Under the pieces are notes generated by a model that searched no databases, was not told where the DNA came from, and saw only the letters and a program-made list of their open reading frames with translations. Source: Nitrosomonadaceae bacterium (GTDB taxonomy: Bacteria; Pseudomonadota; Gammaproteobacteria; Burkholderiales; Nitrosomonadaceae). Taken from it: a stretch of 62,368 nt of DNA. The position numbers and the translations under genes are program-made. Location: assembly GCA_014190895.1 (NCBI GenBank), contig BJGV01000007.1:1-62368 (forward strand), in the 5' to 3' direction. Shown here piece after piece: positions 1-62,368 of the stretch. Within the stretch, counting starts at the first letter, position 1. Each line of letters starts with the position of its first letter.

Positions 1-109
1 ACATAAGTGCCATACCAAATTTGTACCATTTTGAGTCATACCACAGCGACATATCACCGTCGCCTGAGCCCATGCGAGCTGCGCCAGCTGATCCTAGTGT
101 TGTTGCCAT
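1..109 (-). CDS. amoC: Ammonia monooxygenase subunit C, N-terminal fragment (runs off the left edge)
   Basis: Only the first 36 codons are inside the window. They read [14 protein letters not shown], then [15 protein letters not shown]. The MATTLG opening and the [14 protein letters not shown] block are hallmarks of betaproteobacterial AmoC, a membrane subunit of the copper enzyme that oxidises ammonia to hydroxylamine. A GGGGG ribosome-binding site lies just upstream of the ATG. Nothing of the transmembrane core or of amoA/amoB is visible, so an amoCAB operon and a stand-alone amoC copy cannot be told apart. The fragment is short, but the match to the remembered family start is specific. Confidence 0.85.
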
Positions 110-219
110 TCTTATACCCCCTATTCCGTTAAAAAAGAATTGAAGCTACCGTAACATTAGAGCATTTTCTTAGTAAAAAGTTCCCCTGATTACCATGATC
201 TTAATAAAGCCATTCAATG

Positions 220-666
220 CTACTGTTCTTGGTTGCTGGGAACCGTGAGGACGGGACAAGGAGAGTATCTTACGACAAATTCTGCAATACTGCCAATGGC
301 AAACCGGTTCCACCCAGTATAACCATGGGTTCCAAGAATGATTAGATCGGCACCAGAATCAGCGGCGATACGAATAATTTCTCGACCAGCAATGCCCTCT
401 GCAAAAATGGTCTCGACTTTAATATCAAAGGAATCAACTAATCTTGCAAGATTCTCTTTGCCCCTTTGTCGAGTTTTTTCAATATTTTCCTGTTCGTCCG
501 TTATAAAATAGTTTGCAGGAATACCGAGCACTCTTGCGTCAAAGACATGCAGAACTTTTAGTTTTGCATTATGAATTTTGGCCAGGGACAGGGCATAGTA
601 GGTGGCGTTCTGAGATGCGTCTGAAAAATCGGTCGCTAGAAGAATTTTATTGATTACTTTTTTCAT
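220..666 (-). CDS. Universal stress protein, UspA family
   Basis: A 148-residue single-domain Usp protein. Asp13 sits in the first-strand ATDFS motif. The C-terminal ATP-binding signature G-2X-G-9X-G-S is complete (Gly112, Gly115, Gly125, Ser126), which suggests an ATP-binding UspFG/MJ0577-like member rather than the non-binding UspA type. The start has a strong GGAGGGGG ribosome-binding site. It lies on the same strand as, and 110 bases upstream of, amoC. These proteins are cytoplasmic and usually induced by starvation or stress; the particular role here is unknown. Confidence 0.9.
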   Translation of the reverse strand: MKKVINKILLATDFSDASQNATYYALSLAKIHNAKLKVLHVFDARVLGIPANYFITDEQENIEKTRQRGKENLARLVDSFDIKVETIFAEGIAGREIIRIAADSGADLIILGTHGYTGWNRFAIGSIAEFVVRYSPCPVLTVPSNQEQ

Positions 667-744
667 TACCCCCTCCTTTTTTTATAGATTTTTAAGTACT
701 TGGTGAAGCGTTTGACAGATTAAGAGTTATTTGTCTGCTATATA

Positions 745-1134
745 TTAAATTATATCCGTACGCCGAGCCGTTACTTCTATCTCAATTTGCATCCGAGAAT
801 CGGATAAACCAGCAGCAATCATCATGGCAGCCGGTCTAATTTCTCTGAAACATTTATGCAAGACTGGCCAGCATTTTGGAAAATCTGCAGCGTTCGGCAA
901 CACATAGACTACTCGGACAACATCCTGCATAGTTGCCCCGGCTACGTTAAGGGCGGTCAAGATATTCTTGAGACATTGCTCAGTTTGTTCTATGAGATTA
1001 TCAGAGATAGTCATTGTACTATAATCAAATCCAGTCGTACCAGAAACGAAGATCCATTCACCATCTACCACAGCTCTCGAGTAACCGATCTCTTCTTCAA
1101 ATTTAGAGCCTGAACTTATTAATCTTCGGGACAT
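745..1134 (-). CDS. RidA (YjgF/YER057c/UK114) family protein
   Basis: A 129-residue protein of the trimeric RidA fold. The family pattern is visible: a FVSGTTG strand near residues 29-35, an EQTEQCLKNI helix near 49-58, and a C-terminal IEIEVTARR strand. Arg100 in the IRPA segment corresponds to the arginine that binds the substrate carboxylate in deaminating members, and Glu120 is also kept. True RidA hydrolyses reactive enamine/imine intermediates such as 2-aminoacrylate. The divergent residues around the active site make this a RidA-subfamily member of unknown substrate. It lies between the usp gene and squalene synthase, all on the minus strand. Confidence 0.85.
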   Translation of the reverse strand: MSRRLISSGSKFEEEIGYSRAVVDGEWIFVSGTTGFDYSTMTISDNLIEQTEQCLKNILTALNVAGATMQDVVRVVYVLPNAADFPKCWPVLHKCFREIRPAAMMIAAGLSDSRMQIEIEVTARRTDII

Positions 1135-1227
1135 AAGAATCTTTCAAGCGTTGATTAGGATATTTTAGTAATTATGTAATTAAAAACTTCAATAAACAAG
1201 TGAGTTTATTAATAAGATCCGATTCTT

Positions 1228-2352
1228 TTAGTTTGTTAGATCCATGTTTCGATTAATGGCTCTCCGAATACTCTTCCAATAGGTAGTCCCAATCAAATTT
1301 GATCCAGCAGTGACAGTTGTTAGTCCGATTACACGGTACACACAGGATCTCGTAATTTTTATCGGACGATATAAATGCATTATATTCGGTGATTTTTGTA
1401 GTAGTTTAAGTGTTTCTCCTCCCAACAAAATTGGCCACATACAAGCAAGACGTAGGCGTATTTCGGAGTACGGAATAGCCATAGCATAATACCAACCATG
1501 ATCCAGATGCTCCATAGCTTGCCGAATGAGTTGAATTAAAACGGGTTGCAATGTTAAATGAGCTTCTGGTTGGAGGAGTGATTCTGTGGTTAGCCCAACG
1601 GAGATTAACAATTCTTCTGGAATATAACAACGTCCTTGATTCAAGTCCTTCGCAATGTCTTTTATGATGTTAGTTAACTGTAGTCCTTTACCAAAACGTA
1701 TACCAATAGCACTCATTTTTTCTATATCCCAATTTGCTAGTGAAGGACAGTGAGCGCACATGATATTTGTCCAGAATTCTCCTACGCACCCAGCAACATA
1801 GTAAGTATAGAGATCAAGTTCTTTGAATGTTTTCAGTGACTGCGGATGCGTTGCGCTGCCATTCACAAACATTGTTAGGTCCATTTCCATTCCCTTAGTG
1901 AGGGTTGTCATGAGGTGCTGAATATGGGCTCGATCGGCAGGTTTAAATTTTAGATAGAGCTGGAAACAATCTTCTAATTTCTCGAGAAGAATTTTTTCTT
2001 CGGGGAGCGCTTGATGGGAAATGAGTCCGAATTGAATCGAGTTAATTGCTGCCCAGTTTATTGTATCTTCCGAGAAAAGTTCTCTAAATTTCCGTAGGTA
2101 AGTGAGTCGCTGGAATTTTGGAATGAGATCCGTATCAGCAATAGTATCAGCGGCACGAGCAAAAAGGTATGCAAGACCTATTTGATCTCTTACAGAAATT
2201 GGTAATACAGCAAGAGTTAGATAGAATGATCGAGAAACTTTAGATAAGAGATCACGTAAAAGATATGATTTGGTGGCAAAAGAAGGTATTTTTTCTATTG
2301 TTAAGTAATTTTTTTCGGACTTTGTGTGCTTCTCTTCTGATATCCGTTCCAT
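1228..2352 (-). CDS. Squalene/phytoene synthase family protein, probable squalene synthase
   Basis: A 374-residue all-alpha isoprenyl synthase. The first aspartate-rich motif is Asp69-x-x-x-Asp73 (RAADTIADT) and the second is Asp232-x-x-x-Asp236 (NIIKDIAKD); both bind Mg-diphosphate. The SRSFYLTL block near residue 40 fits squalene synthases that join two farnesyl diphosphates head to head. No hpnC, hpnD or hpnE neighbours are seen, so a one-enzyme route to squalene, the hopanoid precursor, is the likeliest role. Phytoene synthase is the alternative. A hydrophobic C-terminal segment (about 335-355) may anchor the protein to the membrane. Confidence 0.85.
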   Translation of the reverse strand: MERISEEKHTKSEKNYLTIEKIPSFATKSYLLRDLLSKVSRSFYLTLAVLPISVRDQIGLAYLFARAADTIADTDLIPKFQRLTYLRKFRELFSEDTINWAAINSIQFGLISHQALPEEKILLEKLEDCFQLYLKFKPADRAHIQHLMTTLTKGMEMDLTMFVNGSATHPQSLKTFKELDLYTYYVAGCVGEFWTNIMCAHCPSLANWDIEKMSAIGIRFGKGLQLTNIIKDIAKDLNQGRCYIPEELLISVGLTTESLLQPEAHLTLQPVLIQLIRQAMEHLDHGWYYAMAIPYSEIRLRLACMWPILLGGETLKLLQKSPNIMHLYRPIKITRSCVYRVIGLTTVTAGSNLIGTTYWKSIRRAINRNMDLTN

Positions 2353-2490
2353 CTTTCTTCCAGTGTTTTTTATAAATCGCTATTGGATGCAGAAGTGATC
2401 AGATTGTAATTGAATCACTGCGCAATTTTTGTTCATAGGATAAACGTTAGATTCAAAGAATGTCCTAAATTTCTTAAAGCAACAAAGGCT

Positions 2491-2578
2491 CTATTTGATA
2501 CGCATACACGGCTGTGAACCCTCCACGTGCTCAGCATCCAAAATTCTTGCTATACGTAAATCTATTTTAGCAAAGTCA
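2491..2578 (-). pseudogene. Out-of-frame relic of the metG C-terminal tRNA-binding domain
   Basis: Just past the metG stop codon, the adjacent reading frame encodes [20 protein letters not shown] followed by GS. This is the start of the Trbp111/OB-fold domain found at the C-terminus of full-length bacterial methionyl-tRNA synthetases. The similarity then stops abruptly (QPCMRIK, then a stop), so only about 22 residues of a domain of about 110 remain. It reads as a frameshift followed by a deletion rather than a separate gene. Confidence 0.7.
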
Positions 2579-4384
2579 TTACAAGATAATTTTGGAAATT
2601 GGTGTAACAATGTATTGTTGTATTTTAATGTTATTTTGTGATGAGGTATTATCCATAGATAATCCGAGAACTTGTTTGTTGGTGTCAATTAGAGCGTCGA
2701 TTTGTGTTTGATTAATACGGGTCATCAAATGCCTGTAAGTATTGATTTTGTGTCCTTGTGGTAAGGCGTTCCAGAGATCCTTCCAGTGTAGAGGTTGAAT
2801 ATTTAGAAAGGCCTCGGCCCTTTTAGCTAACTCCGGTACAATTGGTTTTAGAAAGATAGTAAGGATTCTAAAACATTCAATTGTTGTACTGGAAGCAATA
2901 TGTAAGGCATCTCTCTGTGTTATGTCATCTAGTTGTTTAGCTTTCTCCCAGGGTTTTTGTTGATCCCAATATTCATTTACTTTGCCAGTAAGCGTCATTA
3001 TGGTAGAGATCGCTAAACTGTAATGTCGATTCTCTAAGTAAGCTTGAATTACGTCAGCACTCTTTAGTAATTCTTCTACCAGATTGGGTTTAAATTTTTT
3101 TAATTCCGGTGATAAGTGAGTAGTATTTTGGTTTGATAAATTAGTTACCTGACAATTAAAGTGGTTTACCAAGAAACCTGCTGCACGGCTTGCAATATTG
3201 ACATATTTTCCCACTAAATCACTATTGACCCGGGCTATGAAATCAACAAAGTTTAAATCTATGTCCTCCATTGTTCCATTTAATTTCGCTGCATAGTAAT
3301 AACGCAAATACTCCGGATCCAACCCTTGTTCCAAATAACTTCTTGCAGTAATGAATGTATTACGTGATTTGCTCATTTTTTCTCCATTTATGGTGAGAAA
3401 GCCATGGGCAAAAATTTTTGTTGGTATACGATACCCGGTATTTTTAAGCATTGCTGGCCAGAATAATGCATGAAAATATAATATGTCCTTACCGATAAAA
3501 TGATACAGTTCTGTGGTCGCATTTTCTCCCCAGAATTCATCAAAGTCGATGTTATTTTTCTCGCAAAAATTTTTAAAACTACCCATGTAACCAATTGGCG
3601 CATCCAACCATACATAGAAATATTTACCTGGTGCATCTGGAATTTCAAATCCAAAATATGGTGCATCACGTGAAATATCCCAATCAGATAATTTTTTTTC
3701 TCCTGCCCCCCCTAACCATTCTTGCATTTTGTTGGCAACTTCTGGCTGCAAGTGATCTGCTTCGTTTGTCCAGCAACGTAAGAAATCGATGCAGCGATGA
3801 TCTGATAGCCTAAAGAAGAAGTGTTCTGAATTTTTTGTTATTGGAGGTGTGCCGGATATCACAGAATAGGGATTTATTAAATCGTTGGGAGCATAGGCTG
3901 CACCACATGCTTCACAATTATCACCATATTGATCTTTTGCGCTACATTTGGGGCATTCGCCCTTAATAAAGCGATCCGGCAAGAACATATTTTTAACTGG
4001 ATCATAAAATTGCTCAATATTACGAATGGCTATTAACCCAGCATCTTTTAGTTTATTGTAGATATCTTTCGAGTAATAACTAGTTTCAGGTGAATGAGTA
4101 GTGTAATAATTATCAAATTTAATATGAAAATTTGTGAAGTCTCTCAAATGCTCGTTATACATTAAACTGATTAATTTTTCTGGTGTGACACCTTCCGTTT
4201 CTGCCCGCAACATGATGGGTGTGCCATGTGCATCATCGGCACAAATGTAATAAACTTCGTGCCCCTGTATTTTTTGAAAGCGCGACCAGATATCAGTCTG
4301 GATATACTCTACTAAATGACCAAGGTGAATACTGCCGTTGGCGTAAGGCAGAGCCGAGGTGATTAGAATTTTTCTTTTGTTCAT
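2579..4384 (-). CDS. metG: Methionine--tRNA ligase, lacking the C-terminal dimerisation domain
   Basis: Charges tRNA-Met with methionine. The ATG at 4384 gives the usual start [17 protein letters not shown]; an in-frame ATG 18 codons upstream is less likely. HLGH is at residues 20-23, the zinc-knuckle cysteines are at 144, 147, 157 and 160, and KMSKS is at 336-340. The anticodon-binding helical domain follows. The frame ends at 601 residues, whereas the family is about 680-700, and a relic of the missing domain lies in another frame. E. coli MetRS works as a truncated monomer, so the catalytic core is probably functional. metG is divergent from apbC, a common arrangement. Confidence 0.93.
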
Positions 4385-4516
4385 TAGTGGGTTATAAGGT
4401 ACAGTTAAATGAGTATCATTAAACATGAATTGTAACAAACTGTATAACTTTACTTAGTATTTGTTACTATCCAATTTGATTGTGGATCGTATATTGCAAA
4501 ATAGAGAGGTTGCTTA

Positions 4517-5605
4517 GTGATTATTTCAAAACAACAGATAGAGTCAGTTCTTAGAGAAATTATAGATCAAAGTACCGGCAAGGATTATCTGACCAACAAA
4601 GAAGCGCGGAATATTCGAATAGATGACAACAATGTGTCTCTTGATATCCTGTTAGGCTATCCCGCAAGAAGTGTAATTGAGAATATTCGAAAAAGTATAA
4701 CTGAGAAATTGAGAACTATTCCCAGTATTAATAGGGTGGATATTAATATTACCAGTAAAATCGTTGCTCATAGTGTGCAGCGGGGGGTGAAACTTATTCC
4801 CGGAATAAAAAATATTATTGCTGTCGCTTCCGGTAAGGGCGGCGTAGGTAAATCTGCGACCGCAGTGAATCTAGCACTAGCATTGTCTGCAGAAGGGGCC
4901 TCCGTTGGTATATTGGATGCTGATATTTATGGCCCTTCTCAACCACAAATGCTGGGTATTACTGGCCGCCCAAAATCTTTTGATGGTAAAAACATGGAGC
5001 CAATGGAAGCTCATGGCATTAAAGCAATGTCCATTGGTTTTTTGATCGACGAAGAGACCCCCATGGTATGGCGCGGCCCAATGGTGACTCAAGCCCTTCA
5101 GCAATTATTAAATGAAACTCGTTGGCATGACATAGATTATCTGATAGTGGATATGCCACCCGGTACCGGTGACATTCAGTTAACTCTCGCACAAAAAGTA
5201 CCGGTTACTGGTGCTATTATTGTTACCACCCCACAAGATATTGCATTATTGGACGCACGTAAGGGCCTTAAAATGTTTGAGAAAGTAGGTATACCTATTG
5301 TCGGTATCGTTGAAAATATGGGAATCCACACCTGCCCTAAATGTGGTTACGGAGAGCATATTTTTAGCGCTGGAGGCGGCGAGAGAATGTGTAGAGATTA
5401 CAATATCGAACTTCTGGGTGCGTTACCACTTGATATTAGGATCCGCGAACAAACTGACTCTGGGAAACCTACCGTAATTGCTGATCCTAATGGACATGTG
5501 GCAAGTATTTATCGAAGCATTGCTCGTCGCGTAGCAGTTAAAATTGCCGAGTTGTCACAGGATCGCTCTGCATTGTTTCCAGAAATCGTGATTCATAATA
5601 CTTGA
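4517..5605 (+). CDS. apbC: Iron-sulfur cluster carrier protein ApbC/Mrp
   Basis: A 362-residue Mrp/NBP35-type P-loop ATPase that carries and delivers Fe-S clusters. An N-terminal MIP18-like (DUF59) domain covers about 1-90. The deviant Walker A motif GKGGVGKS is at 106-113 and the DADIYGPSQP block follows. Cys273-Pro-Lys-Cys276 is the cluster-binding CxxC. The start is GTG at 4517 with GAGAGG seven bases upstream. It is divergent from metG and followed by dcd, as in many betaproteobacteria. Confidence 0.95.
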   Translation: MIISKQQIESVLREIIDQSTGKDYLTNKEARNIRIDDNNVSLDILLGYPARSVIENIRKSITEKLRTIPSINRVDINITSKIVAHSVQRGVKLIPGIKNIIAVASGKGGVGKSATAVNLALALSAEGASVGILDADIYGPSQPQMLGITGRPKSFDGKNMEPMEAHGIKAMSIGFLIDEETPMVWRGPMVTQALQQLLNETRWHDIDYLIVDMPPGTGDIQLTLAQKVPVTGAIIVTTPQDIALLDARKGLKMFEKVGIPIVGIVENMGIHTCPKCGYGEHIFSAGGGERMCRDYNIELLGALPLDIRIREQTDSGKPTVIADPNGHVASIYRSIARRVAVKIAELSQDRSALFPEIVIHNT

Positions 5606-5692
5606 TTAAAAATTTAAAAAACAATAATTAAAAGAAAAAGGTTGTACCAAAAAATTTTTTTAAATCCGTACTGTATTTTATTTATACTACAA

Positions 5693-6259
5693 ATGACTAT
5701 AAAATCTGACAAGTGGATTCGTCGCATGGCATCTGAAAATGCTATGATTGAGCCATTTGAACCGAATCAAATTAGGCATGAAAATGGTCGTAAAATTGTT
5801 TCTTATGGCACATCAAGTTACGGTTACGACATCCGTTGCTCGAATGAATTTAAGTTGTTTACTAATATAAATTCTACTATTGTTGACCCAAAAAATTTTG
5901 ATTCAAATTCTTTTGTTGATGTGAAGGGTGATGTGTGCATCATTCCACCAAATTCGTTCGCGCTAGCGCGTACTGTTGAGTATTTTCGTATTCCACGCAA
6001 TGTTCTCACTATCTGCCTTGGTAAGTCTACCTATGCACGTTGTGGCATTATCGTCAATGTCACGCCATTCGAGCCAGAGTGGGAGGGTTATGTTACCTTG
6101 GAATTCTCTAATACTACACCGTTGCCAGCTAAGATTTATGCAAACGAGGGGGTAGCGCAGGTCATTTTTTTCGAGTCTGATGAGATATGCGAAACTTCAT
6201 ATAAGGATCGGGGTGGTAAGTATCAGGGACAACAAGGCGTAACTCTGCCGAAAATCTAA
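5693..6259 (+). CDS. dcd: dCTP deaminase
   Basis: Converts dCTP to dUTP for thymidylate synthesis, alongside thyA further down. The ATG at 5693 gives 188 residues, the normal family length, starting [13 protein letters not shown]. An in-frame TTG 17 codons upstream would add a foreign-looking tail. The SSYGYDIR motif, the GKSTYARCG segment with the catalytic-site Ser and Arg, and the [10 protein letters not shown] block are all present, as is the C-terminal [11 protein letters not shown] lid segment. The ribosome-binding site is weak, so translation may depend on apbC upstream. Confidence 0.95.
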
Positions 6260-6441
6260 CCTTTTTTAAAAGATAATGACGTATCATCTAGTCGCACGAT
6301 CGGGCACAATAAATTTGTTGATTCTAGTCAACCCTTTGTTGCGATTACAGACAGAAAATATAATAACATTATGATTAATAACAATTTGTTTATTAAATCT
6401 GTTGGTATAATACGTCAATCTTAGATTCGTTAAAAAAAAAC
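6260..6441. other. AT-rich non-coding stretch between dcd and the decarboxylase promoter
   Basis: No convincing gene is seen. A 66-codon open frame on the minus strand has no ribosome-binding site and no protein-like composition. A second TATAAT hexamer at 6406-6411 follows TTGTTT by only 14 bases and is a poor promoter candidate. Confidence 0.4.
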
Positions 6442-6469
6442 TTGATTTGATTGAAATGCGGACTATAAT
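6442..6469 (+). promoter_or_regulatory. Probable sigma-70 promoter for the decarboxylase gene
   Basis: TTGATT (6442-6447) and a perfect TATAAT (6464-6469) are separated by 16 bases. Transcription would start near 6476, leaving a leader of about 145 bases before the GTG start at 6621. The leader contains a possible short peptide gene. Confidence 0.5.
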
Positions 6470-6532
6470 CATCGCCAAATTCAAATTTACCCCTAATTTT
6501 TAGTAAATTAAATTAATAGATAGGATGCCATC

Positions 6533-6598
6533 ATGAAAAGCAAAGCAGAGTATTTCGCTCTAAATGGTCTGGTCAATATTCATATTCCCGTAACGTAA
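6533..6598 (+). CDS. Possible 21-residue leader peptide upstream of the decarboxylase
   Basis: ATG at 6533 opens a 21-codon frame, MKSKAEYFALNGLVNIHIPV plus Thr. It is preceded by AGGA about nine bases upstream and ends 22 bases before the decarboxylase start. Its place in the leader of a polyamine-type gene recalls translated leaders that sense ornithine or polyamines, but the sequence does not resemble the SpeFL peptide I know. It may equally be a chance frame in the leader. Confidence 0.3.
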   Translation: MKSKAEYFALNGLVNIHIPVT

Positions 6599-6620
6599 CG
6601 CTTCTCTAAGGAAAATTCCC

Positions 6621-7787
6621 GTGGAAAAGGTTTTAAAAAAAGAAATAGAGATCAACGTTGTACCTCATATTCATGATGAGGTTAATTTGGATTTTAGGCA
6701 TGTCCAAACAGCCCTGAATCGTGGTTACAGTAAACCATTTTTATTAGTCGATAGTAGTATTATCCGTAATAAGATTCGTCGTTTCAGAGCTGCTATGCCA
6801 CGTGTGAATCCGCACTATGCAGTTAAAGCCAATCCAGATTTACATGTGCTTAAGACGTTGATTGAGGAGGGTGCTGGGTTTGAGATTGCTTCTATTTCTG
6901 AATTAAATATTTTATTGAATTTAGAAGTTCCTGCTGAAGAAATTTATTACAGTAATCCGATAAAGTCTAGAGCTTATCTAGAGTATGCTGCGTCCAAAGG
7001 TGTTGAGTGGTATGTATTGGATAGCGTTGAAGAGTTAAGAAAAATTATCAGCGTTAAACCAGATGCAAAAAGCTATCTACGCATAGACGTTCCTAATGTT
7101 GGCAGTGACTGGCCATTGGCTGGTAAATTTGGCGCACATTTAACTGAAATCAAGGAAATTATTGCCGAAGCTGTTCATCTTGATGCTAATCTTGTCGGGG
7201 TAACTTTTCATGTTGGTTCGCAGTGCCGTAATCCACAGAATTGGCAGACAGGTATCGAGCAAGCTAAAAAAGTTCTTACTGATATGCTTCGTGCCGGGTT
7301 AAAGCCCTCCCTGTTAAATATCGGCGGCGGGTATCCGGTGGTTTATACCAAACCAATCCCTTCAATTGAGACAATAGGAGATATTGTAAATCAGGCTCTT
7401 GCTGATTTGCCAGCAGATATCCGTGTTATGGCGGAACCAGGTCGTTATCTGGTATCAGATGCAGCTTATTTTATTTGCCGTGTAGTGGGCACCGCTACAC
7501 GTAACGGGAAGCGCTGGATGTATTGGGATGCTGGTATTTTTGGTGGCGTGATTGAAGTTACTGAAGGGCTGCGTTACCGTATTTTTACTGATCGGAAGGG
7601 GCGTGATATACCATGGACTGTTGCAGGGCCAACCTGTGATTCAGTGGATATTTTGATGCGCGACGAGATGTTACCAGAAGATATACAAGAGGGAGATTTT
7701 ATATATATTCCTAATGCTGGTGCTTATACTACCGCTTACGCTAGTAATTTTAATGGTTTCCCATTACCAGAGATCATTGTTCTGTAA
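6621..7787 (+). CDS. Ornithine/lysine decarboxylase family protein (group IV, PLP-dependent)
   Basis: A 388-residue alanine-racemase-fold decarboxylase, close in length and sequence to the Pseudomonas SpeC type that makes putrescine from ornithine. The PLP lysine is Lys69 (HYAVKANP). The HVGSQC and GGGYP phosphate-binding blocks are present, and EPGRYLV and the active-site Cys339 in GPTCDSVDIL complete the site. GTG start with AAGGA eight bases upstream. It stands alone, with its own promoter and leader. Lysine or another dibasic amino acid as substrate cannot be excluded. Confidence 0.88.
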   Translation: MEKVLKKEIEINVVPHIHDEVNLDFRHVQTALNRGYSKPFLLVDSSIIRNKIRRFRAAMPRVNPHYAVKANPDLHVLKTLIEEGAGFEIASISELNILLNLEVPAEEIYYSNPIKSRAYLEYAASKGVEWYVLDSVEELRKIISVKPDAKSYLRIDVPNVGSDWPLAGKFGAHLTEIKEIIAEAVHLDANLVGVTFHVGSQCRNPQNWQTGIEQAKKVLTDMLRAGLKPSLLNIGGGYPVVYTKPIPSIETIGDIVNQALADLPADIRVMAEPGRYLVSDAAYFICRVVGTATRNGKRWMYWDAGIFGGVIEVTEGLRYRIFTDRKGRDIPWTVAGPTCDSVDILMRDEMLPEDIQEGDFIYIPNAGAYTTAYASNFNGFPLPEIIVL

Positions 7788-7815
7788 TGGAATCTATGTG
7801 GTCATTAGAACAAAT

Positions 7816-8382
7816 TTATTTTTTTTCTTTAGAAGTGCGTACGTATTTAAGGTAACGAAGATAGAGTCCGGTATGTTTTTTTAAATTAGAATGCAGTATT
7901 TTACTGGCCGCAACAAAGGGCCGCCCTCTATGAACAATTTTCCACTCTAACTCATTAATTTCCGGGAAGAATGTGTCACCCCAAAATGAATCAAACAAAG
8001 TACCAGTGTGATTCTGATTCTCTATCTGAGTTAAATATATTTCATCAGCAAGCTGGATAGCGGCGGCATATAGCTGTCCTCCCCCTATGATAAAGATCCG
8101 ATCTGTATTAATACTTATTTCAATAGCCTCCTCCAAGGAATGAGTAACCTCACAATTGAAAGCTTTGTAATTTAAATCTCTGGTGATTACTATGTTTTTT
8201 CTATTGGGGAGGGCTCTACTTCTTAGGGATTCAAAAGTCTTTCGTCCCATAATTACCGGATGTCCCGAAGTGATGCGTCGAAAGTTTTTCAGGTCACGAG
8301 GTATATACCAAGGCATTCTATTTTCGCTTCCAATGATTCCGCCCGGCGCCACAGCTGCAATTATGGCTATTTTTGGTTTCAT
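7816..8382 (-). CDS. folA: Dihydrofolate reductase
   Basis: Reduces dihydrofolate, the by-product of ThyA, to tetrahydrofolate. The [11 protein letters not shown] block holds the catalytic acid Asp30. [11 protein letters not shown] and the NADPH-binding IIGGGQLY motif are intact. At 188 residues it is about 25 longer than E. coli FolA, with extra basic sequence near the C-terminus ([13 protein letters not shown]). Its ATG overlaps the thyA stop by four bases (ATGA), so it is translationally coupled in a thyA-folA operon. Confidence 0.95.
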
Positions 8383-9173
8383 ATAGCAATTGGCGCTTTT
8401 ATGGCCGGATAGGGATCGTAATTTTCTAATGTAAAGTCCGTATAGCTAAAATCAAAGATATTTTTTGTGGCTGGATTTAGCACCATTGATGGTAATTTTT
8501 TTGGTTGACGAGACAGTTGTTCTTGTGCCTGGTCAAGATGATTGAGATAGAGATGAGCGTCACCCAGAGTATGTATAAAGTCACCCGGTTCTAGACTGCA
8601 GCTTTGCGCTATCATTAATGTGAGTAATGCATATGAGGCAATATTAAACGGTACGCCTAAAAAAATATCAGCACTACGTTGATAGAGTTGACATGAAAGT
8701 TTCCCATCGGCAACGTAGAATTGAAAAATAGTGTGACAGGGCGGAAGCTTCATTTTGTCCAGCTCACCGACATTCCATGCTGAAACTATTATGCGTCGAG
8801 AATCCGGTGTACTCTTAATTTGCTCAATTACCCGCGCTATTTGATCTATTTTCTGCCCGTCTGTGCTGGGCCAAGAACGCCACTGGTGTCCGTAAATTGG
8901 ACCAAGGTCTCCGTTTTCGTCTGCCCATTCATCCCAGATAGACACTCCGTTCTCTCTAAGATATTTTGTGTTGGTATCGCCCCGAAGGAACCATAGTAAT
9001 TCGTAAAGAATGGATTTTAAGTGACATTTTTTAGTAGTGATTAGCGGAAAGCCTTTTGTTAAATCAAAACGCATTTGGTAACCAAATACAGAGAGTGTTC
9101 CGGTGTTAGTGCGATCTGTTTTCTTTTGACCGTTTTGAAGCACATGTTGCATTAGTTCGAGATATTGTCGCAT
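8379..9173 (-). CDS. thyA: Thymidylate synthase
   Basis: Methylates dUMP to dTMP using methylene-tetrahydrofolate. It has the usual 264 residues. The nucleophile is Cys146 in the [12 protein letters not shown] motif, exactly the E. coli position; the dUMP-binding [13 protein letters not shown] block and the C-terminal [13 protein letters not shown] tail are intact. It is the first gene of the thyA-folA pair. Confidence 0.97.
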
Positions 9174-9283
9174 AGTAAGATAGATGGTTTAAGATTACAA
9201 AATTCTGAAGCAAGAAACCATAATGGATTACAAGGAAACTTCACGTATATAATGATAACTAATATTTTACAGGATAGTTGCCA

Positions 9284-10777
9284 ATGCTTGCGAGACTAAT
9301 AAAAAATATTTCATTCTTAGATGAATCTACCAAGGCAACCCATATTTTGGTGCTGCTGCCAAAATTTAATAAATCATCAGAGAGGCTGTCTCGGAAGCCA
9401 GATTTTTTTGGCAGAAGCACATTAGATGTTTTGTTGAAACGTCGCAGAATGCGGTATGAAGAAATTAGTGAGACATCAGTCAGCTCCAATCTCAAGAGCG
9501 GCGCATTGTGTGTATGGGCGATGCCAGATTCAAACAGCAGTACATTTGATCAGCAGACCTATATTCGCAAGGCCGTTCAATTGTTACTAAGAGAGTATCC
9601 AGAAGAAATTCATTTTGTAATCCATAGTGATTTTGATGAAAAATGTACACTTGTAGATTCATTGATATATGTGAGCTGGATTAATGGTTCGATCCTACCA
9701 TCTTGTAAAACTGGCAAGGAGAATGTTGGAAAAAAATCACTGACCAAGATCATATTATGCGGGCATACAACTATTGATAATCTTGTATTAACACGTGCCA
9801 AGGCGGAAGGTAACGTACTTGCGCGTGAATTAACAGTGTTGCCGCCCAATAAATTAACCCCGATACTTTATCGTGAGCGTATTAGGAAGATTTCGGAAAA
9901 GGAGAGTTGGAAGTATCGAGAATTTAATCTTAAGGCATTACGCAAAATGGGCGCAGGTGCTTTTGTCGCCATAGCTCAAGGTAGCGATCCAGAAGATGCT
10001 GCTATTGTATATCTACAGAGACGAGTTAAAGGTGCAAATAAGACTGTCGCTTTAGTAGGTAAAGGTATTTGCTTTGATACGGGTGGTCATAATTTAAAGT
10101 CAGCGCGTTATATGTATGGAATGCACGAAGACATGAACGGTTCAGCAGTGGCTTTAGGAATTCTGTTGGCAGCCACCCGGGCTAATTTGGCAGTAAATAT
10201 CGATTGCTGGCTTGCTATTTCCCAAAACAATATAAGTCCACACGCTTACAAACAAAACGATGTGGTGACGGCATTAAATGGCACGACTATTGAGATTATC
10301 CATACCGATGCCGAAGGGCGTATGGTGTTAGCAGATACCCTAACTTTAGCTGCTGAAAAGAGACCTGATGTAGTGATAGATTTTGCAACATTGACTGGTA
10401 GTATGCATGTTGCATTGGGATCTCGTCATAGTGGAATCTTTAGTAATCGAGAGGAATTAACAAAACAAGCATTAGCGGCAGGAAAAATCAGTGGTGAAAG
10501 AGTCGTCATGTTTCCCATGGACTCTGATTATGAGATAAACTTGGAAAGTAAGATTGCTGATGTCAAACAATGCACATTAGATGGCGAAGCAGATCATATT
10601 CTTGCTGCGCGTTTTCTTAGTAGATTTGTTGGTGATGTACCATGGGTGCATATGGATTTATCTGCTAGTAACTGTAAGGAAGGATTAGGTGCAGTTAATA
10701 CCGATTTAACTGGTTTTGGTGTGGCATGGGGGATTGAAATGCTACAAGAGATATTACAATTTCCTCGGTCATATTAG
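9284..10777 (+). CDS. M17 leucyl aminopeptidase family protein
   Basis: A metallo-aminopeptidase that trims N-terminal residues from peptides in the cytoplasm. The C-terminal catalytic half is recognisable: GKGICFDTGG carries the metal-binding Lys and Asp, HEDMNGSA supplies the next Asp, and HTDAEGRMVLAD supplies Asp, Glu and Arg. The N-terminal half is divergent. The ATG at 9284 is chosen because AGGA lies nine bases upstream; an in-frame TTG two codons earlier is too close to it. The changes GGHNLK (usually GGISLK) and GMHEDM (usually MKxDM) suggest a subfamily distinct from E. coli PepA. Confidence 0.87.
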   Translation: MLARLIKNISFLDESTKATHILVLLPKFNKSSERLSRKPDFFGRSTLDVLLKRRRMRYEEISETSVSSNLKSGALCVWAMPDSNSSTFDQQTYIRKAVQLLLREYPEEIHFVIHSDFDEKCTLVDSLIYVSWINGSILPSCKTGKENVGKKSLTKIILCGHTTIDNLVLTRAKAEGNVLARELTVLPPNKLTPILYRERIRKISEKESWKYREFNLKALRKMGAGAFVAIAQGSDPEDAAIVYLQRRVKGANKTVALVGKGICFDTGGHNLKSARYMYGMHEDMNGSAVALGILLAATRANLAVNIDCWLAISQNNISPHAYKQNDVVTALNGTTIEIIHTDAEGRMVLADTLTLAAEKRPDVVIDFATLTGSMHVALGSRHSGIFSNREELTKQALAAGKISGERVVMFPMDSDYEINLESKIADVKQCTLDGEADHILAARFLSRFVGDVPWVHMDLSASNCKEGLGAVNTDLTGFGVAWGIEMLQEILQFPRSY

Positions 10778-10821
10778 TGCTGGTGCGTGCCAGTATCAAT
10801 GTATTAATTTAGCGAGAGAAT

Positions 10822-11994
10822 ATGTCCGGAAACACTCATGGAAAACTTTTTTGTGTTACCTCATTTGGTGAGTCTCATGGCCCAGCCATAGGTTGTGTTG
10901 TCGATGGTTGTCCACCAGGAATGGAGCTGTCTACTGAAGATATCCAGTTGGAGCTAGATCGGCGAAAACCTGGAACATCTCGTCATGTAACGCAACGGCA
11001 TGAATCTGACACAGTAGAAATTCTATCTGGAATATTTGAGGGTAAAACCACAGGCACTTCTATTGCGTTATTAATTCGTAATGAAGATCAGCGCAGTAAA
11101 GATTACAGTAAGATTAGGGATGTTTTCCGACCAGGACACGCAGATTATACTTATTGGCAAAAATATGGCATACGTGATTATCGTGGAGGCGGACGATCCT
11201 CTGCGCGTGAAACTGCAGTGAGAGTAGCTGCGGCAGCTATTGCTAAGAAATGGTTACGTGAAAAATATGGCGTAGTGATTCGTGGTTATATGTCGCAATT
11301 AGGGACCATAGAAATTCCTTTTAAACAGTGGGATATGGTGAATCAAAACCCTTTCTTTGTTGCTGATACCGATTCGGTTCCTGATCTTGAAAAATTTATG
11401 GATAAATTACGCAAATCTGGTGACTCTGTAGGTGCAAAAATTAATGTAGTGGCGCAGGGTGTGCCGGTGGGCTGGGGAGAACCAGTCTATGACCGATTAG
11501 ATGCAGAAATCGCTTACTCTATGATGAGTATTAATGCGGTTAAGGGAGTAGAGATTGGTTCTGGATTTGCTAGTATTGCGCAGAGAGGTACTCAGCACTC
11601 TGATGAAATAACTCCTGAAGGTTTTCTGAGTAACAATGCGGGGGGTGTATTGGGGGGCATTTCAACCGGTCAAGACATTACTGTAAATATCGCGATAAAA
11701 CCCACCTCCAGTATTCGTTTGGATCGACGATCGATGGATAAGACCGGTAAGCCGCTAGTGGTAACAACTCATGGTAGACATGACCCCTGCGTAGGAATTC
11801 GTGCGACCCCTATCGCTGAGGCAATGTTAGCATTAGTGTTAATGGATCACGCTCTGCGTCATCGTGCTCAGAATGCCGATGTGGCATGCCTAACACCAAA
11901 GATTCCTAGTAAAATTATCAAGAAAAGATTCGCGTCACTCAAGAGTAAGGTGAGATTGAAATCTGCAGAAAACCCTGAACCAGATGAGGCCTAG
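10822..11994 (+). CDS. aroC: Chorismate synthase
   Basis: Last step of the shikimate pathway, making chorismate for the trp, phe and tyr enzymes encoded elsewhere in this window. 390 residues. The N-terminal [18 protein letters not shown] signature, the [14 protein letters not shown] block, the [10 protein letters not shown] motif and the C-terminal [17 protein letters not shown] signature are complete. It needs reduced FMN. The C-terminal tail after about residue 355 is basic and longer than usual. Confidence 0.97.
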
Positions 11995-12119
11995 ACATTA
12001 ATTTTTATTTACCTATATGGATTAATAGACGCCCAAAGTAGATTAATCTGACTGATGTAAATAGTTTAATATTTAAATAATACTTTGGTTGTCACTCAGT
12101 AGTGCTATCGTCACATTTC

Positions 12120-13256
12120 ATGAATAAACGTTGGGATATTTTCTGTACTGTCATCGATAATTTTGGTGATATTGGAGTTTGCTGGCGACTTGCTCGTCAA
12201 TTGGCTTCTCAACATGAATTAGTAGTACGTTTATGGATAAATGATCTAGTTAGTTTCAATCATATTGCGCCAGACGTTGATTTGACTGCTAAGCAACAGT
12301 GGGTACAGAGTGTTGACATACGTTACTGGCAAGAATCATTCATAAATATTGAGCCAGCTGACGTGGTAATAGAAGCATTTTCTTGTAAACTACCAGATAG
12401 TTACATTAACTCAATGATTACCTTGCCGCAGACTTCCGTATGGTTAAATTTAGAATATCTTAGCGCCGAGAATTGGGTGATAGGATGTCATGGCTTAGCA
12501 TCGCCTCACCCATATCTGCCCCTAATTAAACATTTCTTTTTTCCTGGTTTTGTATCAGGCACTGGTGGATTATTACTCGAACAACATTTATTAATCGATA
12601 AAAAATCTTTTAATGCGTTGTCACAATTAGAGTTCTGGCGACATTTAGGTGTACCAGAACGTAAAGAGAAAGAGTTAAGAGTGTCCATGTTTTGCTACGA
12701 TGATGCCCCATTAGGGAATTTGCTTTCGGTATTGGCGACTTCAAGTACACCCGTATATGTATTACTATTTCAAGGACCAATAGTTAATTCCGCCGCAGTT
12801 TTTTTTGGTGTTACTTCTTTAGAAATTGGAGGGGTGTTGCAATCTGGCCAATTGACCGTGCAGTTGATTCCATTCTTAGAGCAAAGTAATTACGATAGAT
12901 TGCTTTGGGCCTGCGATATCAATTTCGTGCGGGGGGAAGATTCATTTGTTCGTGCCCAATGGGCAACACGACCCTTTATATGGCATATTTATCCACAGGA
13001 GAATAATGCACATCAGATTAAATTGGATGCTTTTCTTGATCTTTATACTAGAGACATGCCGTCAAATATGGCTGCTACAGTGCTGGCTCTGTGGCATAGT
13101 TGGAATGACGGCACTCAAATTAAGGATGCATGGCTATCTTTTATTGCGCAACAAGTTAATCTGACACAACATAGCGAAACATGGGTTGATCAGTTGTCTT
13201 CTCTCGGAGATTTGGCATCTAATTTGATCCTGTTTAGTCAAGAAAATCGGATATAA
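12120..13256 (+). CDS. earP: Elongation factor P arginine rhamnosyltransferase EarP
   Basis: Transfers rhamnose from dTDP-rhamnose to Arg32 of EF-P, which rescues ribosomes at polyproline stretches. The ATG at 12120 gives the typical opening MNKRWDIFCTVIDNFGDIG. The catalytic aspartates Asp13 and Asp17 and Glu273 (RGEDS) fall at the positions reported for characterised EarP. 378 residues in a GT-B-like fold. efp follows 77 bases downstream on the same strand. An in-frame GTG six codons earlier is less likely. Confidence 0.95.
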   Translation: MNKRWDIFCTVIDNFGDIGVCWRLARQLASQHELVVRLWINDLVSFNHIAPDVDLTAKQQWVQSVDIRYWQESFINIEPADVVIEAFSCKLPDSYINSMITLPQTSVWLNLEYLSAENWVIGCHGLASPHPYLPLIKHFFFPGFVSGTGGLLLEQHLLIDKKSFNALSQLEFWRHLGVPERKEKELRVSMFCYDDAPLGNLLSVLATSSTPVYVLLFQGPIVNSAAVFFGVTSLEIGGVLQSGQLTVQLIPFLEQSNYDRLLWACDINFVRGEDSFVRAQWATRPFIWHIYPQENNAHQIKLDAFLDLYTRDMPSNMAATVLALWHSWNDGTQIKDAWLSFIAQQVNLTQHSETWVDQLSSLGDLASNLILFSQENRI

Positions 13257-13333
13257 TTTGAGACCTACGATGAAATCATTAGGTCTATATTATTATGTGA
13301 ATTAGATTGAATTTAAATTTTTAGGAATGAAAT

Positions 13334-13897
13334 ATGCAAATCGCAAAAGAACTTCGAGCCGGTAATGTTGTTATGGTTGGCAACGAGCCAATGGTTGTAC
13401 AAAAAGCTGATTTTACTAAGTCTGGACGTAATGCATCTGTAGTTAAAATGAAATTAAAAAATTTGCTTTCTGACGCCGTCACCGAGTCAGTCTACAGGGC
13501 GGATGAGAAATTTGATATAGTTGCGCTCGATTACCAGGACTGCACATATTCTTATTTTTCTGATCCATTGTATGTATTTATGGATAATGAATTTAATCAG
13601 TTTGAGATTGAATCGGACAATATGTCCGATGTATTAAATTATCTAATTGATGGCATGACAGATATCTGTAAGGTGACATTTTATAATGGTAAGGCAATTT
13701 CAGTTGAGCTACCTAACACTGTTGTACGCGAAGTAGAGTATACCGAACCAACGGTTCGTGGTGATACCTCTGGTAAGATCATGAAACCAGCCCGCTTAAT
13801 GGGCACTAATTTCCAAATTCAAGTTGCCGCTTTTGTTGAAATTGGTGATCGAATTGAGATTGATACTCGCACCAATGAGTTTAAAAAGCGCGTTTAA
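13334..13897 (+). CDS. efp: Elongation factor P, arginine-32 type
   Basis: A 187-residue, three-domain tRNA-mimic that helps ribosomes form Pro-Pro bonds. Residue 32 at the tip of the first domain is arginine (KSGRNAS) instead of lysine, so it is the type modified by EarP rather than EpmA or hydroxylation systems. This agrees with earP immediately upstream. The ribosome-binding site TAGGA precedes the ATG. Confidence 0.97.
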
Positions 13898-13966
13898 TTA
13901 CCCAGATTCTGTTTGTCGATAATTTTTTTCTCCTTATTTAATTTTTTAGTTCACAGAATTTTCCGG

Positions 13967-15109
13967 ATGTACCCACTTCCTTACTGGCGTCTCTCTGGTT
14001 TTTATTTCTTTCATTTTGCCCTCATTGGAGCATTTGCTCCGTATTGGGGTCTCTATCTTCAGTCTCTCTCTTTTAGTGCTTTTCAGATCGGCTTATTAAT
14101 GTCGCTGTTACAGATCATACGTATTATTGCTCCTACTGGATGGGGTTGGTTAGCTGATCGCATTGGTAAGCAAATACTGGTTGTGCAGTTATCTGCAATC
14201 GCTGGATTAATAAGTTATTGCGGATTTTTTTTTGAAAATTCATTTATCTGGATGTTTGTCATAATGGCGTTGATGAGTTTTTTCTGGAGCGCATCATTGC
14301 CGTTAATTGAGGCAACGACATTCTCTTATTTGGATCACAGTTCCGTCAAATATGGAAGTATTCGTTCCTGGGGTTCATTGGGCTTTATTCTTGCAGTTAT
14401 TGGCACAGGTCATTTACTAGACAATGTAAATATTGCATGGTTATTATGGGTAATACTAGGATTTAAATTAGGCATCATAATCTTCTCTTATCAGATTCCA
14501 GAAATTGAAGCAGTGCCACGCTCCGGGGATAGCCTTTCTATACGGCAAATACTTCTGCGTCCAGAGATACTAGTACTCTTCACTGCTTGCTTGTTAATGG
14601 CCTTTGCTCACGCTCCCTACTACACCTTCTATTCAATTTATTTGGAGGAATATGGGTATAGTAGAAGCAGCATTGGCTGGCTTTGGGCAACAGGTGTCAT
14701 ATGTGAAATCGGAATTTTTTTCATAATTCCTCGTTTACTGCAACGTTTCAGTTTAAAGCAAATTTTATCTATGTGTTTCGGCTGTGCAGTAGTGCGTTTC
14801 CTTATGATAGGTTGGGGCGTAGAATATTTCTTAATTGTATTATTAGCACAAGTCCTGCACGCTGTAACGTACGGTGCTTATCATGCCACTGCTATAACTA
14901 TGGTGCATCATTTTTTTCGTGGACGTCATCAGGCCAAGGGACAAGCACTTTATGTTAGTTTGACATTTGGTGTGGGTGGTGCATTAGGCAGTATTTTTAG
15001 CGGTTACGCCTGGGAGGGACTGGGATCTGGTTTTACATTTAGCATCAGTGCAATAGCTGCCCTACTGGGCTTTGGATTGGTTGCTTGGAGAATGATTTTA
15101 AAAGAGTAA
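13967..15109 (+). CDS. MFS transporter of the PPP/HcaT-like family
   Basis: An integral membrane protein of about 380 residues with roughly twelve hydrophobic segments. The FFHFALIGAFAPYWGLYLQS opening, the GWLADRIGK loop after the second helix pair and YGSIRSWGSLGFI in the first half match the MFS_1-like (HcaT/PPP) group. The ATG at 13967 is preferred because it starts directly before the first helix; an earlier TTG would add 18 residues. The substrate cannot be told from sequence. It begins 69 bases after efp on the same strand. Confidence 0.85.
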   Translation: MYPLPYWRLSGFYFFHFALIGAFAPYWGLYLQSLSFSAFQIGLLMSLLQIIRIIAPTGWGWLADRIGKQILVVQLSAIAGLISYCGFFFENSFIWMFVIMALMSFFWSASLPLIEATTFSYLDHSSVKYGSIRSWGSLGFILAVIGTGHLLDNVNIAWLLWVILGFKLGIIIFSYQIPEIEAVPRSGDSLSIRQILLRPEILVLFTACLLMAFAHAPYYTFYSIYLEEYGYSRSSIGWLWATGVICEIGIFFIIPRLLQRFSLKQILSMCFGCAVVRFLMIGWGVEYFLIVLLAQVLHAVTYGAYHATAITMVHHFFRGRHQAKGQALYVSLTFGVGGALGSIFSGYAWEGLGSGFTFSISAIAALLGFGLVAWRMILKE

Positions 15110-15180
15110 ACGAGTATATTGCTTACCCCCTCTACTGTTACATTATATAATAATTCTAAATTTTTTTAGGGTCTTAAAAA

Positions 15181-16581
15181 ATGAAGACTTTATATGACAA
15201 ACTTTGGAAGAGTCATGTTGTGTATGAAGAATCTGATGGCACTTCATTGCTCTACATAGACCGACATTTGGTGCACGAGGTTACCAGTCCGCAAGCATTT
15301 GATGGATTGAGATTATCTGGACGCAAGCCTTGGCGTTTGGATTCAATTCTTGCGGTGGCCGATCATAATGTACCCACTACTAAACGTGACGATGGTATTC
15401 GTGATCCGATATCGCGTCTACAAATAGAGACTTTAGATCAAAATTGTGATGAATTTGGTATTACCGAATTTAAAATGAATGATTTACGTCAAGGTATTGT
15501 TCATGTAATTGGTCCAGAGCAAGGCGTTACTTTGCCTGGTATGACCGTAGTATGTGGCGATTCACATACTAGTACACATGGCGCCTTTGGTTGCCTTGCT
15601 TTCGGCATTGGTACTTCGGAAGTAGAACACGTGCTTGCAACACAATGTTTGCTGATGAAGAAAGCGAAATCGATGCAAATCTTGGTAGAGGGTAAGCTTG
15701 GTCACGGAGTTACTGCTAAGGACATCGCATTAGCCTGTATCGGGGAAATTGGTACAGCGGGAGGCACTGGCTATGCCATTGAGTTTTCTGGTAGTGCTGT
15801 GAGCATGCTTTCTATGGAAGGAAGAATGACGCTCTGTAATATGACTATTGAGGCAGGTGCGCGTACCGGTATGATAGCAGTAGACGATACCACTATCGAA
15901 TACATCAGAGGGCGCCCATTTTCTCCAAAAGGTGATTTATGGGCGGCGGCGGTTGTGCATTGGCGAACTTTAAGAAGTGATGAGAATGCAAATTTTGATC
16001 AAATAATAAGATTAGATGCCGCGCAAATAAAGCCCCAAGTTACTTGGGGAACTTCGCCAGAGATGGTTACAACAATAGATGGAAAAGTGCCAGATCCTTT
16101 GCAGATTATGGATGCAGTAGAGCGACATGATGTAGAGCGAGCACTTAAATACATGGGACTTTTACCTAACATGCCAATCACAGAGATTCGACCAGATAAG
16201 ATATTTATCGGTTCTTGTACAAATTCGCGCATTGAAGATCTGCGGGCGGCCGCAGCGGTAATAAAGGGTAAGCACATTGCAGAGAGTATAAAGCTTGCCA
16301 TAGTAGTTCCGGGCTCTGGTCTTGTAAAGAATCAAGCGGAGAAGGAAGGGCTTGATAAAATATTTCTTAATGCAGGATTTGAGTGGCGCGAGCCAGGTTG
16401 TTCAATGTGTCTCGCAATGAATGATGATCGACTTTTGCCAGGGGAACGTTGCGCTTCTACGTCTAATCGTAATTTCGAGGGAAGGCAGGGGCCTGGTGGA
16501 CGGACTCACTTGGTAAGTCCGGCAATGGCAGCAGCAGCAGCTATTGCAGGACATTTTGTAGATGTAAGGACAGTGTATTAG
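15181..16581 (+). CDS. leuC: 3-isopropylmalate dehydratase large subunit
   Basis: With LeuD it isomerises 2-isopropylmalate to 3-isopropylmalate in leucine synthesis. 466 residues. The 4Fe-4S ligands are the cysteine in [11 protein letters not shown] (about 347) and Cys407 and Cys410 in GCSMC. The [13 protein letters not shown] motif is present. It is the first gene of leuC-leuD-leuB; the AGGG ribosome-binding site lies about nine bases upstream. Confidence 0.97.
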
Positions 16582-16754
16582 GTTACAAAAAAATTTATAT
16601 GTATTCTCGTAAGAGAAAAATAACCTTAAAACCCTGCTTAAGATAATCATGTCAATTAATTTTCTCTAATTGTTCTCTGTGATGAGATACAGAACATTAA
16701 TAAGGGAGTTTTTATAAAGATATCAAGGTTCTTAAAAAAGGAGCGAGTGAGTTA

Positions 16755-17393
16755 ATGGAGAAATTTTATCTTTGCAAGGAATTGGTGGCGCCACTTGATC
16801 GTGCTAATGTTGACACTGACGCTATTATTCCCAAGCAATTTTTAAAATCCACTCAACGTTCTGGATTCGGTAAAAATTTGTTCGATGAATGGCGTTTTTT
16901 GGATTACGGTGAGTTAGGGATGCGCGCAGATCAACGCAGACTTAATCCAGACTTTATTCTCAATCAATCACGTTATCACGATGCGAGAATACTTCTTGCA
17001 CGTGCAAATTTTGGCTGTGGTTCAAGTCGAGAACATGCGCCTTGGGCGCTTCAAGATTATGGTTTCAAGGTAATTATTGCCCCTAGTTTTGCTGATATAT
17101 TTTTTAATAATTGCTTTAAGATTGGTTTGTTACCGATTGTGCTTAATGCAGCTGTTGTAGACAGGATATTTTATGAAGTAAGTTTAACTAATGGCTATTA
17201 TCTGGTAATAAATTTAGAAGATCAGACAGTTACCGCACCTGATGGGGAGTCCTACTCATTTGAGATTGATTTATTTAGAAAAAATAGCTTATTGAATGGT
17301 TTAGATGAGATTGAATTAACGCTGCAACATATCGAGAAAATAAAGGTATTTGAGGAAGAGTGGCGCATGAAACAACCGTGGTTATTTTTGTAA
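16755..17393 (+). CDS. leuD: 3-isopropylmalate dehydratase small subunit
   Basis: Swivel-domain partner of LeuC. 212 residues, with the [14 protein letters not shown] and [14 protein letters not shown] motifs that shape the active site. GGAG lies about ten bases upstream of the ATG. It is separated from leuC by 173 bases that hold no convincing gene, a gap often filled by an entericidin-type gene in relatives. Confidence 0.97.
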
Positions 17394-17448
17394 TATTGTA
17401 ATACATTCTTTCCTTTGTTTACTTGAATTATTAGGGTTATAAAAATTT

Positions 17449-18510
17449 ATGAAAATTGCAATTTTTCCTGGTGATGGTATTGGCCCAGAAATTATTATTC
17501 AAGCAATCAGAGTTCTGGAGGTGTTGAGGAGTGATGGTTTAAAATTTGAACTAGAAATGGGTTTATTAGGCGGATGTGCAGTTGATGCAACTGGTGAACC
17601 ATTTCCAGAAGGCACGCGTAAACTTGCCATAGATGCGGAGGCTGTGTTACTTGGCGCCGTGGGTGGTCCACAGTACGACATGTTGTTACGTGAAAAACGT
17701 CCAGAGAGAGGTTTGCTTGATATACGCAAAGCGCTAAATTTATTCGCAAATTTGCGTCCAATAACTCTTCATCGGGATTTAATTAATGCTTCGACATTAA
17801 AACCAGAAATTATTTTGGGTCTAAATATTCTGATTGTAAGAGAGTTGACTGGCGACATTTATTTTGGTGAACCGCGTGGCATCGAGTGGCGCAATAATCA
17901 ACGCGTTGGATTTAATACTATGATTTACAGTGAGACAGAGATAAGTAGAATTGCTCATGTTGCTTTTCAGGCAGCGAGAAAACGTAATCACAGACTTTGT
18001 TCAATAGATAAAATGAATGTGCTTGAATGTACACAATTATGGCGTGACGTGTTAAATCAAATAGCCAAGGAGTATCCTGACGTGGAGCTCTCGCATATGC
18101 TAGTAGATAATGCCGCAATGCAATTAGTGCGAGAACCCAAACAATTTGATGTCATAGTAACCGGCAATCTGTTTGGTGATATTCTGTCAGATGAAGCCTC
18201 AATGTTAACGGGTTCCATTGGCATGTTACCATCCGCGTCGCTAGATAACCAAAATAAGGGATTATATGAACCAATACATGGTTCTGCTCCGGATATTGCT
18301 GGCAAGGATATGGCTAATCCATTGGCCATGATATTGTCGGTAGCAATGATGTTGCGTTACACTTTCAACCTGGAATCATCAGCAACGCGTATTGAACATG
18401 CGGTAAAAGAAACATTGGCCCAAGGTTATCGTACTAATGATATTTTCGAACCGGGAATGAAGAAAGTTGGCACAGCAGGAATGGGTGATGCGGTACTGGT
18501 GAATTTATAG
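17449..18510 (+). CDS. leuB: 3-isopropylmalate dehydrogenase
   Basis: Oxidatively decarboxylates 3-isopropylmalate with NAD. 353 residues of the isocitrate/isopropylmalate dehydrogenase fold. [10 protein letters not shown] opens the protein; [10 protein letters not shown], the lysine in SIDKMNVLE and the metal-binding [16 protein letters not shown] signature are intact, and the NAD-binding [15 protein letters not shown] block follows. It completes the leucine operon before asd. Confidence 0.97.
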
Positions 18511-18532
18511 ACGAAAGTAGAGAAAAGTACGT

Positions 18533-18557
18533 TGAATACACTTTTTAGTGTTTTTAA
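18533..18557 (+). terminator. Weak hairpin with T-run between leuB and asd
   Basis: ACACT and AGTGT form a five-base-pair stem around a TTTT loop, followed by a T-rich stretch. It is only marginally stable and may give partial termination at most. Confidence 0.25.
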
Positions 18558-18587
18558 TTTCTTTACTTTAAGGATAAAGGGGTTCAA

Positions 18588-19703
18588 ATGAAACGAGTAG
18601 GATTTGTTGGTTGGCGTGGCATGGTAGGCTCCGTATTAATGCAACGTATGCGGGAAGAAAATGATTTCTCGCTAGTAGAGCCAATTTTTTTTACTACTTC
18701 TAAAGTAGGTGGAAAAGGTCCAGAGATTGGTAAAGAGACATTGCCGCTGAAGGATGCATTTGATATAAATGAGTTAAAGATTATGGATATCGTCATTTCC
18801 TGCCAAGGAGGAGATTACACTGCCGCAGTATTTGCTAAATTACGGCAAGCAGGGTGGAAGGGATACTGGATTGACGCAGCCTCTACATTACGTATGGGAC
18901 AGGATGCTGTAATTATACTTGACCCAGTGAATCTGCCAATTATCAAGCAGGCGCTATATGATGGTGAGAAGAATTATATTGGCGGTAATTGTACAGTGAG
19001 TCTTATGTTGATGGCAGTAGGTGGGTTATTTGAAAAAAATTTGGTGGAATGGATGAGCGCTATGACTTACCAAGCAGCCTCTGGCGCAGGCGCCCAGAAT
19101 ATGCGTGAGTTATTACTTCAGATGGGCCAAGCTCATGGTGTAGCAAAAGATTTGTTGGATGACCCAGCTACTAGCATTCTAGACATTGATCGAGAGGTGT
19201 CGGAAACATTACGTGACAAGAGTTTTCCTATTAAAAATTTTGGTGTACCGTTAGCTGGGAGCCTTATTCCTTGGATAGATAAAGATCTTGGTAATGGACA
19301 GAGTCGCGAAGAATGGAAAGGCCAAGCTGAAACTAATAAAATTATAGGCCGCAGTGATCAACAGATTCCGGTAGATGGTATTTGTGTTCGTGTTGGTGCG
19401 ATGCGTTGCCATAGTCAGGCGTTAACTATAAAACTAAAAAAAGATATTTCTTTAGATGAAATTGAAAATATTCTTTCTGCTTCAAATAATTGGGTAAAGA
19501 TTATTCCCAATGAACGCGACAGTACCTTGAAGGAATTAACCCCGGCTGCGGTGACCGGAACTTTGGCAATACCAGTGGGGCGGTTACGTAAACTTACGAT
19601 GGGTAAAGAGTATTTATCAGCCTTTACGGTAGGAGATCAGTTACTTTGGGGTGCAGCAGAACCGTTGCGTCGAATGCTAAGAATTTTAGTAGAGGCCGAG
19701 TGA
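18588..19703 (+). CDS. asd: Aspartate-semialdehyde dehydrogenase
   Basis: Reduces aspartyl phosphate to the semialdehyde, the branch point for lysine, threonine and methionine. 371 residues, Gram-negative type. The NADP-binding [13 protein letters not shown] is at the start and the catalytic cysteine is in [12 protein letters not shown] (about residue 135). Position between leuB and fimV is the usual betaproteobacterial order. Confidence 0.96.
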
Positions 19704-19847
19704 TTTCTTAATGCAATATTCAGGTGCATACTATTAAATAAGCTTACTTTGAGATTCTAGGGTGGATGTAAATTAGATAGAAATATTAAAGATCATTAAC
19801 TTATTGATATTCATTTTTTGTTCTTATCAGGAGTCATACGGTGCGTT

Positions 19848-20750
19848 GTGTGTAAATTTATTTTTAAAGTATATTTATTCTCGATTGCGCTAGCAGTTTC
19901 ACAGACTGCATATGCAGCGAACTTCAGCAAGGTGTTATCAAAACCTGTTTTATTGACTGCACTCGAGAAACCAAGCAATTCAATTCAAGATTTGGCTCAA
20001 GATATAGAGACGCGGGCACAAATAAATGGTCTAACCGATAACGGTAACTTGACTTATGGCCCGGTTAGGGTTGGAGAGACTTTTGCCGAGACAGAAAAAT
20101 TATCTAAAGAGTTTTTAGAGGTTCCCCAATTTGTGACACCTACAAAAGAAGATCAATATGACATATCAGAAATTGTACCTGTACCTGTAGTTGAGAATTC
20201 CGTTGTTAGTGCAACTAATCCTCTATTGAAATCCTCTTTAGAGAATGCTTCTCTAACCCATAATTTAATGAGTAACCTTGAATATGTAGGCGGCATATTT
20301 GGAATTATTCTCATTGGAATGATTTGGATAGTTATGACGAGCCAGAAGAAAGAGATATTGATAAGCGATGATTCTGGAGCATGTTCGATCGATTTCGTTA
20401 AAAATCCACAGTTGCGTCATAAAATAATGGATTCTGAGGTGGTTGGTATTGAGCTAAACACGCCTGTACCAGAATTTCATAATAAATCGTTAACAGCTTT
20501 TGATTTAACTAAGATTAGTTTGGAGATGAATGATGCAGTGTCATTTGTCAGAGCTACAGACGATACATTTTTAGAGAGGAGCTCCCAATGGCATGAGGTT
20601 GCTACTAAAATTGATTTGGCTAGGGTTTATAAAGAGATGGACGCTCATGGTAACGCCAAAGAAATTCTATTGGAAATTATTAATGAAGGAGATGCCCAAC
20701 AAAGAGCGCATGCGGAATCAATGCTTGTAAATTTAAAAGATTCTAGTTAA
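19848..20750 (+). CDS. Short FimV-like protein with a conserved C-terminal FimV domain
   Basis: About 300 residues. An N-terminal signal-like segment (FIFKVYLFSIALAVSQTAYA) precedes a low-complexity acidic region, one transmembrane helix (about 144-163, GIFGIILIGMIWIVM) and a C-terminal helical FimV domain (ATKIDLARVYKEMDAHGNAK). The peptidoglycan-binding LysM domain and the long acidic region of full-length FimV (700 or more residues) are missing. FimV helps polar type IV pilus and twitching systems. The start is uncertain: GTG at 19848 fits the signal peptide, while GGAG at 19830-19833 is rather far; TTG at 19818 is the alternative. Confidence 0.75.
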   Translation: MCKFIFKVYLFSIALAVSQTAYAANFSKVLSKPVLLTALEKPSNSIQDLAQDIETRAQINGLTDNGNLTYGPVRVGETFAETEKLSKEFLEVPQFVTPTKEDQYDISEIVPVPVVENSVVSATNPLLKSSLENASLTHNLMSNLEYVGGIFGIILIGMIWIVMTSQKKEILISDDSGACSIDFVKNPQLRHKIMDSEVVGIELNTPVPEFHNKSLTAFDLTKISLEMNDAVSFVRATDDTFLERSSQWHEVATKIDLARVYKEMDAHGNAKEILLEIINEGDAQQRAHAESMLVNLKDSS

Positions 20751-20917
20751 GACCGATGATTAGAAGTTAATTTTTAATTAATTTAAAAATTTCCCAAGTA
20801 AGTATTAAGGAAAACCAGATATTTAATTCTGAGGTTATCTTCTCCTAAAAATTTGTATATGCTATTGATTTATCTTATATTTTGTTATAGTGATTCGGCT
20901 ACAGTGTTGCGTATTCT

Positions 20918-21757
20918 ATGAGAATAGCCATAGGATTGGAATATGAAGGCGACCGTTTCTGCGGTTGGCAGAGTCAGCCATTGGGCGGCTCAGTGCAAGA
21001 TGAATTAGAGGCAGCATTATCAAAAATAGCCTGTGATAAAATCAAAGTAATTGTGGCAGGACGTACTGATGCAGGTGTTCATGCTTTGCACCAAGTAGCA
21101 CATTTTGACACGCAGATATGGCGTCCTCTTGGTGCCTGGGTACGTGGTGTAAATGCATTACTACCGCAGAGTATTGCGGTATTGTGGGCATCAGAAATTT
21201 CTAATAATTTTCATGCTCGTTATAGTGCAAATGAGCGTTGTTATCTTTATTTGTTGTTGAATCATCCAGTGCGTGCCGGACTTTACTACAACAAAGTAGG
21301 TTGGTTTCACGTGCCTCTCAACCTTGATAAAATGAAGGAAGCTGCAGAAATATTACTGGGAGAGCATGATTTCAATGCTTTTCGTGCAGCGGAGTGTCAA
21401 GCTAAGTCCTCGGTACGAAATATGACAAAACTGGAAATTACACGTCAAGGTGATATCATCACATTTGAGCTACGTGCTAATGCATTTTTGTACCATATGG
21501 TGAGAAATATAATTGGGTGTCTCATTTATGTTGGGAAGGGGAAATACCCTCCCGAATGGATGCGAGAGTTGTTAGAGGGTCGTGACCGAACTTTTGCAGC
21601 ACCGACTTTCTCTGCCGCAGGACTTTATTTAGCGGGAGTTGCTTATGATTCTAAATGGCAGTTACCGAATTATGTCGAGCCCGTCTTTACAATGATGTTA
21701 CCCAAGGTAGATAGATTGGTCAGAAATCTAATCGTGAATGATTCAGGTATAGTCTGA
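20918..21757 (+). CDS. truA: tRNA pseudouridine synthase A
   Basis: Makes pseudouridine at tRNA positions 38-40. 279 residues. The catalytic aspartate is Asp51 in AGRTDAGVHALHQV. The RARYSANERCYLYLL-like block (here HARYSANERCYLYLL) and the FLYHMVRNIIG signature are present. It lies between fimV and trpF, as in many betaproteobacteria. No strong ribosome-binding site is visible. Confidence 0.96.
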   Translation: MRIAIGLEYEGDRFCGWQSQPLGGSVQDELEAALSKIACDKIKVIVAGRTDAGVHALHQVAHFDTQIWRPLGAWVRGVNALLPQSIAVLWASEISNNFHARYSANERCYLYLLLNHPVRAGLYYNKVGWFHVPLNLDKMKEAAEILLGEHDFNAFRAAECQAKSSVRNMTKLEITRQGDIITFELRANAFLYHMVRNIIGCLIYVGKGKYPPEWMRELLEGRDRTFAAPTFSAAGLYLAGVAYDSKWQLPNYVEPVFTMMLPKVDRLVRNLIVNDSGIV

Positions 21758-21864
21758 GAGAAATTTTTGGGTGAAGAAAGATTCGGGCGTGCATGAATTG
21801 AGAATAGTCTGATTCTTTATTTTAATCGTGCGTCCATCCCTCTTTGCTAAGGGTGCAAATAGAT

Positions 21865-22491
21865 ATGCCTGTAAAAGTTAAAATCTGTGGCATTACTCGT
21901 CCTGAAGATGCTGTAACGGCGGCACGCTTAGGCGCAGATGCTGTTGGTTTCATATTTTGGAAAAAAAGCAAACGCTACATTTCACCTACTATTGCACGTG
22001 AAATCATAAGAGCATTGCCAGCATTTCTTTCTGTAGTGGGTGTATATGTTGATCCAGATCAAGAATGGGTGAGGGAGACCATCGCTGTTGCTGGCCTGAA
22101 TCTATTACAGTTTCATGGAAATGAACCGCCGATATTTTGTGAGCAATTCTCGCTGCCTTATATCAAGGCTACGCGAGTCAAGAGCGGGGTAGATTTGCTA
22201 CAATACTCAGCTCGTTACTCTAGCGCGAAGGGATTATTATTAGATGCTTATGTTGAGAACATGCCTGGCGGCACTGGACATGTGTTTGACTGGAATCTAA
22301 TTCCACATAATTTACCATTACCACTGATTCTTTCCGGAGGCCTACATGCTGGTAATGTAGCGACAGCAATTAGGCAAGTTAATCCTTGGGCGGTAGATGT
22401 ATCAAGTGGCGTGGAGACGATTTATGGTACCAAGGATACACAGAAAATTTCTGCTTTTATGATAGGAGTTCGAAATAGTGAAAATTTATGA
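21865..22491 (+). CDS. trpF: Phosphoribosylanthranilate isomerase
   Basis: Third step from anthranilate to tryptophan. 208 residues of a TIM barrel. The catalytic cysteine lies in [31 protein letters not shown] contains the catalytic aspartate, and [10 protein letters not shown] and VDVSSGVE bind phosphate. ATG at 21865 is chosen by family start; a TTG seven codons upstream is possible. Its end overlaps trpB by 14 bases, so the two are coupled. Confidence 0.95.
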
Positions 22492-23677
22492 TCTTCCCGA
22501 CAGATTTGGTCACTTTGGACCTTATGGGGGAGTGTTTGTAGCTGAGACACTTATCTCAGCATTGGAAGAGTTGCGTGCTCAGTATGAATACTATCGCAAC
22601 GATATCAATTTTCAGAAAGAATTTTCTTATGAATTAAAACACTACGTTGGAAGACCCAGCCCAATCTATCACGCAAAAAGATGGTCAGCAGATTTAGGAG
22701 GTGCTCAAATTTTATTAAAACGTGAAGATTTGAATCATACTGGTGCGCATAAAATTAATAACACTATTGGCCAAGCGTTGTTGGCTAGACGTATGAAAAA
22801 ACCACGCATAATTGCTGAAACTGGGGCAGGTCAGCATGGCGTAGCTTCTGCTACGGTAGCTGCACGTTATGGTATGGAATGTACAGTTTACATGGGTTCT
22901 GAGGACATAAAACGTCAGGCTACTAATGTTTATCGGATGAAGCTCTTAGGCGCAACAGTAGTGTCAGTCAAATCCGGTTCAAGAACTCTGAAGGATGCTC
23001 TCAATGAGGCTATGCGGGATTGGGTGACCAACGTTGAAAATACTTTTTATATTATTGGTACGGTAGCTGGTCCGCATCCCTATCCAATGATGGTACGTGA
23101 TTTTCAGACTATTATTGGACGTGAGGCAAAATTACAAATGCAGGAGGAATATGGGCACCAACCGGATGCACTTATTGCTTGCGTGGGTGGCGGGTCAAAT
23201 GCTATGGGTCTTTTTTATCCCTATATAGATGATGCAAGTGTGCGCATGATAGGCGTAGAAGCGGCCGGATGTGGAATTGAAACTGGTCAGCATGCCGCCA
23301 CTCTGATGACTGGAAAACCTGGTGTTCTACATGGAAATCGTACATATCTAATTCAAAATGAAGACGGACAGATTACTGAAACTCATTCTATTTCAGCCGG
23401 GCTTGATTATCCCGGTGTCGGTCCAGAGCATGCGTGGCTTAAGGATATCAATCGCGTTGAATACGTTGGGATAACTGATGACGAAGCATTAGCGGCATTT
23501 CATGCATTGTGTCGTTATGAGGGAATTATACCGGCATTAGAGTCTAGCCATGCATTAGCTTATGCGGCCAAGCTTGCGCCTACACTTAGTCAAGAAAAAC
23601 TGCTTCTAGTTAATCTCTCTGGACGAGGAGATAAGGATATGGATACTGTAATTCAAGCTACCGGCACCGCTCTTTAG
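22478..23677 (+). CDS. trpB: Tryptophan synthase beta chain
   Basis: Condenses indole with serine. 399 residues. The PLP lysine is Lys92 in [26 protein letters not shown] binds the PLP phosphate and [10 protein letters not shown] is the catalytic-loop region. The GTG start at 22478 lies inside trpF with AGGAG nine bases upstream. Confidence 0.97.
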
Positions 23678-23694
23678 TTTAAAGTGAGATCCCT

Positions 23695-24501
23695 ATGTCT
23701 CGTATAGCAACAGTATTTGATAAATTGCATCAGTATAATAGAAAAGCCCTAATTCCTTTTATCACGGCTGGTGATCCTAACCCCGCAATAACAGTCACTT
23801 TGATGAATGAATTGGTAAAAGCGGGTGCCGATATTATTGAGTTAGGGATTCCATTCTCCGATCCAATGGCAGATGGGCCAACCATACAGCGTTCTTCAGA
23901 GCGAGCATTGAAGCATCGTGTAGGTTTAAAGGATGTATTCAATATAGTGTCAGATTTTAGAGTAGCCAATACAGATACTCCAATTGTGTTGATGGGTTAT
24001 GCCAATCCAGTAGAAGCAATGGGCCAGGATAAATTTTTGGTCATGGCGAAAGAAGCTGGTGTAGATGGAGTGTTGGTAGTGGATTATCCGCCGGAAGAAT
24101 GTGCGGAATGGGTAAAAAGTCTCGGACGTCATAAAATAGACGCTATCTTTTTGGTGTCACCTACCACATTAGAGACGCGCATTGAAAAGATAACAAACAT
24201 GGCGCAAGGGTATGTGTATTATGTTTCTTTAAAGGGTGTTACTGGTTCATCAAATATTGATCTAAGCGAAGTAACTAGTAAATTGACTCAGTTGCGTTCG
24301 CATATTCGCATTCCTATCGTCATTGGTTTCGGTATACATGACGTTGTGACAGCAAAAATATTAGCTGATTTAGCGGATGGCGTGATAGTGGGTAGCTGGA
24401 TTATTGAAGAAATAGAAAAATCTACCACAACAGAGATATTAAAGAATATATCGCGCTTGACAAGAGATTTGCGTAACGCTATTGATGCGACCAATATTTA
24501 A
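23695..24501 (+). CDS. trpA: Tryptophan synthase alpha chain
   Basis: Cleaves indole-3-glycerol phosphate and channels indole to TrpB. 268 residues. The catalytic Glu49 (IIELGIPFSDP) and Asp60 (MADGP) fall at the canonical positions. It begins 17 bases after trpB. The other trp genes (trpE, G, D, C) are not in the window. Confidence 0.97.
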   Translation: MSRIATVFDKLHQYNRKALIPFITAGDPNPAITVTLMNELVKAGADIIELGIPFSDPMADGPTIQRSSERALKHRVGLKDVFNIVSDFRVANTDTPIVLMGYANPVEAMGQDKFLVMAKEAGVDGVLVVDYPPEECAEWVKSLGRHKIDAIFLVSPTTLETRIEKITNMAQGYVYYVSLKGVTGSSNIDLSEVTSKLTQLRSHIRIPIVIGFGIHDVVTAKILADLADGVIVGSWIIEEIEKSTTTEILKNISRLTRDLRNAIDATNI

Positions 24502-24530
24502 CAGTAAATGCTAAGGATTAGAGGTTATTT

Positions 24531-25394
24531 ATGAGTTGGTTCCAAAATCTTCTTCCTCCAAAAATCAAACGTAAAGAAAATAGCGAAAAAAAAGTCGTAC
24601 CAGAGGGACTTTGGAGTAAATGTGCCGTTTGCGAAGCGGTGCTATATTACTCTGATCTTGGGAATAATCTTAATGTTTGTCCTAAATGTCATCATCACAA
24701 CCATATTTCGGCTAGAGCAAGACTAGACTTATTGCTGGACACAGAAAGTCGCCGTGAAATTGGTGCAGAGGTGTTGTCACTAGACCCGCTTAAGTTTAAG
24801 GATAGCAAACGTTATACTGATCGACTATCTCAAGCGAAAAAGAATACCAGTGAAGACGATGCTTTGGTAGTTATGCAGGGCAGTATTAGTAATGTACCAC
24901 TGGTGGTGGCGGTATTTGAATTTGAGTTTATGGGCGGTTCAATGGGCTCAGTGGTAGGCGAGCGTTTTGTACGTGGAGTCCGTGCATGTGTTGAACAGCA
25001 TTTGCCTTTTGTGTGCTTTACTGCTAGTGGTGGGGCACGTATGCAAGAGGGTGTATTTTCATTGATGCAGATGGCCAAGACATCGGCAGCGTTGACTCAA
25101 TTAAGCCAAGAGGGACTCCCTTTTATCACAGTGCTTACCAATCCAACCATGGGTGGCGTATCAGCCAGTTTTGCTTTTATTAGCGATGTTGTGATTGCCG
25201 AACCTGCTGCACTTATTGGCTTTGCTGGTCCGCGTGTGATCGAACAAACAGTTCGTCAGACTCTACCGGAAGGTTTTCAACGCGCCGAATTCCTGTTAGA
25301 ACATGGGGCAGTAGATATGATTGTTGATCGTAGACAAATGCGCAACAAGCTTGCTAACTTATGTAGACTGTTATTGCGAACATCTACTTGCTAA
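24531..25394 (+). CDS. accD: Acetyl-CoA carboxylase carboxyltransferase subunit beta
   Basis: Transfers the carboxyl group from biotin to acetyl-CoA in fatty-acid synthesis, together with AccA (not in the window). 287 residues. The N-terminal zinc ribbon is complete (Cys31, Cys34, Cys50, Cys53), and the crotonase-fold body includes [12 protein letters not shown] and [13 protein letters not shown]. trpA-accD-folC is a common order in proteobacteria. Confidence 0.97.
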
Positions 25395-25459
25395 AGCTCT
25401 GTAAAAAAGATTTTTAACTGAAATTTAAACCCCACTCTTAGAATGGTTCGTAACGACGG

Positions 25460-26767
25460 ATGACCGAGTTAAATTTTAAACACAAGACTCTCTCTGACTG
25501 GCTTATTTATCTAGAGCGCCTACATCCTAAGGTTATTGACATGGGATTGGATCGCGTGAATCAAGTCAAAACTCTTTTAAATCTCACCCCGCGTTTTCCT
25601 ATTATTACTGTTGGCGGTACCAATGGCAAGGGATCGACTTGTATTATGATGGAATCAATCATGAGTCGTGCTGGATATCAAGTTGGCTGTTACATTTCGC
25701 CACATTTGCTCCGTTATAATGAACGAATACGTATTAATCGGCAAGAAGTGAGTGATAAAGAATTGTGCGAAGCGTTCAGTGTAGTAGAAGTTGCTAGAAT
25801 GAAAAATGACGTCTCTTTGACTTATTTCGAGTTCGGAACCTTGGCGGCAATGCAATTATTTATTGAAGCCAAAGTAGACATTGTAATTCTAGAAGTAGGG
25901 CTTGGTGGACGATTAGATGCAGTTAATGTTTTTGATGCTGATTGTGCAGTATTGACTAGTATTGACCTTGATCATATAGACTATCTTGGAGATACACGGG
26001 AAAAAATAGGTTTTGAGAAAGCAGGAATATTTAGAAGAGGTAAGGCTGCAATCTGCTCAGAATTAAATATCCCGGTTTCCGTGAGTAACCAAGCAGAACT
26101 AATTGGTGCAGATTTTATGTGCATTGGAGAGCACTTTGGCCACTCAGACTATAAAAATTCATGGAATTATTGGAGCGTTAAGTCAAGATATTTATCACTT
26201 CCTCATCCTGCTTTAAGGGGTGTTTATCAATTGCGTAATGCCAGCGCATGTTTAACTGCACTGAATGTGTTCAAAGATAGCCTGCCGATTACTCTAAATG
26301 ACATACGTCAAGGTTTATTAGACACAGAATTACCCGGTCGCTTTCAAGTATTACCAGGGCGACCAATTACATTATTAGATGTAGCACATAATCCAAGTGC
26401 TGTACGCGCTTTAGGTATCAATCTTGCTCACATGGATCGTTACAGGAAAACCTATGCAGTATTTGCAGTGCTTAAAGATAAGGACATGATTGGAATAGTA
26501 CAAGCGCTTATGTCAAAAATAGACGTTTGGCTCGTAGCAAGCATTGGTTTATTGCGCGGCGCTTCTGCTGATGAGATAGTGCAAGTACTGAAGTTGGCGG
26601 GTATAAAAAACAACGGGGAGGCAGTTTTTATGTTCCCAGATCCTGTTGCAGCTTATGTATTTGCCTGCAAGAAAGCAACCGAAGATGATAGAATTTGTGT
26701 TTTTGGCTCATTTCATACTGTGAGTGAGATAATGCGGTATAGAAATTTGGTGAAATACCATCAATAG
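25460..26767 (+). CDS. folC: Bifunctional folylpolyglutamate synthase/dihydrofolate synthase
   Basis: Adds glutamate to dihydropteroate and to folates. 435 residues of the Mur-ligase fold. The P-loop is GGTNGKGST at 52-60; the ISPHLLRYNERIRI folate loop, the EVGLGGRLDAVN metal-binding block and the C-terminal DVAHNPSA motif are all present. It provides the cofactor chain used by thyA and folA. Confidence 0.96.
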   Translation: MTELNFKHKTLSDWLIYLERLHPKVIDMGLDRVNQVKTLLNLTPRFPIITVGGTNGKGSTCIMMESIMSRAGYQVGCYISPHLLRYNERIRINRQEVSDKELCEAFSVVEVARMKNDVSLTYFEFGTLAAMQLFIEAKVDIVILEVGLGGRLDAVNVFDADCAVLTSIDLDHIDYLGDTREKIGFEKAGIFRRGKAAICSELNIPVSVSNQAELIGADFMCIGEHFGHSDYKNSWNYWSVKSRYLSLPHPALRGVYQLRNASACLTALNVFKDSLPITLNDIRQGLLDTELPGRFQVLPGRPITLLDVAHNPSAVRALGINLAHMDRYRKTYAVFAVLKDKDMIGIVQALMSKIDVWLVASIGLLRGASADEIVQVLKLAGIKNNGEAVFMFPDPVAAYVFACKKATEDDRICVFGSFHTVSEIMRYRNLVKYHQ

Positions 26768-26782
26768 CTAATACGAGCCTAC

Positions 26783-27412
26783 ATGGCAAAAAAAATTAGT
26801 GAAGAAAATTCTCTTTTAATAAAACGAGCCAGAAGACGTTTGGTTGGCTCCGTTACGCTCGTTGTTTTAGCGATTGTAATTCTACCAATACTGTTTGATA
26901 AGCAACCAGTATTGATTGACCCAGGAACCGATATCCATATCTCATTGAAAAATTCCTTAGATGAGTCGCCTCCTGGCCCTGGTGTCGTTAGTGCTGAGCA
27001 GAAACTTACCTCATCCTCTCTTGAAACGGGATCCCTGGTGAAAGAGATGGCGCAGGGAGAGTCTCAGCTGCCAATAGAATCAACGCAAGTTATCGCGGAA
27101 TTAGAGAGTAAATTAATCAATAGTGCGCCAGAAATTAGGGCTGAAGTTAAGGATAATTCTGAAACTGAAAAAACCGCTACTGGTTTATTTATAGTGCAAT
27201 TAGGCGTATTTCTTGATTCAGCTAAAGCTAAATATCAACAGAAAATCTTAATATCTAAAAATATCAAGATGGTTTATACAGAGACACTTAAAACTGATGA
27301 TGGAGAGGTGACTCGATTACGCATAGGTCCTTTCCTTACTCGTATAATGGCAGAAGAGGAGCGAGGAAAATTGAAGAAACTTGGGATTGAAAGCGTAGTA
27401 AAGAGTCAATAG
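26783..27412 (+). CDS. SPOR-domain membrane protein, DedD-like
   Basis: 209 residues. One transmembrane helix near residues 22-41 (SVTLVVLAIVILPILF) follows a basic N-terminus, then comes a flexible acidic periplasmic linker and a C-terminal SPOR domain (about 132-207, starting GLFIVQLGVF and containing TRLRIGPFL). SPOR domains bind denuded glycan strands at the division septum. The position folC-dedD-cvpA-purF matches E. coli and betaproteobacteria, so a cell-division role is likely. Confidence 0.88.
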   Translation: MAKKISEENSLLIKRARRRLVGSVTLVVLAIVILPILFDKQPVLIDPGTDIHISLKNSLDESPPGPGVVSAEQKLTSSSLETGSLVKEMAQGESQLPIESTQVIAELESKLINSAPEIRAEVKDNSETEKTATGLFIVQLGVFLDSAKAKYQQKILISKNIKMVYTETLKTDDGEVTRLRIGPFLTRIMAEEERGKLKKLGIESVVKSQ

Positions 27413-27500
27413 TTGCATAATGTAGTTTGTGGTTCTGATGAATCTAGAATTTATCGTTAAATGGCCGATCATTGCATCTTATGATGTGTTAAAACTAGAA

Positions 27501-27995
27501 ATGACTATTCTTGATTATGCTGTCTTCTCCATACTTGCTATATCTATAGTCCTAAGCATAGTTCGTGGTATGGTACGAGAATTATTATCGTTAGTTAGTT
27601 GGGTGATCGCGTTTATGGTAGCAAATTCCTTTGTAATGGATTTTATACGCATATTACCATTGAGCATTACAGGGGAGTCTTTTCGCATGCTGATATCTTT
27701 CTCAGCCCTATTTTTGTCAACATTGTTAGTAATGAGTATGTTAACGATATTAGTGTCGTCATTAATTAAAACGGCAGGCTTGGGACTTGTAGACAGATTT
27801 TTTGGCGCGCTATTTGGTTTTGTACGTGGAGCACTAATAGTATTATTAATGACGTTGTTAGCGGGATTAACATCTTTTCCTCAAGAATCATTCTGGGAAA
27901 AAGCCGCTCTAAGGAAATCACTAGAGACAGCGGCAACAATAGCCGCACCTTGGTTGCCATACGATTTATCTAAACAAATTAATTACAAAAATTAG
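27501..27995 (+). CDS. cvpA: CvpA family inner-membrane protein
   Basis: 164 residues from the ATG at 27501, giving the typical MTILDYAVFSILAIS opening; in-frame starts up to 24 codons upstream exist but lack family support. About four hydrophobic helices. The GMVRELLSLVSWVIA and DRFFGALFGFVRG motifs identify the family, linked to colicin V production and envelope homeostasis. It lies directly upstream of purF, as in E. coli. Confidence 0.9.
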   Translation: MTILDYAVFSILAISIVLSIVRGMVRELLSLVSWVIAFMVANSFVMDFIRILPLSITGESFRMLISFSALFLSTLLVMSMLTILVSSLIKTAGLGLVDRFFGALFGFVRGALIVLLMTLLAGLTSFPQESFWEKAALRKSLETAATIAAPWLPYDLSKQINYKN

Positions 27996-28140
27996 AATGC
28001 AGATAATAAATAATGTAGATACTGTAATATAGTTAAATGATCATGATTCGGGTGGCACAGATTTAACAGAAATAACACCTTTGTATTTTGTCTGTGTGAA
28101 TCTGAGGAATTACTTGGGGTTACTTTTTCAGGATTTAATT

Positions 28141-29661
28141 ATGTGTGGAATTTTAGGCGTGGTTGCAAAATCTCCCGCCAATCAATTGCTTTATGATGGA
28201 TTGCTGGTTCTGCAACATCGTGGACAGGATGCTGCCGGTATTGTTACCGCGCAGAAAAATACTTTTCATATGCATAAGGATAGCGGTTTGGTAAGAGATG
28301 TATTCCGTACCCGTGATATGCGTCATTTGGTTGGTAATATAGGCATAGCGCACGTACGTTATCCCACTTCCGGTTCTGCTGAATCCTCTGCTGAGGCGCA
28401 ACCGTTCTATGTCAACTCTCCATTTGGTATTGTACTGGCCCATAATGGCAACCTTACCAATGCAGCACAACTCAATCAAGAGTTATTTCGTGCTGATTTA
28501 CGTCATGTGAATACCAACTCAGATTCAGAGGTGCTCCTTAATGTATTGGCGCATGAATTGCAAGGAAGCACAAGAAATCACCATTTAGATCCCGCTGCTA
28601 TCTTCTCTGCAGTGTCTGGGGTTCACCAACGTTGTCGGGGTGCTTATGCTGTAGTGGCAATGATTGCAGGTTACGGATTGCTAGCTTTTCGTGATCCCTA
28701 CGGTATTCGTCCATTAGTATTTGGATGTATTGAAAATGAGAGCGGTACCGAGTATCTAGTAGCATCTGAAAGTGTAGCGTTAGATACTTTGGGATTTAAA
28801 TTGGTGCGTGATATTGCGCCTGGTGAAGCAATTTTTATCGATGAAGATAGTAATTTCTATAGTAAACAGTGTGCCACTAATCCGACGCTTAATCCCTGTA
28901 TTTTTGAGTATGTTTATTTGGCCAGACCAGACTCAGTCATGGATGGAGTTTCAGTATATGAGACGCGACTTAATATGGGAGAAAGTCTTGCTGATAAGAT
29001 TGCCAAAAGCATGCGACATCTTGATATTGACGTAGTAATTCCAATCCCTGATTCTAGTCGCCCTAGTGCTCTGCAACTTGCCAATCGATTGGGTCTGAAT
29101 TTTCGTGAAGGTTTTGTTAAAAATCGCTACATTGGTCGTACTTTTATCATGCCAGGACAGCAGCAGCGGCGTAAATCAGTGCGCCAAAAACTTAATGCTA
29201 TGAGTGTAGAGTTTCGTGGGAAAAACGTATTATTAGTAGATGATTCTATCGTTCGTGGTACCACTAGCCGTGAAATTGTACAGATGGCGCAAGAAGCTGG
29301 TGCAAGAAAAGTATATTTTGCTTCTGCTGCCCCACCAGTAAGGTTTCCTAACGTCTATGGGATTGACATGCCGACTCGTCAAGAGCTCATTGCTACTGGA
29401 CGTGATGATGACGATATTCGTCGCGAGATTGGTGCAGACTATCTTGTTTATCAAGATCTTGATTCTTTAAAAAAAGACATATGTCGAGTTAAATCGACGG
29501 TTGCTCAGTTTGAAACCTCTTGTTTCGACGGGCATTACATAACCGGTGACGTTACACCAGAATATTTAGCAGCGATTGAAACTCAACGTAGTAATAATGT
29601 AATCGTTTCGCACAGGGAATCTGACGCGCAATTAGATTTAAGTTTAACTACAGCAGATTGA
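28141..29661 (+). CDS. purF: Amidophosphoribosyltransferase
   Basis: Commits PRPP to purine synthesis using glutamine. 506 residues. ATG at 28141 is required because the catalytic cysteine must become residue 1 after Met removal (MCGILGVV); AGGA lies just upstream. The N-terminal Ntn glutaminase domain is followed by the phosphoribosyltransferase domain with the PRPP loop VLLVDDSIVRGTTSRE. The stop codon overlaps the -35 box of the metZ promoter. Confidence 0.97.
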   Translation: MCGILGVVAKSPANQLLYDGLLVLQHRGQDAAGIVTAQKNTFHMHKDSGLVRDVFRTRDMRHLVGNIGIAHVRYPTSGSAESSAEAQPFYVNSPFGIVLAHNGNLTNAAQLNQELFRADLRHVNTNSDSEVLLNVLAHELQGSTRNHHLDPAAIFSAVSGVHQRCRGAYAVVAMIAGYGLLAFRDPYGIRPLVFGCIENESGTEYLVASESVALDTLGFKLVRDIAPGEAIFIDEDSNFYSKQCATNPTLNPCIFEYVYLARPDSVMDGVSVYETRLNMGESLADKIAKSMRHLDIDVVIPIPDSSRPSALQLANRLGLNFREGFVKNRYIGRTFIMPGQQQRRKSVRQKLNAMSVEFRGKNVLLVDDSIVRGTTSREIVQMAQEAGARKVYFASAAPPVRFPNVYGIDMPTRQELIATGRDDDDIRREIGADYLVYQDLDSLKKDICRVKSTVAQFETSCFDGHYITGDVTPEYLAAIETQRSNNVIVSHRESDAQLDLSLTTAD

Positions 29662-29686
29662 CAAAAATAATTACTAAGCGTAGCTT
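29658..29686 (+). promoter_or_regulatory. metZ promoter, sigma-70 type
   Basis: A perfect TTGACA (29658-29663) overlaps the purF stop, followed after 17 bases by TAGCTT (29681-29686). Transcription would start at about 29692-29694, exactly where the riboswitch structure begins. Confidence 0.6.
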
Positions 29687-29693
29687 AGACATA

Positions 29694-29747
29694 TGCGCCG
29701 ATTTGATATTCAGCTTGCGGGCGCGTTATAAATTCAGCTAAAGCGGG
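29694..29747 (+). promoter_or_regulatory. SAM-II (SAM-alpha) type S-adenosylmethionine riboswitch upstream of metZ
   Basis: The stretch follows the SAM-II pattern known from the metX RNA: a GCGCC/GGCGC stem (29695-29699 with 29720-29724), a GATTTG loop strand, an inner CTTGC, then GTTATAAAT and CAGCTAAAGCGGG on the 3-prime side for the H-type pseudoknot. It sits in front of a methionine-synthesis gene and ends just before a terminator. CGGG at 29744-29747 can pair with CCCG at 29756-29759 of the terminator arm, suggesting mutually exclusive folds. Recognised by eye, not by covariance search. Confidence 0.75.
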
Positions 29748-29754
29748 AAAATCC

Positions 29755-29786
29755 CCCCGTTTGAGCGAATGCCAAGCGGGGTTTTT
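29755..29786 (+). terminator. Rho-independent terminator (attenuator) before metZ
   Basis: A nine-base-pair stem (29755-29763 with 29773-29781, one G-U pair) around a nine-base loop is followed by TTTTT. It lies between the SAM-II element and the metZ ribosome-binding site, so it probably acts as the expression platform and may also terminate read-through from purF. Confidence 0.8.
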
Positions 29787-29804
29787 ATTTGGAGGAGACT
29801 TATT

Positions 29805-30986
29805 GTGGTCGATAATTTTGAATTAGAAACGTTGGCATTACGTGCGGGGACTCATCGTAGCCAATTCAATGAACACTCAGAAGCTTTGTATCTTACTTCC
29901 AGTTTTGTATTCGATAGCGCTGCTCAAGCTGCTGCTCGTTTTTCCGGCATAGAACCTGGAAATGTATACTCACGCTTCACTAATCCCACTGTCACTGCTT
30001 TTGAAGAACGGTTAGCGGCATTAGAAGGTGCAGAGACTTGTGTTGCCACCGCCTCTGGTATGTCAGCAATACTTTCTTGCGTCATGGGACTGCTTTCTGC
30101 AGGCGACCATATTATTGCCTCACGTAGCCTTTTTGGCGCCACAGTAAGTTTATTTAATAATGTTCTTAAACGTTTCGGCATTGAGACCACTTATGTCTCT
30201 GCCACTGATGTGATTGCATGGCAGGCAGCAGTGAAAACTAATACGAAACTTTTATTCGTAGAGACGCCATCCAACCCACTCACCGAGATTTCAGATATTG
30301 CAGCACTAGCTTTAGTAGCAAAGAAGGCTGGCGCATGGCTTGCAGTAGACAATTGTTTTTGTTCTCCTGTACTACAAAGACCACTGGACTTGGGAGCGGA
30401 TCTAGTGATTCATTCTGCAACTAAGTATCTCGATGGTCAGGGCAGAGTGTTAGGCGGCGCGATACTTGGAAAACGTGAGTTAGTAATGGAAGGAGGAATA
30501 TTTAGTTTTTTACGCACTGCCGGGCCAACCTTGAGTGCTTTTAATGCCTGGATTATCCTGAAGGGCATGGAAACCCTAAAGATTCGTATGGATGCACACT
30601 CTGTAAATGCCCTAGAGATAGCTAACTGGCTAGAAAAACAACCTGATGTGACAAGAGTTTATTATCCGGGCCTATTGTCACACCCGCAATATAGTCTTGC
30701 CAAGCAACAGCAGAAAACTGGTGGCGGTATTGTTACATTTGAAGTCAAAGGCGGAAAGGAAGCTGCATGGCGTTTAGTAGATTCGACCCGTATGATTTCA
30801 ATTACCGCTAATTTAGGAGATACTAAAAGTACATTGACCCACCCTGCTAGTACTACCCATTCACGTATTAGTCAGGAAGAACGAGATTTGGCAGGCATCA
30901 CCGATGGTCTGTTGCGTATTGCAGTTGGGCTAGAAGCGATTACAGATATTAAAGCAGATTTAGAAAAAGGATTAAAGAAACTTTAA
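29805..30986 (+). CDS. metZ: O-succinylhomoserine sulfhydrylase
   Basis: Makes homocysteine directly from an activated homoserine and sulfide. 393 residues from GTG at 29805, which has GGAGGAG eight bases upstream; a longer frame would start inside the terminator. The PLP lysine is Lys207 in HSATKYLDGQG, and the YSRFTNPT and SGMSAI blocks fit Cys/Met-metabolism enzymes of the MetZ group. O-acetylhomoserine as substrate cannot be excluded. Regulation by SAM is implied by the upstream riboswitch. Confidence 0.92.
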   Translation: MVDNFELETLALRAGTHRSQFNEHSEALYLTSSFVFDSAAQAAARFSGIEPGNVYSRFTNPTVTAFEERLAALEGAETCVATASGMSAILSCVMGLLSAGDHIIASRSLFGATVSLFNNVLKRFGIETTYVSATDVIAWQAAVKTNTKLLFVETPSNPLTEISDIAALALVAKKAGAWLAVDNCFCSPVLQRPLDLGADLVIHSATKYLDGQGRVLGGAILGKRELVMEGGIFSFLRTAGPTLSAFNAWIILKGMETLKIRMDAHSVNALEIANWLEKQPDVTRVYYPGLLSHPQYSLAKQQQKTGGGIVTFEVKGGKEAAWRLVDSTRMISITANLGDTKSTLTHPASTTHSRISQEERDLAGITDGLLRIAVGLEAITDIKADLEKGLKKL

Positions 30987-31038
30987 AAGATATTTTATGT
31001 ATTTCATAATTTTTTCTTATCTCGCTCAGATTTTCTTG

Positions 31039-31072
31039 ACATTGTTTTTTTTAATTTTTATTGCAACAATGT
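31039..31072. terminator. Symmetric hairpin between convergent metZ and ppiB
   Basis: ACATTGTT (31039-31046) and AACAATGT (31065-31072) form a perfect eight-base-pair stem with an 18-base T-rich loop. Its place between two converging genes suggests a bidirectional terminator, but the stem is AT-rich and the tails are not clean T-runs. Confidence 0.35.
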
Positions 31073-31098
31073 TGGTAATTGGTCCAAGGAAGACATTT

Positions 31099-31614
31099 TT
31101 AAGGGGTAACAAGAATTGTTACTTTTTGCAACATTACGTCTTCTAACGGCACGTTTTGATGCCCATTGTAATTACGAGTTTCTGTTTTTTTAATTTTATC
31201 CACCACATCTCTACCCTTTATTACTTCACCAAAGACGCAATACCCGAATCCATCAGAGGTAGGTGCAGTATAATTAAGAAAATTGTTATCAGCGACATTA
31301 ATAAAAAATTGCGCGGAAGCAGAGTGCACATCCGATGTGCGTGCCATGGCAACGGTGTATGCATTATTACTGAGACCATTAGCTGCCTCATTTTTAATTG
31401 AAGTGCGAGTCATTTTCTCCTTCAATCCTAGTTCAAATCCGCCACCTTGGATCATAAAATTATCAATTACACGATGAAATATTGTGCCGTCGTAATGTCC
31501 ACTATTTACATATTCAATAAAATTTAGAACAGTGAGTGGCGATTTTTCATGATTTAATGAAAGGGTAATAATGCCATAATTGGTATGCAATTCGACTGTC
31601 GTTATTTGCGTCAT
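31099..31614 (-). CDS. ppiB: Peptidyl-prolyl cis-trans isomerase B, cytoplasmic cyclophilin
   Basis: 171 residues with no signal peptide. Cyclophilin core: [15 protein letters not shown] holds the catalytic Arg and the Phe/Met/Gln pocket residues, then [18 protein letters not shown] and [11 protein letters not shown]. It catalyses proline isomerisation in folding proteins. It is followed on the same strand by a paralogue with a signal peptide, giving a cytoplasmic/periplasmic pair. Confidence 0.95.
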
Positions 31615-31666
31615 ATCAGTATTCCTGTTTGAATTCTAATCTTTTTGCAGCGAAGATTCTTGTAAT

Positions 31667-32236
31667 TTAGAGGGACTTTATTTCCTCAATTATTACCATT
31701 TCTTTAGGCGCATCACTTGAAAATGGGCCACTAACGCCAGTAGGTACAGTAGCAATTTTATTAACTATCTCCATACCTTTTATCACCTTTCCAAATACGG
31801 TATAACCGTAACCTTGAGTAGTAGGTGCAGTATAATTTAAGAATGTATTGTTAGCTATGTTAATAAAGAATTGTCCTGAGGCAGAGTGTGGGTCATTAGT
31901 ACGGGCCATTGCTATCGTACCGATCTCATTTTTTAAGCCATTAGCGGCTTCATTTTCAATGGGTGGTTTTGTCGGCCTTTCGCTAAACATCTTGTCAAAT
32001 CCGCCCCCCTGAATCATAAATTTAGGAATGACACGGTGAAAAATTGTAGATTTATAGTGTCCTTTTTCTACGTAATGTAGAAAATTTTCGACAGTCCTAG
32101 GCGCTTTGTCAGGGCGAAGTTCCAGAACAATAGTACCTAGACTAGTTTTAATTTCAACTTGTTGATCAGCAGCAGATGCCGTAACACAAAATAAGAATAA
32201 GAGAATAGGTAATGTTCGAGTGAGTGGCGTAAGCAT
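31667..32236 (-). CDS. ppiA: Peptidyl-prolyl cis-trans isomerase A, periplasmic cyclophilin
   Basis: From the ATG at 32236 the protein has 189 residues and opens with a signal peptide (MLTPLTRTLPILLFLFCVTA, cleavage expected after ASA). The mature part is a cyclophilin with [15 protein letters not shown] and AMARTNDPHSASGQFFIN. A second ATG at 32287 would lengthen the basic n-region by 17 residues; neither has a clear ribosome-binding site. It is divergent from cysS. Confidence 0.9.
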   Translation of the reverse strand: MLTPLTRTLPILLFLFCVTASAADQQVEIKTSLGTIVLELRPDKAPRTVENFLHYVEKGHYKSTIFHRVIPKFMIQGGGFDKMFSERPTKPPIENEAANGLKNEIGTIAMARTNDPHSASGQFFINIANNTFLNYTAPTTQGYGYTVFGKVIKGMEIVNKIATVPTGVSGPFSSDAPKEMVIIEEIKSL

Positions 32237-32586
32237 TTTCAAAAGAAAAGGATTGCGATACTCTTCTTTTTTTTGCGATATTTTCATAAAATAATTGCCA
32301 GTAATTAATGTCTTTTTATACAACGTAAGAATTTGTAACTTTTTATAGTTTACCACACCAGCTCAGTTATCCATATTTCTAAATTTTTATTTATCATGCA
32401 GTATTTTGTTAATTTACTTCTAATTTTATAAGATACACAACACATTGAACACATATGAATTCATATATCGATATAAATCTCTTTCTTTTCCGTATGCTAT
32501 AATTTTTTACTTTTTTAATTAAGCCATGGCATCACTTTTTATATTTAGAATGCCACTAAAGATCCTTTATTTTTAAGTTCTGTAGA

Positions 32587-33963
32587 ATGTTAAAAATCTA
32601 TAATTCACTAATCAAAGAGAAGCAAAATTTTGTTCCGTTGATTGCTCATGCGGTGAAAATATATGTTTGCGGTATGACAGTTTATGATTATTGCCACCTA
32701 GGACACGCACGTGTAATGGTGGTATTTGATATGGTCACCCGTTGGTTTAGAGCTAATGATTTTGAAGTTATTTATGTTCGAAATATTACAGATATCGATG
32801 ACAAAATTATTAAACGAGCACAAGAAAATAATGAATCCATTGATACGTTAACAGATTACTTTATCCGAGCAATGAATGAAGATGCCGCTTTGCTTGGGGT
32901 AATGCCACCTACATATGAGCCCCGTGCCACCCAATATGTGGAGAGCATGATCGCGATGATTCATACTTTGGTAGAGAAAGGTCTTGCTTATGCCGCATCT
33001 AACGGTAACGTATACTATGCCGTACATAAATTTACTGGCTACGGAAAACTCTCTGGAAAATCACTCACTGATTTGCGCGCTGGAGAAAGAGTTGCTATAG
33101 ATTCTTACAAGACAGACCCACTAGATTTTGTGCTCTGGAAGGCGGCTAAGCCAAATGAGCCTCAATGGGAATCACCTTGGGGCAGAGGCCGTCCAGGTTG
33201 GCATATAGAGTGCTCAGCTATGAGTGAACGCTATTTGGGTAAACATTTTGATATACATGGGGGTGGACAAGATTTGCAATTTCCCCATCATGAAAATGAG
33301 ATCGCACAAAGCGAGGCTGCGCATGATTGTTGTTTTGTAAATTATTGGATGCACAATGGTTTTGTGCGCGTAGATAATGCAAAAATGTCTAAGTCGTTAG
33401 GTAACTTCTTTACTATACGCGACGTACTTACCCGTTATCAGCCAGAGGTGATTAGATTCTTTATTCTTCGGGCTCATTACCGTAGCCAATTAAATTATGC
33501 AGATCAGCATTTAGAGGACGCCAGATACGCTCTTGATCGTCTTTACAATGCACTTAGGGGGGAAGTTTGTGGCGCTATAACTATTAATTGGAGCGAACCA
33601 TTTGCCCGACGTTTTATGGAAGCAATGGACGATGATTTTAACACCCCTAATGCTATTGCGGTATTGTTTGATCTTGCTAATAAAATTAATAAAACAAGAT
33701 CATTACATGACTCAGCATTATTGAAAGCGTTGGGTGGCTTATTGGGTTTGTTACAACAAGATCCGCAACAGCATCTGCGGGGTAAAATAATGGACAATGA
33801 ATCTGTCCGTCTATCAGAATTCATTGAAGATATGATTCAGCAACGGCTCGCCGCACGTGCAGCCAAGAACTTTATCGAAGCAGATAGAATTCGTAAGGAA
33901 TTGCTGAGTCTGGGCATCATTCTGGAGGATGGCCAGAAAATTACTACCTGGCGACGAAATTGA
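32587..33963 (+). CDS. cysS: Cysteine--tRNA ligase
   Basis: Charges tRNA-Cys. 458 residues. Cys28 is the first zinc ligand, HLGH is at 37-40, GWHIECSAM carries the second zinc cysteine, HHENEIAQS carries the remaining zinc ligands, and KMSKSLGNF is the adenylate loop (about 266-274). The C-terminal tRNA-binding helical domain is complete. No strong ribosome-binding site; the 230-base upstream gap to ppiA is AT-rich and should carry divergent promoters. Confidence 0.97.
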
Positions 33964-34107
33964 ACCTACTAGTTTTTAATTGTTTAACGAGATGTGATAT
34001 TAATTAGGCGATTATCGAACCTTGGATGTTAAGGTAAGCGAGATTAGATTCACGTAATCAAGTACTTTTTTACGGGAAGGAGACATACAATTCAATCATT
34101 ACTATTC

Positions 34108-34380
34108 TTGATTGTCGTACTCTTTAGTTTAGTAAATCTTATTCATGCCCGTGGCTATGGCTCCGGAGGCGGCGAAGGTGAGAATTGCCGCGAGTGCACG
34201 CCAAGAATAGAAGTTAAATTTTTTATGATACATGATATTAATAAAGATGCTTTTTTAAGTCCGGAAGAGGCTGCATTAATAAAGATGTCCAATGAAACAT
34301 TTGAACAGGCAGATACTAATAGAGACAGTAAGTTAAATAAGACTGAATTCTTAAAAATCTGGGAAAATCTACCTAGATAA
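34108..34380 (+). CDS. Small exported EF-hand protein
   Basis: A hydrophobic signal-like N-terminus (LIVVLFSLVNLIHA) is followed by a Gly-rich stretch with two cysteines (CRECTP) and two EF-hand loops: DINKDAFLSPEE and DTNRDSKLNKTE, each with Asp/Asn at 1, 3, 5 and Glu at 12. It probably binds calcium in the periplasm. The start is odd: AAGGAG (34077-34082) is 25 bases before the TTG used here, but seven bases before an in-frame ATT at 34090, which would add six residues. No known function. Confidence 0.7.
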   Translation: MIVVLFSLVNLIHARGYGSGGGEGENCRECTPRIEVKFFMIHDINKDAFLSPEEAALIKMSNETFEQADTNRDSKLNKTEFLKIWENLPR

Positions 34381-34419
34381 CCACCTATAAAATAACTCTT
34401 GTTTAGCAGAACTTTACAT

Positions 34420-37272
34420 TTAGGTTTTCATCAGGGCTCTAAGAACATAGGGCAGTATACCACCGTTTGTATAATAATCTATTTCAATATCGGTATCCAT
34501 TCTGCACAATAATTTAACCTTACGTTGCGCGCCATTTTTGCTTCGTATTAAAAGTGTTACATCTTGCTGAGGACGAATATCATTTAAATTTGTAATATTA
34601 AATTGTTCGCTGCCATTGATACCAAGAGATTCAGCGCCATCACCATTTTTAAATTGCAATGGCAACACACCCATACCAATTAGGTTGCTGCGATGTATTC
34701 GTTCAAAGCTTTTAGCAATAACTACTTTAATACCAAGTAATTGAGTTCCTTTAGCCGCCCAATCACGGCTTGACCCTGTACCGTATTCCTCGCCACCAAT
34801 AATTATCATGGGTATGCCTTCTGCGATGTATTTCATCGCAGCATCGTAGATACTCATTTGTTCGTTTCTATCTTTGTTGGCATATTGATATATGGTGATC
34901 CCACCTTCGCTACCAGGGATCATCAGATTCCGAATACGTACATTGGCGAATGTCCCGCGTATCATCACATTATGGTTGCCGCGCCGCGAACCGTAGCTGT
35001 TGAAATTTTTTTTAGTTATATTGTGTTCCAAAAGATATTTTCCAGCAGGTGAAGTGTCTTTAATGGCTCCAGCAGGACTAATATGATCAGTTGTTACCGA
35101 ATCACCAAATATTGCCAGTACACGGGCATTGATAATCTCACCATGATTATTTGGTCGTACAGGTTGCATAGAGAAATTATGAAAGAAAGTTGGTTCAGCT
35201 ATGTAAGTAGATTCTGGCCAATCATAGACCTGACCCATAACTGATGGTAAATTATTCCATAATGGGTGACTGTTGGCGAGATTACTATAGAGCTCTTGAA
35301 ACATTTTTGCATTGGTAGCAAATTTCATGAGCGTATCGATCTCTTCACTGCTTGGCCAGATATCACCAAGCCAAACAGGATTACCATCGCTTCCAGTACC
35401 GAGTGGCTCAGTCATCAAGTCAATGAGCATAGTTCCAGCAATAGCGTATGCCACCACTAATGGTGGTGAGGCAAGAAAATTAGCTCGAATATTAGGGTGA
35501 ATACGCGCCTCAAAATTGCGATTGCCAGAAAGTATTGCAGAGCACACCAGATCATTTTTTACTACAGTTTCTTCGATTATTTCTTCTAATGGACCAGAAT
35601 TGCCAATACAAGTGGTACAACCATAACCGACTAGATTGAAACCAAGTTGTTCTAAGTAAGATAATAGTCCGGTAACAGTAAGATATTCTGTCACTACACG
35701 GGAACCAGGAGCCAGTGATGTCTTGATATGACGTTTTACAGATAGTCCTTTTTCAATAGCCTTTTTTGCCAATAATCCGGCGGTAATTAATACACCGGGG
35801 TTAGAGGTATTGGTGCAAGAGGTGATAGCCGCAATCAATATGTCGCCATGGCCAATATCAATTGAATTATTTATTTGGCGTATAGAATTTTTTATATTGT
35901 TCGACAGCGAATAGTCGGCAATTATTTTTGATAAATTTTTATTCTTATCAGAACGCAGATGATCCTGATGTCGATCTTTGTCTTTAATATCGGTATTAAT
36001 AATCTCTCTCTGATTAACATAGACGGGGTAACGCTTCCCTAGATTATCTATTTTTTTAGCGTAACCATCTTTTATGACAGGATTAGTGAGAAGTTGAGAA
36101 AACTGGGATTTAATATTACCGATCTCAATGCGGTCTTGTGGACGCTTTGGACCCGCCACTGAGGGGGCAATTAGACTGAGATTAAGCTCGATCTCATAAC
36201 TATAATCAATCTCACCTTTACATGGGATACCATATAATTTTTGTGCTTTGAAATAAGACTGAAATGCAGTTATTTCTTCATTGTTCCGCCCAGTTTCCTT
36301 GAAATATTTAATGGTGGTATCATCTACTGGAAAGAAGCCCATGGTGGCGCCATATTCTGGCGCCATATTTGCAATAGTTGCACGATCTGGCAATGTTAAT
36401 AACTTCGTGCCCTCACCAAAGAATTCGACAAATTTACCTACTACATTTAATTTTCGTAGAGTTTCGGTGATGGTCAGTACCAGATCGGTAGCGGTGACGC
36501 CATTACGTAATCGACCAGTCAAATTCACGCCTACAACATCCGGAGTGAGTAAATAAATTGGCTGCCCTAGCATACCAGCTTCTGCTTCAATGCCGCCCAC
36601 GCCCCAACCAACTGCACCGATACTGTTGATCATAGTGGTATGTGAATCAGTCCCGACTAATGTATCGGGATAAACTACGCCATTTTTTTGATGAATTCCA
36701 CGAGCCAAGTACTCAAGATTTACTTGATGAACAATCCCAACTCCGGGAGGCACAACTTTAAATGTTTCAAATGCCTGCATGCCCCACTTTATAAACTGAT
36801 AGCGCTCGTTATTACGAGAAAATTCGATTTCCATATTTAAATCAAGTGCCTGTTTATTTCCATAATGATCAATTTGAATTGAGTGATCAACTACGAGATC
36901 AACGGGGACCAATGGTTCGATAATTTTTGGGTCTTTGCCCATTCTCTTTGCTACGCTACGCATTGCTGCTAAATCAACAAGTAATGGAACGCCAGTAAAA
37001 TCTTGCAATATGATACGTGCTACGATAAAAGGAATTTCATCTATACGGACAGCATTAGGCTGCCATTCGGCAAGTTTGCTGATATGTGCTTTTGTAATCT
37101 TTTTCCCATCATAATTTCGTAGTACAGATTCTAGTATGATCCGAATAGAAACAGGCAATCGTGAAATCTTGTTAAAACCAAATTCTTCTAGAGCAGTGAG
37201 GGAGTAGAATTTTACATTCTGGTTTTTGGTAAGATTAAATTCTCTAAGGGTATTGAATAGATTATGAATCAT
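34420..37272 (-). CDS. acnA: Aconitate hydratase A
   Basis: Interconverts citrate and isocitrate. 950 residues, about 60 longer than E. coli AcnA, the excess being a lysine/asparagine-rich insert near residues 425-470 before the first cluster cysteine. The 4Fe-4S ligands are in [12 protein letters not shown] and in [25 protein letters not shown] and the swivel-domain [16 protein letters not shown] with the catalytic serine are intact. It lies on the minus strand with mdh, opposite the sdh-suc operon. Confidence 0.96.
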
Positions 37273-37614
37273 GTGGCATCTCTTAAAAATTATTTTATAA
37301 GATATAGTGGAGATAGTTGTGCAAAATAAAGTTTACCATTGGAAGCAGTGTTGAAATTACTTTAGAGTTAAGTATTTATTTAGCAAGAGTGCATTATAAT
37401 TTCTATTTTTCTTATTCTTCATTTGCTGAATTTTTACAGAACATGCAGAGCGTTTTACAGGTAGAGTGGGCTATTCATTCTAGAGACAGTAAATCTGAGA
37501 ATTGTAGTTAGATAGACGATATAAAAATCAGAATAAATTTTGTCAATTGACAGTTTCTCTAGTTTTTAATTGTACAGATGAAACATCTGAGAAATTATAC
37601 GATAAGAGTCAGCG
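37273..37614. other. AT-rich non-coding region between mdh and acnA
   Basis: It should hold the acnA promoter (minus strand). A 64-codon open frame on the plus strand at 37317 has no ribosome-binding site and no domain-like pattern, so I do not call it. The end nearest mdh is occupied by a tandem repeat. Confidence 0.4.
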
Positions 37615-37646
37615 TCATTACTTCATTACTTCATTACTTCATTACT
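37615..37646. repeat. Four perfect tandem copies of an 8-base unit just downstream of mdh
   Basis: TCATTACT is repeated four times without change (37615-37622, 37623-37630, 37631-37638, 37639-37646), ending five bases before the mdh stop codon on the minus strand. It is a short microsatellite whose copy number may vary. It lies in the 3-prime untranslated region, so no effect on protein is expected. Confidence 0.95.
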
Positions 37647-37650
37647 ACCA

Positions 37651-38634
37651 TCATCTTAGTAAGCGCCTAATTGAATCACGTTCTTCTGCTAATTCTTGAT
37701 AGCTATTTTGTATTCTAATTTTTCCAAAATCACCTAAGTCAAGTCCCTTTACAATCTTGTAGGCACCATTCTGACAGATGACAGGATAACTATAAATTAC
37801 ACCCTCAGGGATATCATAGCTGCCATCTGACGGGATACTCATAGAGACCCAGTCATTTTCTTTTGTACCATAAATCCAGTCATGCATATGATTCATGACA
37901 GCGTTAGCGGCACTAGCTGCACTCGATAATCCTCGCACGCGAATAATTTCCGTACCACGTTCCTGTATGGTTGGTATAAAGTAATTTTCTATCCATGCTC
38001 TATCATTAACGAAAGTAAAGATATTCTGGCCGTCTACTTCAACGCAACTTAAGTCGGGGTATTGAGTAGCCGAATGATTTCCCCACACCGTCATTTTTCT
38101 GATACTGGATAAAGGTTTATTAATTTTTCCAGCTATTTGAGACAGAGAGCGATTATGATCCAGTCTCATCATTGCTGAAAAATTATTTGAATTAAGATCA
38201 GGAGCATTCTTCATAGTGATTAATGCATTAGTGTTAGCGGGATTACCTACTATTAAGATTTTTATATTACGATCAGCAACTTCATTGAGCGCTTCTCCAT
38301 GGGCAATAAAGATCTCAGCATTAGCCATTAGTAAATCTTTTCGCTCCATGTCTTTGCTACGCGGGCGCGCGCCTACTAATATCGCAATATTGGCATCATG
38401 AAAGGCAATTTTCGGATCATCGGTAATGAGCACATTATTTAGCAGGGGAAATGCGCAATCATTCAATTCCATCACTATGCCTTTGAGGGATTCCTGTGAT
38501 TGAGTGATGTCAAGTAATTGCAGAATAATAGGCTGATCTCCACCAAGCATATCTCCCGCGGCTATACGAAATAAAAGACTGTAAGCAATTTGACCTGCAG
38601 CACCAGTTATCGCAATGCGAATAGGGCGTTTCAT
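37651..38634 (-). CDS. mdh: Malate dehydrogenase
   Basis: Oxidises malate to oxaloacetate with NAD. 327 residues of the cytoplasmic-type MDH also found in other betaproteobacteria. [16 protein letters not shown] binds [17 protein letters not shown] holds the substrate arginines, [15 protein letters not shown] the third arginine, and [11 protein letters not shown] the catalytic histidine. It is divergent from sdhC. Confidence 0.96.
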
Positions 38635-38985
38635 CTTATTTCTTTTTTAGGGGTAGATTTAATACAGGGATTTTTTGCAGAATTCATTAAACTTCCTTAC
38701 GAACTTTAAGTAATTAGTGTAGTCGAAAAAAACGTTCTGCGGAAGTTGATTTAATTGCATGCACACAACTAATACTATTTAATAACGAGCTCATCGAAGA
38801 ACTTTTTTCTATAACGCACATCTAAAACTTAGATTATAAAGAATCTTTTTTCCGTCAACGCATTAATTTATAAAATATGCCTAAGTTAAATTAATTGAAG
38901 ATTGTGAGTGCATGCTCATTGTATCTCTAAACGTAACGGGCTAAACTGGCTTTTAATTAAGAATTAATTACATAGAGGGTGAAGG
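38635..38985. other. Divergent control region between mdh and the sdh-suc operon
   Basis: No gene seen. TTGAAG (38895-38900) and TTGTAT (38919-38924), 18 bases apart, are a weak candidate promoter for sdhC. The region is AT-rich with several short inverted AT stretches (38950-38970). Confidence 0.35.
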
Positions 38986-39363
38986 TTGCCAAAAAATCGT
39001 CCAAGATATTTGAATCTTAAGGAGATTAAGCAACCTATTCCTGCAATCATTTCTATTCTTCATCGTGTAAGTGGGGTACTGCTGTTCTTTCCAGGAATTC
39101 CTATTCTTCTTTATAGCCTAGAGATGTTTTTAGGTTCATTGCAAGGCTATACTGAGATCCGGTTCATTTTTGAATTGCCACAAATCAAATTCTCATTAAT
39201 AGCCTTATTTTGGTTTTTTACGCATCATCTTTGTGCAGGTATCCGTCATTTGGCGCTAGATTTGAATTATGGCCTTAGATTAGAGTACGCACGTAATAGC
39301 AGTAAAATGGTGTTGGTAGTAGGATTTTTTATAACATTATTTTTTGGAGTAATGATTTGGTAA
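38986..39363 (+). CDS. sdhC: Succinate dehydrogenase cytochrome b556 subunit
   Basis: Membrane anchor of complex II, 125 residues with three helices. The LNLKEIKQPIPAIISILHRVSG signature, split here as PAIISILHRVSG with the Ser and Arg of the quinone site, and HHLCAGIRHLALD with the haem-ligand histidine are present. The start is TTG at 38986, preceded by GAGGGTGAAGG. Its end overlaps sdhD by seven bases. Confidence 0.94.
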   Translation: MPKNRPRYLNLKEIKQPIPAIISILHRVSGVLLFFPGIPILLYSLEMFLGSLQGYTEIRFIFELPQIKFSLIALFWFFTHHLCAGIRHLALDLNYGLRLEYARNSSKMVLVVGFFITLFFGVMIW

Positions 39364-39701
39364 AACGCATAGTCATTGGTGCCCATTATGGATCGAGGGA
39401 TTGGCTAGTGCAACGCATTACCGCCGTAATAATGATATTTTATGTACTATTGCTAATATCAGTAATATTAATTTCTGCACCGCATGATTATGTTGCGTGG
39501 AAGAAGATATTCGGCAACCAGTGGATACGCATTACCTCTCTCTTATTTTTTCTAAGCCTTTGTTGGCACGCTTGGATTGGAATGCGCAATATTCTGATGG
39601 ATTATGTTCATAAAACTAGTATTCGTTTAACGACACAAATACTAATAATTCTGTCGTTATTGTTTTATATCGTATTATTTTTCGAGACTCTGTGGAGTTA
39701 A
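39357..39701 (+). CDS. sdhD: Succinate dehydrogenase hydrophobic membrane anchor subunit
   Basis: 114 residues with three transmembrane helices. [14 protein letters not shown] and the [17 protein letters not shown] block with the haem/quinone histidine identify SdhD. TTG start at 39357 inside the sdhC end, with GGAG six bases upstream, giving translational coupling. Confidence 0.93.
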
Positions 39702-39702
39702 T

Positions 39703-41466
39703 GTGGCGATAATTAAAAGAAAATTTGATGCGGTGATTGTTGGAGCTGGTGGCGCAGGAATGCGTGCGGCTCTGCAATTATCAGAAGCGGGGTTTAAGGT
39801 CGCGGTTATAACTAAAGTATTTCCAACTCGCTCACATACGGTAGCAGCGCAAGGCGGTATTGCTGCTTCGCTTGGTAACGTCACCGAGGATAATTGGCAC
39901 TGGCATATGTACGATACGGTAAAAGGTTCTGATTATCTTGGTGATCAAGATGCTATTGAATTTATGTGTCGTCAGGCTAGTGAAGTGGTGTACGAATTAG
40001 AGCATTTTGGCATGCCATTTGATCGTCTAGAAAATGGGAAAATTTATCAACGCCCCTTTGGCGGCCAATCACAGAATTTTGGTGGAGCACAAGCAACGCG
40101 TTCTTGTGCAACAGCGGATCGCACTGGACATGCTTTATTGCATACGTTATATCAGCGCAATGTACAGGCTAACACTCAATTTTTTATTGAATGGATGGGA
40201 CTGGATTTAATTCATAATGAGCAGGGAGAGGTGCTTGGTTTAATGGCGATGGAAATAGAAACTGGTGAAGTCATGTTGTTGCACGCTAAGGTTACTTTGC
40301 TCGCCACTGGTGGAGGTGGACGTGTATTTCAAGCGAGTACCAATGCTTTCATCAATACTGGAGATGGTCTAGGTATGGCGGCACGCGCAGGCATTCCTCT
40401 GGAAGATATGGAATTCTGGCAATTTCACCCCACTGGTGTTTATGGGGCAGGGGTGCTAATCAGCGAAGCTGTACGTGGCGAAGGCGGCTATCTTTTAAAT
40501 AAAGATGGTGAGCGTTTTATGGAACGTTACGCTCCAAATGCTAGAGATTTGGCTAGTCGTGATGTGATATCTCGTGCTCTGACCACAGAAATAAGGGAAG
40601 GACGTGGTTGTGGAAATAATGCCGACCATTTATTGTTAAAATTAGACCATCTTGGTGAAAACATAATCAGAACAAGGTTGCCTGGTATACGTGAGATTGC
40701 TATCAGGTTTGCCCAAGTAGATCCGATTAATCAACCGATTCCAGTCGTGCCAACCGCGCATTACATGATGGGTGGCATCCCTACCAATCTGCATGGGCAG
40801 GTAGTTGCTCCTTATAAAACCGGACCAGAAGAGGTGATTCAAGGTTTATATGCGGTTGGTGAATGTGCGTGCGTCTCTGTGCACGGCGCAAATCGTTTAG
40901 GAACAAACTCTCTGCTTGATATAGTTGTATTTGGACGAGCTGCTGGAGATCAAATTGCTAAAGACCTAAGAAAAAATCTCCATCATAAACCATTGCCGAT
41001 TACCGTTGCCGATAAAACACTCGCGCGACTTGCTCGTTTAGATGGTCAGAAGAACGGCGAGAGCGTAGCTCAGGTGGGAGATTTATTGCGTCAAACTATG
41101 CAGACGCATTGTGGAGTTTTTCGTTTTGCTGATATGTTGAAACAGGGGGTAGTAAAAATTAATGAGATTGCAGAGCGTGTCGCACATACCGAAATTCACG
41201 ATAAGAGCAGAGTATTTAATACTGCACGAGTAGAAGCGCTGGAGCTTGATAATTTGATAGAAGTGGCTTTAGCTAGTATGGTTTCTGCTGAGGGACGTAA
41301 AGAAAGTCGCGGAGCTCATGCGCGCGATGATTTCCCGATACGAGATGATGATAAGTGGCTTAAACACACTCTATATTTCAGTGAAAATCAGCGATTAGAT
41401 TATAAGCCAGTCAGGTTGAAACCGTTGACAGTGGGATCATTCTTACCTCAAGAAAGGGTATATTAA
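39703..41466 (+). CDS. sdhA: Succinate dehydrogenase flavoprotein subunit
   Basis: Oxidises succinate to fumarate. 587 residues. The dinucleotide motif [11 protein letters not shown] is at 14-24 and His45 in [11 protein letters not shown] is the covalent FAD attachment site. HPTGVYGAG and the active-site arginine in RGEGGYLLN follow; [10 protein letters not shown] and [12 protein letters not shown] complete the site. GTG start with GGAG upstream, two bases after the sdhD stop. Confidence 0.97.
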
Positions 41467-41560
41467 GGTGAATAAAGTAGTGTAAAGGAGTGTTTCAGAG
41501 AAATCGGCGGGCGGGGTTGATTTTAATCTTTTATTATGATTGATTTATTTAGGAGAGAAC

Positions 41561-42256
41561 GTGCGTTTTTCGATTTATCGCTATGATCCTGGTAAGGATA
41601 AAAAACCCTATATGCAGGATTACGACATAGTTCTGGATGTCGTTGACAAAATGTTGCTTGATGCATTAATACGTATTAAGTCAGTTGATGACAGCTTAAG
41701 TCTGCGTCGTTCTTGTCGAGAAGGTGTGTGTGGATCGGATGGAATGAATATTAATGGCCGGAATGGATTGGCCTGCATCACACCTATTAAGGATTTAAAA
41801 GAACCGGTAGTTTTACGTCCTCTTCCTGGGTTGCCAGTCATTCGCGATCTAATTGTAGACATGACGCAATTCTTTAAGCAATACCATTCTATTAAACCTT
41901 ATCTGATTAATAATGAGCCGCCGCCAGAAACAGAGCGACTGCAATCTCCTGAGGAGAGAGCGGAGATAGACGGGACATATGAGTGTATTTTGTGCGCATG
42001 CTGCTCCACAGCGTGCCCTTCATTTTGGTGGAATCCTGATAAATTTGTTGGTCCAGCAGGACTGCTACAGGCATATCGTTTTCTTGCCGATAGTCGTGAT
42101 CAGGCTACTAATGAACGATTAGATAATTTAGAGGATCCGTACCGTCTATTTCGTTGTCACTCTATTATGAATTGCGTAGATTCTTGCCCAAAAGGATTAA
42201 ATCCAACTAAAGCTATTGGCAAGATCAAAAATATGCTGATTAGAAGAACCATATGA
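41561..42256 (+). CDS. sdhB: Succinate dehydrogenase iron-sulfur subunit
   Basis: 231 residues from GTG at 41561, which has AGGAGA five bases upstream; a longer frame to 41540 lacks support. The 2Fe-2S cysteines are in SCREGVCGSDGMNINGRNGLAC, quoted as SCREGVCGSDGMNI and GLAC, the 4Fe-4S ligands in CILCACCSTACPSFWW, and the 3Fe-4S ligands in CHSIMNCVDSCPKGL. It passes electrons from SdhA to the quinone site. The stop overlaps the sdhE start (ATGA). Confidence 0.97.
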   Translation: MRFSIYRYDPGKDKKPYMQDYDIVLDVVDKMLLDALIRIKSVDDSLSLRRSCREGVCGSDGMNINGRNGLACITPIKDLKEPVVLRPLPGLPVIRDLIVDMTQFFKQYHSIKPYLINNEPPPETERLQSPEERAEIDGTYECILCACCSTACPSFWWNPDKFVGPAGLLQAYRFLADSRDQATNERLDNLEDPYRLFRCHSIMNCVDSCPKGLNPTKAIGKIKNMLIRRTI

Positions 42257-42486
42257 AGCAATTAACGCGTGCACGTTGGCGCTGTCGACGCGGGTTATTG
42301 GAGCTAGACATTGTTTTGCAACGGTTCATGAATGAGCGCTACGCGTTGTTATGTGAGCCCGAGTTACGTCAATTTGACGCGTTATTAGATCTTTCTGACA
42401 ATGATTTATGGGATATGATTAAAATTAAAACAGAGGTAAGTGATACAAGATCGCAATCCGTATTGCAATTGTTGCGAGCAATTTGA
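42253..42486 (+). CDS. sdhE: FAD assembly factor SdhE
   Basis: 77-residue DUF339/Sdh5 protein that promotes covalent flavinylation of SdhA. The RRGLLELD segment contains the conserved RGxxE motif. ATG overlaps the sdhB stop by four bases, so it is co-translated with its client complex. Confidence 0.92.
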   Translation: MKQLTRARWRCRRGLLELDIVLQRFMNERYALLCEPELRQFDALLDLSDNDLWDMIKIKTEVSDTRSQSVLQLLRAI

Positions 42487-42526
42487 TCTTATTACACTGC
42501 ATTAACTATAGAAAATGGAGAGCAGT

Positions 42527-43828
42527 ATGGAAGAAAAACGCGTAGCTACTCTGGATTTAGGCAACGGCAAAAAACCAACTGAATTCCCTGTTATGTCGGG
42601 CAGCGCTGGCCCAGATGTTATAGATATCCGTACTTTACATGCTAAAACTGGCATGTTTACCTACGATCCAGGTTTTGTTTCCACGGCTAGTTGTAGATCT
42701 AACATTACTTTCATTGACGGCGATAAAGGAATGCTTCTTTATCGAGGTTATCCAATAGAACAGCTAGCCGAACAATGTGACTTTATGGAAGTGTGTTATT
42801 TGTTAATGAATGCCGAACTACCTACAGCCAATCAAAAAGTTTTATTTGATAAAACCATTCATGGGCATTCAATGGTACATGAGCAGCTGGCAAGATTTTA
42901 CACAGGCTTTCGTCGTGATGCTCATCCAATGGCTGTAATGGTTGGTGTAGTTGGCGCATTGTCTGCATTTTATCATGAAGCAATGGATATTTCTGATGCA
43001 TCACATCGTGAGTTATCAGCCTTTCGTTTAATTGCAAAATTGCCGACTATCACTGCAATGGCCTATAAATATAATATCGGTCAACCATTTGTTTATCCAC
43101 ATAACGATCTTAGTTATGCGGCAAATTTTATGCACATGATGTTTTCTACTCCAGCAGAAGAGTACCGACCAAATTTAATATTAGCCAAGGCGCTTGATCG
43201 AATCTTAATTCTGCATGCCGATCACGAGCAAAATGCCTCTACTTCCACAGTTCGCTTAGCCGGTTCTAGTGGCGCAAATCCATTTGCCTGTATTTCAGCA
43301 GGCATCGCTTGTTTATGGGGGCCAGCACATGGCGGGGCAAACGAAGCTTGTCTGAGTATGTTAGAAGAAATTGGTGATGAATCCCGTATTAATCAGTATA
43401 TAAAGCGCGCTAAAGATAAAAATGATGATTTTAGAATGATGGGTTTTGGTCACAGGGTATATAAAAATTTTGACCCTCGCGCAAAGCTAATGCGAGAAAC
43501 TTGCCACGAGGTATTGGGTGAAATGGGATTGGAGGATGATCCTTTGTTTAAATTAGCATTGAAATTAGAGAAAATTGCATTAGAAGATGAGTACTTCATC
43601 TCCAAAAAATTATATCCAAATGTTGATTTCTATTCTGGCATTGTGCAACGCGCTTTAGGTATTCCAGTTTCCATGTTCACCGCTATATTTGCCATGGCGC
43701 GTACAGCAGGTTGGATTGCCCAATGGAGTGAAATGATCTCTGATCCGGAATATAAATTGGGGCGTCCACGCCAACTCTACAATGGAGCGAGTGTACGTAG
43801 AGTAACGCCAATTGAATTACGCAAGTAA
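42527..43828 (+). CDS. gltA: Citrate synthase
   Basis: Condenses oxaloacetate and acetyl-CoA. 433 residues, Gram-negative hexameric type. Catalytic residues lie in the [10 protein letters not shown] block, [14 protein letters not shown] and VDFYSG (Asp). ATG at 42527 has GGAG six bases upstream; an earlier in-frame start at 42515 lies inside the ribosome-binding region. Confidence 0.97.
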
Positions 43829-43858
43829 TTCTTTTATTAAGGGTATTAGAAATAAAGT

Positions 43859-46687
43859 ATGAATCAACTACTCGAAGACTCAATATTGTTTGGTACAAAT
43901 GCCCCTTTTATTGAAGAACTTTACGAACATTATCTGCAATCCCCAGCTTCTGTTCTATTGGAGTGGCGTAACTATTTTAATGAATTCAGTCAGGGACAGG
44001 GAGAGGCTGTGCAAGATAGGCTCGATCCGGCAGCCAAATCGTCTGCTCTTCTGAATAAGAAACACCTACTTGGTCATGAAACTGTTAATTCCATAGTCAA
44101 TCTAGCAGAAGATAACAAACAAATATCGGTATTGCAGTTGATTAATGCATATCGTTTTCTTGGCTTCCATCAGGCAAATCTTGATCCGCTTAAACGTCAA
44201 GAAAAATCGTATATTCCAGAACTTGATCCGCTCCATTATGGGCTGAACAAAGCTGATATGGAAATAGTATTTAATACCGGCTCATTAGTTGGCCAGAGTC
44301 ACGCGTCCCTGCAAGAGATTCTCGAGAGACTTAATCGAACTTATCGCGGAAGCATTGGCGCTGAGTATATGTATATTTCTCAAACTGAACAGAAACGTTG
44401 GATACAGAATTATTTAGAGGGTCGGCAATCTCAGCCTAATTTTTCGGTTGAGTATAAACACCATATTCTTGAGCGCCTCAGCGCAGCAGAGGGGTTGGAA
44501 AAATATTTGCACACTCGTTATGTTGGACAGAAACGATTTTCTGGCGAAGGCGGCGAGAGCTTAATACCCTTATTAGACAGTTTACTGGAGCGTGCTGGTA
44601 AAATGGGAGTCCAAGAAACAGTTATTGGTATGGCGCATCGCGGACGACTAAATGTATTAGTCAATACATTTGGTAAAATACCGGCTGGTTTATTCCAAGA
44701 GTTTGAAGGTACGCAGACACAAGAATTGATTGCTGGCGACGTTAAGTATCACCAGGGATTTTCTTCTGCAATGTCTACATCCGGCGGAATTATGCACCTG
44801 ACGCTAGCATTTAATCCATCCCATCTTGAGATTGTCAATCCAGTGGTAGAAGGTTCTGTACGGGCCCGTCAACACCGGTTATTAGATACGCAAGGTAATT
44901 TAGTGCTACCAGTATTAATACACGGTGATGCAGCTTATTCTGGTCAAGGTGTAGTAATGGAGACCTTGAATCTATCTAAAACTCATGGTTACGGCACTGG
45001 TGGCACTGTGCATATCATTATTAATAACCAGATTGGCTTTACTACTTCTGATCCATGCGACTTACGTTCCACGCTTTACTGTACTGACGTATCAAAAATG
45101 ATTGAAGCACCAATATTTCATGTTAATGCCGACGATCCTGAGGCGGTGGTAATGGTAACCGAAATGGCGCTTGATTTTAGGATGTTATTTCACAAGGATG
45201 TAGTAATAGACATGATTTGTTTTCGTCGACTTGGTCATAATGAACAAGACGAGCCAATGGTGACTCAACCTATGATGTATAGAATGATTAGACAGCACCC
45301 TGGCACACGTAAACTTTATGCTGATAAATTAGAAATTGACGGTGTTATTGTTGCCGGTGAGGCAGAAATAATGATGAAAAATTACTCCGACCATATGGAT
45401 GCAGGCCGCAATCCTAACAAATCCATACTTTATAATCAAAAGTCACCACGTGCAGCAGACTGGGGTTCTTTCTTAAAGAATGGCAAATGGAATCAGAAAA
45501 TAGAGACCGGTCTTTCAATGTCAGATTTGAAGTATTTGGCAAAAAAAATTACAGACATTCCTATTGAGTTTAAGTTACATGCACGGGTAGAGAAGATAAT
45601 CAGTGATCGATGCTTGATGAGTGATGGAAAAATTCCCCTAGATTGGGGTATGGCAGAAAATCTGGCCTATGCTGCGCTGTTAAAAGACGGATTTCCTGTG
45701 CGCATTTCTGGACAAGATTCTGAACGAGGAACTTTCTTCCATCGCCATGCGGTGTTGCACGACCAAAATCGAGAGCGATGGGATAATGGTACGTATATTC
45801 CATTGCGTCATATTGCACCGAATCAACCAGATTTTGTAGTCATTAATTCAGTACTATCAGAAGAAGCGGTGCTGAGTTTTGAATACGGTTACGCGACAAC
45901 AGAACCAAATGAGCTAGTGGTATGGGAGGCGCAATTTGGAGATTTTGCTAACGGCGCTCAGGTAGTGATAGATCAGTTCATTGCCTCTGGTGAAGTTAAA
46001 TGGGGACGTCTGTGTAATTTAGTAATGATGCTCCCACATGGCCAAGAGGGTCAGGGACCCGAGCATTCTTCAGCTAGACTAGAGCGTTATCTGCAGTTAT
46101 GTGCAGAATATAATATTCAAATTTGTGTTCCATCCACACCCGCACAAATGTTTCATATGTTGCGGCGACAAATGATACGTCCTCAACGTAAACCACTTGT
46201 TATAATGACCCCAAAGAGCATGTTGCGAAGAAAAGAGTCAGTCTCAAGTTTGGAGGATTTGGCCCATGGTAGTTTTCAAGCTGTAATTCCGGAAATAGAA
46301 AGAATTGAACAGAAGAAAGTGAAGCGGATTATTGTTTGTTGTGGCAAAGTCTATTTTGATTTATTAGCCTACCGTCAAGAGCATAAAATTTTAGATGTGG
46401 CTTTAATTCGGATTGAGCAATTATACCCTTTTCCGCATGAGGATTTTCTTGCTGTAATTAATTGTTACGCTCATGTAAAAGAGATATTTTGGTGTCAAGA
46501 AGAGCCAAAAAATCAAGGTGCCTGGTATTTTATTCAACGTTATTTATTGCGACATATAAGCCCCAACCAGATTCTCAGTTGCGCATCTCGTGTATCGTCA
46601 GCATCACCAGCTCCAGGATATTTAGCAAGACATGTTGCTCAGCAGAGTGAACTAGTGGCGATGGCATTCCATGAGAAAGTATCATAG
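43859..46687 (+). CDS. sucA: 2-oxoglutarate dehydrogenase E1 component
   Basis: Thiamin-diphosphate enzyme that decarboxylates 2-oxoglutarate. 942 residues, normal length. The N-terminal SILFGTNAPFIEELYEHYL helix, which contacts E2, is present, as are GMAHRGRLNVL, the GDAAYSGQGVV and NNQIGFTTSDP thiamin-site blocks, and the C-terminal QEEPKNQGAW motif. All signatures look intact, unlike the partner sucB. Confidence 0.97.
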   Translation: MNQLLEDSILFGTNAPFIEELYEHYLQSPASVLLEWRNYFNEFSQGQGEAVQDRLDPAAKSSALLNKKHLLGHETVNSIVNLAEDNKQISVLQLINAYRFLGFHQANLDPLKRQEKSYIPELDPLHYGLNKADMEIVFNTGSLVGQSHASLQEILERLNRTYRGSIGAEYMYISQTEQKRWIQNYLEGRQSQPNFSVEYKHHILERLSAAEGLEKYLHTRYVGQKRFSGEGGESLIPLLDSLLERAGKMGVQETVIGMAHRGRLNVLVNTFGKIPAGLFQEFEGTQTQELIAGDVKYHQGFSSAMSTSGGIMHLTLAFNPSHLEIVNPVVEGSVRARQHRLLDTQGNLVLPVLIHGDAAYSGQGVVMETLNLSKTHGYGTGGTVHIIINNQIGFTTSDPCDLRSTLYCTDVSKMIEAPIFHVNADDPEAVVMVTEMALDFRMLFHKDVVIDMICFRRLGHNEQDEPMVTQPMMYRMIRQHPGTRKLYADKLEIDGVIVAGEAEIMMKNYSDHMDAGRNPNKSILYNQKSPRAADWGSFLKNGKWNQKIETGLSMSDLKYLAKKITDIPIEFKLHARVEKIISDRCLMSDGKIPLDWGMAENLAYAALLKDGFPVRISGQDSERGTFFHRHAVLHDQNRERWDNGTYIPLRHIAPNQPDFVVINSVLSEEAVLSFEYGYATTEPNELVVWEAQFGDFANGAQVVIDQFIASGEVKWGRLCNLVMMLPHGQEGQGPEHSSARLERYLQLCAEYNIQICVPSTPAQMFHMLRRQMIRPQRKPLVIMTPKSMLRRKESVSSLEDLAHGSFQAVIPEIERIEQKKVKRIIVCCGKVYFDLLAYRQEHKILDVALIRIEQLYPFPHEDFLAVINCYAHVKEIFWCQEEPKNQGAWYFIQRYLLRHISPNQILSCASRVSSASPAPGYLARHVAQQSELVAMAFHEKVS

Positions 46688-46699
46688 AAAGGAAAAATT

Positions 46700-47845
46700 A
46701 TGTTAATTGAAGTTAAAGTTCCCTTGCTATCCGAATCTGTTGAAGAAGCTACTTTAATTTCTTGGAATAAGAGGCCAGGTGAACACGTTGAACGTAATGA
46801 GAATTTAATTGATATTGAAACTGATAAAGTGGTATTAGAGTTGCCAGCATTAGCGTCTGGCATATTAATAGAAGTTATTAAGGATGACGGCGCTACAGTT
46901 ATCGGTGGAGAAATTATTGCTATTATAGATACCGGAGCAACAATTGCCACTGAGGTAACCCCAGATATCATCCCCGTGGTTCAAGAAGATATGAAAAAAA
47001 AGGATGCTGGGTTTGCGAAAATAAACGTAATTAGTAATATTAAGGATAGTGAACGTAGGAATCAGGAGAGTGCGCTGATAACGCAAACTAAGACCAAGTC
47101 CTCTCTGGTATCTACTGTAACTTCAATGAAGGATTCTGTGACCAATCGACCAGAAAAACGAATTGCCATGTCACGATTGCGACTACGCATCGCCGAGCGT
47201 TTGGTGCAGTCACAATCTACGACGGCAACACTTACCACATTTAATGAAGTTAATATGCAGACAATTATAGAGTTACGTGCGCGCTATAAAGATAGATTCG
47301 AGAAAGAGTATGGTGTAAAGCTTGGTTTTACTTCATTCTTTGTCAGAGCGGTGGTGGTGGCGTTACAAAAGTTTCCTATTATCAATGCCTCGGTAGAGGG
47401 TCAAGATATAGTGCATCATGATTATTATGATATTGGTATCGCGGTAGGTAGTAAGCGTGGATTGGTGGTGCCAATCATTCGAGATGCTGATCGATTGTCG
47501 CAAGCAAATGTTGAAAAATTAATTATTGATTTCAGTAGTCGTGCCCAAGAGGGAAAATTAACAATCGAAGAATTAACTGGCGGTACTTTCTCTATTACAA
47601 ATGGCGGCGTATTTGGTTCAGTGCTTTCTGTCCCTATTATCAATCCTCCACAAAGTGCGATTCTTGGTATTCATGCTACCAAGGAGCGTCCGGTAGCTGA
47701 AAACGGGCAAGTTGTGATTCGTCCAATTAACTATCTTGCGTTATCCTATGACCATCGTATTATAGATGGACGTGAGGCAGTACTTTTCTTGGTTGCAGTG
47801 AAAGAGGCGCTAGAGAACCCCATCAGTCCGTTCCCGGAGATTTAA
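46700..47845 (+). CDS. sucB: 2-oxoglutarate dehydrogenase E2 component, apparently lacking the E3-binding domain
   Basis: Dihydrolipoamide succinyltransferase, 381 residues. The lipoyl domain (1-80) has Lys43 in IETDKVVLE. The catalytic domain (about 150-381) is well conserved, ending with DHRIIDG (His352, Asp356). The linker between them (81-150) is polar and shows no trace of the peripheral subunit-binding domain, normally about 35 residues with a GTGxxGR motif, so docking of the E3 dehydrogenase may be lost. No lpd gene follows; tyrA converges from the other strand. Confidence 0.92.
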
Positions 47846-47950
47846 TTACATACCGAAGATTCGGATTTCTTACAGTCGCATTGCTCGCAGGACATGAACA
47901 TATTCAAAATCGTAGCATTAATAAACAGGATCGTGTCGTCTATCTGCTAA

Positions 47951-48835
47951 TTAAGACTTATCTTTGAGCCATTGATGTCTGACTGCTTGTGCATTTGAGA
48001 AGGTTTTTTCTAAAGTTACCCCATCATTATTCGCCAACATTTTACGTAGAGCTGCGAGTTCATCCTGATAGGCATCAATCTGACAAAGTAATGATGCTTG
48101 ATTTGTAAGACAAATATCGCGCCACATTTCTGGAGAGCTGCTTGCAATTCTAGTAAAGTCAAGGAAACTAGTACCTGCAAAACGTAATAGATTACTTGGA
48201 CTTCCTTTGGCTATAGTACAGACATGGTTCATTAACGTGAACGCAAGTATGTGCGGCAGATGACTCATTGTAGCAAAAATCTCATCATGTTGACTGGCTT
48301 GCATTTGCGAAATCCGTGCGCCACAACTTTTCCATAACCTAGTTATATAGTGGATTGCATCAACACTGGTTTCTTCTAGTGGCGTTAGTATTAAGTGTTT
48401 ATGATGGAATAGATTTGCGTTAGCAGCATTAACTCCACTTAATTCCGTCCCAGCAATAGGATGACTAGGAACAAAATTTCTCAGGTTGTGGGCTAAAAAT
48501 GAACGCGCCGCTATAATTACATCTTGTTTAGTGCTTCCTACATCAGTCACAATTGTTTTAGATTCTAGGTAAAGAGAGATCTGTGCTATGGTTTTACCAA
48601 TTTGTCCTACCGGCACAGCTAGTAATACCAAGTCTGCATCCTTGAGCGCCTCCTGTAGGTCGTTAGCAATCTCATCTATTACACCAAGTTCTTTGGCGCG
48701 CAGTAGATTTTCTCTGCTTCTCCCTATACCAACAATATGCTCAACTAGTGATGCCCTACGTAATGCTAACGCGAATGATCCGCCAATGAGACCCACGCCT
48801 ATAATTACTAATTTATTAAGTATAATCTCAGTCAT
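47951..48835 (-). CDS. tyrA: Prephenate dehydrogenase family protein
   Basis: Converts prephenate (or arogenate) towards tyrosine with NAD(P). 294 residues. Rossmann motif GVGLIGGSFALALRRA near the start, DVGSTKQDVI, and the HPIAGTELSGVNAA block with the catalytic histidine. No chorismate mutase or ACT domain. Last gene of the gyrA-serC-serA-pheA-hisC-tyrA series; aroA, usually next in related genomes, is not here. Confidence 0.93.
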   Translation of the reverse strand: MTEIILNKLVIIGVGLIGGSFALALRRASLVEHIVGIGRSRENLLRAKELGVIDEIANDLQEALKDADLVLLAVPVGQIGKTIAQISLYLESKTIVTDVGSTKQDVIIAARSFLAHNLRNFVPSHPIAGTELSGVNAANANLFHHKHLILTPLEETSVDAIHYITRLWKSCGARISQMQASQHDEIFATMSHLPHILAFTLMNHVCTIAKGSPSNLLRFAGTSFLDFTRIASSSPEMWRDICLTNQASLLCQIDAYQDELAALRKMLANNDGVTLEKTFSNAQAVRHQWLKDKS

Positions 48836-48943
48836 ATTTTGAGTAAAAATTTATTATCAGTAATTATTTTAAGGTGATTACTGATGCACTATATCTGAAT
48901 ATCGTAAATGTAATACTTTTACATATGTACCAGGAAAAAGTTA

Positions 48944-50059
48944 CTAAACAATATTTTGAAGGGCCTGTAAAAATTTTTCATTTTCAGATTCTAATCCAAT
49001 AGTTACTCGTAGATGCCTTGGCATTGCGTAGATCCCAATTGGACGTACGATAATGCCCTGTTTTAAGAGATTCTGGTAGACTGGAGCAGCATCACCTCTT
49101 TTTACACAAAAACTTAGAAAGTTGCCATAGGATGGGATATATTCGATCCCAAGATGCCGTAACCCAGTGATTATTTGAAGCATTCCTGCCTGATTCAGTG
49201 CGCAAGAGCGTCTGACGAATTCCGTGTCTCTTAGCGCCGCAACCGCGCCCGCAAGACCTATGCTGTTAATATTAAACGGCTGACGCACCCTATTTATCAG
49301 ATCAGATATATCATTATGTGTTAGTCCAAATCCTATTCGGATGCCAGCCATACCATAAGCTTTAGAGAAAGTACGAGTTATGAGTAGGTTAGGGAAGTGT
49401 TCTAACCACGCAATGGTGTTGAACTTAGAAGCCTCTGGTAAATATTCATGATAGGCTTCATCGAGTACCACTAATATATCTAAGGAAACTCGTTTTAGGA
49501 AACGTAAAAGATCGGCAGCTGCTAGAAATGTACCAGTAGGGTTGTTGGGGTTAGCAATAAATATTATACGAGTATCGGGCGTAATAGCATCCAGCATGGC
49601 ATCTAAGTCATGACCGAAATTCTTCGCAGGAACTGATACCCCGTTTCCTCCGGCTGCTTGTACTATGAGCGGATAGATGGCAAAGGCATGTTGTGAGTAA
49701 ATTGCTGATGCACCAGGTCTTAAAAATATTCTAGCTGCGATCTCTAGCACATCATTAGAACCGTTACCCAACAGGACTTGATCGCTATTCACTTTATGTA
49801 TTTTGGATAGCGCTGTTTTCAAGTTAAAACCAGACCCATCAGGATATCGCATCACTTTGTTGAGTTCTTGAGTCATCGCTTCAAGTGCCAATGGACTCGC
49901 TCCAAGTGGATTCTCATTAGATGCAAGTTTAATTATGGAATTTTCTTTCAGGCCCATTTCTCGAGCTAATTCAGAAATTGGTTTGCCAGGCGCATAAGGA
50001 GTAATGGTGCGAATATACTCTGGAGCAAGATCACAAAGATGCATAAGGTGAGATTCCAT
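48944..50059 (-). CDS. hisC: Histidinol-phosphate aminotransferase
   Basis: Class I/II PLP aminotransferase, 371 residues from the ATG at 50059. [13 protein letters not shown] and [12 protein letters not shown] are typical of the HisC2 type linked to pheA/tyrA clusters, which may also serve phenylalanine and tyrosine synthesis. The PLP lysine is in [15 protein letters not shown]. An ATG five codons downstream (50044) has a better-spaced GGA and may be the true start. Confidence 0.92.
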
Positions 50060-50146
50060 TAAATGTAGGAAATTTGAAATACAAAAAGATCGGGGTAGAT
50101 TAAGAACATTGCTACTAGTCTTCTTAATCAAACATTACAGATAAAA

Positions 50147-51211
50147 TCATGCAGCAGGATAAGACCCGAGTATCTTTAAGAATGTTGCTTTTTCACGTAC
50201 TTCTTTCAGTGTTTTATGAATCTTTGGATCTTGTTGATGACCTTCAATATCTACAAAAAATACATACTCCCATGGACCGGAGCGGGATGGACGTGATTCT
50301 AGTCGGCTCATACTTACATCATTCTGCGCTAACGGAGATAATAATTCGTGTATTGCTCCCGGGTGATTTTTAACTGAGATCACTAACGATGTTTTGTCTT
50401 TGCCAGAAGCGGCGACTTCTTGGGTACCGATAACCAAAAAACGCGTCGTATTTTTTGGATCATCTTCAATATTCTCAACACAGATATTGAGCCCATAAAC
50501 TTCAGCTGCTTTTTTACTAGCAATTGCTGCAATACTTTCATCCTGAGAAGCCATTAGTGCAGCATGAGCATTACTTGCAGCAACAACTCGAACTGTCTGT
50601 GAGATCGGCAAATTATGATTTAACCACTCATGACATTGTGCTAATGACTGCGGATGAGAGCAGATTTTTTTAATTTTCCCAAGATCTTTATTTATAGATA
50701 ATAAACATTGATGTATTGATAGCTGTATTTCACCATTAATCTTTAGTGAAGTCTGTAATAACAGATCTAATGTCTTACCAACCCCACCCTCATTAGAATT
50801 TTCTGCCGGGACAACCCCGTAACTTGCTATGCTGGATTCTACCTTATGAAATACTTCCTCTATTGATTCACATGGCAGGGTTGTAATCATGCTACCAAAG
50901 CGCTTTAATGCCGCTTCTTCCGAAAAGGTTCCTCGAGGTCCCAGATAAGCAACGGTTAATGGTTCTTCCATGGCCCGACATAGCGACATAATTTCGGTAA
51001 ACAAGTGAGTAATATGCTCATGTGAGAGGGGTCCAAGATTTAGTTCGTTTAATCTTGTTAATATTTGAGCCTCACGCTCAGGACGGTATGTCGTATTATT
51101 TTTAAGTTCCCCAATTTGCAGGGCTATACTAGCGCGTGTATTGATTAATTTGAGCAATTCTTCGTCAATTAAATCTATTTGATCGCGTCGTTGTTTAAGA
51201 TGGTCAGTCAT
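50147..51211 (-). CDS. pheA: Bifunctional chorismate mutase/prephenate dehydratase
   Basis: Makes phenylpyruvate from chorismate. 354 residues in three parts: AroQ chorismate mutase (about 1-85), prephenate dehydratase (about 90-270, YLGPRGTFSEEAA and the TTRFLVIG catalytic threonine block) and a C-terminal ACT domain (about 275-350) with SRLESRPSR, which binds phenylalanine for feedback inhibition. Confidence 0.96.
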   Translation of the reverse strand: MTDHLKQRRDQIDLIDEELLKLINTRASIALQIGELKNNTTYRPEREAQILTRLNELNLGPLSHEHITHLFTEIMSLCRAMEEPLTVAYLGPRGTFSEEAALKRFGSMITTLPCESIEEVFHKVESSIASYGVVPAENSNEGGVGKTLDLLLQTSLKINGEIQLSIHQCLLSINKDLGKIKKICSHPQSLAQCHEWLNHNLPISQTVRVVAASNAHAALMASQDESIAAIASKKAAEVYGLNICVENIEDDPKNTTRFLVIGTQEVAASGKDKTSLVISVKNHPGAIHELLSPLAQNDVSMSRLESRPSRSGPWEYVFFVDIEGHQQDPKIHKTLKEVREKATFLKILGSYPAA

Positions 51212-51232
51212 AAAAAATATTTACCGTAGTTA

Positions 51233-52435
51233 TTAGGACTCAGTTAGGGCTGGCAAATAACGCACCATTAATACTCCGGGAATCGATGTGATTTCATCGA
51301 TTGTTTTCTGTGGTACCGGACTATCTATATCTACCAAAGTATAAGCTATATCCCCGCGAGATTTATTACCCATGTTATGAATATTAAGACCAGCTTTGGC
51401 CATATTAGTAGAAATTTGTCCAAGCATATTTGGCAGATTAGAGTTGACTACAGTCATTCGATAAGGAGACTCTCTCTCCATCGTTAGATTCGGGAAGTTC
51501 ACGGTATTGATGATATTGCCATTTTCTAAGTAATCAATTATTTGGTCTACTATCATCATTGCACAGTTTTCTTCCGCCTCCAGCGTAGAGGCGCCTAGAT
51601 GAGGTAATGTAATGACTGCTGCGTGATGTTGCAATTTAGAACTAGGAAAGTCACATACATAATTTTTTATATTGCCAGAATTAATGCCTGTTAGCACTGC
51701 ATTTTCATCAATAACTCCATCACGAGAGAAATTGAGTAAAATTGCTCCTTGTTTCATGTTTTGTACGCGTTCGTTATTAATTAGAAGTCGAGTTGCATCC
51801 AAAAGTGGTATGTGTAGGGTAATGAAATCACTGCGTCGTAGTAGGTCCTCAATGTTTAATACTTTCTTGACTGCGGATGATAAACTCCAGGCCGCATCTA
51901 TAGTTATTTCTGGATCGTAACCCATGACATTCATGCCAAGACTAATGGCTGCGTCAGCCACCAATCTTCCTATGGCACCTAAACCAATAATTCCCAGCGT
52001 ATGTCCCGATAATTCTACTCCAGCAAACTGTTTTTTATTGTCTTCAACTGACTTATGTAGAGCGATGCTGTCACCTTCTAATTTTTCCGCAAAGTGAATT
52101 GCAGGAATCAAGTTACGTGCCGCCATTAACATGCCGGCTAGCACCAGTTCTTTTACTGCATTAGCATTTGCCCCTGGGGTATTGAATACAGGAATGCCGC
52201 GTAAACTCATATCTTTTACAGGAACATTATTAGTGCCTGCACCAGCCCGTCCAATCGCGATTACACTTTTTGGAATATCCATCTTGAGCATATTATGTGA
52301 GCGCACCAATAATGCATCTGGTTCGATTGCGCTGTGACTCACTAAGTAACGATTAAGGGAAAAGCGACCCAATCCTAGTTTCGAAATTGGGTTCAGTGTC
52401 TGAATTTGAAAAATCTTATGTGCTCGATTAGGCAT
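51233..52435 (-). CDS. serA: D-3-phosphoglycerate dehydrogenase
   Basis: First step of serine synthesis. 400 residues. The N-terminal substrate-domain half is short; VRSHNML and GRAGAGTNNV follow. LGIIGLGAIGRLVADAA binds NAD, NFSRDGVIDE holds the catalytic arginine and LPHLGAST the catalytic histidine. A C-terminal ACT domain (about 325-398) suggests serine feedback. It overlaps serC by eight bases, so the pair makes serine from 3-phosphoglycerate in one transcript. Confidence 0.95.
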   Translation of the reverse strand: MPNRAHKIFQIQTLNPISKLGLGRFSLNRYLVSHSAIEPDALLVRSHNMLKMDIPKSVIAIGRAGAGTNNVPVKDMSLRGIPVFNTPGANANAVKELVLAGMLMAARNLIPAIHFAEKLEGDSIALHKSVEDNKKQFAGVELSGHTLGIIGLGAIGRLVADAAISLGMNVMGYDPEITIDAAWSLSSAVKKVLNIEDLLRRSDFITLHIPLLDATRLLINNERVQNMKQGAILLNFSRDGVIDENAVLTGINSGNIKNYVCDFPSSKLQHHAAVITLPHLGASTLEAEENCAMMIVDQIIDYLENGNIINTVNFPNLTMERESPYRMTVVNSNLPNMLGQISTNMAKAGLNIHNMGNKSRGDIAYTLVDIDSPVPQKTIDEITSIPGVLMVRYLPALTES

Positions 52436-53522
52436 GATAGGCTGAAAATTCCTTCATAAACTCTACTAATTTGGTCACGCCATCGATTGGCATAGCATTA
52501 TAGATAGAGGCTCGCATTCCACCTACTGAACGATGACCTTTTAATTGAGTTAAACCCCGCTCTTCTGCTTGTTTTATAAATTTTCCATCTAAGGCGGCAT
52601 CTTTCAGTGTGAAGGGTATATTCATACGCGAGCGGTCTGACTTCTTCACCGGGCAATGATAGTAATCGTTAATATCAAGTAGATCATACAGAAGATTAGA
52701 TTTGACAATATTTAATTGCTCCATTATCGCTAGTCCACCTTTCTTTTTTAACCATTCAAATACCAGCCCTGCGATATATACAGGATAGGTGGCCGGTGTG
52801 TTATACATGGATTGATTGTCAGCATGAGCTTTGTAATTGTACATAGTTGGCGTATCAGTCAAGACGTTGCCCAGTAAATCTTCGCGTACGATAACAATGG
52901 TTAGGCCAGCTGGCCCCATGTTTTTCTGGGCTCCCGCATAAATCAGCCCAAATTTTTTTATATCCAGCGGACGTGACAAAATATTGGAAGACATATCTGC
53001 CACTAAAGGTACGTCACTATTTTGGCCGGTCAAGTCAGGCGTCCAACTAAATTCCACGCCGCCGATAGTTTCATTGGGCGTATAGTGTACATAGGCTGCA
53101 TTATGGTCAATTTTCCATGTATCTTGCGTGGGCGCATAGGTAAAATTTTTATTTTCTGATGAAGCGGCAACATTCACCGTGCAATATTTTTTCGCTTCTT
53201 GTATGGCTTTTTTTGACCATTCTCCTGTATTAATATAGTCAGCATTTTTTTTGCCACGCAAGAGATTCATCGGCACCATGGAGAATTGACTAGAAGCCCC
53301 ACCTGATAAAAATAGTACCTTGTAGTGGTTTGGGATACTTAGCAGTTCACGTAAATCAGCCTCAGTCTTTTCGGCAATAGACGTAAATTCTTTGCCCCGA
53401 TGACTCATCTCCATTACAGACATGCCACTACCGCGCCAATCTAACATCTCATTACGCGCTTGTTGCAGTACTTCTACCGGCAAAATAGAAGGACCTGCGC
53501 TAAAATTAAATATACGTTCCAC
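52428..53522 (-). CDS. serC: Phosphoserine aminotransferase
   Basis: PLP enzyme giving phosphoserine from phosphohydroxypyruvate; it can also act in PLP synthesis. 364 residues. FNFSAGPSILPVEV opens the protein and the PLP lysine lies in YAGAQKNMGPAGL. The SHRGKEF and GGMRASIYNAM substrate blocks are present. It is downstream of gyrA. Confidence 0.97.
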   Translation of the reverse strand: MERIFNFSAGPSILPVEVLQQARNEMLDWRGSGMSVMEMSHRGKEFTSIAEKTEADLRELLSIPNHYKVLFLSGGASSQFSMVPMNLLRGKKNADYINTGEWSKKAIQEAKKYCTVNVAASSENKNFTYAPTQDTWKIDHNAAYVHYTPNETIGGVEFSWTPDLTGQNSDVPLVADMSSNILSRPLDIKKFGLIYAGAQKNMGPAGLTIVIVREDLLGNVLTDTPTMYNYKAHADNQSMYNTPATYPVYIAGLVFEWLKKKGGLAIMEQLNIVKSNLLYDLLDINDYYHCPVKKSDRSRMNIPFTLKDAALDGKFIKQAEERGLTQLKGHRSVGGMRASIYNAMPIDGVTKLVEFMKEFSAYHA

Positions 53523-53574
53523 AGTTAGAGATCCTTATTTTTGTTTAAGTAATTCTATTTTTTAATAGTTGTTA

Positions 53575-56121
53575 TTATTCCTCTTCACCTTCGACCACTC
53601 TCTCTATTCCGGCGAGTTTTTCATTTTTATCTAAATTAATTAAAGTTACTCCTTGAGTAGAGCGACTCATCTCCCGCACCCCTTGAACAGGAATACGAAT
53701 TAGCACGCCACCAGTAGTGATAAGCATAATTTCATCAGTCGATTTAACTAATTTAGCCGCAACTACTTTGCCGTTTCGCTCGTTGGTTTTAATTGCAATC
53801 ATGCCTTGAGTGCCTCGATTATGACGAGTGTATTCACTGATTGGGGTGCGTTTTCCGTAACCATTTTCGGTTGCAGTTAGTACCGTGAGCTCTTCATTCT
53901 CGGCTACCAATAATGAGATTACTTTTTGAGCCTTACCTAACTTCATACCGCGTACACCGCGTGCGCCCCGTCCCACTGGGCGCACATCATTTTCATCAAA
54001 ACGCATGGCTTTTCCACCATCTGAGAATAGCATTACGTCATGTTTCCCTTCGGTTAACGCAACGCCAATCAGATAGTCACCCTCATCTAATTTTAGTGCA
54101 ATAATTCCACTGGAGCGTGGTCGCGAGAACTCGGATAAAGATGTTTTCTTTACCGTGCCAAGGGAGGTGGCCATGAATATATATCGATTCTCATCAAATA
54201 CCTTGACTGGCAGAATGGCATTAATTTTTTCACCGGCTTCTATTGGTACTAAGTTAACAATAGGTTTGCCCCGCGCAGCCCGCCCCCCTTGAGGTACCGA
54301 ATACACCTTAATCCAATACACTCGCCCCCGGCTGGAAAAACAAAGAATATAGTCATGGGTATTGGCAATAAACAAGTTATCGATAAAGTCATCTTCTTTA
54401 GTGCCCGTTGCCTGCTTACCTCTTCCTCCGCGTTTTTGTGCACGATAGTCGTCTAATGGTTGTGATTTTATGTAACCAGTATGCGATAGAGTTACTACTA
54501 CATCAGCTGGTGCAATAAGATCTTCCATGCTCATATCCTGAGTGCTAATGACAATCTCGCTACGACGTTTATCACCAAATTGTTGCTTGATAGCAACTAA
54601 TTCTTCGGTGATAATATCGGCAATGCGTTCTGATTTTTCAAGAATATCAAGTAAGTCAGAGATTTTTTTTATCACATCTTTATACTCATTCACAATCTTA
54701 TCTTGCTCTAATCCAGTCAATCGTTGTAGACGTAATTCCAAAATTGCCTGGGCTTGAGCATCTGAAAGATGATAACCCTTCTTGGATGGGCCGAATTCTG
54801 ATGCCAACCCATCTGGTCTGAACGCCATCATGTCTACTGTGGCGCTAGTGAGCATTGCCTCTACCGTTTTTGATCGCCAGATTTTTGCCATTAAAGCACT
54901 TTTTGCTATCGCTGGAGTTGACGCTGTTTTAATCAGAATAATTATCTCGTCAACATTAGACAGCGCTACCGCTAATCCCTCTAATAGATGACCGCGCTCA
55001 CGTGCTTTCTTTAATTCAAATACAGTGCGTCGGGTTACAATTTCACGGCGATGGCGTAAAAATGCATCCAACATTTGTTTTAGATTCAGCAGACGAGGTT
55101 GTCCGTCTAACAAGGAAACCATATTCATACCAAAGGTATCCTGCATCTGCGTTTCTTTGTATAAATTATTCAGCACTACTTCTGGTATTTCGCCACGTTT
55201 AAGCTCGATTACCATACGCATACCGGATTTGTCCGATTCATCACGTAAGTCAGAGATACCCTCAATTTTTTTGTCGCGCACGAGTTCACCAATGCGGATC
55301 ATTAGATTGGCTTTATTTACTTGGTAGGGCAGCTCATCCACAATGATGCTCTGACGACTACCTTTATCCATATCTTCAAAATGAGTACGGGCACGCATTA
55401 TTATCCGCCCTCGTCCGGTATGATAACCCTCTCTTACACCGGCAATACCGTAAATGATTCCAGCGGTTGGAAAATCTGGGGCCGGTATAATTTCAATCAA
55501 TTCATCTATACTAGTTTCTGGATTCTTTAGTAGCACGAGGCAGGCCTCTACGACCTCGTTTAGATTATGTGGTGGAATATTCGTTGCCATGCCAACTGCG
55601 ATACCAGAAGAGCCGTTAATCAGAAGATTTGGGACTCTGGTTGGTAGAACTAAAGGTTCTTCTTCCGAGCCATCGTAATTCGGGCCAAAGTCTACTGTTT
55701 CTTTGTCAAGATCAGCTAATAATTCATGGGCAATGCGTGACATACGAATTTCTGTGTAGCGCATTGCTGCTGCATTATCGCCATCAACTGAGCCAAAATT
55801 ACCTTGGCCATCCACTAACATATAACGCAATGAAAAATTTTGTGCCATGCGCACAATGGTGTCATATACAGCAGTGTCTCCATGGGGGTGGTACTTACCA
55901 ATCACATCACCAACGATACGTGCAGATTTCTTGTAAGGACGATTCCAGTCATTGGAGAGTTCGTGCATAGCAAACAGTGCTCGCCTATGTACCGGTTTTA
56001 AACCATCACGCACATCTGGCAAGGCCCTTCCCACGATTACACTCATGGCGTAATCAAGGTAAGATCGACGCATTTCTTCTTCTAGACTGACGGATAGTGT
56101 TTCTTTTGCGAATTGGTCCAT
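53575..56121 (-). CDS. gyrA: DNA gyrase subunit A
   Basis: Breaks and rejoins DNA during supercoiling. 848 residues from ATG at 56121 ([20 protein letters not shown]); an upstream in-frame ATG adds nine atypical residues. The catalytic tyrosine is Tyr122 in [10 protein letters not shown]. The quinolone-region residues are Thr83 and Asp87; Thr83 occurs naturally in many betaproteobacteria, so it is not evidence of resistance. The C-terminal beta-pinwheel with the GyrA-box QKRGGRGK is complete. Confidence 0.97.
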
Positions 56122-56440
56122 GATCACTTTTTCTTTTAAATACAGCAAGTTAACTTTATAATACTAGTTCGAGTATTAAGTATACTAAATAGATAATTCT
56201 ATCATGTCGCTTCTGCTGATGCTATCTGAGCATTTTAATGTCTGTATCTACTGTCGTAACTCTGGTGCGCTAAAAAATAGATGGTTAGATAGATAGTAAA
56301 AATGTGCAGTATGATTGTGCAATAATGACCCATTAGACAACCGTAACATTTATTCATTAACTGATAAAAATGGATCAAACTTTGAATCGATATTTCTCTG
56401 GTTACAATGCCCTCTTAGTAGAGGGAGACCAATATAAAAA
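56122..56440. other. Divergent control region between gyrA and ubiG
   Basis: No gene seen. Many betaproteobacteria have ompA between gyrA and ubiG; here nothing of it remains. A candidate ubiG promoter is TTGAAT (about 56381) followed after 15 bases by TACAAT, with a transcription start near 56413. Confidence 0.35.
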
Positions 56441-57160
56441 ATGAAAAATAATATACCAGAAAGTCATGACATTAATGTTGATCCGCTAGAATTAAAGAAA
56501 TTCAATCAGCTGGCGCATCGTTGGTGGGATCAAAACGGTGAATTTAAACCGTTACATGAAATTAATCCTCTCCGATTAAATTATATCGAACGTTCGGGTG
56601 ATCTAAAGGGGAGAAATATTCTTGATGTTGGCTGCGGTGGTGGTATTCTTTCAGAAGGAATGGCCCTACGTGGCGCACATGTCACAGGCATTGATCTAGG
56701 AGAAAAATCTCTAAAGACAGCTAAACTTCATTTACTGGAAACCGGCGCTCATGTGGATTATCGTGAAATTACAGTGGAGGAACTTGCTAATGAGCAACCT
56801 TGCTATTACGATATAGTAACTTGTATGGAAATGCTGGAACATGTGCCAGATCCAGCGAGTATTGTACGGTCCTGTGCTAAGTTAGTTAAATCCGGTGGCT
56901 GGGTCTTTTTCTCAACGCTCAACCGCAATCCAAAATCGTACTTATTTGCAATAATCGGCGCAGAATATTTGTTAGGTCTGCTACCACGCGGCACACATGA
57001 TTATGCTAAATTCATTAAACCATCTGAACTTGCACACATGGCCTCTGATGCTGAACTCTGTGTGGAAAATATCACCGGTATGACTTATAACCCTATCACT
57101 AAAATTTATACACTAGAGCCAGACTCGAGCGTGAACTACATAATGGCGTGTCGCGCATAA
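56441..57160 (+). CDS. ubiG: Ubiquinone biosynthesis O-methyltransferase
   Basis: SAM-dependent enzyme making both O-methylations of the ubiquinone ring. 239 residues. [19 protein letters not shown] is the family opening; SAM motif I is [11 protein letters not shown] and motif II lies around [26 protein letters not shown] is the UbiG-specific membrane-binding insert region. Ubiquinone is the electron acceptor for the sdh complex encoded upstream. Confidence 0.96.
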
Positions 57161-57242
57161 TCGATTGATAGGGCTATATAGATAACGCAACAAGAAAAGA
57201 TTAACCCTTTTTTAATTGACGACTGTTCATCGTATCTCGTTC

Positions 57243-57890
57243 ATGATTAGAGCCGTTCTCTTTGATTTAGACGGTACGCTTGCCGATACCGCGCCTGATT
57301 TAGGTCATGCTCTTAATCGGCAGCGTATTGCACGTGGTCTAGTAAGTTTGCCAATTAATTTCCTTCGCACCGAGGCATCGGCGGGCGCACGTGGATTATT
57401 GAATCTTGGATTCAATATAAAACCAGGTGATCTGGAATACGAGATGATGTGTAATGAATTTCTAGATTTCTATGCTGAGCGTTTATGTAATGACACTTGT
57501 TTGTTTCCAGGTGTCATTGAGTTGCTTGAGCAAATTGAGGCACGAGGTTTACTTTGGGGAATTGTTACCAATAAGCACAGACGTTTTACTGGTCCATTAC
57601 TAAAGCAGTTAGATCTAGATCAACGCGCCGCATGTGTTATTAGCGGGGGAGACACCGTTCAATCAAAACCACATCCAGAACCATTGCTGGCAGCAAGCCA
57701 TACATTAACTATTCCACCTATCGAATGTCTCTATCTGGGTGACGATAGGCGTGATGTGGAAGCCAGTTTAGCCGCAGGCATGGAACCAGTGATTGCTAAA
57801 TATGGTTATTTGGGCAGTGAAAGCCCCCCAGAATCTTGGGGCGCTAGGTATCTCATAGAGCGCCCTCAGGACTTGCTTAATTATCTCTGA
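57243..57890 (+). CDS. gph: Phosphoglycolate phosphatase-type HAD hydrolase
   Basis: 215 residues from the ATG at 57243 (MIRAVLFDLDGTLADTAPDL), with Asp8 as nucleophile and Asp10 as acid/base. The TNKHRR motif II, the lysine in SKPHPEP and the GDDRRDVEA motif IV are present. Its place beside ubiG is typical of Gph, which removes 2-phosphoglycolate, a by-product of the oxygenase reaction of Rubisco in autotrophs. MupP or another HAD role is possible. Confidence 0.88.
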   Translation: MIRAVLFDLDGTLADTAPDLGHALNRQRIARGLVSLPINFLRTEASAGARGLLNLGFNIKPGDLEYEMMCNEFLDFYAERLCNDTCLFPGVIELLEQIEARGLLWGIVTNKHRRFTGPLLKQLDLDQRAACVISGGDTVQSKPHPEPLLAASHTLTIPPIECLYLGDDRRDVEASLAAGMEPVIAKYGYLGSESPPESWGARYLIERPQDLLNYL

Positions 57891-57926
57891 ATTCTATTAG
57901 AATTAAGATTAAAAATAGGTAAATTG

Positions 57927-57955
57927 TTGTATTTTTGTTCTATTACTAGTAATGT
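57927..57955 (+). promoter_or_regulatory. Probable ssrA promoter
   Basis: TTGTAT (57927-57932), a 17-base spacer and TAATGT (57950-57955) place the transcription start near 57962, seven bases before the mature 5-prime end of tmRNA. Confidence 0.45.
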
Positions 57956-57968
57956 TGCATGGAATACT

Positions 57969-58331
57969 GGGGGCGACCTGGTTTCGACGTGGATTACAAA
58001 GCAGCGCAGGGCATACCGAGGACCAGTCACCTCGTAAATACATCTGGAAAAGCAATAGTCGCAAACGACGATAGTTACGCTCTAGCCGCTTAAATCCGGC
58101 TAGACTCCGCACCGATGGGCCTCAACGTCGGGCTTGGTAACAAGCAACGGAGCCATTAACGAGGATCGTGCTCGGTAGGGCCGCTTTACAGAGTGCTAAA
58201 CAATAGGTGGCTCGCTCTTCATTAGTCCGCCGGTTGACGGATGACGAGTTAAATTAAATAACATGGCTAAGTATGTAGAACTGACTGTAGAGGATTTGCG
58301 GACGCGGGTTCGATTCCCGCCGCCTCCACCA
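57969..58331 (+). ncRNA. ssrA: Transfer-messenger RNA (tmRNA)
   Basis: Rescues stalled ribosomes and tags the unfinished protein. The ends form a tRNA-like acceptor stem: GGGGGCG (57969-57975) pairs with CGCCTCC (58321-58327), followed by A and an encoded CCA. The GACCTGGTTTCGACG D-arm region and the T-arm GGTTCGATTCC are present. The tag frame starts at the resume codon GCA (58061) and reads ANDDSYALAA with a TAA stop at 58091-58093. SmpB (not in the window) is the partner. The 3-prime end is a classic integration site and is followed by an integrase gene. Confidence 0.98.
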
Positions 58332-58366
58332 ATAATCTATCTTAACCGTTCCTGAAATGTCTCACA

Positions 58367-58400
58367 AACCCGCATAGTCAAAAGCTATAGCGGGTTTTTC
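58367..58400 (+). terminator. Rho-independent terminator after ssrA
   Basis: AACCCGC-ATAG (58367-58377) pairs with CTAT-GCGGGTT (58385-58396, one bulged A) around a seven-base loop, followed by TTTC and further T. A strong hairpin that ends the tmRNA transcript. If the element inserted at the tmRNA 3-prime end, this terminator is element-borne. Confidence 0.85.
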
Positions 58401-58434
58401 TTTCCCGTACGTTCCTAGCCATTCTTTTGCAATC

Positions 58435-58510
58435 TACCAACAATTGTTGGTATTTTTGTTGGTATATTGTATTGTGTACTTACCAGATACCAACAATTAA
58501 GATACCAACA
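58435..58510. promoter_or_regulatory. Repeat cluster with an 18-base palindrome upstream of the integrase
   Basis: TACCAACAATTGTTGGTA (58435-58452) is a perfect palindrome. The half-site TTGTTGGTAT recurs at 58456-58465, and its inverse ATACCAACA at 58487-58495 and 58502-58510. Five half-sites in 76 bases, ending ten bases before the integrase ATG, suggest binding by a regulator/excisionase or arm-type integrase sites. Confidence 0.7.
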
Positions 58511-58519
58511 GGAAAAATC

Positions 58520-59737
58520 ATGGCATTGACAGCGACAGGAGTCAAAGCAGCAAAAGCATCCGATAAACCACAAAAATTAACAGATGGCGGTGGTTTATTT
58601 TTATTGGTTCAGATTAATGGTGCTAAATATTGGCGACTTGCTTATCGATTCACCGGCAAACAAAAAACATTAGCCATTGGCGTTTATCCTGAAATTAGTC
58701 TGTCAGAGGCTCGGGAACGGCGCGAGGTGGCACGTAAAATATTGGCGAATGGTGCAGATCCATCCGATGTAAAAAGGGTTCAAAAGGCGACAAAAATCGC
58801 TTTAACTGAAAATAGCTTTGAAAGTGTCGCTCGTGAATGGTTTAGTAAGCACGCGCCAAACTGGAAAGAAAACCATTCAAGCAAAATTATCAGGCGGCTT
58901 GAGGTGGATATATTTCCTTGGTTAGGCTCACAACTCACGGACACTATTGCCGCGCCTGAATTACTCAAAATCATCAGACGTATTGAAAATCGGGGCGCAC
59001 TTGAAACCGCGCATCGTGTTCTTGCTAACTGCGGACAAATTTTTAAATATGCCATTGCAACAGGGCGCGCACAACGCGATCCAGCAGCGGATTTACGCGG
59101 CGCATTGCCGCCCACTAAAGTCAAGCATCACGCATCTATCACTGACCCAAAGTCTATTGGTGAGTTACTTCGTGATATTGAAAATTATAAAGGGACGTTT
59201 GTCACTAAATGTGCGTTACGTCTTGCGCCTTTGGTATTCCTGCGACCCGGCGAGCTACGCAAAGCAGAATGGACGGAGATGGATTTGGATAAGGCAGAAT
59301 GGCGCATTCCTGCAAATAAAATGAAAGGAGGTACTGTGCATATTGTGCCATTATCTATCCAGGCTGTAGCGATTTTACGTGAGATACAGCCGCTTACAGG
59401 TAGGGGACGATACATCTTTGCAGGTGCGCGCACTAGTTCACGCCCAATGAGTGAAAATACAGTACTGGGAGCGTTGCGACGCATGGGGTATACCAAGGAG
59501 GAAATGACAGGACATGGTTTTAAAAGCATGGCGTCTACCTTACTGAATGAGCAAGGGTTTAATCCCGATGCCATTGAAAGACAATTGGCTCATGTAGAGC
59601 GTAATAGCGTGAGGGCGGCTTATAACTACGCGGAATATCTGTCTCAGCGCAGAGCTATGATACAGGCATGGGCTAATTACTTAGATGGTTTGACAACTGG
59701 TTTGGACGTGATATCAATATATAAGAATAAAGAATAA
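58520..59737 (+). CDS. int: P4-type tyrosine recombinase (integrase)
   Basis: 405 residues, from an ATG preceded by AGGA. An N-terminal DUF4102-like arm-binding domain (about 1-85, LTDGGGLFLLV and LAIGVYPEISL) is followed by a core-binding domain and the catalytic domain. Arg242 (FLRPGE), Lys268, His332, His358 (QLAH) and Tyr368 (AAYN) are in place, but the second arginine of the H-x-x-R box is lysine (GHGFK, Lys335). It lies 189 bases downstream of ssrA, pointing away, as expected for a genomic island or satellite integrated in tmRNA. Confidence 0.95.
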   Translation: MALTATGVKAAKASDKPQKLTDGGGLFLLVQINGAKYWRLAYRFTGKQKTLAIGVYPEISLSEARERREVARKILANGADPSDVKRVQKATKIALTENSFESVAREWFSKHAPNWKENHSSKIIRRLEVDIFPWLGSQLTDTIAAPELLKIIRRIENRGALETAHRVLANCGQIFKYAIATGRAQRDPAADLRGALPPTKVKHHASITDPKSIGELLRDIENYKGTFVTKCALRLAPLVFLRPGELRKAEWTEMDLDKAEWRIPANKMKGGTVHIVPLSIQAVAILREIQPLTGRGRYIFAGARTSSRPMSENTVLGALRRMGYTKEEMTGHGFKSMASTLLNEQGFNPDAIERQLAHVERNSVRAAYNYAEYLSQRRAMIQAWANYLDGLTTGLDVISIYKNKE

Positions 59738-60104
59738 ATATAATACATATGGAAACAGATTAATATTATTTTTAAATATTACTAAAGTGCAAAATAAGAT
59801 TGCTAAAGAATAATTAGGTAGTACAATTATTATTCGTTGTGCTGAAGCTGCAATAGTCACCTGAAATCTAGAAGCAGATTCACTGCAACAAACGACAGGT
59901 TAGCGTTTTTTTGGGAAAGTCACACCGTTGTGTCCAACAAGATGCAGGACGTGATGCCAGAAAAAATTAGCCAAATGCCTCGTTAGGCATGCCACTACGC
60001 CCACAGCGTAAAATGCAGTCCGTCACGACTGCCGCCGACAAGCGAACCGACAAAAGTTGAGCTTTTTTTTGCTCGTTTTTTATTCGTTTCGCTATGAGGC
60101 AATT
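59738..60104 (+). other. Structured non-coding stretch between integrase and AlpA-like gene
   Basis: No gene seen in 367 bases. It holds several compact inverted repeats on the + strand: CACA/TGTG (59921-59932), ATGCCT-CGTT-AGGCAT (59975-59990), GCAGTC-CGTCAC-GACTGC (60015-60032) and GAGC-T8-GCTC (60059-60074). The base composition is richer in G and C than the flanking AT-rich bases. It may be a regulatory RNA or leader of the alpA operon. Confidence 0.5.
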
Positions 60105-60386
60105 ATGACAAATTCAAGTACACCGTTAGATCGGTTAATCAAAGCACAATCAACGCCTGCAGTAATTTTACCAACTTACCCAGCTCAGTACCTTCAGACT
60201 GCGCTCATCCGACGAAAAGAAGTGGAGCGTTTGACGGGGTTATCACGTTCTCGCATCTACAATTTAATGAGCCAGGGAAAATTTCCTAAACCTGTTTCAT
60301 TAGGTAAAATGAGTGTTGCGTGGTTGGAAATCGAGGTGAGAAACTGGATCGCTGTCTGTATCTCTGTGGGGAGAGGGCAATCATGA
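60105..60386 (+). CDS. AlpA family DNA-binding regulator
   Basis: 93 residues from an ATG with GAGG nine bases upstream. The C-terminal half is an AlpA/MerR-like winged helix-turn-helix: LIRRKEVERLTGLSRSRIYN, then GKFPKPVSLG and a conserved VAWLEIEVRNWI. AlpA proteins regulate or direct excision of P4-like prophages. Its place just after a P4-type integrase supports this. It overlaps the next small frame by four bases. Confidence 0.9.
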   Translation: MTNSSTPLDRLIKAQSTPAVILPTYPAQYLQTALIRRKEVERLTGLSRSRIYNLMSQGKFPKPVSLGKMSVAWLEIEVRNWIAVCISVGRGQS

Positions 60387-60487
60387 GTCAAGAATTGCCA
60401 ACTCCAGCTTACCAAACATACGCAGCGAATATATTGTCAGATTTAAATTTTAGACAGGCAGCTTTTGCCGCTATTGAGTCTGACTGA
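60383..60487 (+). CDS. Small 34-residue protein coupled to the AlpA-like gene
   Basis: The ATG overlaps the previous stop (ATGA) and GGGGAGAGGG lies close upstream. The product begins MSQELPTPAYQTYAANILSD and ends AAIESD; no domain is recognised. The coupling and the fit into the ten-base gap before the next gene suggest that it is real, but it has no other support. Confidence 0.5.
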   Translation: MSQELPTPAYQTYAANILSDLNFRQAAFAAIESD

Positions 60488-60496
60488 GAACTGATC

Positions 60497-61126
60497 ATGG
60501 CTCGTAAAAAACCAGCACGATTAGAACTTATAGTTGGCGGCTATTCTGCAATTCCATGGTGCGTTATTGATAGCGATAGTTTTAAAGGCGCTAGTAATAA
60601 GGCGAAATCTTTGTTGCTTGCACTCATGCGACAACATAATGGTAGCAATAATGGACGCCTGCATCTTGCTAAAAAATGGCTTTATAAACAAGGTTGGACT
60701 TGTGATGAGGGTAACCGTAAAGCTTGTCATGAATTGATAGAGCGTCAACTGATTATACAAACAAGAAGGGGAGGATTAAATATGGGAGCTAATTGGTTTG
60801 CACTCACTTGGTATCCTATTAGTAATTATGTTTCACTGGATATTACGGCTGCAACTTATGTTAAAGGCGCTTATTCTTTTTGCAATTTGCCACCAACTGC
60901 AAGGCGAAAACCACCTATTAGAAAAAAAATTATGCATCACGACTACCGAGACAGCCCAGGCTCGCCTACCGAGACAGTAAGATCTTTAACTGGCACGACT
61001 ACCGAGCTTGTTAAGCCTGTTTTGGTTACTTCGACTGGCTCGACTACCGAGAACGATGTAATTAAGCCATTACCTACAGTTAAAACTGTTAAACGTATTG
61101 TAGGTGTGAAGGTTAAACATGATTAA
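60497..61126 (+). CDS. Element-encoded protein with a winged-helix-like N-terminus
   Basis: 209 residues, unknown function. Residues about 28-95 (SFKGASNKAKSLLLALMRQH, then ERQLIIQTRRGG) look like a winged helix, as in small replication or DNA-binding proteins of mobile elements. The tail (140-209) is basic and Thr/Ser-rich. Its DNA carries four copies of a CGACTACCGAG repeat between 60940 and 61051. A replication-initiation role with iterons inside the gene is a speculative reading. It overlaps the next gene by eight bases. Confidence 0.7.
   Translation: MARKKPARLELIVGGYSAIPWCVIDSDSFKGASNKAKSLLLALMRQHNGSNNGRLHLAKKWLYKQGWTCDEGNRKACHELIERQLIIQTRRGGLNMGANWFALTWYPISNYVSLDITAATYVKGAYSFCNLPPTARRKPPIRKKIMHHDYRDSPGSPTETVRSLTGTTTELVKPVLVTSTGSTTENDVIKPLPTVKTVKRIVGVKVKHD
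60940..61051 (+). repeat. Four interspersed copies of CGMCTACCGAG inside the winged-helix gene
   Basis: Copies begin at 60940 (CGACTACCGAGACAG), 60963 (CGCCTACCGAGACAG), 60996 and 61041 (both CGACTACCGAG, preceded by ACTGGC and one base). The first copy is read in a different codon frame from the others, so the likeness is at DNA rather than protein level. Spacings are 23, 33 and 45 bases. Confidence 0.75.
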
Positions 61127-61385
61127 AAAGGTAGCAGAATACCCTGTAGTTCATGAAGGACAGGTATTGAGATCAGTACCTACCCCTCAGTTAAAACTCG
61201 CCACAATAGACGATGTAAGGCGTGAAATGGCGCGTGTTTACCGAGAGGCTCGTACTGGCATGACAGATACGGCAAATTCCTCGAGGTTAGTTTATATGCT
61301 GACTTCCATTGCAAAAATGATTGAGATTGGACAGCTTGAACAACGACTAATTGCTTTGGAGGAGAATAACAATGAACTCACTTGA
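61119..61385 (+). CDS. Small element-encoded protein, unknown function
   Basis: 88 residues. ATG overlaps the end of the previous gene by eight bases and the gene overlaps the next by 14, so it is part of one tight operon. The middle (DDVRREMARVYREARTGMTD) and the C-terminal coiled-coil-like helix (IEIGQLEQRLIALEENN) are typical of small phage or island proteins. I do not recognise a named family. Confidence 0.7.
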   Translation: MIKKVAEYPVVHEGQVLRSVPTPQLKLATIDDVRREMARVYREARTGMTDTANSSRLVYMLTSIAKMIEIGQLEQRLIALEENNNELT

Positions 61386-61623
61386 GAGAAGAATAGAAAC
61401 GTTAGAGAAAATTCATTCTCTGGAGAACCCTGATACAGTTCATTTCATCTCTTGGAAAATACCAGAAAATTGCATCATGAAAACAAGTTATGGTGATATC
61501 ACTTGGAAGAGTCAACCCAAAGAGACTAAAAGCAGTTTTACATCCAGAGTCAAGGAAGAGGTTTTGAAGCTACCTCGTGAGCATTCCAGAAAAGAGATTT
61601 ACTTATGGGTATTTAATGAATGA
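61372..61623 (+). CDS. Small element-encoded protein with an N-terminal coiled coil
   Basis: 83 residues from the ATG at 61372, which has GGAGGAG seven bases upstream inside the previous gene. Begins MNSLERRIETLEKIHSLEN, a short coiled coil, followed by a beta-rich segment with several tryptophans. Family unknown. Last gene seen in this plus-strand operon. Confidence 0.65.
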   Translation: MNSLERRIETLEKIHSLENPDTVHFISWKIPENCIMKTSYGDITWKSQPKETKSSFTSRVKEEVLKLPREHSRKEIYLWVFNE

Positions 61624-61768
61624 GGGAAGAGATGAGAGTCGATTTTCTGGCGCTTAGATTAGCTGCTCATACAACTCACTCGGTTTCCATAAAAAGTACA
61701 ATTTGTTGTTTTTGTTGCTTGATATTTGGATTTGGGGTGCGAAGCAGAGAGGTATTACCCCACCAAGA
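61624..61768. other. Short non-coding gap between converging genes
   Basis: 145 bases with no gene. I searched it by eye for a copy of the tmRNA 3-prime end that would mark attR; only CCACCAA is shared, which is too short to call. Confidence 0.3.
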
Positions 61769-62368
61769 CTAGAAACCTTCGAATTGATAGTTGATGCCAA
61801 TCTTAGCCGTGTGCATGCCTCTGATATGATCGGTTGTTGTGTAGGTGTCCCCTAAACCATCAACGCCTGAAGTCGTCTGTGTTCTCCCAATACCAAGGTA
61901 GAGATATTCAGCTTTGATAGATATATGCTTAGCTGACTCAAACCACTCTGGTGGAAGGGCTTGTTCGATACCACCGCCAATGGCATAACCTACGTTGTCA
62001 CTCTTGCCCGAAGTATGCAACAAACCACCTCCACAAGGAGATATATCACATGCGTCAGTATAGCCACTTTTAGTATTAGTAAACACCGCACCACTCTTCA
62101 CATAAAAAAGACTACGATCATGTGCGTACCCTAGACGTCCGCCAATCAAACCATAGCCATATGAACCACCAATCTTAGTACGATGAGAACCGTCACTAGC
62201 AGGAGAGATAGTATCAATAGCGCTGCCCTTTGATCCCAAGTACCCGTACTCACCTTCTAAACCAATCAGATAAGGTGATTTCCCTAGCTGCCAGTTATAG
62301 CCAACCGTACCCCCCCCCATAACGCTTGCCTTTGTATGGTAGTTAGAATCGGAGGAGTAGGGGGCGTT
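61769..62368 (-). CDS. Outer-membrane beta-barrel protein, Omp25/immunogenic-protein type (runs off the right edge)
   Basis: The frame stays open to the window edge, so at least 199 C-terminal residues are present and the N-terminus is outside. The sequence alternates as expected for an eight-strand barrel (VGYNWQLG, LIGLEGEYGYLG, GLIGGRLGYA, YAIGGGIEQAL, ISIKAEYLYLG) and ends in the outer-membrane sorting signal INYQFEGF with a terminal Phe. One cysteine pair (CDISPC) may close a loop. A run of nine G lies in the coding sequence at 62310-62318. Role unknown; it may belong to the element or to the chromosome beyond it. Confidence 0.85.
   Translation of the reverse strand, partial: NAPYSSDSNYHTKASVMGGGTVGYNWQLGKSPYLIGLEGEYGYLGSKGSAIDTISPASDGSHRTKIGGSYGYGLIGGRLGYAHDRSLFYVKSGAVFTNTKSGYTDACDISPCGGGLLHTSGKSDNVGYAIGGGIEQALPPEWFESAKHISIKAEYLYLGIGRTQTTSGVDGLGDTYTTTDHIRGMHTAKIGINYQFEGF
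62310..62318 (-). repeat. Run of nine G in the outer-membrane protein gene
   Basis: On the coding strand the frame reads ATG GGG GGG GGT across nine consecutive G. Gain or loss of one base would break the frame upstream of nearly all the barrel strands. Confidence 0.9.

Follow-up and report, generated by a model that had tools for sequence, protein, structure and literature searches.

A SAM-II riboswitch of probable transcriptional type upstream of metZ in a Nitrosomonadaceae bacterium and its relation to the metXZ RNA element

The leader between purF and metZ in the analyzed DNA (the window, a stretch of 62,368 nucleotides from a Nitrosomonadaceae bacterium) is in all likelihood a SAM-II riboswitch of the transcriptional OFF type that controls metZ. 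The element is very probably a real SAM-II riboswitch, ordinary within its class and acting at the level of transcription. Both the SAM-II class and the transcriptional mode are already known, and the value of the case lies mainly in the proposed identity of the element with the metXZ RNA described for betaproteobacteria and in the precise placement of the antiterminator.

Layout of the metZ leader and its promoter

Both purF and metZ are encoded on the + strand of the window. The leader elements sit between them in the order TTGACA box, -10-like TAGCTT, SAM-II aptamer, intrinsic terminator and metZ ribosome-binding site (Table 1). The purF match to the NCBIfam model TIGR01134 begins at residue 22 of the listed ORF start, and a purF match was present in 72 of 80 metZ loci. 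The downstream gene was named metZ by NCBIfam equivalogs, with 710.7 bits for NF006003 (cut-off 522) and 591.5 bits for TIGR01325 (cut-off 510.05), and the element therefore stands in the context of a methionine gene. An ORF start of metZ at 29769 is less likely, because relatives begin at an ATG that matches the GTG at 29805. As a whole, the leader folded no better than shuffled sequences (z -0.70) in a calculation that cannot represent a pseudoknot. In a distant part of the window a tmRNA gene (57969-58331) was the sole Rfam match above a cut-off.

Table 1. Features of the purF-metZ region (positions in the window)
Feature	Position	Strand	Remarks
purF, upstream neighbor	28081..29661	+	TIGR01134, 529.3 bits
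-35 element TTGACA	29658..29663	+	overlaps purF stop codon TGA (29659-29661)
-10 element TAGCTT, poor	29681..29686	+	17-base spacer from -35; from sequence
P1 5' strand UGCGCC	29694..29699	+	Rfam match, alignment
L1 GAUUUG, third strand of SAM pocket	29700..29705	+	invariant or nearly so in alignment A1
P2 5' strand CAGCUUGC	29711..29718	+	P2a C, G, C; P2b UUGC; alignment
P1 3' strand GGCGCG	29720..29725	+	Rfam match, alignment
GCUAAAGCGGG, P2 3' strand with SAM pocket bases and antiterminator 5' strand	29737..29747	+	
Intrinsic terminator	29755..29790	+	stem 29755-29763/29773-29781, inner 29765-29766/29771-29772, then TTTTTATTT
Antiterminator 3' strand CCCGUUUGAGCGAAU	29756..29770	+	holds most of terminator 5' arm
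Ribosome-binding site GGAGG	29791..29795	+	from sequence
metZ, O-succinylhomoserine sulfhydrylase, GTG start	29805..30986	+	NF006003, TIGR01325, PF01053

A preliminary description of this DNA had proposed a TTGACA promoter that overlaps the purF stop codon and is placed to start transcription at P1. This was borne out by the sequence and by conservation in 122 distinct leaders. The predicted transcription start is located near 29693, at about the first base of P1. In 104 of the 122 leaders TTGAC was found no more than 60 bases ahead of P1, mostly 35-39 bases before it, and 10 of 122 contain TTGAC in the stretch 41-100 bases upstream. The combination of TTGAC and TAnnnT at a distance of 16-18 bases occurred in 95 of the leaders compared with 11 of 6100 mononucleotide shuffles, and TAnnnT usually ended 6-9 bases before P1. 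The conserved spacing agrees with a transcription start near the first P1 base, a position noted for SAM-II in the available text of Corbino et al. (PMC1273637). A consensus scan listed neither the promoter at 29658-29686 nor the terminator on the + strand. It returned instead a promoter-like site at 29644-29671 with 9 of 12 matches, where shuffled sequences yield 1.0 such sites on average, and, on the - strand, two sites resembling terminators. An inverted repeat, CTAAGC-GTA-GCTTAG, lies over the -10 element (29674-29688) and was considered as an operator. In a comparison of relatives made by eye and not by counting, it was nearly kept in one relative (L011) and varied elsewhere.

The SAM-II aptamer

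The covariance model of Rfam family RF00521 (SAM_alpha) matched 29685-29758 with 30.9 bits and an E value of 1.4e-5. The SAM-II aptamer that the preliminary description had postulated before metZ was thus recovered with a score below the curated gathering score of 36. A default Rfam scan of the window listed no SAM-II, because the match falls just under this cut-off. The next SAM_alpha score in the genome was 17 bits, ~14 bits below that of the metZ leader. In our view the low score reflects a cut-off poorly suited to a branch with a shorter P2a helix, and no structural defect of the aptamer. Many copies of the element escape standard annotation for the same reason.

The aptamer spans 29694-29747 and resembles SAM-II (RF00521) as set out in the available text of Corbino 2005 (PMC1273637), with a P1 helix, an H-type pseudoknot P2 and a pocket formed by GAUUUG, CUUGC and GCUAAA. 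The surroundings described there also recur, namely a promoter a few bases before P1, a terminator between P2 and the gene, and methionine genes downstream. The element differs from RF00521 SAM-II in its P1 sequence (GCGCC/GGCGC), in a score below the Rfam cut-off and in the P2a of its branch, which has three G-C pairs compared with a helix of 5-6 pairs read in the alpha set described below.

Two sets of sequences were aligned. The beta set consisted of loci from the order of the window's organism together with named metZ loci, one of them labelled Rhizobium (L104). The alpha set consisted of loci from another class of the same phylum, taken to be alphaproteobacteria. After identical sequences had been merged and loci without exact anchors dropped, 123 distinct sequences remained from 199 beta loci and 15 from 30 alpha loci. 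P1 comprises six pairs in the window, and comparison of the two sets showed changes on both sides at two P1 pairs. The pair next to P1 was standard in all 138 sequences, as A-U in 15 of 15 alpha sequences and as G-C (119), A-U (3) or G-U (1) in the beta set. The outer P1 pair was standard in 94 of 123 beta sequences, compared with a shuffle mean of 68 and a maximum of 84. The remaining P1 pairs were nearly invariant in the beta set and gave no covariation signal there.

The P2 pseudoknot is present in the window, where P2b UUGC pairs with GC(U)AA and the P2a bases C, G, C pair with G, C, G. In the beta set, P2a consists of three G-C pairs directly beside the pocket, kept in 123, 109 and 119 of the 123 sequences, and P2b is invariant and hence gives no covariation signal. 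For the beta set a longer P2a is not supported, as it could be formed in 71 of 123 sequences, inside the shuffle range (mean 60, maximum 75). The alpha sequences, read by eye, can form a P2a helix of 5-6 pairs farther out.

The pocket positions U10-U12, U20-C23 and G42-A47 are all present in the window, placed by motif order with the help of the 2QWY sequence. Conservation of the pocket across the sets is partly by construction, as both sets were anchored on the pocket motifs. The pocket bases of SAM-II, including two uridines that read the sulfonium, are listed in the available text of PMC3764141. Assignment to SAM-V (RF01826) was rejected; this family was not among the 7 Rfam matches up to E 10, and the terminator precedes the ribosome-binding site.

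Terminator and antiterminator

Folding recovered the nine-base-pair terminator that had been proposed just before the ribosome-binding site, with two further inner pairs and with TTTTTATTT after the stem. The antiterminator pairs 29732-29747 with 29756-29770 in 14 pairs with one mismatch and one bulged base, and its core duplex has a calculated energy of -15.7 kcal/mol. A pairing of CGGG with CCCG, suggested earlier as the link between aptamer and terminator, was found in prefix folding, where it forms only part of this 14-pair antiterminator that includes SAM-contact bases. In prefixes extended by three-base steps, P1 formed first, the antiterminator was present by 29770 and the terminator had replaced it by 29782; a prefix of 120 nt, reaching into the start of metZ, favored the antiterminator again. 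These folds ignore the pseudoknot. The antiterminator strand GCUAAAGCGGG contains the SAM-contact bases G42-A47. As GCUAAAGCGGG is needed by both the pseudoknot and the antiterminator, the two pairings exclude each other, and SAM and the terminator 5' arm compete for one strand.

A simple and testable strand-competition model can be formulated from these pairings. The RNA would begin at about the first base of P1. Under scarcity of SAM, GCUAAAGCGGG would lie outside the pseudoknot and pair with CCCGUUUGAGC once the latter is transcribed; the antiterminator formed in this way would block the terminator, and metZ would be read. With SAM bound, GCUAAAGCGGG would be locked into the P2 pseudoknot, CCCGUUUG would be free to pair with CAAGCGGG, and the resulting terminator would stop transcription at the U-run to give an RNA of about 95 nt. 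The analysis demonstrates the sequence elements, their conservation and the incompatibility of the two pairings, while we infer SAM as the ligand, the direction of the switch and termination itself. Shut-off of methionine and SAM synthesis in response to SAM is the expected logic of such a switch.

The occurrence of both structures was assessed in 88 leaders. These derive from 111 aptamer loci, which yielded 90 distinct leaders (L101 was too short, others were identical), minus two that are broken (L090, L112). The leaders are related, and the counts given here do not represent independent events. A terminator was found in 84 of the 88, including the leader in the window, and none was detected by the criteria used in the remaining 4. 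As controls, 203 unrelated terminators were taken from the flanks of the collected loci, with a stem of -13 kcal/mol or better (-9 for the leaders) and with exclusion of those within 60 bases of GCTAAAG. A complement of GCUAAA was located in the terminator 5' arm or loop in 48 of 84 leaders but in only 2 of 203 control terminators. The pairing of the aptamer strand was stronger than with 95% of the control arms in 45 of 84 leaders, and in the window it was stronger than with any of the 203. By folding and by comparison with these control arms, the terminator and antiterminator in the window are thus mutually exclusive and share the aptamer strand. Many close relatives exhibit an 11/11 pairing of GCUAAAGCGGG with CCCGUUUUAGC. 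In many of them, the terminator 3' arm GCUGAACGGG also resembles the aptamer strand, as competition of the two for the 5' arm would predict. By the same measure, the antiterminator pairing was not unusually strong in 39 of the 84 leaders, Thiobacillus among them. The antiterminator is different or weaker in those 39 leaders, and the one described here is therefore not universal.

These data also bear on another reading of the terminator, as the constitutive end of the purF transcript next to a real aptamer; metZ would then be under translational control or unregulated. In favor of this reading, no second terminator on the + strand was noted in the purF-metZ interval, and in the full-length fold the terminator belongs to the most stable structure. 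For Sinorhizobium meliloti metA, a terminator beside a SAM-II aptamer with no predicted SAM response is described in the available text of PMC9373788. The enrichment of terminator arms complementary to the aptamer argues against a constitutive purF end, as does the element's own conserved promoter, by which the terminator would act on the element's own short RNA. Translational control is disfavored by the position of the ribosome-binding site beyond the U-run and outside the aptamer. We therefore regard a constitutive purF end as unlikely and retain the transcriptional riboswitch as the preferred reading.

Two loci, labelled Rhizobium (L104) and Thiobacillus (L105), carry the aptamer with no terminator in the next 110 bases and have other sequence before metZ.

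Occurrence, downstream genes and the metXZ element

Of 101 genomes, 54 (including that of the window) gave SAM_alpha matches with E<=0.01, compared with 0 of 14 control genomes. At E<=10 all 14 control genomes were matched, so that E<=0.01 or a stricter threshold was used. Six of the matches scored over the cut-off; two of these, with 38.3 and 36.6 bits, are from the window's genus and share its architecture. Among 397 genomes sampled across the phylum, 108 had a match with E<=0.001, and 88 of them were above the cut-off. A covariance model (R1) was built from the window together with 23 relatives and replaced an early fuzzy-pattern scan of metZ loci that was too loose. Of 80 named metZ loci, 51 gave one or more R1 matches, including the broken loci L090 and L112, and a match was present in 220 of 300 genomes sampled from the order. 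These counts include the source sequences of R1, which match by construction and make up several of the metZ loci and at least 12 of the 220 genomes. The other 29 metZ loci gave no R1 match. A chance resemblance to SAM-II, in whose favor the score under the Rfam cut-off could be cited, is refuted for practical purposes by this distribution and by the matches that exceed the cut-off, and its probability is negligible.

Alignment of metZ leaders across Nitrosomonas, recommended in the preliminary description, would have been a misleading test, as R1 found nothing at the metZ loci of the 14 records named Nitrosomonas, all of which belong to the 29 loci lacking a match. Where purF is adjacent, in 13 of the 14, the purF-metZ gap is 16-126 bases. 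A genome of the neighboring genus g4, probably Nitrosomonas (G054), gave a weak SAM_alpha match of 24.3 bits. The closest named metZ relatives carry the names Nitrosospira or Nitrosovibrio or are unassigned, and Nitrosospira-type relatives retain the element. At metZ, R1 matched in 4 of 4 records named Nitrosospira multiformis and in the one record named Thiobacillus denitrificans. In Nitrosospira briensis Nsp8 the metZ aptamer is apparently interrupted, with two partial matches ~200 bases apart (L090:1165-1454). Copies of the aptamer were also seen on plasmids of Paracoccus seriniphilus (L248:1801-1854, 88.9% identical) and Legionella adelaidensis (L249:2501-2555, 85.5% identical); no methionine gene is annotated in the stretches seen, for which the gene tables are incomplete.

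The host had been called an ammonia oxidizer. This is likely in view of the AMO gene in 3 of the 7 further genomes searched from the genus, while the organism's own assembly gave no AMO match. Since those 3 genomes carry AMO, its absence here may be an assembly gap. The genome has a size of 1.32 Mb and is listed as 99.97% complete; the genomes of the family analyzed here reach 3.7 Mb.

The gene following the element was assigned at 118 loci, mostly best-scoring matches and not a random sample, which represent 114 distinct places (L009/L167, L010/L152, L012/L158 and L018/L151 are duplicated). It was metZ-like in 62, metX-like in 20, metH-like in 11, metY-like in 6, metK-like in 4 and other or unassigned in 15. 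The names were given by similarity to the MetZ of the window and by characteristic motifs. For metH, metK, metX and metY-like, a single example of each was compared with Pfam, where metX was identified only as an alpha/beta hydrolase. The 15 loci with other or unassigned genes might be taken to indicate that the SAM-II-like betaproteobacterial (metXZ) element binds a different ligand, such as SAH, methionine, homocysteine or another compound. Close RNA variants can switch their ligand, as in variants of the guanine riboswitch, and the P2a is not the same as in the alpha set. A methionine or SAM-synthesis-like gene nevertheless follows at 103 of 118 loci, and the SAM-contact bases listed in the available text of PMC3764141 are kept in the window, including both sulfonium-reading uridines. 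A ligand other than SAM is accordingly quite improbable.

Leyn et al. 2014 (PMC4239095) reported in the available text that SAM_alpha occurs only in Rhizobiales and Rhodobacterales, and described a "novel" metXZ RNA element in betaproteobacteria before metX or metZ. Its cases include metZ of N. multiformis and T. denitrificans. The same genes and organisms recur here, with metX found elsewhere in the order, and the features of the metXZ element in that text (a pseudoknot of regions 1-4 and 2-6, a conserved region 3 with no partner, and a terminator with a U-tract) are the same in the element before metZ. The two accounts differ in that the metXZ element was presented as novel and distinct from SAM_alpha, with other alternative pairings proposed. 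It was also said to occur once per genome, before metX or metZ, but the element studied here is found before metH, metK and metY-like genes as well. R1 placed SAM-II at metZ of both N. multiformis and T. denitrificans, and a metX-like gene lies downstream at 20 of 118 loci of the order. Because SAM-II is found at these two metZ genes, the metXZ element of 2014 is very probably the present SAM-II branch, as compared by text, position and genes. It is also likely that this branch is a short-P2a sub-branch of SAM-II in which the strand that contacts the ligand is itself the antiterminator, and that its regulon reaches metH and metK. The identity of metXZ and SAM-II was not found in the literature searched, which covered few subscription papers and in which PMC4239095 was the sole paper with both "metXZ" and "riboswitch". 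A regulatory RNA published without an identity and found in 220 of 300 genomes of the order would thereby gain a likely ligand and switching mechanism.

Terminator-linked SAM-II in betaproteobacteria was reported in 2007, according to the text available, so that a transcriptional SAM-II in a betaproteobacterium is not the surprise it had been taken for. The element also resembles the SAM-II riboswitch of S. meliloti metZ in the available text of Scheuer 2022 (PMC9373788), with the same gene and a predicted SAM-dependent terminator. An RNA of about 100 nt was seen there, and the terminated RNA predicted for the window is short too; unlike the element in the window, the S. meliloti switch is alphaproteobacterial. 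The Sargasso Sea metX SAM-II (2QWY) and SAM-V, as described in the available text of PMC6061858, share the pocket and a short P2a (2 pairs). Both are described as acting translationally via the ribosome-binding site, whereas a terminator follows the aptamer here. In the same source, a long P2a is linked to transcriptional and a short P2a to translational SAM-II. The branch represented in the window combines a short P2a with a terminator. If this holds, transcriptional SAM-II does not require the long stable P2a linked to that mode, and the case for tying transcriptional control to a long P2a helix is weakened.

A second copy of the element with a terminator was observed in the window's genome (L247:1613-1793, contig C13:44112-44292). 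It is arranged in tandem with a divergent SAM-II-like aptamer ~40 bases on, near a ribosome-binding site. The two aptamers scored 22.6 and 18.9 bits with SAM_alpha, both below the cut-off, and 57.4 and 19.1 bits with R1. Tandem SAM-II is already known, with 44 cases in the available text of PMC9481103. The tandem switch is followed by a gene for a protein of 222 residues (L247:1804-2472) with no Pfam or NCBIfam match; among 30 other related genomes searched, one gave a match, partial over 65 residues with 52% identity. A small ORF starting with M(F/Y)DC lies behind the element at several loci from other families within the order (L014, L177, L195, L206, L207, L210, L215 and L236). The two of these ORFs tested against Pfam, at L206 and L207, matched no family. 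A gene for a MATE-family transporter (PF01554) follows in L195 and is located downstream of the element in L020. In L155 (834-1451, - strand), the element precedes a gene with an FMN-binding domain (PF04299) and not a methionine gene.
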